DNA from: Aphrophora alni
Taxonomy: Eukaryota; Arthropoda; Insecta; Hemiptera; Aphrophoridae
Length of the DNA stretch: 64,000 nt
Reading direction: 5' to 3'
Assembly (NCBI GenBank): GCA_963513935.1
Contig: OY740772.1
Coordinates: 13,672,098-13,736,097, forward strand
The notes under the pieces were generated by a model. That model saw only the letters and a program-made list of their open reading frames with translations, was not told the origin of the DNA and ran no database searches. The position numbers were made by a program, and so were the translations under genes. Each line of letters starts with the position of its first letter. Position 1 is the stretch's first letter. Below, in pieces: positions 1 to 64,000 of the stretch.

Positions 1-1616
1 CCTACCTCTTTTTGTACAATTAGATCACCCTTTATTACGCATTACACTTTTGGATTACCAAAATCTATTATTTCTGTTGACAACAAGCTATTTAAAAGGC
101 TCTTGAGGTTAGTTCGGCTATTGACGTTACTACGTATGACAAGTCATCAGTCTATTGAATGTCTCACCCCTCGATGTTTATGTTCTTTCCGTAAATAGGT
201 TTGTTTAGAGAACTGTCAAACTATCTAAGCAGACCAAGTGATATTAACCTTCCGAGACCTAGTTCTCATGATTCTTAAATCATGCAGCGTAGTAATATTT
301 ACTTAACCTGTAAAATGTATGGTAATGTGCATGCGCCCAAAGAGTCATTTCACTATGCATTATCTAAGAAACCTAGATGCATAGCGCGATTGGATACTTT
401 AGAATGTCATGCAATCTTGAATATTGCTTATTTTTAACTTACGGAATGTATAAAGTTACACAAAAAGTGTACGGCGTAATAATCAGTAGCGGCCGATGGT
501 TAAGGGCAATGGGAGGGCTCTGTTTTATTTTATACACGTAAGGGAAGGCATGCTATCATTCACTTAACATTCACAATCACAAAGGGTTAAACATAAACAA
601 ACAACTCGTGTGAGTGGCGAGACACTATTTAGAACAGTTGCGCCAACTTATTTTGCCCATCAAAAACAAGGTTTTTAGTAATGCGGAACATCTAATTTAT
701 GGTGGCTTCACTGACTGATGTCTGCGCGCGCAGCTTCGGACTCTGCCCTAGAAGCCCATTACACGCTGTGTAAATGACTTCACGGCACCCTCAGCTCTGT
801 CTGCTGCTTGCCCCATATGACTAAATGCAATGAAACTGGGACGCTCTGGCCACCGTCCGAACGCCAGAATACATTCGTCAAATATTTTATATTGTAAAAT
901 TTCCGCTACAAATGATGGTGAAATCCATAGCGGCAATTCATAATTCATTTATCTCCACAGAATTAAATACATATAGGTATTTACATTATTAAAATAATAT
1001 TATCATTGGGGGGGGGGCGTCCGAGAGTCCTTATGAGTAAGCCGCCACTGGTAATAATAGATGACCTAGTTGTTCCAACAAAGGTATGTAGAACACGAAT
1101 TGCATAAATTTCGCTAGTAAATTTTTGTAAATCACAACAACAGGAAAACTACATATTTACCCAGGTCTGGTTAGGTTAGTATGTATGCCTACGTTAATAT
1201 GTCTAACTACATTCGTGAAGTTAGTAAATACTAATTGCTTTATTAGGTTTAGCTATATATTATAGCCTATAGTGACCTGCCCACACCTATTTTTCATGAT
1301 TCTTCAATCACACAATGTCATAATATTAAGCTGTCAGATGACATCTAATACGCATTTGTCATGCCATACCAGATTTTCGTCCCATTGTGTAACCTACCCG
1401 GTCGATTTTTTATTTTTAACTCAAGTTCCTTCTTGTATATTTTTTATTTTCTTCTTAACTAATGTATTTTGGTATCTTCAAAAGTGTCTTCTGATATCAA
1501 ATATGATCTAGTTGTTTCAAAAAAAAGTATGTAGTCAACGATTTCTACAAATTCCTTAATTAAATCTCTCTGCCAGGTACAATACACAGTTACTGTTTTA
1601 TTTTAACAATTGGTGC
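1..1616. other. AT-rich non-coding DNA
   Basis: No reading frame here shows a recognisable protein family or a codon pattern that looks coding. The only landmark is a run of ten G at 1,008-1,017. Two weakly similar segments near 1,045-1,115 and 1,500-1,550 (both with a CTAGTTGTT core followed by GTATGTAG) hint at old dispersed repeats. Confidence 0.6.
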
Positions 1617-2200
1617 ATTGAAGGTCACCCTAGTTTTTACTTGCTAAAAATCATGCAAACAAACTATTTATCTTGTTTGTCAATAATCTGATATTTTTTA
1701 ATAAAGCGAAACAATTTTCAAGTCTCGTAATCCATTAATATTGAAGAAACTGACACTTTTGGACACAATTAATTAAGGCTTATTTGGGTTATGACGAATA
1801 TGTTCAATGACAACATGAGTCAAGTTTGTGACTGCATTATGAGTACCTATATATTTACAAAGGTGTGGGAAGGTAATTATATAGGTAGTTACCGTCCCAA
1901 CCTTTGTCCTTTTAATTTACACGCCATGATTTACACTAATGTAACGTACAGTGTATAACATAAACATAGACATGTAATGCATTCATAAACTTGATTCACG
2001 TTGTCATTGTAAGCATTCATCATAACCCAAAAAAGGCTAAATTCCTTGTGTCTAAAATTGTAAGTTTCTTCAATATTAATGGATTTTGAGACTTGAAAAT
2101 GATTTAGCAATGTTAAAAAATATCAGATTAATGAGAAACAAGGGAAATAGTTTAATTTTGCATCATTTTTAGTGACTAAAAAGTAGGGTGATATTCAATG
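1617..2200. repeat. Foldback (long inverted repeat) element
   Basis: The segment from about 1,617 to 1,840 matches the reverse complement of about 1,970 to 2,200 with moderate divergence. Shared landmarks include a segment reading CAATATTAATGGATT in one orientation, TTGGGTTATGA and ATCTGATATTTTTTAA. The short spacer holds a second, nested hairpin (about 1,857-1,907), whose arms carry ACAAAGGT and ACCTTTGT. The structure suggests a non-autonomous foldback or MITE-like element. No coding capacity and no clear target-site duplication were seen. Confidence 0.7.
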
Positions 2201-4600
2201 AATAATTACCCGTAAATTATATAAATGAAAAAAGTCTTTAGGCTATAAGTCACAGAAATCCAAGGGAATTTGTTGCATTTATACATCTAGTAGTTACTTT
2301 TATGCCATGATAAATATATTAGGTAAGTGTACATTTTTTTCCCCCTTCTCTGCTTATTGTATTACATTCACACAGAACATAATGTTAAATTCAATCTGTG
2401 AGATGAAAGGGTTGGCCATTAACACCTCTTATAAAGGAAGAAGAAAAAAAGATAGGACATTATGCACATGCAAATTTATTATGCCCTGAAAGTTATTTTA
2501 GGCTATATCAATTGATTCACTTGTTATAATTTTTTTTGAGAATTGTCATAGGCATACATTTTTCTATTTTTATATATTTTGCAAACCTTATTTTATAGAA
2601 TTTGCATTGCAATATTTATAGATTATTTCTGCACAAAATGTTTTTTATATTACAGTTTGTTAAAGTTATATTACAAATAAATTGAAATGACTTTTCTATT
2701 TTTCTTTGGTTATAATCAAGCCTCGCACTTGGTTATAATTATTTATGCCTGCTATAACTTTTCAAAATGTATGGATTTTGGATCATAAAGCCAAACAATA
2801 GAAAATTATAATTAAATGTGTATTAAATATTTATAGATTATGCATTATTTTTAATATTGTTTGACTTATAAAAAAAAAAAACAATTTTTTACTATTGTAA
2901 ATGAATGTATATTTATTATCAACGGTGGATGGTACTTGCATACACTAGAAAAAGTATGTAAATTTTTCCTATTTTAAATATATTCCAAGGTCAAATTATT
3001 GACTACAATTTGTTTGTACAATTTTTAGTTATTTACTGCTAGGCCACATTATTATTGTATGAAAATGTACAAAGTCATAGATGAATCAAAGTACGTAAAA
3101 CATAATAAATTACTCGAAGTGGTATTAGAAATAGAACAAAATTGATTAAAGAAGAATTTATCAAAGAATTCTTTCCCTTCATTCCCCGTACTGTTCTTTT
3201 GTTTATTGTAAGGCGTATATAACAATATAGATCTAGTAGTCAAAAATAAAACAGAATTTCTGTATACAGTATATATAAAGTTATTTATATATGCATATTC
3301 AGAGGGAAAGGATGACTCCTTAAATTATATTATAGGGGGAAAATCTGATGCTAAATTAGTAAATAGGTTTTAGAAGTTTAAAAATAATATAAATAGGCTA
3401 AGCCTAGCCTATATCTGTAATAAGATAACTCCTAGATTTAAAAAAATTGTATTGTCCTTATTATAATTTAATTATATGAAAAGGGAACATATGTTTGAAT
3501 GCTATTATTCTTTACCCAAAAGAATGGTAGATTACATAATTAAAAATAAACAAATACGCCTAACTCAACTCAACATTAGCGGGTTTTATCAATTTGTAAA
3601 AAAATGTTCTCAATTAGAATTGATATTGACTAATTTTTTCTTTTGATATAATATATAATTAATTTTAAGTTACTTTATAAGCTGGATAATAAATTCTGTA
3701 ACTACTGAATTAATTAATTAAGTGTTAGGACTACATGTTTTGAAATGTTAATGAATGCACAAAATGTCTTAAAATAGATTATAAAATTTGGTTTAATCCA
3801 AGTACGGTAGTAAAATTATTAAAATATACCTTAATGGTTATCTTATTAGGAATTGACTGTGATTTAATATTATTGTAAAACATATTTATCAGTTGTTTTT
3901 GCGAACCTTAACAAGTTTAAAAGTATTAAAGTGTTAATTATCTTTTAAATTATAATATAGACTACAGTGTGTTCAACAAATTGTATTAACATTTTGCTAA
4001 TGTTCATACATTTAATTTAAAAAAATTAATTAACAAAACTGAATTTAAAATGTAATTATGCAACTATATTTCTAACTACAATGATTTATTGTTTTATTCG
4101 TTCATAATGTATTTAAATTAGAAAAAGATAGAATGATAATAGAATAACCACAGTGCTTGGTTTTCATAAAAATAAGAATATGCTGTTAGTCTTAAAACAA
4201 ATAGACCCTATTTGTTCATTATTCAATTATGTTGTTTTTAAAATTAAATTATTTCAAGAATTGTGATTTTATTAAGAATTTCATTGTGACATGTAAAATA
4301 TTAATCTTAAAAGTATGTTTTGAATCTAACTATTGTTTTTCAAATAAAGATTGGAAATTCTTGAATATAATAAATTTAAGAGGGTTTTTGATATTAGAGG
4401 GAAGAATATTTCTTGATGCTTACTTCTGTGTCATACATGCTACTTTTAATTTTACATAAGTACGGTAGGCTACCTGTTAGATTTCCGTAAATACCAAAAA
4501 GTTTATGACAGCTTGTAATCATATTTTCATAAATTAAAAACCAATCAAAACTATAAAATGTTGTATATAATTTTACTCAGCATAACTAACATGTTTATAT

Positions 4601-4614
4601 GGGGGGGGGGGGGG
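4601..4614 (+). repeat. Poly-G tract (14 G)
   Basis: An uninterrupted homopolymer of 14 G in otherwise AT-rich DNA. A similar run of ten G lies at 1,008-1,017. Such tracts are prone to slippage and to assembly length errors. Confidence 0.95.
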
Positions 4615-4850
4615 ATAAACAATAACAAAATTAATCATATATAAGAGAAAAAAAGTTATTTAAATTTATTATTTTCACATAACACAGCTTTCACAAATAT
4701 TATTGATATTCAATTCCATTCTATACAAAAAATTCATGATTTTATTGTGAATAAGAATATATAAATAGTTTGCACAAATTATTTACAAAATTAATGTAAA
4801 CACAAAATATGTTGTTTAAAGGCTAAACTCACATTCATATTGCTAAGAAA

Positions 4851-4900
4851 GAGCATAAAATAAAGGCCCCTAGCCCTCTAATACTAATAGTGTCAGGGTC
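4851..4900 (+). repeat. Copy of a dispersed repeat
   Basis: This block contains TAAAGGCCCCTAGCCCTC followed by a TAATAGTGTCAGGGTC segment. Clearly related blocks occur at 30,158-30,245 and 30,759-30,850 in the same orientation, and at 19,075-19,150 and 61,655-61,745 in reverse. The family is therefore interspersed. It may be the tail of a LINE, since one copy lies next to LINE reverse transcriptase remains. Confidence 0.6.
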
Positions 4901-7900
4901 ATAAAAAACAACATAATAAAAATCAGCTTTATAAAAACAAGGACTGCTTTTTATATACGGTAGGTTTACAGACCTACAAACTAAATTCTAAAATATTGCT
5001 CCATATCATTTGAAAGATTGTATCTTTAGCTGTCAAACATTACTAAAAAAAGTCGAACTGGATCAAAATTGAGACAATAGTAACAGATTGAACAAAAACA
5101 TGGTTGACGTTCTAAAAATAAAGAATGGTATTATAGAATAGGGCATGATGAAATATTAAAAAAACAGTTTAAAGGTTAAGAAATTTTTTGTATTGGATTG
5201 GTGGGAGTTGGTAGAACTCCATCGTCAAAAATTAACATCACACTTATATTTTCCTAGAGTGGTTTATCAATTTATAATTGAAATGACCTTCAGTTGTCAG
5301 ATACTATGACTTATTCAAATTATTAACTTGAACTCAGTTATTGTAATAAACAGAAACATGCTTTCATAACATTCAGCGGACAGTGTCGCTATCTCTCGTA
5401 ATATATGGATTGCAACTATCGTGATATAACAACTATATTAGATATTATCAAAAAGCAAAATTTATTTAGTGACTTTGAATCACAGTATCTTCAGAAATAT
5501 ATCTTGAAGCCAGGTCTGATTGGTCCAAATTCTTTAATAAAATATGGAAAAAATAAAGGTGTAATAAACTTTACTTTGAATCACTTTATCTCCGAAACTA
5601 ACTTATCTCCATGCTGAAATAAAGTCGTTAATTTTTTTTGTTCAAAATGGAGAATAAAAAAGTATACCAAGAATATTGTGATTAAGATTTTTAAACTAAA
5701 ATCGAAAAACAACAAAAATGTTCCTTATATTATTATTTTTTTTTTAAAGGCATTTTTCAAAATTAAACTAGATATTTTTGTCAAAATACACAGAAATGAA
5801 ATAAATTTAATGGTAAATGTTTTTCAGTTTTTTAAACCCCTTTTTCACCATTGAAAGCACCTTAAAAGCACTCGAAAAGGGTCTAGAAGGAATTCGCCCT
5901 GAAATATTTTCAGAGGAAGATTAGATAATCTTTTTTTTTGACAAATAACATAGAATAATAATCCAAAAATTATTTGTATAATATTGAGTAAAGAACCAAT
6001 AAACATTGACACAAAGTGTAATTGTATTCAAAATTATTATTCGTTGCAATTGCAGTAACAATTTATTCAAAATATTTTATGTTTGTTTGTTTCATTGTTT
6101 CAATATCTAGAACTCTAAGCAGTTTTAAAGCTATTATTTTAGTATTTTTAATTATAAATATAACAATTACTCCTCAATGTAATTAGTTAAAAAACAATAA
6201 ATAGGTAATTTATTAAAAGGTTGAAAATGTTTGTAATTCTTTAAGAGAGTAAACAATTTTTTTGTTTTAAAATATGTAACATTAGTTTCTCAGTAATTTA
6301 AATTAAATAAATAAAAGTATAAATGTTTAACATTTGTCCTATTTTCAATAATTTATTTAAAATCTCAATTGGTTGAGTTTAAAAGTTATTCATTAGCTGG
6401 TATAGTTTCTAAATAATCAAATAAAAGAAAATTGAAATAACCAAAGTATTTTTAAAATCCAACTTTTTACGTAGCCTCTAAATCAGTTCAGACACTTGTG
6501 CTCCCACTTCTTACTTAAGTTCTTACTTAAAATCCTTCTTACTTAAGTTCTCCATTCAGCCAGATGAGTACATTTCTTTATTTTAATATACAATAAAGTT
6601 GGGAAGGAAGACAGTATATAAATAATTATTTACTATTAAAATACATAATTTTGTTTTAAAAGCCTATTTTGATGAGAATACAATTTAATAAAAAATAGGA
6701 AACAATCCAGTTGTATTCATTTGTTAATTAGATTCTCAGAAATATAAACTAAAGTTTTTTTTTTTAAGTGTGTGTGAAAGTGTAAATCCTCACTCAATAA
6801 TCTTTATTTATTTCTCAGTACTATACTTATGAAACATGCTGACATTTGATTTTTCCCTTTTTTTCTTCATAATAAGCAGATTCTTATCTCTTGCCTAACA
6901 CAAGATAAAATATTGCATGTCATTTGTTATAAACTAGTTATATATGAACACATGTTTTTATCAGATGTAATTATCTTAACTGTGTGATGGTGTGGATTGA
7001 TAACATAATGTAGGCTTTTATCCAAGAGAGTTTTTGTTTGTTTTTATTACTTTTATATATTACATGAATTCGGAATTTGAATGTTATACATTTCTGTTAA
7101 AGAACATAAATAATTTACACATTTTAATTATTTAGTTTGGATTATTAACTTCAGTAAGTTTGCCTGAAAATGATAACATAGCTTGTAGTTTAAACGACAT
7201 TATAAATCAGTTACTATATAAAAGAAAAATGTAAAGGTTTCTCTAATTGGTCCTTCGAAAAATCTTAATTAAATCTGTACAGAGATAAGAAGAAAACTTT
7301 TGAAGTTTAAAACTATTTAATATAACTAATTTATTTATAAAAGGCTATCCTACTTTCAAGAACGTAATTTTCTGATTTGTGCATTTAGGTATTGAAATAT
7401 TCACAATACCAACTCAAAACTGATTCATGCATTGCAATCTTTCCTCTTTCTTATCGAAATGCAACAAGTGGGAAATTTAAGTTAAAAAATCCAAACTATA
7501 ATTTATAGAAAACACATTTTAAATTGTTAATATTACCTAATGATATATATAAGAGGAAGGGTATATATATATTAAGTAGTTGAAAACCAGTCAATCATAT
7601 TAATTGAAAATGCATTTAAATTATTAAGAAGGATTGTTACAATATGTTTATTATTTTATTTAAAATTTACGTAATAAGGAAGCTATATCATGATTGTAAT
7701 AAATTTGCTATATTGTGTTTTTGATGGATATAAATCTTTTAGAATTTATATGAACACTTATATCATTCCAACCCGTCTGTGGCATATCTCGCATTATCCC
7801 AAGAATGGGCAACCTGTTTGGTCAAAATTTTTTAAAGTGAGTCCCAGATGGAACATTTTTGATTAAATGGTTTAAAATTGGGGGTACAGATGATATCTCA

Positions 7901-8183
7901 AGGCTGACTATTTTTAGTTGATAATTGTTTTATAGAATGGTTAGATCTTTTTGGTCATAATCACTTATGAGAGGGAAGAGACAATAAGGATTTTTCCCAA
8001 ATTTAGGAAAATTTACATTAATGGTGTGTTTTATGAAACTTACAAAATTTCTGCATTTTGAAGCACTGAGTTTTAAATTTTGTAGTGTTTTTTTTTGTGT
8101 ACATAAATGTAAAACAAAAACTATTAATAAATAAACAGTTATTACTTCTAAATTAGACTTACTAAATTAATACATATGCTAAA

Positions 8184-8187
<4 letters not shown>

Positions 8188-8214
<27 letters not shown>
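8188..8214. repeat. (TA)n microsatellite
   Basis: Alternating TA dinucleotides over roughly 27 bases; a simple repeat. Confidence 0.95.
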
Positions 8215-10969
8215 ATGATTGTAAAATAATCTATGAACTGTTTAACTACCATTGTTTTTAATTCTTAAATCTTCCTTGTTTATTATATTGTACTTTGTTA
8301 AAAAAAAAAAAAACAGCATTGTATGTTGTGATGTAATTAAAGAACCGCCTTGATGGTAATTTCTGATTTAAGAAAGCTACCACTTCCAAACTTTAAAAGT
8401 AATGAGATATCCTAGTCATAAATTGTTATTGTTTATTAGTGGATAAAGGTCATTTCACACAATCATAGCATGTAAAACGTTACAAAAGCAAAAATGTTAC
8501 AATGGCTATGTTATGTGTATTTTCCTTAAGCCAGCATAAATTGTTAAATGAACTTTAAACTTTGTAATTATTTATTGTTTTTTATTTAAGCCGTCTAGAT
8601 TAATTTGATTTATTAACAAATAACCCATATAAAGTAATATTTGAATTATATAACAACCATTGAAACATGAAATTCTCAAACATAGGGTTAATAAGTTTTG
8701 GCAGCAAGACAAAAAAATGTTATGTATTTACTTGTTATAATTTACTGGATTTTATTTTATTTTTATTTAGTTTTTAATAATGGGATGTTGTTAAAATTAT
8801 TATGTTATATATTTATGCTAGAACCTACATAATTAATTTGAATATTTTTTCTGCCATTCCTAGCATTATCTTAATTTCTACTGACGTGTGTCGATTAAAC
8901 TTCATATTAAAAAACTGGAAAATGTATGGTTTCGTCCCTATCTTATATAACCCACATAACTTCATCTCTCCTAGATTTTTAGGCTCCACCCTCTTCTGTG
9001 ATTAGTTGACACTGTACTGTTATGCTATTGGTTAATGTTCGCAATTAAGAGATAAAAGTTACGTAGGTTATATAAGACGACTCCTTTGAGGATTCAAAGT
9101 AGTATTTAAATAGTTTTGGAAATGGAGTTCATCCGAACGCATTGACGGATGTTAATATAATCCTGCAAATAATAAAAGGCTGTACTCAAACTATTATAAG
9201 CAATTCATCTATTGGTTTATGTTTTGCTTTGTATAATAACACACATATTTATGATAAAGGTGTTTTCCTCACAATCAACTTATTACTCAAGTCTTACTTG
9301 TGTTTTAATTTAATACTTTCTCTCTAATCTTCAAAACCAAGTACTCTGTCATTGCCAAGAAGTATAAATGCTAATTGTCTCCTTAAGGTATAGAGTTAAA
9401 CATTGGTTATTCCATATCTTTTCTTTGTACTGAGATAGTATCAAGTTCAAGCCTAGTCGGAAACCTTAGGTTACAAAATACATAAATGAACTGAGCCCTT
9501 TGTAATTTTTCTTATCAAAATGTAAAGATAAACTTGTATATTTGGCAGTAATTTGTTTATAAACATCTAAACTATCAGCCAGACCAATTTTAAATTGCCA
9601 ATATTACCTAATGATTTTTATACACAAACATTACCTTAAGCTAATCATCATAATGATTTTGTGATACTCACAAATATATTAGAGTTTTCTTCAAAATTTG
9701 TCATTGCATACATGTAGATAAAAGTAAAATTAAACAGATTTACAAGCGATTTTCTAGGTCTTGTAACATGGAGCCACTTCAATTTTATCGCTTTCTGTGG
9801 TAGTGCATCCTAAGCAACAAAATAAAAACTAATACCCTAATTTATTTATTTCTCAGAAACCAACAAGCTGATACATACAAACCTTACTGTCAGATGCACT
9901 TAGTTTTAATTTATTTAAGAGTCTCATTTGTAAAAACGTTATTAATGTATTTATTTTTAAGGTCTGTACAAATATTTATTGTGTATATTTATGTAAAGAA
10001 GAAATGGTAATGTGTATCATTTTGTGTATTACTGGTATGTAAAATAAACAAATATATTATATTTTTAGTTATTTTTTGTATCCTTGTTTATACATAAATG
10101 TATGTATCAGGGTGTACACTGACATGGATGGAATACCTGGAATTAAAATAATAACCTGCAAATAGCTTTGAATTTCTGAACCTGTCGTTTTTAAGATTTG
10201 ATTTTTAAAACTAATTTTCAGTAATTTTTCTCTTGAAATTTAATTGAATTTATCATAAAATAAATTTATTGTAAGATAATCCTATAAAAATAAATAATTT
10301 ATTTAAGTAAAATAATATATTTTTGATAAATGTTGATTTACAAAATATTGTGATAAAAAACATTGACAATACTAATCTAATTTTGATGAATTGTTTCTAT
10401 ATTTTAGTCATGAAAAAACTCATCCACTCTCTTAGTGAACCGGTTTTAAAAGTAAAACAATTTTAAAAGGAGACAAAAACTGAAAATGAGACCAACTGAA
10501 TTGTACCTTCCAAAAAATGCTCTAGAAATATTCCTTTGTAAGCTAGCTGACCCAGTGTATGAAATATCGTGTGGTTGGTAATACTTGACGCCAGAGACAT
10601 GCACAAGAAGGAAGTTAAACGATACCAAACTACAAAAACTGCAACAGATTTGATTACTGATTAGTAGAAGGATTAAAAATATAGAAGTGAAACTTACACA
10701 ATATCTATGCACACACCCAGTAAGAAACCATGTTAGGTTATGTAATTCTTAATAAGTATATGTACAATTTATTGAATATTTTAGTTTTATATTACAAAGT
10801 TTTCATAGATTCATATTTTATACAAGAGACAATTTATTTATGATAAGTAAAGAATTTAATTAATGTTTTTTTATTATAATTCATCTAAAAACCTATTAAG
10901 TATCAATTGTACCTCCCTATTTATTTATACACCTGATTGAATTAGGAGACACACACAAAAGCAGCTGGT

Positions 10970-11376
10970 CTGGCTGCCAGGTAGATGGCTCATACACTGG
11001 GCTGTTCAGTAAGCACCTGCTGATTTGATCAAACACAAATTTAAATGGCATATTTGAAATCTTCGTTAAATTTAAAAGAAAATGACACCAAACACGACAT
11101 GAATATGATAATATATCCATAGTAATGAGTCCAAACAACATGCCGTATTGTTACAATAACAATTAAGGGACTAAGAGGTTTCTTTTAGAAAAAATAGCAT
11201 TTAAAGTGTCGTCAACAAAGTTAATCCTTATATTTATATACATATATCATCATAATCATGTCGTTTATTGCGTCATTTTCTTTTAAATTTAACATCAAAC
11301 ATGCCATAAAATTTGTGATTTATCAAATCTGCTTACTGGAAGCCCCAGTGTATGAGTCATCTGCCTGGCCGGGCCG
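10970..11376. repeat. Inverted-repeat element
   Basis: The segment 10,970-11,110 is similar to the reverse complement of about 11,250-11,376. Both arms share CTCATACACTGG, CAGTAAGCA, AAATTTAAAAGAAAATGAC and ACGACATGA. The spacer is about 140 bp. A third, shorter related piece with CCCAGTGTATGA lies near 10,550, so this family has more than one local trace. No coding function was seen; it is likely a MITE-like hairpin repeat. Confidence 0.65.
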
Positions 11377-11399
11377 GTCAGACCCAGACGTTCGCGTGC

Positions 11400-12584
11400 G
11401 AGAGGAAAGGTCTCCTATCCATCAAGTGCCACGGCTGGTGGAATGGACTGTACAGGTGGTTAAGTTGGAATAATTATTCATTTTGAAATTAAATTTACGA
11501 ACTAAAAAATCAATCAAAGGTTGTGTGTCTGAGAAAATTTTTATTTACAATCGCCACTCAAAATGATAGGCAATGAGAGAACATTTTATCAAGAAGTTCA
11601 TTATCAGTGACGTAGATTGATTAGGAGATGCACCAAACAAATTAGCTTCCATCTCACTTCACACATTTAGTGAGATGAATAATGTCTGCTCATTCATTGG
11701 GAAAGGTAAAAAAATTTCTGTTGAGAAAACTACAAACAAAATCTATTTATACAGTATTGTTAGAAAAGAAAATTCACATTTCCACACAACTCTTATTGAA
11801 CAAATGCACCCACTCGCTTTTAATTCATGTACAATACTCCCCTCATACTGCCTTAAAAATTTTCTCTGACATGAAATGTAATTTCAACTACAGACTATGA
11901 GAAAGATTGAACAAAAAAATCTCATCCTACTAAAAAATAAGAACTGTGCTGTTTATAGCATTAGGAAAGAGGAGATAAACTATTTCTGCAAAACATGTTA
12001 AAAAACCCCGAGCTTTCACCCTACTGATTATTAGGAACTTACATTAACAAATTACAAATCTTTTAATTTAAAATGTACACTTTTTTTCTTCTTTTTTAAA
12101 TTAAGCAATTACTTAACGTAAATGTGTTATTGATTTAAAATTTTAGTTTCTGACCTCTTTTCTATAAAATATAAGTTTAGCAGAACAAATAAAATTTAAC
12201 CAAAAAATTCCACAAATTAATTCTGGATCTGAGATGGGTCACTTTTAACCCGAGAAAAGGGTTAATCAACCAGTAGCTTCAGATCTGGGTTTAAATAAAA
12301 ACTCACCAATTTAGTTATAAAATGTTAAAAAATGTGTATTTTAGTAGAAAACATACAATAAATGCAACATTAATGAGTTATACATAACAATATATAAAGA
12401 ATATTAATATTTGAGCAACAGAGTATTGGTACCATCACAGAATCCTTAGACTTAAAGTTAGAAATAATAACCCATAGCCATATTATACAATAAAACAGAT
12501 TAAATGTTAATTCAAAACACATTCATAATTTTTTATTGTAATTAGTCATTGGCCAGGATCAAAATGTTAACAACAAAATATTAT
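11400..12584. other. Non-coding DNA 3' of the PRXL2B-like gene
   Basis: AT-rich and without a recognisable gene. The part next to 12,585 is probably the 3' untranslated region of the minus-strand gene; its far limit cannot be set from sequence alone. Confidence 0.5.
12532..12537 (-). terminator. Candidate polyadenylation signal AATAAA
   Basis: On the minus strand AATAAA occurs about 48 bases after the stop codon of the PRXL2B-like gene. The position is plausible for a short 3' UTR, but AATAAA is common by chance in DNA this AT-rich, so the assignment is tentative. Confidence 0.35.
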
Positions 12585-12812
12585 TTAAATATCGCCAGGT
12601 GAACTTTCTCTTGATCCATCCAAATTATCGTCTTTTGGTTTAATTTCTGTAACTAAATCTAACACTTCTAATATTTTTTCATTAGGTAAATGATCAGCGG
12701 CACCATCTTGTCGGAAACTATGAAGAAGTTTCCCCCCTTGTTCTACAATTAAAGCACCACCATTTTGTAAAACATCGCCTTTTAGATTCCATTTAAGATT
12801 GGAAGCCTTGCC
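12585..12812 (-). CDS. PRXL2B: PRXL2B-like gene, coding exon 4 and stop
   Basis: The acceptor reads TTTTTCAG and the join is phase 0. The exon encodes residues 129-203. GDVLQNGGALIVEQGGKLLH is the family's C-terminal strand pair, and NEKILEVLDL matches its last helix. A charged tail ending in DGSRESSPGDI follows, then TAA. Confidence 0.92.
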   Translation of the reverse strand, partial: GKASNLKWNLKGDVLQNGGALIVEQGGKLLHSFRQDGAADHLPNEKILEVLDLVTEIKPKDDNLDGSRESSPGDI

Positions 12813-15800
12813 CTGAAAAATAATCTTAACTAAGGTATCTCAAAACATTAAAACAAATTTGACTTAATTTATTACCTAAGCAGAGTCTAATTTACATCTT
12901 AAGCTACTAAAGAAAATTTACTTAGGGTGAGAAATCTGATTATTGAACATGATTTGGGTAAATGAAAATATTGGCTAGAACAAAATGGTTTATTACTGAG
13001 AACAAAAAAAAGTTTTGTGTAGTTTAAAATTTCTGCACCACTCCCATATTTCATTATTATAGGGCCGATTTTAATGACTGAGGTGTCAAATATTAAACAG
13101 TGTTACCTGAAGATTTGCCGAAAATTATTCATTTTCCTTGGAAACACTTATTTTGTAATAAATTTATCATTTAAATAATATGCTTGTTATGGGTAAATAA
13201 CATGTTTTACAACAAAAATAATTTAAAACAGCTGTTATAAATTCTCATATTATGTGTTATTTTGTTTCAGAATTTATAAGGGCTGTATTAAAATTATTTT
13301 TTTTAAGTTAACTTATATAGTACTTACTTCATGTTGTGTTGTGATTGATTGCTTACATTTCGAAAAACTAAACAGTTTATATGGTTTATTGTTAATGTGT
13401 GACAATTGGAGCGGAATTTTTTATCTTACAAAAGTTAGCGACCTAACTGTACAGTTTATATGGTTTATTATAAATGTGTGAGAGCTTAGATATTTTAAAT
13501 CCCAGCTGCAGGAAGACTGCGTGGAAACTGTCGAACACTTATTGGTTGGGAGGAAAATGTCAATGACATAAATCAAAGAGCACTGAATTGTTAGTAAACA
13601 AACAAGTTCAACTTTTTAATGCCAACATGAACCTCAGACCTGGACATTATTTTAAAGTTGGACATTTAAACTGTTAAAATTCATAACGGGAAACGACTAA
13701 TTTTATTAAATTTATTTATTATAAAAACACCCCTAAGTAGCTTGTAATGTTCCACATTTTTGGCTTTATGTTGGGTTAGTACTTTGTTTAATATGTGAAG
13801 TACAGTAAAAACTCTCTAATCCGGATTAATGTGGCACCGGCTGATCTGGATATCGAAAAATTCGGATCTCGGGGTGGCTATTTTTATATAGTTAAAGTGG
13901 TTTTAAATGTGAACAAAATGTAGAAAATTTACGTTTTTAGCGCTAAAACGCGTTGCGCTTACGATAAATTGTAGCTTTACCACACTATTCTAAAAATTCA
14001 CTATGGTTTTTCAAATTACTATAATATATAGACGTTACGTTTTAACTGTACTAATATGTAATTTGCCGGTACGGTAACCGGTAACAAAAGTAACTTACCG
14101 AACACAACAAAAGGTAGGTTAACTAAATAAATATTACAATAGCTATGTTTAAAAATCTATTTATTTTAAGCTGAATGAGGCTCAGCATAAAGTACACAAA
14201 CAACAATTAATTAGGTCTACAGTGTTAACTAAAAATATCAAACGAAAAATGAAGATTAGAAAATAAAACAGTACAATAAATACGTACAGGATTGTATACG
14301 TGAAATTTTGATGAACGTACAATAAATGTTAGTTTTCATTACAGTACAGTAATTTGTACTCATGTCAGTTTTTATTTAAAAAAGATGTAATGGTAGCTTG
14401 CTTGGCTCGTTGAACACGCTTCTTAGATGTAATATCTCTCCATCTACGAAAAAGAAGGAGATCGGCCGGTGAGGATTCTTCTTGTTCTTCCACGTAGTCT
14501 ATCAGCTGTTCAAGTGCTTGAAAAGCTTCGCAATGAGTCATGATTTGTTTTTGAATCCGAACCGCACTACTGCCCAGTGCCCAGCTCAAAAACATCGTTC
14601 ACTACTATTCGGGCCGAAAATATTATTTTTGTATAGAAAATTGTATTTTTATTATTTTTTATACGATGGCCGGATATCAGAGATCCGGATCAGAGAGTGT
14701 TTACTGTATAACTACACTATGATGTACAAACTTAAATCATACAGGTATCACCATTGCATATCGGAATGAAATACAGATGGATGGAAAAATTTGAAAATTT
14801 GTTTAATGTTGTAGACAAGAGAGTAAATGGATCGTATGAATGAAAAATATTGTTAAAATAGGATTTTAGTATTAAGAAACCATTGTTAGTAATTATACAT
14901 ATTAGTTATGTAAGAAATAATTAAAATCAGAAACATTCAAATGTGTTTTAAAGCAGTGCAGTGTTGTGTGATGATGTTTTCTGGGGGTATCTGCAATTAG
15001 CGATGACAATTCGCTAACTGGACTGACCAATGCAGTTACTTTCAGATCTGGAGGTGTTAGTATGATTTTTGGGAGGAAAACGCTCATCTTCGTCCAGTGA
15101 CAGAAGTTCTGTTTTTGTCTCTCTCTCTCTAACACGAGACCCTCTCATTACCAGAATGGTACGAAAAATTACCAGAGCGACACTTCAAATGAGCAGAATC
15201 ATAATAAGACAATTTTAAACCTGAATTTAATTAAATTTAGTGTTGCATCCTCGCTATAATGTGCCTAAGTTGTACTTCAAAACATATATATTTTCACATA
15301 AAATATATTATTTGGTTATCGCATAGTAAACGATAACAAAAAACTAAAGAAACATTCTAGTTAGAAAATTAAAATCTTTGAGGAAAAGACTATCAATTTT
15401 GTAATATTTCTTTACAAGCTGAGAAAGAATAATCTAAAATAACTCTATGACGTAATGGGTTGTACCAACTGAAAGATCTAAACTTCATCTTCCTAATAGT
15501 GTAAAGATCCTTTACAAAATATCAATGTAAGTAATCAATTTCCTATTTAGTAAACTGCACCGAAAGAAAAATGAGTCTGGTTCGGTTTGGTTACTACTTT
15601 GTAGAATGAGTATATCTCGTAAACTATATAACTTACGATAATTTCGAATTCGGAAGAGAAAGAAAAATACTATATAATATTGTCAACTTGTGGTATTTGG
15701 ACAAGTATTACCATTCCGTAAAATCATATGAACACTGAGCACACATTTTTCTATATAAACGCCGTCGCGTCAAGTGAGGTGATCTAGCGGAATGGTCGTC

Positions 15801-18800
15801 AACTTTATTGAATTCTTGAATTTTTACTTTTCGAGAGAAGGATTTTGGTATACATGATTATGAAAGATTGAAACATCACCTCTACAATGATATATTATAC
15901 ATTTTGATAAAATAATATCTACTACGGATAAAAGTTGAATTGAAAAAAATGTAATTTTTAGCGTGTAAAAATGACTTAAAATTCTTGATTATATATAATA
16001 AAAACTATAACAGATAGAAAGATTTGGAAAGCACAGAGCGAAAGAGAAAGATGTGATCTATGAAACAATGTTATGTTAGATCTGTTTGACAGAAATATCG
16101 ATTTGGGAATATTAGAGAAAAATGATGTCATTTTTATTTACAACTGCTTAGCACAAATCTTTAACTTTACGTATCAAAAATATGCAAAATTTACCAATTT
16201 TTGGAATATTATTTGTTTTTTTGCATGATTATGCATCTACGGAACATTAGCTTTTAAACAGTATTTTATTTATTGTGATAGGACGATTGTAAGTGGGCGA
16301 AATGTTGAATTGCAAAATACGAGTTTTTGGGTTGATGAACTAATCAAGCGTCACAGATCAACTCAGGCCTGGGACGATCGCCAGATGGAGGGTTAATAGT
16401 TCTCATATGTCTACCATGGAGATCTCAATTCCCTGAAAGCTCTCTTCCACCAAGTATGTTTGGCTATCTTCCAATCCCTCCAGCGTCTCTCCACCTAGGT
16501 TCAATCTCCCACTGCTCGATTAACCTTGTTTTTTGCCATCCAAGGGTTTAATATACTAGTCTCACCTTCATGAGCTTTACGTCTCTTACAAGCTAAGCTA
16601 TTTCATCATTTTTACAAGTCTGTCACAATAATTGTTTTTACTCTGGCTTCTCCAAAAGAATTTAGATAATTTATTTAAATATATATACATTTTTTTTTGT
16701 TTTGTAACTAGTTATACCCCTAACACAACCTTGAACATTTAATAACTAGTTTGTAATTATTCCCTAAAAATGTATGTGTGACAAGAACCTACCTTGTTAT
16801 AACCATTCCGTCCCTCTTTGCTCACAATATACCATAAGATACTGAAGTAGTTATATCTCTTGAAGTTCAGCTTGGAATACACTTTCTTATTGAGATCAAT
16901 GTAAAGGTCTGCAACAGAATATCATACTAATTAATAGATTAAATTAATCAAACATACAAATTGTTACTTTATAAAAACTGGGGTGATTTAAATAAAAAAT
17001 TATTTACAGGAAAAACATACTACATATTGAGGGACAAAGTTACTTGGTTTCTTAGCATTAATCAAGCTACACATGTTCCTTGGGTGGTGCTAAATGAGTA
17101 TTTATTTGGTCCTTCAATATCTAATCTACTGATCCTACGCTGTTCAAAAGGAGATCCTTCTGAAGCCTCACACAAGTCGTCATACAAGAAGTATCTTCCA
17201 ACAATCAGCGAAACTACAAAACGTATAAAGCAGACCCTTACCTATCTAAAAGTCCTTAAAAAAACTATTGTGCTTCAATGAGAACTGGGGAGTTCATGTG
17301 CGAGTTGAGGAAAATGAATTAGCTGATAAACTAGGGGAGAAGGGCATTGAAGTTCATGTAGGTCAAAACCCACTGGCGGTGAATTCTGCTAAGAAAGTTA
17401 TTCTGCAGCAGAACATATAAAGGGGGAAAATGGGAAAACATTACAGAAGATTGAAAAATCTAGAGGAAGGAAACTCTGGCAATATTTAGACTAACCATCT
17501 CACAAACATATATACGCATCTATCAAGCAAATATACCATCTGCCGCACTCCTGATTTGATCATGAGTCTGACCACCTAAGAGGCTAACTTGGCTAGGCTT
17601 TATAGTTGGAGAGCTGGTGGCCATTTTGTTCAATTCAATTTATACCTCGTGAAACTGATCTGTCACCAAAACTCCCACGTTTTTTTTTTACTCTTCTTGA
17701 AATTTTGATAGCTCTTTTCATACTGAATAAAGTCTAAAAAAATTTGACAGACTGTTTAGACCTTGCAAATCGGGTGGCAGACGATTTTTTAATTTACAAA
17801 ATATACATTAAATTTATTTTATACCATCTGCCATTTCAACGATAAATGTTGAAGGGTATTCTGGGATGTCTAACATCCGGGGAGAGCGAGAGTGTTATGT
17901 AGGCGCGTGAGTGTGAGCTATTTGAGAAGGCGTATCGCCATGTTCACTGACGTCACCACGCTACTTTAAATTTCATTTCTAACATATTTACAATAAATAA
18001 TCTATAATTTTTATTAATTAATAATTATATGTCATGTCTCTTTTAAAACAAATAAATTGTTACAGATGTTTACTTTTTGTTCAAATAGTCAGGTTATTTT
18101 TACAGATTTGATATCTGTAGTTGTTATACATTTATCAAATTGGTGTTTCAAAAAACATTCTAAACTATCCTGCAATTTATGAAAATAAATATTACACAAA
18201 TATTGAAAAGATATGACCAAGATCCTAAGAGGTCCAATTTTCCTTTAACAAATAATTAATTTACTGCAACATAAAATAAAAAGTTTTACAAGCTGTAATA
18301 ATTTACAACTAAAAATTCAAAACTTAAAATATTTCCAATATAACCATTTTAGGAAAAAAAAAATTTTTTTTAAAGTTTGTATTGAAAAATTTTATTAGGT
18401 AAAACAAGTCTTACGCTCCAAGTTTTCAACTGAATTTGTTTCCATACTCAAAGTAGTGACATTGGCAAACTGAATTAGGCTATACACATTTATTGACAAA
18501 TCATGTAAATTAAAAATAACACCAGACGGAGAACTGATTCTTGAGGGATACCACATCTCAGTTGGGTCTGTTTAGACAGCCTTTCTGCAACGATAAAACA
18601 CGTTATGTTCTATTATAAATAAATGAGTTCAACAACACTAATGGTATTCCTCAAAGACCAAGCCTTTCACATTTATTAATAAATAAACTGAAACTGACAA
18701 AGTCAAATGCTTTGAAAAAGTCTAGAAAAATACTCATAACTTTTCATTTTTTCCAAGATCTCCATTAAAAAGTCCCTTAACTCGACTATAGCATCTATTG

Positions 18801-21800
18801 TTGACTTTCCTTTTTGAAACCCATATTGACCACTATAAAGGATTTTTGATTTGTCTAAAAAGTTAAGAACCTAAATTAAAATAGTTTTTCAAAAATTTTG
18901 TTGAATACCAATACCTGTAATAAAGAAATAGGTATGTAATTGTTAATGATATCTTTTCCGCTCATTTAAAATAATGGGTAGACCTTAGCAGATTTTATAA
19001 TGGCTGGAAAATACCTTCAGAGAATGAGGCTTTAATTAAAATTTGAAGAGGTTTGATGAGTTCCTCAGAACATTATTCCTATTGACCAACTCTTGTTCTA
19101 TTCACACCCTAAGATTATTGGAGTATTCAAGGGCTAGGTGATCTTTATTTTAATAAATATAGAGTTTGTTTTACATGTAATGTTTTGAGGTATCAATTCA
19201 AAAAGTGGTTTTTAAATGATGTCTGTCTGTTGTATGTTGTGTGCAGTATAGCTCAAATACATAGACCGATTTCAATAAAATTTGGTATATGGGTACATTC
19301 TGGCCATAACACAGTATACTTTCTTTATTTTTTAATAACTTTAAAATGGAGATAAAATGTAGCTGCCATAAAATAAAAACAAATTTGAGTTATAGTTTTG
19401 TTATTGTAACTCATGTATTACTGAGGATGTCAGATTTTTTTTATCTGACAAATTGTTTGTTTATTTTTGTAGATGGGTGAGTGAAAAAGTTTGTCAAATG
19501 TTTTTGAAGAGTTTATTTTAAATTCACATTTATTTATTAAAACATTTTGTTTATAATTCCGAAAACAAATATATTGAACAATTAAATTTGAAGTCATTAG
19601 AATGTCAGACTTCCAATTTTTGGGATAATGTATACAAATTTCAAGTTCTTACTATTATTCCTTTATGTGCCCCAAAATATAAATGCATACCCAATAAATA
19701 CGCAATGAAAAATTTAACTCTAATTTCTATTGACCAAACAGTAAACACAATGTTCTAGATCTTTTTTAAAAAAACAGGATATAAATGCTAGATTTATAAT
19801 CTGAAGTAGTGACTGGTATTTTTGATTTAAAATCTAGGCCATCGTATCAGATTATATTTAATAAAATCACATCTTACCACCATCTAAATATTTGCCTTCT
19901 TCAAATTCTTTTACTCCGAGTTCTTCTGGTCCAACTCCAATGAGCCGAATTTTGTTTTCTCGTAAAGTTTGTGCGATCTGGCTGACTTCTTTTGCCCAAA
20001 GTCGACAGTAAAGACATCCCCAGCGACGAAGGAACAAAATCACACATGTCTTGTCTTTCCAAACAGATTCTAATAACTCGCACTACAAACAACATATAAA
20101 TAGGTTAGTTTACACATAATTTGACAATCACAGTCTATACAGCCTAGATAGGCTACTAATGAGAAGAATTAATTCTAAAATGTTTTAACACAATAACTTA
20201 ACATGCTTTATAGAGGACTCTTCTGTAAAGGAACCACCAGAACTTGAAACTTGACATTGAAAGACTAAAGAACTTTTAAGTGGCCACATTTTTCTCCCCT
20301 CTCTTAAAGAAGGATCCAAATCTTCTGATGCTTTTAGAGCTTCTTTGCAGACACAAAATTAATGAGATTCTTCAATTTATTAACTTTTAGCAATACAAAT
20401 GGTGCAAACAATGCATCATCATAATAAGTTTAACTTAAGAGTTAAACCAAAGGGATAAACAGAATGATATGAACAGGTACTTGGCGTCAGAATGTTTCTA
20501 CACTCAGTACGCAACCAGCCGTGGTAGCTAGAGCATCGTTCCTATTGTATATTTTTTTTACAGTGGAGTTTTAAAATGAGAGCTGTGATTGAAAATCCCG
20601 CCATTTGTGAAGTGTGTGGTGTGATAAGGTTTTTGTTGGTAAAAACTTGGGTAAAGCACGTCAACTGTGCAACAAAACGGCAATCGATGGAATGGGGTCA
20701 CACGCATTCGCCCAAGAAACCGAAGAAGTGTCTGCAGACGTTATCAGCAAGAAAAATCATGGTTACTGTGTTTTGGGACGCACAAAAGTGATTTTCGTTG
20801 ATTTTCTTGAACATGGCCAAACAATCAATTCTGAGAGGTATTGGGAAACACTCCAAAAATTAAGACGTGCGATACAAAACAAGTTTCGGGGGAAACTTAG
20901 CGGAAAAGTTTTGTTTTTCCACGACAACGCCCGTCCACACACGGCCAAGCGTACCCAAGAGCTCTTGGATGGGAAGTTTTCAATCATCCACCGTACAGCC
21001 CGGATTTGGCGCCGAGCGATTACCATCTGTTCCCAGTGATGAAGACATGGCTCGCTACACAACGCTTTGACACTGACGCTGAACTCCATGCCGGTGTAAA
21101 CCATTGGTTAAACTCGCAGGCGGCAGATTTCTACAAAGAGGGAATTGAAAAACTTGTACCACGTTATGATAAATGCCTTAATTTATATGGCGATTATGTA
21201 TAAAAATGGCTTAAGAGTTTACGTTCAAAATTTATATAATAAAAATTGGTTGTCTTCACTTTGTTTATATTTTATTTCAAAACGTCTGTTACTTTCTGGA
21301 TAGTCCTGGTACATTCGTCAACTTGCGTGGAGGTTGGCAATCTTATCTCCCAGTAGACAATCCACTGTAATCAACATATCGGACGAATGACTGAATCGAG
21401 GCAGCTGTTTTGCCCCCGAAAAGTTGCACAATATTGTATACAGCGTGTGTTGCAGGTCTCAGATACAGCATTTTTGAGTCCCATCTGAAATGGGATTCTT
21501 TGATACAATGTTGTGCAACATTGCTAGTGTGAACGTGTGTTGCGGGGCAGTCCAGCATAGTCACTGTTGTTAGTCTGATGTTTTTATTGTACAGTGTAAT
21601 TATGTGGACCACAGAAATAACAATAAAACTAATTCTAGACATCCACGTAAACAATTGTTTGTAGCACATTTTTGATTCTGAATATAAGAACAGGGACAAG
21701 CGAGCTACTGCCATGACTCGGTTAGCAGAAAAATACAAAGTTTCAGTCGGTGAACTTGACAAGAAAATTAAATTAAAATTAAAATTTTTAATATACGTCT

Positions 21801-24800
21801 ACAACAACAATTGTAATTATTTAGGCATTTATAATAATAACAGTACGTATCAAGAATAAAAAATAAATCAAAAAATTATTTACATTATAACATTTTTAGA
21901 ACAAAATTGTGTATACATACTGTCTATAATAACTGAAGAACTTATTTTTATATTAATAACATAAAAGTAACAAAATATATAACTAACAAAGAAATTAGTA
22001 TTTATAGAATTTATACAATAAGGAAAGGTAATAATATTCAGACAAACTTTTAAAAGTGATGGAAATGTAGATGAACTGAAATACCTAGGTATTGATAAAG
22101 TTATAAATCTTAAAATAACAACTACAAAAATACCTTAGGTAAAGAACAGGTGACATTATTTCAAATTTTATCCCACTTGCACGCCACTGAACCTTTTTCT
22201 GTAACAAAATTATCCCAAAATTTGTTTCTAATTTCATGTGCATTTTCTGGCGTTTCTCTTGGTGTATTTTGTACCCCCGTCAGTGATTCCGATTCTTCAA
22301 TTAATGATCACCATCCAATACATATGAGATTTCCATCAGAGTCTTCAATGTCAAATGACCCAGGGGGAACTACAACCTTCTGGATTCAGTATCTTACTGT
22401 AAAAAATTGTGGAAGTATGCGCATGTAAAAGCCACAGCCTCTACTTTCTCAGCGTGCAAACCAATTTCAATTATTCGCCAAGGCACGACAGTCTGTAATT
22501 GAAAATTTTGTACGATGTACAAAACCCTGGAATATGTGGATATGGTTTCATGACATTCTGCGATAAAGGGAATGTGTCATCGGAAACAAAAATTAAAGGA
22601 GTGAAAGTTGGTCTTTCAGGTAATACCATGGATTTTGGTAAAGTTCCCTTTTATTCAATTTTTTATGTAAAGTCGTAAAACTGAAAACACCACCGTCTGA
22701 AATTCTACCTTGACATCCTACAACCAAGTATAAAATATTGTAATAATTGGCATCTGCTACAGCAAGGCCAACAATGCTGTAAAAACCTTCATAATTGAAG
22801 TACAGATTTTCACTTCGATCGGGTGACACAATCTGTATGTGCTTGCCATCTATACTACTAAGATAATTTAGGAAATTCTATCTCTTCGAAAAGTATTGAA
22901 CTACATTTAACCATTCACTGCTAGTTGTACGACTCTGAAACAATGACAAAAATATATGTTATTAAATTTAATAAGTGAGTACAAAAATAATATATAAAAG
23001 TATAGCTACAAACTTACTGACGAAAAAGAAAACAACACTTACATTATGAAATAAGTAAAACGATATATTATTATTATAAACCGCTTACTGTTTCAGGTGA
23101 CTAATACATCCGATATAGATGCCAGTGTAAGTGAATCACAAAGGCTTGAGGAGGATGAAAATCAGTCACATATTTCTGAAGTAAGTTCTTTTCAAGTTCC
23201 CAAAAGTAAGTAAAGCTGCATTCGCTGATATGTCAACGGACGCAGTAAGATACATGAAAACTCTGAGCAATGCAGTGACGAAACATGATTCTTTCACAAT
23301 TTTTAGAGAATTCGTGGCAAACTCATTGCGCTCTAGTGGGGGATCATTTCTAGAAGTAACTATGGCAAAACAGCCATTACCGAAATTATTTTCAACCTAC
23401 AGAGAGGTTTATATTTAACTGACAGTCCAACACAGCAATACAACCAGCCACATGAACATATCTCAACTAAACACTTGGACATTGAGTGTTCATGTTATGT
23501 CACAGAGTTCAATTCCATTGCTTGCGCTTCCGATTACAATGTACAATCATTCCTAACAAACTTGACTTTGATTATTTTGTTATATGTGTCCAATTTATAT
23601 AATTTTAAACTTTATTTTTGAAACTTTAAACTCCTTTTAACAAACTTCATACTATGTGATATAATTTTTCGTATATTTTTAAACGTAGTCAAGTTATATA
23701 ATTTTTCTATTAATTCATAACAATCTTTTCTATATTAACATTCAATAAAATTTAAGAAAATATAAAAGTTGCAGTTTTACGACTTTAAACTTACCTTAAC
23801 ATGTTCTTTCAAGACAATGATGAGGGCTTCACACACTTCTGGTACGAATTCCGATATTGCTTGCTTTATATCTTAAATGTGTACATCAAGGCTAGTAAAA
23901 GAATCTCCACTTGCCTACCTCTACTTGCAGTATGTGGAACCGGAGCGTGACCACAAGTTTTAAAGTTGAGGAAAATGATTCTCTGTACCGGGTGATCTTT
24001 TTGGAAATTTTTTAACAGTAGCTTTTTCGAAATCAACAAGTTTCATCCTCGTGAAATTCCTGCACCCACTCCCATCCTTTTACTTCAAAGTATTAAGAAG
24101 ATCTAGACTGGGTTCGTTGCTTTTAATAAATGATGCACCCACCATCGTTTTGGTTTTTGTTTAGTAACATTTTGGGAAAGTACTAAAAGAGGAATGGAGA
24201 ATACTGCCGGTGGCAATTCCCTCAACATTCTTAATTAAACTATCCCAGTAGTGTGGACACTGAAGATTGTATTGCAGAAGCTCAACATTGTGCCACAATA
24301 GTTTTGCAACAAAGACGTGCAACAAAGAATCCAAGTGTGTACTAGACATAATGTATGTAATTATTATAAAATGTACAACCAAATTTTTTTTAAGCAATCT
24401 TATTATGAAACTATTAACACATCTAATAATAAAATTAAAACTATTTGGTCTCTTGTAAAGTCTGAACATGGTAGTCAGAATAAAAGCTTGAATCTCTCAG
24501 ATTTAGAAATTGGTACAAAGCGTTGTAAAAATGAGCAGGAAATTGCTAATTATTTTAATAACACAATAACTTTATTTAATGGTAAGACATCATTGTGATT
24601 TCAATTGATAATGATAAAAATAAGTGAATTTGATTTACAATAATATTTTTTCACGTTTTGATGTTGTTATTGTACTCAATAGTTTATTTATGTTATTGGG
24701 TTGTTTGGTTAGGTTAGGTTATATTTTATTATTTGGTTTATTGGATTATTGAATTATTATTGACTAATACAGTTATCTCATGGAATTTTAAATGTTTCTA

Positions 24801-27800
24801 ATTAATAAAAGTGGGGTTATTGGATTATTGTTTATTTTTTTTTCTTAAAAATATGTTTCCCCATCATAATATGATCAATTATCATATTCCAATACATTTC
24901 ACATAATTTGAAGAAAAAAAGTGGGGGATATAACATAAAAGTACCCTTCAATATAGACATAAATTTAAACCGAAAAAATATTTAAACATACTTCATAAGA
25001 AACTTAATACAGCACATTTCCAAATATCCATCCTAAAGAGTACAGCAGATCTAAAAACTAAATTAATAATTTATCACAGAAGTTTTTGTTTAATAATCCA
25101 GTGTGGTATCTTACTGTGTGGTTGTGGATCACAGGTGTTGATGCAATTTTTAAAGTACAGAAAATCTATATCAGCTGTACTGTATGACTTAAAAAAAACT
25201 ATTTCTTGTAAACCTCTGTTTAAAAAGTTGGATAGTTACGCTTCAATCTATGTATATTCTAGAGTCTATTTTGTTTTTTAAACAAATTAAAAAAATTGAT
25301 AGTTTCTCAGTTTTTAAGAGGTAATTGAGGGGACTTCTGCTATCAAAAGCTTATTATAGAGTCAAGGATTATAAATAATAAATTTATGTAAATAGTTGTT
25401 AAGTTGAATTAAGACATAAAATTATTGTGTTATGAACTTGTATACGTATAGTATTAGTATATTTGGTTTTGTATTGTTTGTTAATTGTGTTTAGGACAAT
25501 ATTACCAGTTTTATAGCAATATCGTCAGTAGGGCTTGTGTTGGTAGTGGGATTAGCAGCTGAGGGTGATGACTTAGTTATTGTGTTGAACAAATGAAATG
25601 AATTCTTGTGCAAAATTATGTTTTTATTCATTTGATTACTGTTTCCTAGTGATTGATTTTTCCTAAAAGTGACTGTAGAAACAAAATTATAGGCAAGAAA
25701 TTAATAATTACATATTATAATACATCTAAATAAAACTGAGTGAAATTAATAGTTTTTAACATCTGTTTAATTGCATAGATACACTCACTTTCTTCAATTA
25801 TCAGCTTCCATATTCATATATAAAGCTTATAATAATAAATTACAGTGACTTATTAATTACGTAGGCCTATGTCATAATGTAATTACGTATGCCATACTAA
25901 CTATTGAATGATACGAGAATGTATGGGTAGCCTATCAAAATCGCTAATTATTGTTAATTAGTGGTACGTTTGTTATTCTTTACTGACTGAAATTTGAGAT
26001 ATGGGCAGAAAACCTTATCCTCAGAAGCAAATGTATTAATTTCTCTATAACCAATCATTAAAAATGTGCAACCTAAGTAATCATATGTTGTAGTGTAATC
26101 ATATGATAATCATATGTTAAGTGCGGAGGCTTTTCAATATCCAACACAATGTGCTATTAAGTACTAAACAACAGCATTGATGATCTTTTAACAGTTGGAA
26201 TGGTGTTAAATTTAATGTTTACAAAAATTTCTGCTATTTCTTTTGTAAAAATAAGAAGTTTTTTTTTAAAGTGTGGAATGAATCTCCATCCTACATGATA
26301 AAATCATCATTTCTAACTTACTACATTTCATTGACGCTTATTTTTTGTGTTGCTTATTCATGTTCAATATGAATGACTGCTAAATCACTAAAGACACATG
26401 TGTATCCTTACTTATAATAATAAATAAATGGAACTTAATTAAATTTACTTTTGAATAATGTCACTCAATTGTACCTGTTGTACCTATAAGTGTCTAGTTT
26501 GAACATTTCTACCAACTTTTCAACAACATAAGTTAAAAAATGCTAAAATACATTTAGGTTTTATACCACAAGCATTTGATTTTCTTAAAATTTTGTCTGA
26601 TAAAACAACACCGTTTCACAGCTTTCTGACTAAAAATATATCATTGATTTATTTTTATAAAATATCTTACCAGGATCTCTAGAATGTGTTTTGTCAATGT
26701 CTTAAATTAATATTAACAAAGTTTAAGGTAACCTACAGTTTTGTATAAAATGCCTATGTTCCCCGAGTAGTTCACATTCCTTGGCCATTTTGGTAGTTTT
26801 AATTTTCCCATACTAGTGATGAATAATAATGAATAGAAATTAATAAAACTAAAATAACATTTTTTTTTAAAATGTACAAATAAATTATCGATATTTAACT
26901 AGGATTGATCGATTGAATTTAGGTAATTTTAGGAGCTTTAACATTTATTTTACTTATCAATTCAGCTAGCCTACCAGAGAAATCTTTGTACCTTTTATAA
27001 GTTCAAGGATTCCGTTTTCAGTGTTGGCGGCTTCTTCCCTTGGCTGATGAATTTCATTTTCCTTCTCCTAGGCTTTTTAAAAAAAGTATAGGCCTAATAA
27101 AATTATAACTAAAACTCATTTTTTCATTTTCAAAATTCTATTTCTCTATGAGGCCTACCAGTAGATCTACCAAAACAATGGTAAATAGAAATTAAGATGA
27201 CACTATTTCAAATATAAATGTATACCCAATCTTATCTAGCTAACAACCTAACCTTCCGTTCAGTAATGTTTTTACTCCTAACTTTTTGGAATTCTCCAGT
27301 AGGCTCTAGTAGTTCTCCTTATTAATCTATTGTAGAAAAGAAAGTTTGCAAAAAATTAAACAAATCAGAACCAACAACTTGTTATGAATATCTAGGCCTA
27401 AATATCTAATATGCAGAATCAAGAGGGTCTAACAATTAATTGAGGAATCGATCAAATAAACAGACAAAGTTAATACAGACAAATAATTATAAAGTTTGTT
27501 TTTCATTGCATATAACAACAAACTGCATTTCAACTCAACATGTAGACCTTGAATTACTGATAATGACTACATTTACACATAATTTGACATTGATTAGTAG
27601 GCTATAATTATTTACCTAGGCTACCTTATATTATGTATGATTAACCAACAAGTTTGAACAAAATATCCATAAACACGTTTTAACACGTTAAATAATCATG
27701 TTAAAATTAATTTACACACTAAAATTCACATTGCTTCAAATAATATTGGTAAATACGTCATTGTATCATGCGACTTCATAAAATGTTGATAATAAGGTTT

Positions 27801-27959
27801 TGTATATAAACATTGTATAATAATCTTTCACTCCAATAATGTACACTAGGTAATTTATTTTAATCATAGTTTAAAACAATTATAGATACAGCTTACCTCC
27901 CCTGTAGCGACGTTCTTAATTTCCATTTTTGCAATATCGTTTATTTCTACAGCCATCAT
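12585..27959 (-). CDS. PRXL2B: Prostamide/prostaglandin F synthase-like (PRXL2B/FAM213B family), four exons
   Basis: Four minus-strand exons (27,897-27,959; 19,878-20,082; 16,793-16,908; 12,585-12,812) join in frame with GT/AG introns to encode 203 residues, close to the roughly 200 of the vertebrate protein. The family is a thioredoxin-fold peroxiredoxin-like group; the mammalian cytosolic enzyme reduces prostaglandin H2 or prostamide H2 to the F2-alpha form with NADPH. Seen here: the redox motif C44-L-Y-C47 after VILFLRR, then GVGPEELGVKEFEEGKY, then LYIDLNKKVYSKLNFKRYN, then GDVLQNGGALIV in the last exon. The cysteine positions coincide with those of the mammalian enzyme. The motif is WGCLYC rather than the usual FGCxxC. 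The methionines at residues 1 and 2 are both possible starts. Introns total over 14 kb and hold several dead transposons. The family call is firm; the substrate in this animal is inference. Confidence 0.93.
13803..14706 (-). mobile_element. Pogo/Tigger-like DNA transposon, internally deleted
   Basis: The terminal inverted repeats begin CAGTAAAAACTCTCTAATCC on the left and CAGTAAACACTCTCTGATCC on the right (reverse complement), and a TA target duplication flanks both ends (13,801-13,802 and 14,707-14,708). The termini, TA target and residual transposase tail all fit the pogo/Tigger branch of the Tc1/mariner superfamily. At 904 bp it is far shorter than an autonomous copy, so the DNA-binding and most of the catalytic domain are gone. 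It sits in intron 3 of the PRXL2B-like gene. Confidence 0.87.
14365..14595 (-). pseudogene. C-terminal tail of a pogo/Tigger transposase
   Basis: The minus-strand frame carries ITH-like (IMTHCEAFQAL), an acidic EEQEESSPADL, LLFRRWRDI and KQATITSFL. This succession is typical of the extreme C-terminus of Tigger/jerky-type transposases, where a helix with an RR/LR core precedes a KQ.TI..F ending. The catalytic DDE domain is absent, so this is a remnant within the 904-bp element. Confidence 0.8.
14709..16792. other. Intron 3 sequence, no gene seen
   Basis: The remainder of intron 3 of the PRXL2B-like gene. It is AT-rich. The short open frame at 14,902-15,135 has no recognisable motif. A string at 15,784-15,800 looks like a tRNA A box but has no B box. 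Confidence 0.5.
16793..16908 (-). CDS. PRXL2B: PRXL2B-like gene, coding exon 3
   Basis: The acceptor reads CTGTTGCAG and the donor GTAGGTTC. The exon completes codon 90 and encodes through residue 128, including LYIDLNKKVYSKLNFKRYN, typical of the family's central region. After KRYN the sequence is FSILWYIVSKEGRN, where vertebrate members have a small-residue segment, so this loop is diverged. Confidence 0.9.
16961..17600 (+). pseudogene. LINE remnant with RNase H-like segment
   Basis: In the plus strand a short segment carries VRVEENELADKLGEKG, which resembles the last conserved block of LINE-encoded RNase H domains (GHVGVxGNExADxLAKxG), preceded by IVLQ. A stop codon interrupts just before it and further stops follow downstream, so the copy is dead. 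The upstream open part (from 16,961) may be the same element but shows no clear motif. It lies in intron 2 of the PRXL2B-like gene. Confidence 0.6.
18420..19060 (-). pseudogene. LINE reverse transcriptase remnant
   Basis: Read on the minus strand with interruptions, the segment shows in order NNYIPISLL (family NYRPISLL), an FNKIFEKL block, a GFKKES block (family GFRKG.S) and IFLDFFKAFDFVS, which is reverse transcriptase motif A with its catalytic aspartate, followed by GIPLVLLNSFI. This order is diagnostic of jockey/CR1-type non-LTR retrotransposons. The YADD box is not found, and several stops and frame changes make it a pseudogene. It is oriented like the host gene, within intron 2. Confidence 0.82.
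19061..19877. other. Intron 2 sequence with dispersed-repeat tail
   Basis: Includes a reversed copy (about 19,075-19,150) of the dispersed block also seen near 4,851, 30,160, 30,760 and 61,655, next to the LINE remnant. Near 19,260 is a string containing GACCGATTTCAATAAAATTT, a kind of sequence common at the 3' ends of insect retroelements. Confidence 0.5.
19878..20082 (-). CDS. PRXL2B: PRXL2B-like gene, coding exon 2 (active site)
   Basis: The acceptor reads TTTGTAG and the donor GTAAGAT. The exon encodes residues 22-89 plus the first base of codon 90, including the redox pair C44/C47 in WGCLYCRLW and the conserved GVGPEELG loop. This is the most strongly conserved part of the family and secures the identification. 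Confidence 0.93.
20576..21310 (+). mobile_element. Mariner-family transposon, deleted and frameshifted
   Basis: The N-terminal start (VIENPAICEV then VIRFL) is joined by an internal deletion to HTHSPKKPKK and TLSARKIMVTVFWD, followed in another frame by VDFLEHGQTINSERYWETL, the HDNARPHTA box, and in a third frame SPDLAPSDYHLFPVM. These are the hallmarks of mariner transposases. The first aspartate (VFWD), second (HDN) and third (SDYH) are all present, with D2 to D3 spacing fitting D34D. At least two frameshifts and the loss of most of the DNA-binding half make it inactive. The right end reads CTGGATAGTCCTGG then TA near 21,309. No matching left terminal repeat was found. It lies in intron 1 of the PRXL2B-like gene. 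Confidence 0.9.
21602..23420 (+). pseudogene. MADF-type accessory gene of a PIF/Harbinger element
   Basis: Starting at ATG 21,602 the plus strand carries TIKLILDIHVNNCL, then a TAG where the family has tryptophan, then SEYKNRDKRATAM and KYKVSVGELDKKIK. This is the ordinary layout of a MADF (Myb/SANT-like) DNA-binding domain. A second segment at about 23,098-23,420, preceded by TTTCAG, encodes an acidic stretch and then HDSFTIFREFVANSLRS, similar to the C-terminal helix of the MADF partner proteins of PIF/Harbinger transposons. The in-frame stop and missing middle make it a relic. The middle of the span is occupied by the opposite-strand transposase. Confidence 0.68.
22161..24160 (-). pseudogene. 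PIF/Harbinger (HARBI1-like) transposase, decayed
   Basis: Reading the minus strand downward from 24,160: RWWVHHLL (N-terminus), VVTLRF, ASGDSFTSL, AISEFVPEVCEALI, then a GTAAGT donor near 23,795 and a TTTCAG acceptor near 22,937, then SSEWLNVV, SSIDGKHIQIVSPDRS, YEGFYSIVGLAVADANYYN, VGCQGRISDGGVF, TPLIFVSDDTFPL, MKPYP, FNYRLS, RIIEIGLHAEKVEAV and a C-terminal EIRNKFWDNFV with stop at 22,161. The catalytic D (IDGKH), D (SDGG) and E (RIIE) remain visible. Several stops and frameshifts make it non-functional. HARBI1-like transposases cut at TTA/TAA-type targets with a MADF/Myb partner, and the partner's remains lie on the other strand here. Confidence 0.87.
24314..24598 (+). pseudogene. LINE ORF2 fragment (linker upstream of reverse transcriptase)
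   Basis: The open segment has a YYKMYN..FFKQSYYETINTS run, then NNKIKTIWSLVKSEHG, then NEQEIANYFNNTITLF. This resembles the linker between endonuclease and reverse transcriptase in jockey-like LINEs, where a K.KTTW..I...G block is followed by IAN.FN.YF. No endonuclease or polymerase motif is attached, so it is a fragment. It lies in intron 1 of the PRXL2B-like gene, beside the Harbinger relic. Confidence 0.55.
24600..27896. other. Intron 1 sequence, no gene seen
   Basis: The proximal part of intron 1 of the PRXL2B-like gene. It is AT-rich and I found no open frame or structured repeat worth annotating. Confidence 0.55.
27897..27959 (-). CDS. PRXL2B: PRXL2B-like gene, coding exon 1
   Basis: Encodes residues 1-21, starting MMAVEINDIAKMEIKNVATG. 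The exon ends GGGGAG before the donor GTAAGC, in phase 0. The length and character of this N-terminus match the family, in which a short variable stretch precedes the thioredoxin-like core. Two adjacent ATG codons leave a one-residue ambiguity in the start. Confidence 0.88.
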
Positions 27960-28080
27960 TATATGTTAATTAATTAACTTTACACGAATCAAGGTTATGT
28001 TTATGCACTTTTGTTTACCAATGCCACCTTGCAACCACTCAACCACTTCCTGTCTCGTCTGATCAACGGAGACCACTGAA
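27960..28080 (-). promoter_or_regulatory. Probable 5' UTR and promoter side of the PRXL2B-like gene
   Basis: The bases immediately upstream of the start codon hold no upstream coding exon in frame. A less AT-rich pocket at 28,020-28,080 could be transcribed leader or proximal promoter. No TATA box or initiator could be assigned with confidence. Confidence 0.35.
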
Positions 28081-28934
28081 ATAAAATCATGATTCATTGT
28101 AGTGGGGGAAATGATTTTGCGTAGCCAACCTACGCGCAAAACATCTATATTTAGATGTGTTAATAAAATATCAAACTTTTAATAGTTTATTTCAAATGGA
28201 GCAAAACTTTTATAAGAGAAGTTATTCATGAATTGAACATAGCTTAATAATGAAAATTATCCACTGTTTGAAAATGAAAGAAGGTAATTATTAAATTCAG
28301 AAATTAATGGTGTATGGCTTAGGGCAAATTTTATAGTTTTGCAGTTTTGAACACTGTAACGAACTGTCCGTTTTTAACAGAATTTTAAAATAGATTAAGC
28401 CTAAATTTATCTACTTAGTTTTTGAATTAATAGTTTTTAAAGTAAGAGAATTTGTATATTCTGCATATGTTTGTATCTATCAATCTATCTGTACAGTAAG
28501 TCCTAAGCAAATTATTTAATCTTTCCATTGAATATTTTAATTTTTTGGATTATGTAGCCTATAGTGTTATTACAAGTTTCACTAGCGGGAGTATCGGGCC
28601 TAAGCTGTGGAGCTTAACGTTCGTTGTGTTTGTTCACTTTAGTAATTTACCAATATTATTAAGGTTAAGTGATCTATTACATAAGCTGTAATAGTTTAAT
28701 AGCTAATTTATAAAATATACTTTTAGGTAAATAGGTTAGATTCTATTTTGATTTCCAAATGAAATGTCGAGGGACTCTATTCATACAAGTAGTTTGACTA
28801 CTATTTTTGACCCACATAAAGCCCTATCCAGCATACATGTATTTGTATGTTTTTATCAACATTGATTGTTTCTGAGGTACTTGTTAACTACATCCCCACT
28901 ACTCTTTCGTATGATTAATGATGCTTATCGAAAC

Positions 28935-28973
<39 letters not shown>

Positions 28974-29640
28974 AAATATATAATGTAATACTTAACTTAC
29001 CTATTTTTGGCGATTCTTGCTACCACTTATCTAATATGTATATCCAAATTTCGTGAATGGGTTAGGTTATGCCAGTTTATGTTATATATATTCAGACTCA
29101 TGAAATTATTCAGTTTAAAACCAACATAAGTTAATAAATTTTGATTCTTATTTTATTCGTACCTAGATTTTTAGTCAACTGATGCACAAAAAAATAATCG
29201 CATTTTTAATTAGTTTGGTGAATATTGGCATGCATATTATCCATATCGATAATAATTGAGTGGTGGGGATATCGTTAACAAGTATCGTTTCTGATAATAA
29301 TTAAATGGAGAGTGAATATTTTTGTATACTATCAATAGAAGGAATATTATTCAAGACTTAGGCCTATTGGTATACCCAAACCATTTTGAAATTTTTATTT
29401 TGTTTTAAGTTACACTAAAGCTACTGTCCAAAATCATGTTCAGTAGAACGTGTAAACCAATTTTGATCAAATTTAGTACGTATTTTAGGGAAAGCACAAA
29501 ATTATGGTAGTTGTCATTAAAAAAATTAAAAAAACTACTATTATCCTGAAGTGGGCTTTAACAATAATTTCATTGTGGTTTTTCCTTGCTGGGTTTTTTC
29601 AAAAACGAACCCTGATCTTTAAAAAAAGTGATATTCGTAT
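28081..29640. other. AT-rich non-coding DNA
   Basis: No gene recognised. Contains an alternating TA tract at about 28,937-28,970. Confidence 0.6.
28937..28970. repeat. (TA)n microsatellite
   Basis: Alternating AT dinucleotides over roughly 34 bases. Confidence 0.95.
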
Positions 29641-29960
29641 AATTACTAGATCATAATATATGTACAGCTTCCAGATCCGCAAGGGCCAAGCTATTGGAAA
29701 CTATTTAACATATATGAGGCCCGTCAGGGCCAAGCCGACATCGAGAAAGTGGTGATATACACAATTACGAGGTTCAGAAAACATGTGTAACAACTGTTTT
29801 AAACAAACTACTGCAAATCTACTGGATAAGACCTGTTGATCTACCAACACAATTTAACATTTCCTATAAGGTCCATGAAGCCAAGTTATGGATATTAGGC
29901 TTACATTCAGTGGATCTGCTTCTACTAGATTGTATGATGGGGCTGAATAAGTCCATGATG
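29640..29960 (+). repeat. Dispersed repeat family R1, copy 1
   Basis: Contains GTGATATACACAATTACGAG, TTCAGAAAACATGTGTAAC, AATTTAACATTTCCTA and TGTATGATGGGGCTG in order. Related copies, with the same order of blocks, occur at 39,585-39,860 (same strand), and in reverse at about 37,540-37,760 and 42,330-42,560. The family is interspersed and shows no coding motif. Confidence 0.7.
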
Positions 29961-30157
29961 GGGCTACAATTTTTTTCATAAATTACTAAAACACGACCCT
30001 GATAAACGCCTAGACACCCTTTACTCTGTTTTTTTAAGCAAAAATCCGCCCTTAATACTTTTAGTGTTCCGATATTTCGGCCATTTAACAATAAAACTTT
30101 CTATTATTTTTCGAATCGAGTAGCAAAAGAAAAACTTGTTGTTTCCTACTAAGAAAA

Positions 30158-30850
30158 GAAGATAAAATAAAGACCCCTAGCTCTGGAATACTCTAATAAC
30201 CCCGGGGACGAAAAATAACGAGAGTTTGTCAAGAAATACCTAACAGAAAAGATGAAAGAGAGGGGTGTAACAATACTACATGAAAAAATCGCTAGGTGCC
30301 CACGGGATTGGAAGCCAGTATTCACTGTAGCGACGTTAGGTACAACGTCCGAAAAAAAATGCCAAATGTTTTATTACTAACTTCCTTTGTCTAAAATTGA
30401 AAAAAACATTTTGAAAATTTTCATACTGTAAACATTTCTAACTACAATTAAGTTACTAAATTTAGTTTATATTAAAAAGCAGTTTGTTACAATTATTAAA
30501 AAAAAATATCATGAATTTTAATTGTAAAATAACGAAAGAATTAATTTGTAAGGTTACAAATTATCAAAAATATGCCGGACCTTTAGATTAGATCTGGGAG
30601 GGATATTTCCGGTACTATATTGGAAACTAATTTCCAAAAAAATGATCTGGCACTAAAAAAGCTAAGCGTAAAATCAAAAATTGAAATTACACAAACCTTT
30701 TTCTTGTTTAAAGTCGAAAAACTTCTCTAACATCATAGCGTTATAAAAATAGAAAAGAACATAAAATAAAGACCCCCTAGTCCTCGAATACTCTAATAGC
30801 GTCAGGGTCTGAAGAGAACATGAGTTGGTTAAGAGAAACCTGACTGGTAA
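30158..30850 (+). repeat. Two copies of the dispersed GGGTCT-type repeat
   Basis: Copies at 30,158-30,245 and 30,759-30,850 both contain AAAATAAAGACCCC, a CCTCGAATACTCTAATA-type segment and a TTGTCAAG/TTGGTTAAGAGAAACCT-type segment. The DNA between and around them is non-coding. The same block occurs at 4,851 and, reversed, at 19,075 and 61,655. Confidence 0.65.
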
Positions 30851-31379
30851 TCGCCTGATTTTGAAGCCTCGAATAAGGGTCCTCTCCAAGCCTCGACCTT
30901 TCACATTCTAGGATGATAGGCTATATTTAGCAGTCTCTTCAGACTGTTTACATAGTCTACAACGGGATCACTATTAATGATCCGAAGTGTTAGCAATAGT
31001 TTCCTGAAGTGGCCGTACCCAGTGAGTGCCATGACTTGTTTAAGCAAAGACTTTTTGGGTCTTCCTTTGCTGAAAGTACTTTCCATTCCCTTACCTTAAG
31101 GGTAGGGTTATGCTGAACAAGCATCTCCCAAACTTGAAAGGAGGACCGTTTCAAACGATTGCGGTGCACCCTTACAAACACCCTTTGTAAATGTCTTTCC
31201 TCGATCTGGTGATCAACTTGTTTTCTTCACCTAAAAGTATTAATCGTTGTCTCTCCAACACGCTTTGTTACGCATTGTTTTTATCTAATTTAATATGTTA
31301 TAAGTTGACTAACACCAGATATATGTGAACAAAAATCAGTTTAAAATTTTCTTTTTTAGGGGGAATTTTAATAGGGTTC

Positions 31380-31620
31380 TACATGAGCACACTTTAGTCT
31401 CCAATATCAAATTTTATGTTCCTATCTTAATTTTTGTAGCTGCTATCGTGTGTTTACTTACAGACGACAACGATGGAAGGACGGGATGATGAAAATCACT
31501 TTTTCGGTTTCCTGAGTCCATGAAACGTGAAGATAAAAAAACAGAGGTCAACATTTTTTGACGATTACCAAACTTATTCCCTCCTTCGTATACTGGGTAA
31601 GTAAACAATTGGTTTAAAAA
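31380..31620 (+). repeat. Dispersed repeat R2, uninterrupted copy
   Basis: Contains CCTATCTTAATTTTTGTAGC, ACAGACGACAACGATGGA, GAAAATCACTTTTTCGG, TTTCCTGAGTCCATGAAA and TATACTGGGT. The same succession appears at 38,085-38,800 but split after GAAAATCACTT by a MITE of about 540 bp. This copy therefore represents the empty site. Confidence 0.75.
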
Positions 31621-32613
31621 TTCCTGTAGTACATTCAACAGTATATCATTCCAATTGGCTATTTCAAAATGTAAAGTTTGTACCCCATTACAACGTATAT
31701 GGGACAAAGTAAATACTCTAGAACAAATGGGATGTCTGTAATTGTCCTGTTGCGAAATAATGTAAGTCGTTATTGTGTGATGACATTGCCAGTAACTTGA
31801 TTTGATACTTGGAAGTGGCGAAATGCTTGCCAACTTGACAAGCATCGCTGCATTGTTTCGTAAAATATACATCGAGTGTGACTTCGTAATTATTATGCAA
31901 CACGAAGCTCGATTTATGAATCCCTGAAGGAAGTAAAATATTTTTATCAAATTCCGTAAAAAAAATAAAAAAAGTAGAGTTTAAGAACATAAATGTTATT
32001 CGATTACTATTCGAAAATTAAAAATTTGTTTTCTATCATAAATAAACACAAAAATAAAATTGTCTCAAAATCGGTTATAAAGATTTTGATTAAACTTTGC
32101 TTCTAAGAACCCAAACAAAACGTATTGGTTGTTATATTTGTACAAATATTGGTTCATTAGTAAACGGTAAACTAACGAAAATCCCCTATGGAGCTGTAAT
32201 TATTTATTTCTTTACATACCGTAAGAACAATACATTTGTATGGGCTTCAGTCAATTTAGAACTGCATAGACCTAACTAGCAACAGAAATACATCGATCAC
32301 AATAGCTTTTGACGATCCCAAATCGGTCTATCGAGCTCTTCTCCTGAAACAACTGATAAGGCTTCCAGCCAAAAATACCTAGATAAAAAGATGGAACAGG
32401 GAGAGGTTTCACCTATCTTGGAAGAACTTCTGAACTTCTTGGAGGAAGAACTTCTGAAAAATTCAGAACACCAGGATGCGCTGGTACTTAAGGATTTAAA
32501 ATGATTAAAGTACGTAATTTCTTCAAATCGACTCTACAGATTTAATTCAATTTTCAGTGGAATGTGAACATTCCAAAATCCGCGTGAAAAATCGTAAGTA
32601 AGCAAATATTACA

Positions 32614-33069
32614 TTAATTAGTTAACATACCTTAAGTCAAAAGTAGTCTAGTTCATATTTCCTATTAGTAGCTACAGCTGTTTCGCCTCAACATAAGGCA
32701 TCCTCAGGCTTAGCACACGTAAACAAACTAAAAACACGTTCACAACATAAAACTTGTTTGTATATAAAAACACACACCCACACACAAAATAGTAAACCGG
32801 GTTGGTTCTTGTTCTTATTAAAGTTATTTTTCCCTGATGTGGCCACATCCTACAACTTCTAATGCTCCTGAATGACTGATTAGGAGTTCTTCTGACGTTA
32901 TCTCCTATAAACTTGGTCTTGTGTGGTTACCTTTGATTATCTATTGTGTATATAGTATCATAGATACAGTTGGAAGCGAAATGTTGTTTGTCATTCAGAA
33001 GGGAGTCCGAGTCTTTCCATTGTTTATAATAATATGAACTACTTTTGACTTAGGTATGTTAACTAATAA
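32614..33069. repeat. Foldback element with hammerhead-like core
   Basis: The left arm (about 32,614-32,662; TTAGTTAACATACC then AAGTCAAAAGTAG) pairs with the right arm (about 33,027-33,069; GAACTACTTTTGACTTAGG then ATGTTAACTAA). Just inside the left arm, on the minus strand, lies CTGAGGA, a GCCT/AGGC hairpin, then GAAACAGCTG (32,680-32,707). The interior has no coding frame; a CACACACCCACAC tract lies near 32,770. Confidence 0.65.
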
Positions 33070-33468
33070 TTATATTAGTAGTTCGGAAGGCAATATGGAA
33101 ATAACAAATATTACAGTTCAGGCATAATTGGATTTACGCTGAGTATGCGTTTATGATACATGAGAAGCGAGTTTAGAAACTATTTAAATATGTAAATAGT
33201 TTTTCGAAGACCGTAATTCATTGACAACTACCGAACACACTGTGGCGATATCAATATCACCTATATAAACAATTGATATCATATGACATCTAATATTAAA
33301 TAATTAAAATAACTTGTAAAAACTTAAATTTAAAAAATGGAATAATAATAAATATGAAGGAAAGAACCAATATTAAATGATGAAGGGAGGCGACAGCTGT
33401 CGCTTGCAGTTAAAAGTGTACGTGTCAATTACAATAGAACCAGGATTTCTACAACCTTGAAGAAACAC

Positions 33469-33822
33469 ATGGGCTACATTAAAAGAACAACAAAACGGAA
33501 TCTTAGGGTAGCGCAGAGTTTTTATAAAAAAAAGAGAGATCGAAGGGAAAGCCAGCGTCCTAACGGTACACCAAGTAGAAAGTCTAACGGTGCTTCAAAA
33601 AAAAAACACAAAAATGGAAAGGAGAAAATAGGTCGACCAATCGAATACGATCTCACGCTTAAAAAACCAACGGACAGATTTAAAACGACCACTAAGAAGC
33701 GAAAAAAGACACATATGTTGAGAAAGTTTGGGAAATTAAACGAATCAGCGAACAGGGCTCGAAACTCGTGTTCCGAAGAAGGGAGAGAGTTCTACAGGGA
33801 CCAGGGTTTCGAAAAAGAATAG
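33469..33822 (+). other. Lysine/arginine-rich open reading frame, unknown
   Basis: An ATG-initiated frame of about 117 codons is very rich in Lys and Arg, with segments such as KKKRDRRESQRPNG and TKKRKKTHMLRKFG. It lies in a purine-rich stretch (about 33,440-34,150) that is less AT-rich than its surroundings. I do not recognise a family. The composition could reflect purine bias rather than selection for protein, so coding status is doubtful. It may also be a fragment of an unrecognised transposable element. Confidence 0.2.
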
Positions 33823-34149
33823 GAGTCTTGGAAGAAAAGAGGAGGAGGAAGGTTCTGGGGACAGAGAGTCTGCTCTGTGGTCGATAACGTTTGATCAACA
33901 TTGAAGAAAGAGACAAGACGTCTCCGAGTTAATTTAGAAAAGTTTAATAATTTTAATTTAAGTAAAGTAAAAGAAAGGAAGAAATAGTTAACAGTAAGAA
34001 TTGCAGATTAGAAGTCTTGTGGAGTTTTCAAGTCAGATAAAGAAAAGGAGTTCGATCGACCAGTGCCAAGGTATTACCATCATCGCAGAGAAGGAAGCTA
34101 GAAATTGGATCAACCGAGAGCGTCAGAGAACGGATTAATAAAAAGAATA

Positions 34150-35030
34150 AAGTGTTTCGAGCAGTGTGGTGTTTTAAAAAAGTCAATTAAATGTGTAGTG
34201 AAATGTGCAAATCGACCGATTGATGGGACTAACATTGATAAGTACAAAATTTTGTTAATTATTTTAAATTCATCATAAAAATTTCACTTTCAATTGAGCC
34301 ATTAAAAGAACCTACTGACCCGAGATAAGAGATTGGGTTTTTGTTAAATAAATTTAAAACTGAGCTAGCCTATAAAAAGATAATAATTTAAATGTAAAGT
34401 AAAATCAATTGGTAAAGGAAAAAGGAGCTAATAATTTGAATAATCAAGTAGTAGTTAATGTTAGAAAATAAAGTAATTTCATATTATAATTGTAGAATCA
34501 ATTCATAAACTCATACTAATTTGAGTCAAGATTGAGATAAATTTGTTGTATAAATATTCAAGGAAAAGACAGAAAAAAGGCCTTGAATATTCTTAAAATA
34601 GTAAATTAGAAGTTAAAGAACCAAATTGTTATAAATAAATTAATATAAGGAATGATTGAGGAATGAATGAACTAGTTAAGTAAGATTTGAATAAATTGAT
34701 GTACATGTTCTATTATTCTCGATTCATGTCAAATTAAACTGAAGATTTTATAAAAGGTAAATGTTGTTGTTCAATGAGTATTAAATAAATTGTTTAAAGC
34801 TTCGTATTGTTATATTTGTCGCTCCAACGTGTGGCTGTAAATTGTTTAATAAATCATATTTAACGCTTATGTTATAACACATTTTTAAGTTCTGGTTGGT
34901 TTATATTTGGTTTTGGTTATGTGTGCGTGATGAAGTTTGTCCAATGTTTTTGCAAAGTTTATTTAAAACATTTAGCATTACCGGTTGACGAAGCTTATAT
35001 AAAATATTAGTATAGTTACCTTTTTTCTAT
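34150..35030. other. AT-rich non-coding DNA
   Basis: No gene or clear repeat recognised here. Confidence 0.55.
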
Positions 35031-35031
35031 G

Positions 35032-35207
35032 CGTCACGTGACTTCGTTTACGTTTCCGACGCGTTTCGAAGTATCTTCTCCATCTTCAGGTGATACGGCA
35101 GTCGTATTTGAACCGAAATTTTTAAATAATGAGTGGCAAGTGTATTGACGACCTCATAGATGTGAACATCTGAAGATGTAGACGAAGTCACGTGACTGAT
35201 AGGGAAG
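35032..35207. repeat. Short-arm inverted repeat with hammerhead-like core
   Basis: GTCACGTGACTTCGT near 35,033 is matched by its reverse complement ACGAAGTCACGTGAC near 35,193. Inside the left arm, on the minus strand, is CTGAAGA, a GAAG/CTTC hairpin and GAAACGCGTC (35,063-35,089). The right side holds only a degenerate CTGAAGATG. The palindromic CACGTG inside each arm is an E-box-like sequence but is probably incidental. Confidence 0.6.
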
Positions 35208-35659
35208 ATGTGTTTGTTATTACAGGCAGTTACTTAGTATAAGGGAATCTTATACAAAAGCTGAATGTAAAGGTTTCATAATTTTGTTTATTTTTATACT
35301 TTCTAGGTTTATACGAAAACAAAAAGTGATGGGTAATCAAAATGGTTGTATTAACACCTGCCCTTCTGCCACTCTGATAAAGATTTTATCTGTTTTAAGG
35401 AAGAGAATAAAGAAAAGAAAAGTAAAGCACTTCAATATAAATCGAGAGGTAAGTTAGAACAAAAATATACAAAACTGCCATATCAGTTAATAATCACTCT
35501 TTATTGCTTAGAACAATAGAATTACATTGTCATAATTTTAGGTAATTATTAAAAATAGCCGCTGTAATTCCACCTTGGATTTGAATCCGAAAAGAACAAT
35601 ATTAAATATGATTTTCAATTTCTTAGAAATCCCCAGACGTTTTTGAGTTGAAACTATAG

Positions 35660-36180
35660 GTATTGCCATTTTTGTATATCACCCGCTATGTGGTGGTCAG
35701 TTCTATTTTTATTTTATTATTATTATTTTATTTTTTATGGCGGCGGTTTTGGCGGTTTTTATTCTTGGGTATTTTTCGATATCTCTATAGTTGCTTGGGT
35801 ACGGAAGACCAGGTAACCTGGAGTGTATCGTCAAGTCCCAGGCGGAACATGAAGGGACACCGAAACCGTAGTGGTCGTGAATGGTGGACTGTTTACGATC
35901 ACGGGCCCGCGACCATTCTGGGCTTCGGGGCGAAGCTGAGACACCAGTTATAGCTTAAAATGGTACCACGGGGTATGGGAGCCGTGACGGAGCTTCACTC
36001 CGTCACCCATTGCAGATGAGGTTGGACTCGTGGGGGTAGTGGTGCTGCTGATAGTGGATATTCTCTTTCCTCCTTCTTTTCTTGGATGGGTGTCGTTGTC
36101 GTGCCGAAAAGCTCTACGTACATCGGCACTCCTAGTTCTAGTAACTAGTTCTCTTTTGAAACTCTTAAAGTACAACTCTA
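35660..36180. other. GC-richer island of unknown origin
   Basis: About 500 bp (mainly 35,790-36,130) is markedly richer in GC than its surroundings. It contains a perfect 9-bp stem with a 5-base loop at 35,984-36,006 (GTGACGGAG, loop, CTCCGTCAC). Open frames on both strands reach 75-96 codons but show no domain. It may be a structured repeat or a fragment of a captured gene or transposon. Confidence 0.4.
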
Positions 36181-36587
36181 TAGTTGTTATAAGTACTCAA
36201 AGTTGTGAAAATACAAGGTTTCAAAAGCCCTTTTTTCAGTTGAATCAAATTTAACACTCACGTGAGAGGACAAAAAAATGGCAACATTTTTTGAGAAATT
36301 AATCAATTCCCTAAAACAGGTGAACATTTTACAATGTTAAGCAGTTTAGAAAAATTATCTTGACATTTTCGAAGTGGCGATTTTACCGACTTAAAAATTT
36401 AACCTTTCTGCCAATTGTCTAGACTCTAGAGTCTAGAACAATTGTCCAGTAAGTTTACACTAGTTTGTAATTACTGGACGTTTTAGACCTTGTGAATAAG
36501 ATATTATAGCTAAAACAAATGTATTAACAGTGGTTAATAATACAATTTGTCCTTAATTCACAAAGTGTAGGCTAATACATTTAGCAA

Positions 36588-36858
36588 CACCGTATAACAA
36601 ACACACAGAACACAATTCTCAATAAAAAAATACGCCTAAGTATCAGACGCGTTTCAACGACAAGGTCGTCCTCTTCAGTGATACACGAGCTACACCAATC
36701 AAACTATAACAGCAATCGAGCTATAGCTATAACTGTGTTATAGTTTGATTGGTGTAGCTCGTGTATCACTGAAGAGGACGACCTTGTCGTTGAAACGCGT
36801 CTGATACTTAGGCGTATTTTTTGTGAGAATTGTGTTCTGTGTGTTTGTTATACTGTAT
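36588..36858. repeat. Large near-perfect palindrome (foldback)
   Basis: The left arm (about 36,590-36,712) and right arm (about 36,736-36,856) are almost exact reverse complements, separated by only about 23 bp. Each arm carries a copy of CTGAAGA, an ACGAC/GTCGT hairpin and GAAACGCGTC (minus strand 36,651-36,678; plus strand 36,769-36,796). On the right copy GTATCA before and TGATAC after the core can also pair. The near-identity of the arms suggests recent origin or gene conversion. Confidence 0.9.
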
Positions 36859-37539
36859 AATTTTTCTCATAAGTCAAGCTCAACATTTAATATTACACTA
36901 TACATTTAGCAATAATAAAGAGTTGATGTAAGCCTGTGTATGTTCTAGACAATTATCGGAATATTATGATTTATGTTTTTTATCGATTCTCTATAATTTC
37001 TGAGTTTACAGAAAAAATAAAAATATCAGTAGTGTTATTACATCTTTTACCTTAACTCTAGTTTAAATTTCACCTGTTTTGAAAAAAAAAGAAGAAAAAC
37101 CGTCTCTAGAAATAGCTTGAATTTATGAATTTGTGAAATATTTAAGTTCCTGTAGCCATTAAATAGTTAGAGATATCGGAAAATACCTAAGGATAACATT
37201 AAAAAAAAAATTTTTTTTAAATAGAAGTGTTATATAAACTTAGCGTAATAAAATAGGGGTAATTTACCATATAAATTAAGAAACTAGACCGCCATGTTGG
37301 AACCTCTAGTTTTAACTCAAATGGTCAGTTACCTTTTAAAGTATTTTTTGTAACTCTTGTACTTATTGAATAAAATAGTGGCCACACCTGTTTTGATTAC
37401 CCTGGTGTATCAAATAAGTCTTCCTGCCAAATTTGATTAAAATCCAGTCGCTACATTTACCCTGTAGAGCCATCGTGCCAAAAACCAGGGGACCTTAATA
37501 CGTTCCAACATCGATGGGAACCATTATGGTACTTACCTA

Positions 37540-37760
37540 GCCCCATCATACAGTGTAATACAAGCAGATCCTTTAAATGTAATGTTCAATCTTGGGTCTA
37601 GTAGGAAATGTTAAATTGAGTTTTATCCAGTAGGGTAAGTTTGTTTAAAAACTGTTGTTACACAGGTTTTCTGAACCTTGTTATTGTGTATATTACTACT
37701 TTCCTGACGTCGGCTAGATTGAATAGGCCTCGTAGATTGTGTGGGCCATTATATTTAAAA
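37540..37760 (-). repeat. Dispersed repeat family R1, copy 2
   Basis: In reverse orientation this copy carries the same ordered blocks as 29,640-29,960, including TTCAGAAAACCTGTGTAAC, AATTTAACATTTCCTA and TGTATGATGGGGCTA. Confidence 0.7.
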
Positions 37761-38084
37761 GAATCCACTCGCTTCGCTCGTGTCAATGTGGGGTTTGAAG
37801 CTTCGCACGTGACACGGCCCTCCCCGATCTAATACGAATATTATTTTTGTAGGTTAGTGTTCGAAATTACAATTTTGACAATAACTTCACTCTTTGCCAT
37901 CGTAGAGAGTGGGTTTGATAACATTACATTGAGAATTTTAATCCTCATTTCCCCTCTTAATTTAATGTCTTACTAACATACGAGATATGCAAACAAAATT
38001 GTTTAATTTTGACCGCCATTTTGACAATTTCAATTCAGTTTTTCTGAATTAAATTAGTATTCTCACAATATAGCCGCCAAACCA

Positions 38085-38800
38085 AATTTCATGTCCCAAT
38101 CTTAATTTTTGTGGTCGCTTTCGTGCTTACGTACAGACGACAATGGACGGACGGCAGTGGAAAATCACTTTGTCTACAGTTGTGTTGTTGACAAAGTGGC
38201 ATTTTGTTCATTTAAATTAGTTTGCAAAACAGCTGATTTCTCAACAGTTTCACTTTGCCCACTCCGAATGGCAACCGAACAAAACGAAATTTAGGTTACG
38301 TTTATTTGAATTGATTTATAATATACAGGAAATGTCCCGTATGTAGGTTAGATTAATTCTTTCATGTAAAATAACATAAATAAACAACAAAACAACGTTT
38401 TAAAGTTGAAAAAGGAAGTAATTATTCATGAAGATGATTGACAGTGTATGTACACGGATAGTATTTTTCGTTTGCCGAGTTTTGAAGTTGGCAATTCCGT
38501 TTCCAAATAACAATACACCTAAGTTATTTGTAATATTCATAAATAACCTCAGTTTTGACGTGAGAACTTCTACTCAGTGTTTTTTATTTGTCACAAAATA
38601 ACAACTGTAGACAAATAATTATAATGTGCAATTCGTGAGTATTGCACATTATTTTGCACGTTCTCTCGGTTTAAAAAAGTGCCACTTTGCTCACAAATAA
38701 CTATTTTAGGTTTCCTCACGCCATGAAAATTAGAAGAAAAACAGAAATTTTACGATTTACAAACTTATCCTGTACTTCATATACTGGGTGTGAAATTTAA
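38085..38800 (+). repeat. Dispersed repeat R2, copy split by a MITE
   Basis: The left part (38,085-38,168) contains CCCAATCTTAATTTTTGTGG, ACAGACGACAATGGACGG and GAAAATCACTT. The right part (about 38,707-38,800) resumes with GGTTTCCTCACGCCATGAAA and ATACTGGGT. Together they match the uninterrupted copy at 31,380-31,620. Confidence 0.72.
38169..38706. mobile_element. MITE, copy A
   Basis: Begins TTTGTCTACAGTTGT and contains the inverted form ACAACTGTAGACAAA near 38,604-38,618. A second inverted pair is GACAAAGTGGCA near the left end and TGCCACTTTGCTC near the right end. It is nearly identical over about 430 bp to copy B at 43,287. It interrupts repeat R2, so it is a mobile insertion without coding capacity. 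The exact target duplication is not clear. Confidence 0.82.
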
Positions 38801-39584
38801 AAATCAGTCATTTCGAAATTTATCTTTGTTTTAACGAATTTGTCCGACGATACGTAACAACTTTGGCCTAGTTGTCAAAATTGAACAAAAATTGTTACCA
38901 CTAATAAATTCTTAACATACATATTTAGATATGAGTTGAGTCAAAAATGGTGGGAAATTACTACAAGAGCAGGATCGGTACACATTTCATAAGACAGATT
39001 TCTATATCAGTTCTTCTATAAATACCCAGGGAACCGTGAGACATTTTGAGCTAAATTAATAATCTGTTTGTCGAAATGTAGTTTGGTCAAAAATAACGCC
39101 AAGGTCTCTGAATGCGTCCATTGCTATCTATTAGGTGTGTGTGTGTGTCTTCACGCTTTGGTTTAGGCCAATTATTTAAACAATTTGAATACATTTCCAT
39201 ATTATTTAACCACTATACGAAGTATTGGGTATTAATTACCCAGTATATTAAGTATTTTTGACTGATCTTGGCGTTTCATAAAGTTATTTTCGACACTCTA
39301 TCAGTCCGCCCGTTGTTGTTGTACGAACATGAAATTTGATATAATGGGCTCAAATAGAACTCTACTGAAATTTAAAAATCCAATTCAAAATTTAAAACAA
39401 TTTTTTGTTCTTATCTCGTGTGTTATTCAAGTTATAACAAACTAAACTAGATAAAAATTTGCAGATTTCAATTCTGTATGTAATGGCATCAATCCCACAT
39501 CTCTACGATGACAAATAGCGAAGTTATTGTCAAAAATGTAATTGAGCCCTGTCCTATCAAGAGAATGTGATATTTGTATAGTTA

Positions 39585-39860
39585 CAAGATCCCGGAAGCG
39601 AGTGGAGGCACTTCAAGGTCAAGACACTGACAAGAGCGAAGCGAATGGAAACTGTTTAATTATACACACATGTGCAAAGTCCGTTAGGGCCTAGTGGATG
39701 TAAAGGAAGTAGTGATATACACAATTAGGAAGTTCAGAAAATCTGTGTAACAACTGTTTTAAACAAACCTAACCTTAACATTTCCTACAAAGCTCAAGAT
39801 ACCAACTTGTAGCAATTACATATAAGGGTTCTTGCTTGCATTATTTGATGGGGTTGGGTA
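39585..39860 (+). repeat. Dispersed repeat family R1, copy 3
   Basis: Same block order as 29,640-29,960: GTGATATACACAATTAGGA, TTCAGAAAATCTGTGTAAC, then AACATTTCCTA and ATGGGGTTGGGTAGGT. Confidence 0.68.
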
Positions 39861-40277
39861 GGTACTATGACTGCGCCCATAACTTGTTAAAATGTGTTTC
39901 GATTGTGTGTGTTCAATGTTGTACTATTTTTTGGTAAAAATGGAGAGAAGTTTTCCAATCAATTTAAGTGTCAATTTTCGATAATTTCTCTTTAAAATAG
40001 CGTTTTCCCCCACCATTTCAATACTTTTAAATAGTCTACCACTTTTTATCTTTCACAATTCATTGTTTCTATCATAAATCAGCGATATAAAATGACTGAT
40101 TTATTGCATTTAGATGTTATTTCGTCATTTATTTCATCATTTTAAGTATAATCTATCGATTTTTTTTATTCCGCGCGGAAAACAGTTCTGTTTTAAAACT
40201 GTCACTATGAAGAACTGTCAAACTACGTATCAATTTAGTATCAATCATGTCCTGTAACAAGGTCAGGGAAGGTAACT

Positions 40278-40280
<3 letters not shown>

Positions 40281-40330
<50 letters not shown>
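40281..40330. repeat. (TA)n microsatellite
   Basis: Alternating AT dinucleotides over about 50 bases, bracketed by short mirror-like GGTAAC and GGTTACC strings. Confidence 0.95.
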
Positions 40331-40332
<2 letters not shown>

Positions 40333-40708
40333 TTACCTAACCCAGAAGTAGTTAAAGAACTATAGGTCAAGGAAGGTCATTATATAGAATTATATTAAAT
40401 AGAAATCATTTGTATTAACTTTGTAAAATAGTAATGTAGCCAAATAGTATTTTTCAAATAACTGATTAAAATAATCATATTATGTTTTATATAGAAAATT
40501 ATATCCTGGTAGTAAGATAACAGTAGGTGACTCATTGGGGAAACATCTGCAGGCCGGTCCGATTCGGGGAGGGTTTATTGGGGGTGGCCGCAGGGAGTCC
40601 CGGCTCCAAAGCTCAAGCAGTCCTATACAGAGAATAGCTTTGTAAGGAAGTTTTAAAGCTGATGTACTAAACAGCCGATTTAAGTTTGTATTGTTATATT
40701 TGTTGCTA

Positions 40709-41885
40709 TACCGGGTCACGGGTGTTCAAAAAGTCTGGAAACCCCTTAATATTTATTTTATTAATAAACGCAGAGCAATAAAACTCTAGGATTACGTCCT
40801 CACTGTAGTTACCGACTTTTTGCTCATTTTAACTGTCTTTTTTCACTTTGGGGGGACGTCCTGTGGAGGAAGTCTAAAAAACTTAAATGTAAGCATAGGT
40901 CGAATTATACCTCATTTTAAAGGTCTTTGTTAGAGGAACACATTGCCGCAATCCCGACTGAAAAAGGACCATTCGTTTGGAAATGACAGCCTCTTACAAT
41001 TTGTTAACTTTACGTTGCGAAGATTAAGAGGCAGAAGTGAATACTCAACCGTGTTGGTTATGTTAGTGTTTTAGCTATGAGAATTTCACAGCTGGAGTGT
41101 GGAGGGATAGGAAATATCAGTAATGGTCGATTTAATTGTTTAAAAAACGTTAGGAGTGCACAGATGTAATTGGGGACAATTATCATTATTAATAAAATTG
41201 AACAGAGAGTATGTCAGTTGTTTATGTTTAAATTACTTACTTTGCAAGACAATAATTATAAAAAAATAAACTAACCTTGGAAGGTATTACAGTAGGTGCT
41301 CGAAGTGGTGTCCTTGTGTAGCTGATTGGTAGCATTGGTTGCTGATTTTGGCCGTCCGGATCTTGACCGATCTGTTACAGAACCGCGCTGTACGGTCTTC
41401 AACACTGTTGATTTTTGAATAGGTGGTCAATTGGGGCAAGTTTCATTCAACAAGCGGCTTCCTCCTCATATGAACGAGTTCTATCCCCATAACCCCTCAT
41501 CATCAGAATGGTTATTTGCTCTGTCTTACTAAGTGACATTGCAATCTAAACTAAAGCTTACTAAAAATTTGCCATTGAATTAGCATTAAAATCAAACAAA
41601 CTTTAAGAGGCTGCCATTTCCAAACGAATGGTCCTTTTTCAGTCGGGATAGCGGCATTGTGTTCCTCTAACAAAGACCTTTAAAATGAGGTATAATTCGA
41701 CCTATGCTTACATTTAAGATTTTTTAGACTTACTCCACAGGACGTCCCCCCAAAGCGAAAAAAGACAGTTAAAATTAACAAAAAGTCAGTAACTACAGTG
41801 AGGACGTAATCCTAGAGTTTCATTGTTCTGCTTTTATTTATAAAATTAATATTAAGGGGTTTCCAGACTTTTTGAACACCCGGTA
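40709..41885 (-). mobile_element. Tc1/IS630-type element with very long inverted arms
   Basis: The outer termini are TACCGGGTGTTCAAAAAGTC (right end, read inward) and the same with a 7-base insertion on the left; TA flanks both ends. The arms, 40,709-40,995 and 41,605-41,885, are close reverse complements of about 285 bp. The interior carries a transposase N-terminus on the minus strand (41,271-41,539). At 1,177 bp there is no room for a DDE catalytic domain, so the copy must depend on another transposase. Confidence 0.88.
41271..41539 (-). pseudogene. N-terminal fragment of a Tc1/IS630-type transposase
   Basis: From ATG at 41,539 the frame reads SLSKTEQITILMMRGYGD then RTRSYEEEAA, then a TGA. 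After shifts it shows a STVLKTVQRGSVTDRS-like remnant and a GRPKSATN-like stretch. These are the two helix-turn-helix halves and the GRPK linker typical of paired-like DNA-binding domains in such transposases. The segment ends CTTCCAAG before GTTAGT, a possible splice donor. Stop codons and frameshifts make it non-functional. Confidence 0.72.
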
Positions 41886-42329
41886 TAACGTTAACGGCTA
41901 CTGATTTATATTTTGTTGTAATAACTCAGTTTTTTTATTTTTAAATATCAATATGAAACAAAATTTTAAATCCTTATAACCTTGCGAAGTTTCATCGAGA
42001 TCGGTGTAGTTGATGTTGTTATTAACCCGCGTACAAAGATCGAGCTTTACAGCTGTCATTTACTTACGGAAAAATTAAATAAGAAAATTTCTTATGATAT
42101 TAACCTAACTTCTAATTATTGTGATATCGAAAAAAACTGAACGTTAATACCTTCTTCCGAGTGGAAACTATGATGTTACAAATTCTCTTTAAAATGGGTT
42201 CAAGAGTTTTTAAGATCTGAGAGGACAAACATAGACCACCTCTCTACAGATTGATTTAGTGTAGATTTGATTAAAATCTTGTAAAAAAAGAGAATATTTG
42301 CCAAAACAATACAAGTTGAGTGAAATCAT

Positions 42330-42560
42330 GGTAATTACCCAACCCCTAATACAATCAGATCCTCTAAATGTAATGCCCAAAAGTTGGTTTGTTGAGCCTT
42401 GTAGGAAATATTAAATTGTATTGATAGATCGAGTTTTATTCAGTAGGGTAAATGTATTTCAAAGGTTTTCTGAAACTCGTAAAATTGTATATTACCACCT
42501 TCTTGAGACCACATGTGAATTTATTAATCATTTCCCACTCGCTTCGGGGGGCAGTATCTC
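42330..42560 (-). repeat. Dispersed repeat family R1, copy 4
   Basis: In reverse orientation it has the family's TTCAGAAAACC segment, an AATTTAATATTTCCTA segment and a GATCTGATTGTATT segment in the expected order, more diverged than the other copies. Confidence 0.65.
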
Positions 42561-43286
42561 GGCTCCAGCAGGCGTCAAAGATGTTAGTATGTGAAGAAGC
42601 GTCCACCCCACTCAAGAATTTTCCTCAGAGGTCATTACAATTTTGATAAAACTTCGCAATATGTGTTCCTATCAAATGTAATTTTGTATATGTGGAAGAG
42701 GGGACTTTTGAGTCTAATCTCGCATTTAAAATAAAAACAAATTCAATTCAATTTAAATTAGTTGGTATTATTTGCAGAAATAAAATTTGCAGAATTTTTG
42801 TCTAATTTAGTGTGTTATAGGTTGAATAATACACGAGATATGAATAAAAACTGTTTAAAATGGCCGCCATTTTATCGAAGATAAAATAAAATAATAATCC
42901 CCAAACGGCCGGGTATGCTCATTTTGCAAGTCATAACCTTATTTTGGTTTTAAATGACTGTGTCGAATCAGCTCAAGAAATTATAGATTTTTATGACGTA
43001 ATAGATATCTTTATTTATTTCTTAACAAAATTTGAATTATTTCATTTCTTACATATTCACACAAAACTTTTATTTACAATCTTATATAAAAATAAAATTA
43101 ACAAAATCAAAGAACAGGAGAAACATTTACAGCGAATAAATTTAATAAATAATAGGGATCGTTTGAGACAAATTCTGATTTGGGATTTCCATCATTTAAA
43201 TAAAACGAAATAATTTTTGGAATTAGAAAATTCTAAGAGCAGCTGTAATCTTTTAAAATAACACATTACTTGATGTAAAAAGTACA

Positions 43287-43889
43287 TTTGTCTACAATTG
43301 TTGACAAAGTGGCATTTTGTTCATTTAAATTAGTTTGCAAAACATCTGATTTCTCAACAGTCTCACTTTGCCCACTACTTTGCACACTACTTTGCTCACT
43401 CCGGATGGCAACCTAACAAAACGAAATTTAGGTTAAGTTTATTTGAATTGGTTTATAATATACAGGAAATGTCCCGTATGTAGGTTAGATTAATTCTTTC
43501 ATGTAAAATAACATAAATAAACAACAAAACAACGTTTTAAAGTTGAAAAAAGGAAGTAATTATTCATGAAGATGATTGACAGTGTATGTACACGGAGAAT
43601 ATTTTTCGTTTGCCGAGTTTTGAAGTTGGCAATCCCGTTTCCTCAACAATACACCTAAGTTATTTGTAATATTCATAAATAACCTCAGTTTTGACGTGAG
43701 AACTTCTACTCATTGTTGATAGTTTTAAAATAAATATGGACAACTGTAGACAAAGTATAATGTGCAATTCGTGAGCAAGTGTCTTTTTTAAACTCGATAA
43801 AATTGACGCACTCGGCAAGCCTCGTGCGTCAACATTTTCCTCTCGTTTAAAAAAGTGCCACTTTGCTCACTAGTTGCACAAATAACTAT
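43287..43889. mobile_element. MITE, copy B
   Basis: Nearly identical over its central 400 bp to copy A at 38,169-38,706, and shares the same left start (TTTGTCTACA) and right end (GCACAAATAACTATTTT). It differs by a longer right part, with an added ACGCACTCGGC...GCGTC hairpin-like segment near 43,806-43,830, and by a repeated CTTTGC(C/T)CACTAC near 43,368. The high similarity implies recent activity. Confidence 0.82.
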
Positions 43890-45884
43890 TTTCTATAAAT
43901 AATATACAATCTTTTCCGAATAAGTCCATTCATCCCCTCTAATAAAATTTACAATAAAAAAAAACAAAAATTCAAAACTATTGTTCACCCATGTTACAAA
44001 TTTATTCCGCGGGAAGGGGGAGCTATGTGTGCCAATGGGCGTAAACGATCTTAGTTACTACGTATAGTGGTATAAGTATTTGAATGGTTTAAATATTTCC
44101 AATTAGAGACAGTAAATATGGGGTAAAATTATTTGTCATAATTTAAGTAAACAAACTTTTTAAAATTTCATATTCCACAGAAACAGGCTCTTAGTGGAGA
44201 AATTAAAATCATGGTTCTCTCGATTGTGTTTTTGAAAACTTTATGCGAGTGCAAATCTGATGATGGTGGTATAGATCGCTGAAACCGGTCATCTGTGATT
44301 ACCAAAAAACATTTGTTAGATGGAAAATATAGGGTAATTTTCATAAATATATGAATCCTGGTGGTTGTATCCTGGTGGTGAAATACAGACAATCCTGGCG
44401 GTTATTTTATTTAAATGTTTAATGAGGTTATGTTGATATCTCCACATGACAAGCAACACCTGTTTTGTTGACTCTGACATTCTTGTATTAATTGTATGTT
44501 GTTAGTAAGGTGCTGCTCTCACATTTAATAAGGCTATTCTCCATATACGTTTTACGGCAATAGTTGGAACTAAGCCATCCAACTATTATAAACTGCAGTA
44601 ATGAGAGAACAATTGTATGCGGATTATTGGGACAATAATTTATAACTAGTGTATTTCTTTTGGTCTTTCTGGCCATATTTTGAAGTTATTATTAGTTTTA
44701 TAACTCAAAAATTTAGAGTTAGCTAGCATAAGATCAAAACAAAAATTTCGAAAGATTATTCAAATTCAAATGAATAATTTTATAAATAAATTGTACACAA
44801 ACCACAATCATTGTGCAATCTGTCTCACTCACCCATCTTAAAAAAAAGGCATTTTCATAAATTTCTATTTTATTTATAATTAATTACATAGATGAAAGTA
44901 CATTTGAAGATAATTTACTTTGGAAATTATCCAATCACTCGGATGTGCCAATTTTGAGAAATTATGTATTTTATTCACATTTATGCCTTTTTAACTTTAT
45001 AATTTACTAACTGATATTGTTGGAGAGGTAGGGAACATTATCTTTAGTTTGGGGCTTTAAAGGCTACACGTGAGTAAACTTTGACCACAATTGTTAGAAC
45101 CGAATTTAAGAAAATCGTAATTTTGTGCTTTTGGTTTTTGGCACCCTTAATTTTGTCCTGAGATAGGAGTTAAAATGTACCCACATGCAAAATTTGATTA
45201 AAATCTGTGCAAGCATTGCGCTGTAAAGCACTGCACATACGACAAACGCCAGACAGACAAATTGACACTATTCCAAAAACCATAAACCATACTCTATACT
45301 ACGTATATATGAGAAAGTAACGTACTTCTATCGCCGTTATTGAAAACCCAATTATAATAAGTGAGAAAGTTTGTGCACGAATTATTCTTCTTTATAAATT
45401 GATGTACATTTGAAGTCGTATAATGCGGACCCAACTAGTACGCAGGCCAATAAAAACACTTTAATGATCCACATGCGGTCGGACGAGTGTCTTTTGGCAA
45501 CGATACGGGTTCTAATGACGGCGCTTCTAGGTAAAATAAACAACAATAATGATACTGCCTTCTATATTTAAATGTGCATCATATTGGAACAAAACCCTAA
45601 ACTGATCACAAGTTGTGTGGGCCTTCTAAATATTTGTATAAGCAGAGGTTGAGAGGGGAAGGAAATGATTTTTATACAAAGTCAATAAAAAGGGTGGCCG
45701 TGATTTCGAGGTAAAATAACTGAGTTTGTAGTTCTGGTAAGTAATTAATTTTGATACCAAAAGGTACTGAAAATAATCAACCTAGTAATTTGTTTGCATT
45801 ACGTAGTAATAAGAGCACCCTCTGTTGTTCGGCAAACATATAGGCGATAGTTAATAGCTGTCTAGTACACTCGATCATACCAGG
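43890..45884. other. AT-rich non-coding DNA left of the satellite
   Basis: No gene seen. A segment near 45,185-45,260 (AAATTTGATTAAAATCTGTG then CAGACAGACA) is typical of the 3' ends of insect retroelements and has relatives near 37,430. Confidence 0.55.
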
Positions 45885-48800
45885 AATGCTGTCGCTATGG
45901 CGGCAGTGATTCTCTCTCTCTCTCTCTCTCTCGTATATCGAGGATTTCCTCACTGAAGACAACCTTCTTATCAGAAGAAAAATTCAGTAGGAATCAGACC
46001 AGGGCTTCTTGTCGCTCTATGGCGGCAGTGCTTCTCTCTCGTATATCCAGGATTTCCTCACTGAAGACAATCTTCTTATCAGAAGAAAAATTCAGTAGAA
46101 ATCAGATCAGGACTTCTTGTCACTATGGCGGCAGTAATTCTCTCTCGTATATCCAGGATTTCCTCACTGAAGACAATCTTCTTATCAGAAGAAAAATTCA
46201 GTAGAAATCAGATAAGGACTTCTTGTCACTATGGCGGCAGTAATTCTCTCTCCTATATCCAGGATTTCCTCAGTGAAGACAATCTTCTTAACAGAAGAAA
46301 AAGTCAGTAAGGATCATCTCAATGCTTCTTGTCGCTATGGCGGTAGTTATTCTCTCTCGTATATCCAGGATTTCCTCTGTGAAGACATCCTTCTTACCAG
46401 AAAAAAGTCAGTAGGGATCAGGGATTCTTGTCGCTCTATGGCGGCAGTGATTCTATCTCGTATATCCAGGATTTCCTCAGTGAAGACAATCTTCTTAACA
46501 GAAGAAAAATTCAGTAGGAATCAGACCAGGGATTCTTGTCGCTCTATGGCGGCAATAATTCTCTCTCGTATATCCAGGATTTCCTCACTGAAGACAATCT
46601 TCTTATCAGAAGAAAAATTCAGTAGAAATCAGATCAGGACTTCTTGTCACTATGGCGGCAGTAATTCTCTCTCGTATATCCAGGATTTCCTCACTGAAGA
46701 CAATCTTCTTATCAGAAGAAAAATTCAGTAGAAATCAGATCAGGACTTCTTGTCACTATGGCGGCAGTAATTCTCTCTCGTATATCCAGGATTTCCTCAC
46801 TGAAGACAATCTTCTTATCAGAAGAAAAATTCAGTAGAAATCAGATCAGGACTTCTTGTCACTATGGCGGCAGTAATTCTCTCTCGTATATCCAGGATTT
46901 CCTCACTGAAGACAATCTTCTTATCAGAAGAAAAATTCAGTAGAAATCAGATCAGGACTTCTTGTCACTATGGCGGCAGTAATTCTCTCTCGTATATCCA
47001 GGATTTCCTCACTGAAGACAATCTTCTTATCAGAAAAAAAATTCAGTAGAAATCAGATCAGGACTTCTTGTCACTATGGCGGCAGTAATTCTCTCTCGTA
47101 TATCCAGGATTTCCTCACTGAAGACAATCTTCTTATCAGAAGAAAAATTCAGTAGGAATCAGATCAGGACTTCTTGTCACTATCGCGGCAGTGATTCTCT
47201 CGCTTATATCCAGGATTTCCTCACTGAAGACAATCTTCTTATCAGAAGAAAAATTCAGTAGAAATCAGATCAGGACTTCTTGTCACTATCGCGGCAGTAA
47301 TTCTCTCTCGTATATCCAGGATTTCCTCACTGAAGACAATCTTCTTACCAGAAGAAAAATTCAGTTGGAATCAGACCAGGGCTTCTTGTCACTATGGTGG
47401 CAGTGATTCTCTCTCGTATATCCAGGATTTCCTCAGTGAAGACAATCTTCTTACCAGAAGAAAAATTCAGTAGGAATCAGACCAGGGCTTCTTGTCGCTA
47501 TGGTGGCAGTGATTCTCTCTCGTATATCAAGGATTTCTTCACTGAAGACAATCTTCTTAACAGAAAAAAAGTCAGTAGGGATCAGGGATTCTTGTCGCTC
47601 TATGGTGGCAGTGATTCTCTCTCGTATATCCAGGATTTCCTCAGTGAAGACAATCTTCTTACCAGAAGAAAAATTCAGTAGGAATCAGACCAGGGCTTCT
47701 TGTCGCTATGGTGGCAGTGATTCTCTCTCGTATATCAAGGATTTCTTCACTGAAGACAACCTTCTTAACAGAAAAAAAGTCAGTAGGGATCAGGGATTCT
47801 TGTCGCTCTATGGTGGCAGTGATTCTCTCTCGTATATCCAGGATTTCTTCACTGAAGACAACCTTCTTAACAGAAGAAAAATTCAGTTGGAATCAGACCA
47901 GGGCTTCTTGTCACTATGGCGGCAGTGATTCTCTCTCGTATACCCAGGATTTCCTCAGTGAAGACAATCTTCTTACCAGAAGAAAAATTCAGTAGGAATC
48001 AGACCAGGGCTTCTTGTCGCTATGGTGGCAGTGATTCTCTCTCGTATATCAAGGATTTCTTCACTGAAGACAATCTTCTTAACAGAAAAAAAGTCAGTAG
48101 GGATCAGGGATTCTTGTCGCTCTATGGCGGCAGTGATTCTCTCTCGTATATCCAGGAGTTCCTCACTGAAGACAATCTTCTTAACAGAAGAAAAATTCAG
48201 TAGGAATCAGACCAGGGCTTCTTGTACCTCTATGGCGGCAGTGATTCTCTCTCGTATATCCAGGAGTTCCTCACTGAAGACAATCTTCTTAACAGAAGAA
48301 AAATTCAGTAGGAATCAGACCAGGGCTTCTTGTCGCTCTATGGCGGCAGTGATTCTCTCTCGTATATCCAGGAGTTCCTCACTGAAGACAATCTTCTTAA
48401 CAGAAGAAAAATTCAGTAGGAATCAGACCAGGGCTTCTTGTAGCTCTATGGCGGCAGTGATTCTCTCTCGTATATCCAGGAGTTCCTCACTGAAGACAAT
48501 CTTCTTAACAGAAGAAAAATTCAGTAGGAATCAGACCAGGGCTTCTTGTCGCTCTATGGCGGCAGTGATTCTCTCTCGTATATCCAGGAGTTCCTCACTG
48601 AAGACAATCTTCTTAACAGAAGAAAAATTCAGTAGGAATCAGACCAGGGCTTCTTGTAGCTCTATGGCGGCAGTGATTCTCTCTCGTATATCCAGGAGTT
48701 CCTTACTGAAGACAATCTTCTTAACAGAAGAAAAATTCAGTAGGAATCAGACCAGGGCTTCTTGTAGCTCTATGGCGGCAGTGATTCTCTCTCGTATATC

Positions 48801-51800
48801 CAGGATTTCCTCACTGAAGACAATCTTCTTAACAGAAGAAAAATTCAGTAGGAATCAGACCAGGGCTTCTTGTCGCTCTATGGCGGTAGTGATTCTCTCT
48901 CGTATATCCAGGATTTCCTCAGTGAAGACAATCTTCTTATCAGAAGAAAAATTCAGTAGGAATCAGACCAGGGATTCTTGTCGCTCTATGGCGGCAATGA
49001 TTCTCTCTCGTATATCCAGGAGTTCCTCACTGAAGACAATTTTCCTAACAGAAGAAAAATTCAGTAGGAATCAGACCAGGGATTCTTGTAGCTCTATGGC
49101 GGCAGTGATTCTCTCTCGTATATCCAGGAGTTCCTCACTGAAGACAATCTTCTTAACAGAAGAAAAATTCAGTAGGAATCAGACCAGGGCTTCTTGTAGC
49201 TCTGTGGTGGCAGTGATTCTCTCTCGTATATCCAGGATTTCCTCAGTGAAGACAATCTTCTTACCAGAAGAAAAATTCAGTAGGAATCAGACCAGGGCTT
49301 CTTGTCGCTATGGTGGCAGTGATTCTCTCTCGTATATCAAGGATTTCTTCACTGAAGACAACCTTCTTAACAGAAAAAAAGTCAGTAGGGATCAGGGATT
49401 CTTGTCGCTCTATGGCGGCAGTGATTCTCTCTCGTATATCCAGGAGTTCCTCACTGAAGACAATCTTCTTAACAGAAGAAAAATTCAGTAGGAATCAGAC
49501 CAGGGCTTCTTGTAGCTCTATGGCGGCAGTGATTCTCTCTCGTATATCCAGGATTTCCTCACTGAAGACAATCTTCTTAACAGAAGAAAATGTCAGTAAG
49601 GATCATCTCAATGCTTCTTGTCGCTATGGCGGTAGTGATTCTCTCTCGTATATCCAGGATTTCCTCAGTGAAGACAATCTTCTTATCAGAAGAAAAATTC
49701 AGTAGGAATCAGACCAGGGATTCTTGTCGCTCTATGGCGGCAATGATTCTCTCTCGTATATCCAGGAGTTCCTCACTGAAGACAATTTTCCTAACAGAAG
49801 AAAAATTCAGTAGGAATCAGACTAGGGATTCTTGTAGCTCTATGGTGGCAGTGATTCTCTCTCGTATATCCAGGAGTTCCTCACTGAAGACAATCTTCTT
49901 AACAGAAGAAAAATTCAGTAGGAATCAGACCAGGGCTTCTTGTAGCTCTATGGTGGCAGTGATTCTCTCTCGTATATCCAGGATTTCCTCACTGAAGACA
50001 ATCTTCTTAACAGAAGAAAAATTCAGTAGGAATCAGACCAGGGCTTCTTGTAGCTCTATGGTGGCAGTGATTCTCTCTCGTATATCCAGGATTTCCTCAG
50101 TGAAGACAATCTTCTTACCAGAAGAAAAATTCAGTAGGAATCAGACCAGGGCTTCTTGTCGCTATGGTGGCAGTGATTCTCTCTCGTATATCAAGGATTT
50201 CTTCACTGAAGACAACCTTCTTAACAGAAAAAAAGTCAGTGGGGATCAGGGATTCTTGTAGCTCTATGGCGGCAGTGATTCTCTCTCGTATATCCAGGAG
50301 TTCCTCACTGAAGACAATCTTCTTAACAGAAGAAAAATTCAGTAGGAATCAGACCAGGGCTTCTTGTAGCTCTATGGTGGCAGTGATTCTCTCTCGTATA
50401 TCCAGGATTTCCTCAGTGAAGACAATCTTCTTACCAGAAGAAAAATTCAGTAGGAATCAGACCAGGGCTTCTTGTCGCTATGGTGGCAGTGATTCTCTCT
50501 CGTATATCAAGGATTTCTTCACTGAAGACAACCTTCTTAACAGAAAAAAAGTCAGTGGGGATCAGGGATTCTTGTAGCTCTATGGCGGCAGTGATTCTCT
50601 CTCGTATATCCAGGAGTTCCTCACTGAAGACAATCTTCTTAACAGAAGAAAAATTCAGTAGGAATCAGACCAGGGCTTCTTGTAGCTCTATGGTGGCAGT
50701 GATTCTCTCTCGTATATCCAGGATTTCCTCAGTGAAGACAATCTTCTTACCAGAAGAAAAATTCAGTAGGAATCAGACCAGGGCTTCTTGTCGCTATGGT
50801 GGCAGTGATTCTCTCTCGTATATCAAGGATTTCTTCACTGAAGACAACCTTCTTAACAGAAAAAAAGTCAGTAGGGATCAGGGATTCTTGTCGCTCTATG
50901 GTGGCAGTGATTCTCTCTCTTATATCCAGGATTTCCTCAGTGAAGACAATCTTCTTAACAGAAGAAAAATTCAGTAGGAATCAGATCAGGACTTCTTGTC
51001 GCTATCGCGGCAGTGATTCTCTCTCGTATATCCAGGATTTCCTCAGTGAAGACAATCTTCTTATCAGAAGAAAAATTCAGTAGGAATCAGACCAGGGATT
51101 CTTGTCGCTATGGCGGCAGTGATTCTCTCTCGTATATCCAGGATTTCCTCACTGAAGACAATCTTCTTAACAGAAGAAAATGTCAGTAAGGATCATCTCA
51201 ATGCTTCTTGTCGCTATGGCGGTAGTGATTCTCTCTCGTATATCCAGGATTTCCTCAGTGAAGACAATCTTCTTATCAGAAGAAAAATTCAGTAGGAATC
51301 AGACCAGGGATTCTTGTCGCTATGGCGGCAGTGATTCTCTCTCGTATATCCAGGATTTCCTCACTGAAGACAATCTTCTTAACAGAAGAAAATGTCAGTA
51401 AGGATCATCTCAATGCTTCTTGTCGCTATGGCGGTAGTGATTCTCTCTCGTATATCCAGGATTTCCTCAGTGAAGACAATCTTCTTATCAGAAGAAAAAT
51501 TCAGTAGGAATCAGACCAGGGCTTCTTGTCGCTATGGCGGCTGTGATTCTCTCTCGTATATCCAGGATTTCCTCAGTGAAGACAATCTTCTTATCAGAAG
51601 AAAAATTTAGTAGAAATCAGACCAGGGCTTCTTGTCGCTATGGCGGCAGTAATTCTCTCTCGTATATCCAGGATTTCCTCACTGAAGACAATCTTCTTAA
51701 CAGAAGAAAATGTCAGTAAGGATCATCTCAATGCTTCTTGTCACTATGGTGGCAGTGATTCTCTCTCGTATATCCAGGATTTCCTCACTGAATACAATCT

Positions 51801-54800
51801 TCTTAACAGAAGAAAATGTCAGTAAGGATCATCTCAATGCTTCTTGTCACTATGGTGGCAGTGATTCTCTCTCGTATATCCAGGATTTCCTCACTGAAGA
51901 CAATCTTCTTAACAGAAGAAAAATTCAGTAGGAATCAGACCAGGGATTCTTGTCACTATGGCGGTAGTGATTCTCTCTCGTATATCCAGGATTTCCTCAG
52001 TGAAGACAATCTTCTTATCAGTAGAAAAATTCAGTAGGAATCAGACCAGGGATTCTTGTCGCTATGGCGGCAGTGATTCTCTCTCGTATATCCAGGATTT
52101 CCTCACTGAAGACAATCTTCTTAACAGAAGAAAAATTCAGTAGGAATCAGATCAGGACTTCTTGTCACTATGGCGGTAGTGATTCTCTCTCGTATATCCA
52201 GGATTTCCTCAGTGAAGACAATCTTCTTATCAGAAGAAAAATTCAGTAGGAATCAGACCAGGGATTCTTGTCGCTATGGCGGCAGTGATTCTCTCTCGTA
52301 TATCCAGGATTTCCTCACTGAAGACAATCTTCTTAACAGAAGAAAATGTCAGTAAGGATCATCTCAATGCTTCTTGTCGCTATGGCGGTAGTGATTCTCT
52401 CTCGTATATCCAGGATTTCCTCAGTGAAGACAATCTTCTTATCAGAAGAAAAATTCAGTAGGAATCAGACCAGGGCTTCTTGTCGCTATGGCGGCAGTGA
52501 TTCTCTCTCGTATATCCAGGATTTCCTCAGTGAAGACAATCTTCTTATCAGAAGAAAAATTTAGTAGAAATCAGACCAGGGCTTCTTGTCGCTATGGCGG
52601 CAGTAATTCTCTCTCGTATATCCAGGATTTCCTCACTGAAGACAATCTTCTTAACAGAAGAAAATGTCAGTAAGGATCATCTCAATGCTTCTTGTCACTA
52701 TGGTGGCAGTGATTCTCTCTCGTATATCCAGGATTTCCTCACTGAAGACAATCTTCTTAACAGAAGAAAATGTCAGTAAGGATCATCTCAATGCTTCTTG
52801 TCACTATGGTGGCAGTGATTCTCTCTCGTATATCCAGGATTTCCTCACTGAAGACAATCTTCTTAACAGAAGAAAATGTCAGTAAGGATCATCTCAATGC
52901 TTCTTGTCACTATGGTGGCAGTGATTCTCTCTCGTATATCCAGGATTTCCTCACTGAAGACAATCTTCTTAACAGAAGAAAATGTCAGTAAGGATCATCT
53001 CAATGCTTCTTGTCACTATGGTGGCAGTGATTCTCTCTCGTATATCCAGGATTTCCTCACTGAAGACAATCTTCTTAACAGAAGAAAATGTCAGTAAGGA
53101 TCATCTCAATGCTTCTTGTCACTATGGTGGCAGTAATTCTCTCTCGTATATCCAGGATTTCCTCACTGAAGACAATCTTCTTAACAGAAGAAAATGTCAG
53201 TAAGGATCATCTCAATGCTTCTTGTCACTATGGTGGCAGTGATTCTCTCTCGTATATCCAGGATTTCCTCACTGAAGACAATCTTCTTAACAGAAGAAAA
53301 TGTCAGTAAGGATCATCTCAATGCTTCTTGTCACTATGGTGGCAGTAATTCTCTCTCGTATATCCAGGATTTCCTCACTGAAGACAATCTTCTTAACAGA
53401 AGAAAATGTCAGTAAGGATCATCTCAATGCTTCTTGTCACTATGGTGGCAGTGATTCTCTCTCGTATATCCAGGATTTCCTCACTGAAGACAATCTTCTT
53501 AACAGAAGAAAATGTCAGTAAGGATCATCTCAATGCTTCTTGTCACTATGGTAGCAGTAATTCTCTCTCGTATATCCAGGATTTCCTCACTGAAGACAAT
53601 CTTCTTAACAGAAGAAAATGTCAGTAAGGATCATCTCAATGCTTCTTGTCACTATGGTGGCAGTAATTCTCTCTCGTATATCCAGGATTTCCTCACTGAA
53701 GACAATCTTCTTAACAGAAGAAAATGTCAGTAAGGATCATCTCAATGCTTCTTGTCACTATGGTGGCAGTGATTCTCTCTCGTATATCCAGGATTTCCTC
53801 ACTGAAGACAATCTTCTTAACAGAAGAAAATGTCAGTAAGGATCATCTCAATGCTTCTTGTCACTATGGTGGCAGTAATTCTCTCTCGTATATCCAGGAT
53901 TTCCTCAGTGAAGACAATCTTCTTATCAGAAGAAAAATTCAGTAGAAATCAGACCAGGGCTTCTTGTCGCTATGGTGGCAGTGATTCTCTCTCGTATATC
54001 CAGGATTTCCTCACTGAAGACAATCTTCTTATCAGAAGAAAAATTCAGTAGAAATCAGACCAGGGCTTCTTGTCGCTATGGTGGCAGTGATTCTCTCTCG
54101 TATATCCAGGATTTCCTCACTGAAGACAATCTTCTTAACAGAAGAAAAATTCAGTAGGAATCAGACTAGGGATTCTTGTCGCTCTATGGTGGCAGTGATT
54201 CTCTCTCGTATATCCAGGATTTCCTCACTGAAGACAATCTTCTTATCAGAAGAAAAATTCAGTAGGAATCAGACCAGGGCTTCTTGTCGCTATGGCGGCA
54301 GTGATTCTCTCTCGTATATCCAGGATTTCCTCAGTGAAGACAATCTTCTTATCAGAAGAAAAATTCAGTAGGAATCAGACCAGGGCTTCTTGTCACTATG
54401 GCGGTAGTGATTCTCTCTCGTATATCCAGGATTTCCTCAGTGAAGACAATCTTCTTATCAGAAGAAAAATTCAGTAGGAATCAGACTAGGGATTCTTGTC
54501 GCTCTATGGCGGCAGTGATTCTCTCTCGTATATCCAGGAGTTCCTCAGTGAAGACATTCTTCTTAACAGAAGAAAAAGTCAGTAAGGATCAGACCAGGGC
54601 TTCTTGTCGCTATGGTGGCAGTGATTCTCTCTTGTATATCAAGGATTTTCCCAGTGAAGAAAATATTCTTAACAGAAGAAAAAGTCAGTAGGGATCAGAT
54701 CAGGGCTTCATGTCGCTATGGCGGTAGTGATTCTCTCGTATTTCCAGGATTTCCTTAGTGAAGACAGTGTTCTTAACAGAAAGAAAAATCAGTATGGATC

Positions 54801-54880
54801 AGGGCTTCTTATCGCTATGAGGGCAGTGATTCTCTCGTAGATCCAGGATTTCCTCAGTGAAGACAATGTTCTAATAGAAG
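45885..54880 (+). repeat. Satellite-like tandem array A, about 85 units of mostly 106 bp
   Basis: The consensus unit contains ATGGCGGCAGTGATTCTC, TCTCGTATATCCAGGATTTC, TCACTGAAGACAATCTTCTT, AACAGAAGAAAAATTCAGTA and GGAATCAGACCAGGGCTTCT. Most units are 106 bp, but 102-bp units (shortened near AAAAAAAGTCAGTAGGGATC) and 108-bp units (GCTCTATGG in place of GCTATGG) occur in blocks. Each unit can form small hairpins (GAAGA-CAA-TCTTC; CTTCT-TAACA-GAAG). The first unit has an expanded (TC)n and the last few units are degenerate, as expected at array edges. No homology to a known satellite can be judged from here. Confidence 0.97.
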
Positions 54881-55150
54881 GAAGTAGAGTGTGCGATACT
54901 TTAGGACAAGATTGGAGTGGGGGATGGTGGGGGCTGGTGGGAGGTGTGGTTGGGCGGGGTTATTGATGGTGGGAGGTTTGGGGGTGGATGGATGTTAGAT
55001 TGTGGGAGGTGTGGTTGTGGATGGTGGGAGGTATGGTGGGAGATGGTGGGAGGTGTGGTGGGATGTGTTGTGGGAGATGATGGGAGGTGTTGTGGGAGTG
55101 GCTGGGGTGTTTGGGTGTGGTGGGAGATGGTGGAAGCTGTAGTGGGAGTG
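54881..55150 (+). repeat. G-rich strand-asymmetric tract with G-quadruplex potential
   Basis: The plus strand is dominated by GGTGGGAGGTGTGGTTG-like and GGGATGGTGGGA-like pieces, with closely spaced G-runs of three to five, especially at 54,918-54,985. It marks the left edge of the unique module and separates it from the degenerate last units of array A. The open frame through it merely encodes Gly/Trp/Val-rich low complexity. Confidence 0.85.
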
Positions 55151-55204
55151 GTTGGATCTTGACGTCACATTTACACTTTGACGATAGTGACGTGAGACCC
55201 TTTA

Positions 55205-56359
55205 GTGTGTTACCCGAAGGCGATCACACTACCGACTGAGCAATCGTGTACTAGCCGAGTAGTCCCTCCACAGGACCCCCAACACCTTCCACCAGAGTGC
55301 ACCACCATAGGTTTTACACAGAATTATATGCCTGTACATTTCGTAGAAGTTTGGACACGTAACCCTTACCCTAAGACGTACCGAGTTTTTCGCGGTCGCG
55401 AAGTACAAAGAAAACTATAATACAATTGTTAACAACGACAAGTCTGTTGGGATAGTTTGCCTAACCTGGATTACTCCTACTGGTGCAAGAGTAAAAATCT
55501 ACAACAAGTTCGTGTGCCAGATTACGAGTCTTGGCGTTAACAAACAAATTGGTAACCACATTGTGGATTTTGTCAACTGTCCAGACTCCAGGTTAAGACA
55601 GAGGTTTCTGTCCCCACTGGGTAAGGACCATGGCATTACAAGATTGGAGGTTACGATCTACAACGGTAGCGGCGACCTTCCTCTGGACAACTGTGTAATG
55701 CTCCTGGAAGACAGCTTAATTTCTTTCCAGGAAACCCAGTTTTACTCTGTTGCCATCCCTAAAATGTGGACGAAATTAGCTGACAGTCTCCAGAACAGTT
55801 GCTGTGTAGTGTACAATAATCTTTTACAATATGCCTACTGGGGAAACAGTAACACGAAGAAGTTAACCGGAGTGCAACTTACTTTACCAAGCGACCAAGA
55901 ACCAGAGGAAAAAAAAAATTAATTACATACTATCTTGCATTTAGTTTTAACTATTTGCCTGTAAATTACTTGGAGATTGTGGAAGATGTCGCTAATAAAG
56001 AACATGTTAGTGTGGTGCAAAAATGCTACATTAAGAGTGGCGAGACATTCTTCTCGAAATCTAGTACTGCTTTCTCGGCGATTTGTAAAGATGTAAGCCT
56101 CGAGAACTGTGGGATGGTTCCAACGAGTAATATTAGTCCACAGATTTTAAGGAAGAGAACGAATGTTACAAACAGGCTACAACCCTACAGTATTAAGGAG
56201 ACAGAACCATTCTCCACCGTTTACCTACTGTCTGCGAAGAAACGAAAACTGGAACTGGAAGAAATTGACTTAAAACGGAGAAAATTGGAATACATGGAAC
56301 ATGCTGCTTCCTTTAAAAGAGGAATACAACGAAATGCAGGAGAAAGAGAAAATTATTAG
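55205..56359 (+). pseudogene. Module gene 1: unrecognised protein, possibly replication-related, broken by two frameshifts
   Basis: Three open segments in different frames (to 55,420; about 55,396-55,921; about 55,920-56,359) appear to be one gene of roughly 380 codons. The first carries HFVEVWTRNPYPKTY, the second VKIYNKFV and HGITRLEVTIYN, the third a highly charged KKRKLELEEIDLKRRKLEY stretch likely to form a coiled coil, near the C-terminus. The transitions fall at a T5 run (55,386-55,390) and an A10 run (55,909-55,918). No ATG opens the first segment, so the true start may be missing or upstream. The YNKF and RLEVT blocks loosely recall replication-initiator proteins of small replicons, but I cannot assign a family. 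It is intronless and richer in GC than the flanks. Confidence 0.6.
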
Positions 56360-56376
56360 GGGGGGCAAGAGAGAGG

Positions 56377-56659
56377 ATGGGCTCATATTTTAACAAGACT
56401 TGGAAGAATTTAGATATACATGCAGACTACCAGGTTTCCGCATTAACCGTTAACACTAAAGCGATATATGCCTTTGTTGGAATACTTGCAGAAAGAGATG
56501 GGAATAAAAGGGTTTACTTTTAAAGGAAAGTACAAATCGTGGCTAATGGAGGTCTACAACGACAAACAAAATTTAACAAAAGAGGGGTTTGTTTTAACCT
56601 CCAACAATGACCTGGACATTGTGCATTTAGCGACAGAAGAAACAATTTTTACATTATGA
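56377..56659 (+). pseudogene. Module gene 2: small unknown protein, one frameshift
   Basis: An ATG at 56,377, only 17 bp after the gene 1 stop, opens a frame beginning MGSYFNKTWKNLDIHADYQV. Near 56,462 the reading passes to another frame (open to 56,659) with PLLEYLQKEMGIKGFTFKGK and DLDIVHLATEETIFTL. The combined product would be about 93 residues. I recognise no domain. The break lies at GATATATG and not at a long homopolymer. Its stop overlaps the start of gene 3. Confidence 0.55.
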
Positions 56660-57087
56660 CGAATGGTCTTACCAGTTTTAATAATCATTCCTTTGCGAAG
56701 ATAGAGCATCTTAAGCTACTAACAGATGCTTGGAAAAACCCAGAAGACTTCCCCTACAACCAGGACGAAGTAGAGCAAATATCCGCCTTTGGCATGCAAG
56801 AAATAAAAAGCAAAGTTATTCCAAGAAAGTGTCGTCGGCTGGAAGAAGGGACAAAATTAGTAGTGTGTGGAATCAAACAAATTGATTACAGACATAAGAA
56901 TCATAAGATCCGTTATATTTTGCAGTTCCAAAATCTAGATGAATTGTATGTTTCGAATTATTGTTTAGAAAGAGAAATAAAAGAGCTAAATGTAGATTTA
57001 AACTATAAATTTAATGTTAAATTGGACAAGATAAAAACCACTGCAATTAAGCACAAAGAAAGAGTTGTTTTCTGTGCTTGTAATTAA
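56656..57087 (+). CDS. Module gene 3: unknown 143-residue protein, intact
   Basis: An intact ATG-to-TAA frame starts inside the preceding stop (ATGA overlap). The protein begins MTNGLTSFNNHSFAKIEHL. Its middle holds IPRKCRRLEEGTKLVVCGIK, followed by RYILQFQNLDELYVSNYCL and a lysine-rich C-terminus ending VVFCACN. The alternation of short hydrophobic and charged runs from residue 60 on would suit a small beta-rich fold such as an OB-fold, but that is inference. It has no signal peptide or membrane segment and no recognised family. A/T-rich sequence with ATAAATAAATAAATG follows the stop and could serve as a polyadenylation region. Confidence 0.72.
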   Translation: MTNGLTSFNNHSFAKIEHLKLLTDAWKNPEDFPYNQDEVEQISAFGMQEIKSKVIPRKCRRLEEGTKLVVCGIKQIDYRHKNHKIRYILQFQNLDELYVSNYCLEREIKELNVDLNYKFNVKLDKIKTTAIKHKERVVFCACN

Positions 57088-57272
57088 AAATAAATAAATA
57101 AATGTTTTAAAATCATATTCTTTGTAATTTGTTACCTCCAATCCACCAAAACTCTTTTTAGTAGAGATGAAGTTATTTGATGTGACCTTGGATTGGTAAC
57201 CGAAACGATGTAGTCGAAAACGACGCGACCCCCCCTTTTTTCTTTTTTACATATATGACGTCGTAACGTTTG

Positions 57273-57338
57273 TTAGGAACCGATTTACCAACCCGTAGAT
57301 ACCATTACCAAGTTTTGGTTGGTAAATCGGTTGCTAAT
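57273..57338. repeat. Hairpin-forming inverted repeat at the right edge of the module
   Basis: AACCGATTTACCAACC at 57,278 is matched by its reverse complement at 57,317, extending to about 20 bp per arm with one mismatch; the spacer is about 22 bp. It lies between module gene 3 and the first unit of array B. It could be a terminal structure, a replication-origin-type stem loop or a transcription end structure; nothing here decides. Confidence 0.85.
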
Positions 57339-57360
57339 AGTCTATTTTAAAGTATAATCT

Positions 57361-60105
57361 TCTTGCTATGGCGGCAGTGATTCTCTCTCGTATATCCTGG
57401 ATTTCCTCACTGAAGACAATGTTCTTAACAGAAGAAAAAGTCAGTAGGGATCAGGGCTTCTTGTCACTATGGCGGCAGTGATTCTCTCTCGTATATCCTG
57501 GATTTCCTCACTGAAGACAATGTTCTTAACAGAAGAAAAAGTCAGTAGGGATCAGGGCTTCTTGTCACTATGGTGGCAGTGATTCTCTCTCGTATATCCT
57601 GGATTTCCTCACTGAAGACAATGTTCTTAACAGAAGAAAAAGTCAGTAGGGATCAGGGCTTCTTGTCACTATGGTGGCAGTGATTCTCTCTCGTATATCC
57701 TGGATTTCCTCACTGAAGACAATGTTCTTAACAGAAGAAAAAGTCAGTAGGGATCAGGGCTTCTTGTCACTATGGTGGCAGTGATTCTCTCTCGTATATC
57801 CTGGATTTCCTCACTGAAGACAATGTTCTTAACAGAAGAAAAAGTCAGTAGGGATCAGGGCTTCTTGTCACTATGGTGGCAGTGATTCTCTCTCGTATAT
57901 CCAGGATTTCCTTAGTGAAGACAATCTTCTTAACAGAAGAAAAAGTCAGTAGGGATCAGGGCTTCTTGTCACTATGGTGGCAGTGATTCTCTCTCGTATA
58001 TCCAGGATTTCCTTAGTGAAGACAATCTTCTTAACAGAAGAAAAAGTCAGTAGGGATCAGGGCTTCTTGTCACTATGGTGGCAGTGATTCTCTCTCGTAT
58101 ATCCAGGATTTCCTTAGTGAAGACAATCTTCTTAACAGAAGAAAAAGTCAGTAGGGATCAGGGCTTCTTGTCACTATGGTGGCAGTGATTCTCTCTCGTA
58201 TATCCTGGATTTCCTCACTGAAGACAATGTTCTTAACAGAAGAAAAAGTCAGTAGGGATCAGGGCTTCTTGTCACTATGGCGGCAGTGATTCTCTCTCGT
58301 ATATCCTGGATTTCCTCACTGAAGACAATGTTCTTAACAGAAGAAAAAGTCAGTAGGGATCAGGGCTTCTTGTCACTATGGTGGCAGTGATTCTCTCTCG
58401 TATATCCTGGATTTCCTCACTGAAGACAATGTTCTTAACAGAAGAAAAAGTCAGTAGGGATCAGGGCTTCTTGTCACTATGGTGGCAGTGATTCTCTCTC
58501 GTATATCCTGGATTTCCTCACTGAAGACAATGTTCTTAACAGAAGAAAAAGTCAGTAGGGATCAGGGCTTCTTGTCACTATGGTGGCAGTGATTCTCTCT
58601 CGTATATCCTGGATTTCCTCACTGAAGACAATGTTCTTAACAGAAGAAAAAGTCAGTAGGGATCAGGGCTTCTTGTCACTATGGTGGCAGTGATTCTCTC
58701 TCGTATATCCTGGATTTCCTCACTGAAGACAATGTTCTTAACAGAAGAAAAAGTCAGTAGGGATCAGGGCTTCTTGTCACTATGGTGGCAGTGATTCTCT
58801 CTCGTATATCCAGGATTTCCTTAGTGAAGACAATCTTCTTAACAGAAGAAAAAGTCAGTAGGGATCAGGGCTTCTTGTCACTATGGTGGCAGTGATTCTC
58901 TCTCGTATATCCAGGATTTCCTTAGTGAAGACAATCTTCTTAACAGAAGAAAAAGTCAGTAGGGATCAGGGCTTCTTGTCACTATGGTGGCAGTGATTCT
59001 CTCTCGTATATCCAGGATTTCCTTAGTGAAGACAATCTTCTTAACAGAAGAAAAAGTCAGTAGGGATCAGGGCTTCTTGTCACTATGGTGGCAGTGATTC
59101 TCTCTCGTATATCCAGGATTTCCTTAGTGAAGACAATCTTCTTAACAGAAGAAAAAGTCAGTAGGGATCAGGGCTTCTTGTCACTATGGTGGCAGTGATT
59201 CTCTCTCGTATATCCAGGATTTCCTTAGTGAAGACAATCTTCTTAACAGAAGAAAAAGTCAGTAGGGATCAGGGCTTCTTGTCACTATGGTGGCAGTGAT
59301 TCTCTCTCGTATATCCAGGATTTCCTTAGTGAAGACAATCTTCTTAACAGAAGAAAAAGTCAGTAGGGATCAGGGCTTCTTGTCACTATGGTGGCAGTGA
59401 TTCTCTCTCGTATATCCAGGATTTCCTTAGTGAAGACAATCTTCTTAACAGAAGAAAAAGTCAGTAGGGATCAGGGCTTCTTGTCACTATGGTGGCAGTG
59501 ATTCTCTCTCGTATATCCAGGATTTCCTTAGTGAAGACAATCTTCTTAACAGAAGAAAAAGTCAGTAGGGATCAGGGCTTCTTGTCACTATGGTGGCAGT
59601 GATTCTCTCTCGTATATCCAGGATTTCCTTAGTGAAGACAATCTTCTTAACAGAAGAAAAAGTCAGTAGGGATCAGGGCTTCTTGTCACTATGGTGGCAG
59701 TGATTCTCTCTCGTATATCCAGGATTTCCTTAGTGAAGACAATCTTCTTAACAGAAGAAAAAGTCAGTAGGGATCAGGGCTTCTTGTCACTATGGTGGCA
59801 GTGATTCTCTCTCGTATATCCAGGATTTCCTTAGTGAAGACAATCTTCTTAACAGAAGAAAAAGTCAGTAGGGATCAGGGCTTCTTGTCACTATGGTGGC
59901 AGTGATTCTCTCTCGTATATCCAGGATTTCCTTAGTGAAGACAATCTTCTTAACAGAAGAAAAAGTCAGTAGGGATCAGGGCTTCTTGTCACTATGGTGG
60001 CAGTGATTCTCTCTCGTATATCCAGGATTTCCTTAGTGAAGACAATCTTCTTAACAGAAGAAAAAGTCAGTAGGGATCAGGGTTTCTTGTCGCTATGGCG
60101 GCACC
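57361..60105 (+). repeat. Tandem array B, about 27 units of 101 bp
   Basis: The units are clearly related to array A (ATGGTGGCAGTGATTCTC, TCTCGTATATCC, AAGAAAAAGTCAGTAGGGAT) but are 101 bp long because the GAATCAGACC segment is shortened to GATC. Two variants occur in uniform blocks: one with CCTGGATTTCCTCACTG and AATGTTCTT, the other with CCAGGATTTCCTTAGTG and AATCTTCTT. The order is about five of the first, three of the second, six of the first, then thirteen of the second. Copies within a block are essentially identical, indicating recent amplification. Confidence 0.96.
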
Positions 60106-60715
60106 ACGATGCTTTATTGAGTTTTTGAAACTCCAAAATTTGTTTTTGCCATTATTTCTGACTGACGCCTTAACATCATCCCAACGAGTGGACCAAATTT
60201 AATAAAATTTTCCAGCAAGGGATAATTCTGCCATATTTTGAGGCGTTTTTTGGAGGTATGCTGCTTTACGAACAAACTTTTTAATTATTGTAATAATTAT
60301 GTGTGTTAGAATTAGTTTGAGTACGATCTTCTTCCTTTAGTTCATTTTTTGTTTTTGTTTTGGAACATTACTTCTGATTGCTTATATATTTAGTCGTTAA
60401 TAATTTTTTCTCGTTTTATCTTTAGTTGTTTTGGTAGAAGCACTCGCTATACAAAGTTTGTACTCAATGAGTAACGTGCCTTGGAACTAAGAATTTGTAG
60501 ATTTTTTCAAAAATGTCATGACTTATCGATGTAAAGTCAATTTTCTCAACTTTACTGCCACCAATTGTTACTTTTGGTATTATTTTCTGAAACGCATACA
60601 ATTTTTAGTAAAATACAACTATTTTCATTTCGAAAAATAATAATGTAGTGTATTTATTTAGTTACAATCTTTTTGAGCACTGTGGTGAAATTCACAATAA
60701 TGAATTAAATAAATA
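60106..60715. other. Non-coding DNA right of array B
   Basis: The array stops abruptly after GCTATGGCGGCACC at about 60,105. The DNA beyond is AT-rich with no gene recognised. Confidence 0.6.
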
Positions 60716-61019
60716 ATTCGAACTAAATAAATACAACAATGATTCGAATTTGCCCCTAACCACAATCACTAGAAAATTTAAAATAAAACGCAATTATCTG
60801 ATTAATTGTTCTTTATTAATTATTTCCACTAATATAGTAGATATGTAAGTTTAGATTTAGTTTATAAGCAAGACCCTCCGATGATGATAACCATGTTATC
60901 GAAATGTACATCAGGGCATTAGTGGAAATAATTAATCAGATAATTGTGTTTTATTTTAAATTTTCTAGTGATTGTGATTAGGGGCAAATTCGAATCATTA
61001 TTGTATTTATTTAGTTCGA
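60716..61019. repeat. Foldback element with hammerhead-like core in the spacer
   Basis: The left arm (about 60,716-60,830) and right arm (about 60,917-61,019) are close reverse complements, sharing AATTCGAACTAAATAAATAC, GATTCGAATTTGCCCCTAA and CTAGAAAATTTAAAATAAAA. The spacer of about 90 bp holds CCGATGATGATAACCATGTT then ATCGAAATG (60,878-60,904), a stem GATAAC/GTTATC between CCGATGA and GAAA. Confidence 0.78.
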
Positions 61020-61201
61020 AACAAACAAAATAGGTGTTTTTGGTGAAAAAAACCTGAAATATTTGAAACACTATTGTCGGATTGTTGTTAGGTATAAGAA
61101 TTGTCAAATTGTTTCAAAAACTTGTCCTTTTAATAAGCTTTCATTTGATATGACACTTCAGTTTATTCTTTTAAATTGTAAGTCTAGTACTAAAATAAGT
61201 C

Positions 61202-61225
61202 TTGAAGATGGAAGAACTTCGAAAC
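61202..61225 (+). other. Hammerhead-like core motif (isolated)
   Basis: TTGAAGATGGAAGAACTTCG followed by AAACGCGTC gives a GAAG/CTTC hairpin between TTGAAGA and GAAAC. The first base departs from the CTGANGA consensus. Flanking GTCTT and AAGAC could pair. It is not clearly within a foldback. Confidence 0.45.
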
Positions 61226-61299
61226 GCGTCGACAAATATAAATTATAAGACAATATTAGGACTTAACTCAAATTAACAAAATATTAAATTACGATTTTC

Positions 61300-63250
61300 T
61301 CAAAATCTGCTTAAACGATTACGATCAAATTTTTGTATCATTTCAGTATACCAAATGCTAAAATAAAATTGCGTTTCGAAAATGAAAATGAACCCTGACG
61401 GCCGTCATTAATAACTTTTTGAATCAAATGAAATTGTATGACAATTTAATATACAAGCTAAGCAAGTTTTGACTTTTAAATATACAAATATAAATAATTT
61501 TCATTGAAAATATTTGTTATTTATTGATAGAAAGACAAAAAGTGGTTTACCCACAAGTGCTCACTTGTAATTAGTTCGGGTGTGACAGACCCGAAGACAA
61601 GCTGGATCTTTGCTTCACGTAGTCTTGATTAGATCTCTCTTTTTAATCTTTCCTATCAGGTCTCTCTTGACCAACTCTTGTTCTCTTCCGACACTGACGC
61701 TATTAGAGTATTGGAGGGCTAGGAGTTTTTGTTTTACGCTCTTTTCTCCTTTTTTTTATAAGGCGATGATGACCGAAAGGTTTTCGTTTATACACGATAA
61801 GGAAAATAAGTGTTTGTTAGAATGATGTCAATCTGTCGTCTATGCGGTGCTCTTCATCCCAAATGTGGTTTAATTAAATTTAGGCATATATTGATCATAT
61901 ATAGGGATATTTTTTATTTTCTGATAACTCGAAGTTGGCAATCATAAGAAAAAAACAAAATTAAGATTTTATCAAAACCGGCTTAAACGATTTTGAACAA
62001 ATTTTGCTCAAGTGTAACCTCTAGAGACGAAACTTATTGATCGCAATCTCTAATCGAACCCTAATGCCGGTTTGTGAGTTATCAGCAAAAGATAAAAATC
62101 GGTATTAGAACTGTCGGTAAAATACTTAATTTCTCAAAATCGGGTCACCGATTTCGTTTAATTTTGAGGGAAATGTGAAGATTAATGAACTAAACAAATG
62201 TGCAAATTTACAAGTAAATAATTTTGTACTTCAACAGTAATTGGAAAAACAATAACGAACCTAGACTACCGTCATTAGAAACTCAATTTTTAAAAATACG
62301 ATTTATCATGAGGACGTATGGGACAAGCGGAGCAAGTTGTGGCCCTTATTTAAATATATTTTTAAGACAGCGACCATGATTTTTCACTTTTTGTTTGATA
62401 ATTACCGAACTGAAATTTTGGTGACGATTAGTTTTGGATAGTAAGAAAGTTTGTGCAGTTTTTTGTACCATTTATTGTGTTTTTCTCACGTATCGAAACA
62501 TTTTTGGAAATAGGATATTATTTTTGTGAGAAAAATGGTGTATGTTTTTGTTCATTCAATTTATTTATGTTTGTTTATTTAATACAAGTTTACACGCAGA
62601 TGTAAGAAATTATTTGCTAAATATATGCTTCATTAAAGGGTGTATTTCAGTTCTCAGTACGCCCTAATCGATAAAGATACATTTTCTTTTAATTGGTTAA
62701 AAATGAAAGGTAAACATTGTTAGCTAATTATTAATTAAAAAATTATAACAATTAAAAACAGTACATTCTATACAACTACGATAAAAAAGTCACTTGAAGG
62801 TAGTTTAATAGAATTTCTACACAGAAGGAAATCCCCGGTATATCTCATTAAATTGGCTTTAATTGTTTCTCAAGGTTGAAAAAATAATTGTTTAAAAGTG
62901 ACGTAAGAGCGCTCGACTGCAACGCGCTCTGTGTTGCTAGAAGCTATAACAACATGGAGAAGTAGAGAAGAAGAAGAAATATGCAGTTTAGTTGAGTTTC
63001 TTGAACCGGTCTAACGTTCCTTCTGTTGTCTTGGTCACTCATTCATGTAAATTCAAGTTTTTTAAATAGTTTCCGGTATTTTTAAAGTGATCCGTGTTTT
63101 AATGAATAATATATTTGAATAGTGTTTTATTTAGTTGTTTTGGTGTGTGTTTTACGTGAGTTTTGTTGGTTTTAAATAGTTTAACGTGTGTTGTTTTGTT
63201 ACCTTTTAGGTTATCTGTGCTTTCTTGGAAGTTTTCAACTGTTTTTTAGT
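61300..63250. other. Non-coding DNA with degenerate direct repeats
   Basis: Three diverged segments beginning near 61,298, 61,965 and 62,130 each combine a TCTCAAAAT(C)-type string, an ACGATT(T) string, and further on an AACCC(T)..GCCGTCATTA-type string. This suggests an old repeat of a few hundred bases. A reversed copy of the GGGTCT-type dispersed repeat lies at 61,655-61,745. The stretch 62,895-63,254 is a little less AT-rich, includes TGACGTAA at about 62,901 and may be the promoter and leader of the exon at 63,255. Confidence 0.45.
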
Positions 63251-63254
63251 GAGA

Positions 63255-63284
63255 ATGCCGCCAATTTTGTTGTACAATGTTGAG
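63255..63284 (+). CDS. Candidate first coding exon of an unidentified gene
   Basis: ATGCCGCCAATTTTGTTGTA begins a ten-codon frame (MPPILLYNVE) that ends GTTGAG before a good donor, GTATGT, in phase 0. A less AT-rich leader with a TGACGTAA element lies upstream. Ten residues are too few to identify a family, and no second exon could be located within the window. The assignment rests on the start, donor and leader context only. Confidence 0.35.
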
Positions 63285-63599
63285 GTATGTTTTTATTGAT
63301 ATAGTTTTGTTTTAATTAAATCGTAAAGTCAATTGACGTTAAGAGTTTTGTTTGTTTAACCGGAGTTAATTTGAAAATCACATCTGTTGTGGTACAGCCT
63401 GTTGCAAAACTATTTCGAATAGAGGGAGCGGCTCTTTTGTAGTATTTTTTAATTTCCCTTCCATTTCTGTAGGTGGGTTTATTGTAAAACTTTTATGTTA
63501 TGTTGTTTTGTTATTACTGTTTGTGTGATTGATTGCTACCATAAAATGATATATTTATAGATCTCATACTTGACTGAGCAATCTTATATAAACTATTAA

Positions 63600-64000
63600 A
63601 GTTTACAATACAACTGTTTCGCCTGTTTGTCAGGCATCATTAGAACACTTATAACATTACAATTGTCTATGTTAAAATAATTTAAAAAACACATTTAGAA
63701 ATCACATTTAAAACTCATTGTAAACGTGTATCCAAGTCACAAAGTATTACTAAAATACTAATCTTATTTTCCGCATAAAAAAAAAAAAAAGTCACAAGAC
63801 TGAAAATAAGGTTAGTACTGTATTGTAGTATCGCAATTAAACACAAATAAAAATAAATTTTTAACACATTAATTTTTAAATTTTATTTCACATTGTGTTA
63901 AACAATATGAAAGTGGACGGTCACGGGTCAATTAATAAGTGTTAAAAATTTATTTAAATTTTTGTATACGTTTTAATGTGACTTCTAAATGTGTGTTTTA
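63600..64000. repeat. Foldback element cut by the window end, with hammerhead-like core
   Basis: ACACATTTAGAAATCACATT near 63,689 is matched in reverse by AATGTGACTTCTAAATGTGT at the very end. A nested pair around an A14 run (TACTAATCTTATTTTC and GAAAATAAGGTTAGTA, 63,757-63,820) forms a second hairpin. On the minus strand at 63,616-63,643 lies CTAATGA, a GCCTG/CAGGC hairpin, then GAAACAGTTG, closely similar to the motif at 32,680-32,707. The right boundary is outside the window. Confidence 0.62.

Follow-up and report, generated by a model that had tools for sequence, protein, structure and literature searches.

The segment at 54881-57365 of the window (the whole 64-kb stretch of DNA analysed) lies between two arrays of one satellite type and, as judged from its sequence, is a 5'-truncated, frame-broken relic of a single intronless gene together with one end of a mobile element. 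We consider it probable that this broken relic and its element end have intact kin that likely encode a Rep_trans-like nicking initiator and were probably integrated by Polinton machinery. The best reading of the segment, drawing on sequence comparison and fold models, is a relic of a Polinton-end element carrying a putative eukaryotic Rep_trans-like initiator.

The initial annotation had described three genes here, and three same-strand reading frames do exist (136, 134 and 143 aa), but one intact 778-codon ORF from the same genome spans all of them, matching 55401-57084 (+ strand) in three frames over residues 218-778 of its protein (tblastn). The frame 3 piece (55401-55913, residues 218-388) retains the predicted catalytic Tyr and R-x-E motifs; it is followed by the frame 2 piece (55910-56656, best alignment residues 386-635) and the frame 1 piece (56338-57084, best alignment residues 529-778), the last corresponding to the OB-fold region in the predicted model of a homologue. 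The window copy is without the first 217 codons, within which both N-terminal Asp motifs fall, and two of the four predicted active-site groups are thereby absent. At the DNA level, 55402-57347 is 93.6% identical to one intact copy, and 55402-57348, in whole or in part, is shared with many same-genome relatives at ~93-96% identity (DNA search). The profile search suggested for the three products returned no credible match in Pfam or PHROG, because the pieces are fragments of one intact ORF; weak matches to Mga, DUF7893, histone and similar entries were taken as noise. Nor did the pieces match PolB, integrase or DJR capsid genes. A plasmid or phage origin was rejected, no relative being found among viral contigs or prokaryote genome contigs at the sensitivity of the tool.

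To the left of the gene, a 519-bp stretch (54883-55401) starts 5'-AGTAGAGTGTG, begins with AGTAGAG and is repeated genome-wide, position 54883 forming the left boundary of mobile sequence. We read it, from sequence, as an element end that is joined in the window to the gene interior. Of 1270 candidates for this end, the 40 that were scored yielded 60 matches. Some of these face each other as convergent pairs, separated by ~10.9 kb on C17 and by 9.1 kb on C1, and the first 11 bases of the window end are identical to those of an end in L022. No right terminus of the window element was found. Inside the end, the G-rich tract noted earlier to the left of the frames is a real minisatellite (about 54935-55156, + strand), next to which a TGACGTC motif and a tRNA-like stretch (55160-55254, - strand) align with the end region of the C13 element described below, although ARAGORN called no tRNA gene anywhere in the window. 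L041 (8796-9330) likewise has a tRNA-like stretch (GGTTCGAATCC, opposite strand) and TGACGTCA motifs near an element end. To the right of the frames, a 60-bp motif (57181-57240, + strand) is found again, in intact copies, within the inverted repeat that lies past the gene. The hairpin reported on this side is also real (57273-57337; 21-nt arms, 95% complementary), with a DNA fold of -19.1 kcal/mol (z -7.0) that none of 200 shuffles equalled, and is a candidate origin; intact copies carry consecutive GGTTGGTAAATCGGTT-type repeats at this position. Folding of 55358-55403 was no better than chance.

Intact copies and the Polinton link

The genome scanned was the window's own (1.70 Gb). L011-type copies hold the gene as a single 786-aa stop-to-stop frame encoding a protein of 778 aa, and among the best 58 of 1207 protein candidates, which were scored, 57 matches are stop-free and all are at least 98% identical to the query. 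The intact gene is intronless and multicopy, not the ordinary host gene with introns that had been raised as an alternative. Forty-four of the 58 scored copies form 22 inverted pairs, and no copy has a same-strand neighbour within 25 kb. The copies inspected closely belong to two subfamilies (dN 0.0095 and dS 0.033 between copies of the two), one with its mirror axis 5' of the gene and short TTAGG/CCTAA tracts, the other with its axis 3' of the gene and long (GGTTA)n/(AACCT)n tracts. In L029, a member of the subfamily with the 3' axis, the part of each arm that separates the gene from the outer end contains long runs of a ~110-bp repeat (TAACACATTATATAAATATA...). The notion that (TTAGG)n is the telomere repeat of the assembly is unsupported by 10 chromosome-end pieces of 1.2 kb, two of them all N, in which no (TTAGG)n array was present, and the discovery of outer termini and target duplications led us to abandon the idea of a telomere-bearing linear chromosome. 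One homologue, P0013, is catalogued under a Candidatus Baumannia cicadellinicola MAG; it was not found among prokaryote genome contigs and could represent DNA of a leafhopper host that was binned together with its symbiont.

Complete borders are seen on C13, where mirror symmetry extends over 12.3 kb between the ends AGTAGAGATTGGG...CCCAATCTCTACT, with CAAGTT on each side. A search with the C13 terminus recovered 28 ends, comprising 13 convergent pairs 1.8-23.2 kb apart and two single ends, with no control matches; a looser pattern gave 187 matches against one in the control. The termini are inverted (5'-AGTAGAG...CTCTACT-3'), and a perfect 6-bp target duplication flanks all 13 end pairs read (C13 and 12 further), compared with none of 132 non-partner combinations examined as a control. 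Two of the 22 gene pairs (C13 and C6:82.54 Mb) are tied to termini, within two of the 13 end pairs; of the other end pairs, two were sampled inside. At C3:6912212-6914009, these termini and a perfect 6-bp duplication bound an element of 1.8 kb, which is too short for the 778-codon gene and is therefore probably a non-autonomous derivative.

Polinton genes occur at related loci. At C5:41.137-41.159 Mb, two gene copies, which carry (GGTTA)n and whose 3' regions mirror each other, enclose a DNA polymerase, PolB (PF03175, in a 1381-aa frame), and a chromodomain protein (E 5e-9), the upstream part of which we take, by eye, to be the tail of a Polinton integrase. A 22.3-kb element with the same ends at C10:47.791-47.814 Mb encodes a double-jelly-roll (DJR) capsid domain (PF21738, E 1e-68). 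The earlier suggestion of a virus-like element inserted in satellite thus came close, its relatives having Polinton-type termini and 6-bp target duplications and one inverted gene pair enclosing a Polinton-type DNA polymerase. The available portion of PMC8097293 describes 6-bp target duplications and AGT/AG-type termini for Maverick/Polinton elements, and the AG-type inverted termini and duplications found here agree with this; PolB, the chromodomain protein and the DJR capsid at related loci are a further likeness. Three differences stand beside these likenesses: our AGTAGAG termini are similar, not identical, to the (AGT)2 or (AG)3 motifs given for vertebrate Polintons; the vertebrate gene map in the same portion of that source (PolB, ATPase, PM, PZ, protease, capsid genes, PW, integrase and accessory genes) names no Rep-like gene; and most copies with the gene here are mirror-image pairs that lack a core.

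Two further observations concern Polinton content in this genome. One 23.2-kb element bounded by these ends and sampled at L072 (C5:86.3265-86.3285 Mb) has a cargo that is unusual for a Polinton, coding for a matrixin metallopeptidase (PF00413, E 2e-26) and for a protein that matches T7 tail fibre and YadA stalk. Matches to PolB (PF03175) also form inverted pairs, many some 5-8 kb apart (e.g. C1:51.050-51.057, C4:28.501-28.509 and C3:98.177-98.186 Mb), and mirror-image derivatives are therefore not confined to the Rep gene.

The Rep-bearing elements could instead be a small replicon or transposon in its own right, which entered Polinton ends at a later stage, with Polintons a mere landing place. 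The gene unit does have its own ~105-bp inverted repeats, and in 21 of the 22 inverted pairs the gap between the two ORFs is 0.8-3.3 kb, too little for a Polinton core; however, the element ends, the 6-bp duplications and the mirrored placement around PolB fit one integrated design, and the borders of gene-bearing copies read, though few, are all of the AGTAGAG type. We consider an independent origin unlikely.

A predicted Rep_trans-like initiator

Among the proteins profiled, the 778-aa protein matches no Pfam family. The Rep_trans profile PF02486 found no match in the L011 ORF, P0001, P0003 or 10 further proteins, and is absent among the 25 of 37 families listed for the 41 members of set A2; matches to a ribosomal protein S6 profile cover profile positions 464-559, a charged helical stretch. 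Fold prediction for the homologue P0006 gives, with modest scores, a Rep_trans/TBP-like catalytic domain at about residues 60-342, a long helical stretch and C-terminal OB folds, which are predicted to bind single-stranded DNA; a second fold model has low confidence (mean pLDDT 68). Residues 568-670 of model m234a6503c4c8 form an OB fold resembling baculovirus LEF-3, a single-strand binding protein, with low scores.

D68, D194, Y255 and E304 (P0006 numbering) occur in 36 of 37 homologues, as does the D / D-x-T-x-D / K-Y-K / R-E residue set, which corresponds to the metal Asp/Asp/Glu, the Tyr with basic flanks and the Arg-x-Glu of Rep_trans by order, spacing and strand rather than by superposed coordinates. 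Across 27 sequences, no column that is invariant or nearly so holds a His, and the HUH His-hydrophobic-His motif is missing from these columns. Considering models and sequence together, the intact protein is likely a Rep_trans-like DNA-nicking replication initiator. A different function is conceivable for the N-terminal domain, that of a TBP-fold DNA binder without nicking activity, such as a transcription or telomere-repeat binding factor, given that, among known structures, both fold models match TBP best and that the copies inspected have telomere-like (TTAGG)n tracts close to their axes. The near invariance of the residue set, in Rep_trans order and within-motif spacing, argues against such a binder; TBP is not known to carry a set of this type, and we judge this function rather improbable.

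Helitrons and Replitrons are HUH-type eukaryotic transposons. The proposed nicking initiator would resemble theirs in being a rolling-circle-type initiator in a eukaryotic mobile element, but here there is no invariant His, target duplications are present, and no Pfam helicase match was obtained for the L011 ORF, P0001 or P0003. Rep_trans rolling-circle initiators are bacterial, with an archaeal cousin family, in the available parts of the sources consulted (PMC4797284, PMC6499999, PMC13107129). Relative to the pT181-family RepD/RepDE, RepSTK1 (4CIJ) and MOBT relaxases (as covered in the accessible parts of PMC4797284 and PMC6499999), the protein shares the order and within-motif spacing of the metal Asp, D-x-x-x-D, basic-x-Tyr-x-Lys and Arg-x-Glu, a predicted TBP-like core and hairpin DNA near the gene. 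In contrast to these, it has no Pfam profile match, is about 780 aa long with predicted C-terminal OB folds and is encoded in eukaryotic multicopy genomic elements; its motif I has T for A and D for R, and 47 residues separate the Tyr from the motif IV Arg, versus 21. The kinship of Rep-Arvir of archaeal viruses and plasmids with Rep_trans (PMC13107129, as far as available) is similarly visible only through structure and active site, whereas Rep-Arvir is archaeal and has the Tyr context KHYYM, against R-x-K-x-Y-N-K in most sequences here. Among the matches listed from open-licence literature, titles and abstract openings mention neither a eukaryotic Rep_trans-like protein nor a Rep-like gene in Polintons, and the only paper there holding both Rep_trans and polinton (PMC9502842) is on gut phages.

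Mirror symmetry and the satellite setting

The ORF arms of 10 inverted pairs are 0-6 substitutions apart, and arm-to-arm divergence was lower than divergence from the nearest other locus in five pairs, equal in one and higher in four; not being consistently lower, it neither dates nor proves the mechanism of pairing. Near-perfect mirror symmetry, with one copy (L016) adjoining an N run, might also be expected of fold-back reads, making the palindromes artefacts of sequencing or assembly. Yet the palindromes on C13 and at C6:82.54 Mb are joined outward to different host flanks sharing the same 6-bp duplication, 11 further end pairs (contents mostly unread) are likewise joined to duplicated flanks, the arms differ by the substitutions given above and the two axis types recur at unrelated loci, leaving an artefact very improbable.

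The arrays to the left (45925-54880; 106-bp unit, 84.5 copies, 92% matches) and right (57366-60103; 101-bp unit, 27.1 copies, 99% matches) are built from versions of one unit, as had been proposed, their doubled consensus units aligning at 90% identity across 195 columns. The segment was also said to be less AT-rich than its surroundings, which holds against the first 45 kb of the window (GC 0.23-0.39, versus 0.37-0.45 in the kilobases of the segment) but not against the adjoining arrays, which are about equally GC-rich (0.39-0.44). The satellite was seen at none of 20 other gene-bearing loci (8.5-9.9 kb examined at each); the proposal that segment and satellite form one genetic unit is unsupported by this result, and the suggested look for other arrays carrying the segment yielded none at these loci. 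The satellite setting looks incidental to the element, and on the best reading the relic sits in or beside the satellite and is not part of it. A compact virus- or plasmid-like module of three genes, forming one unit with the satellite, is highly improbable, since its three open frames on one strand belong to a single intact ORF and the satellite is absent from the 20 other loci examined.

A proposed route to mirror-image elements

Returning to a Polinton-end element with a Rep_trans-like initiator, we propose that the protein would nick a hairpin near the element end (such as 57273-57337) with Tyr255 (P0006 numbering), and that this nick would start strand-displacement copying. Copying round the hairpin, or a template switch, could then produce core-less molecules in which two element ends mirror each other, and these might be inserted by a Polinton integrase supplied in trans. 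Adenovirus-type end-duplicated defective genomes offer an analogy for such molecules; our literature search found no paper on these genomes. In the window, the element or its end would have been inserted into or beside a satellite array, after which its right terminus and the first part of its gene would have been lost and the copy would have decayed.

More tentatively, and as a possibility that we hold at somewhat short of even, these genes may represent a third, eukaryotic branch of Rep_trans/Rep-Arvir in animals, in which an OB-fold Rep within the inverted ends of insect Polintons adds hairpin or rolling-circle replication to the protein-primed mode of PolB and gives rise to self-encoding mirror-image satellites, for which the Polinton supplies the integrase and perhaps the capsid. 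If a eukaryotic relative in virus-like transposons is confirmed, this type of initiator would serve mobile elements in all three domains, and Polintons would gain an unexpected second replication initiator. With their many near-identical open copies, the mirror-image elements would offer a way to test how long palindromes and Polinton satellites arise.
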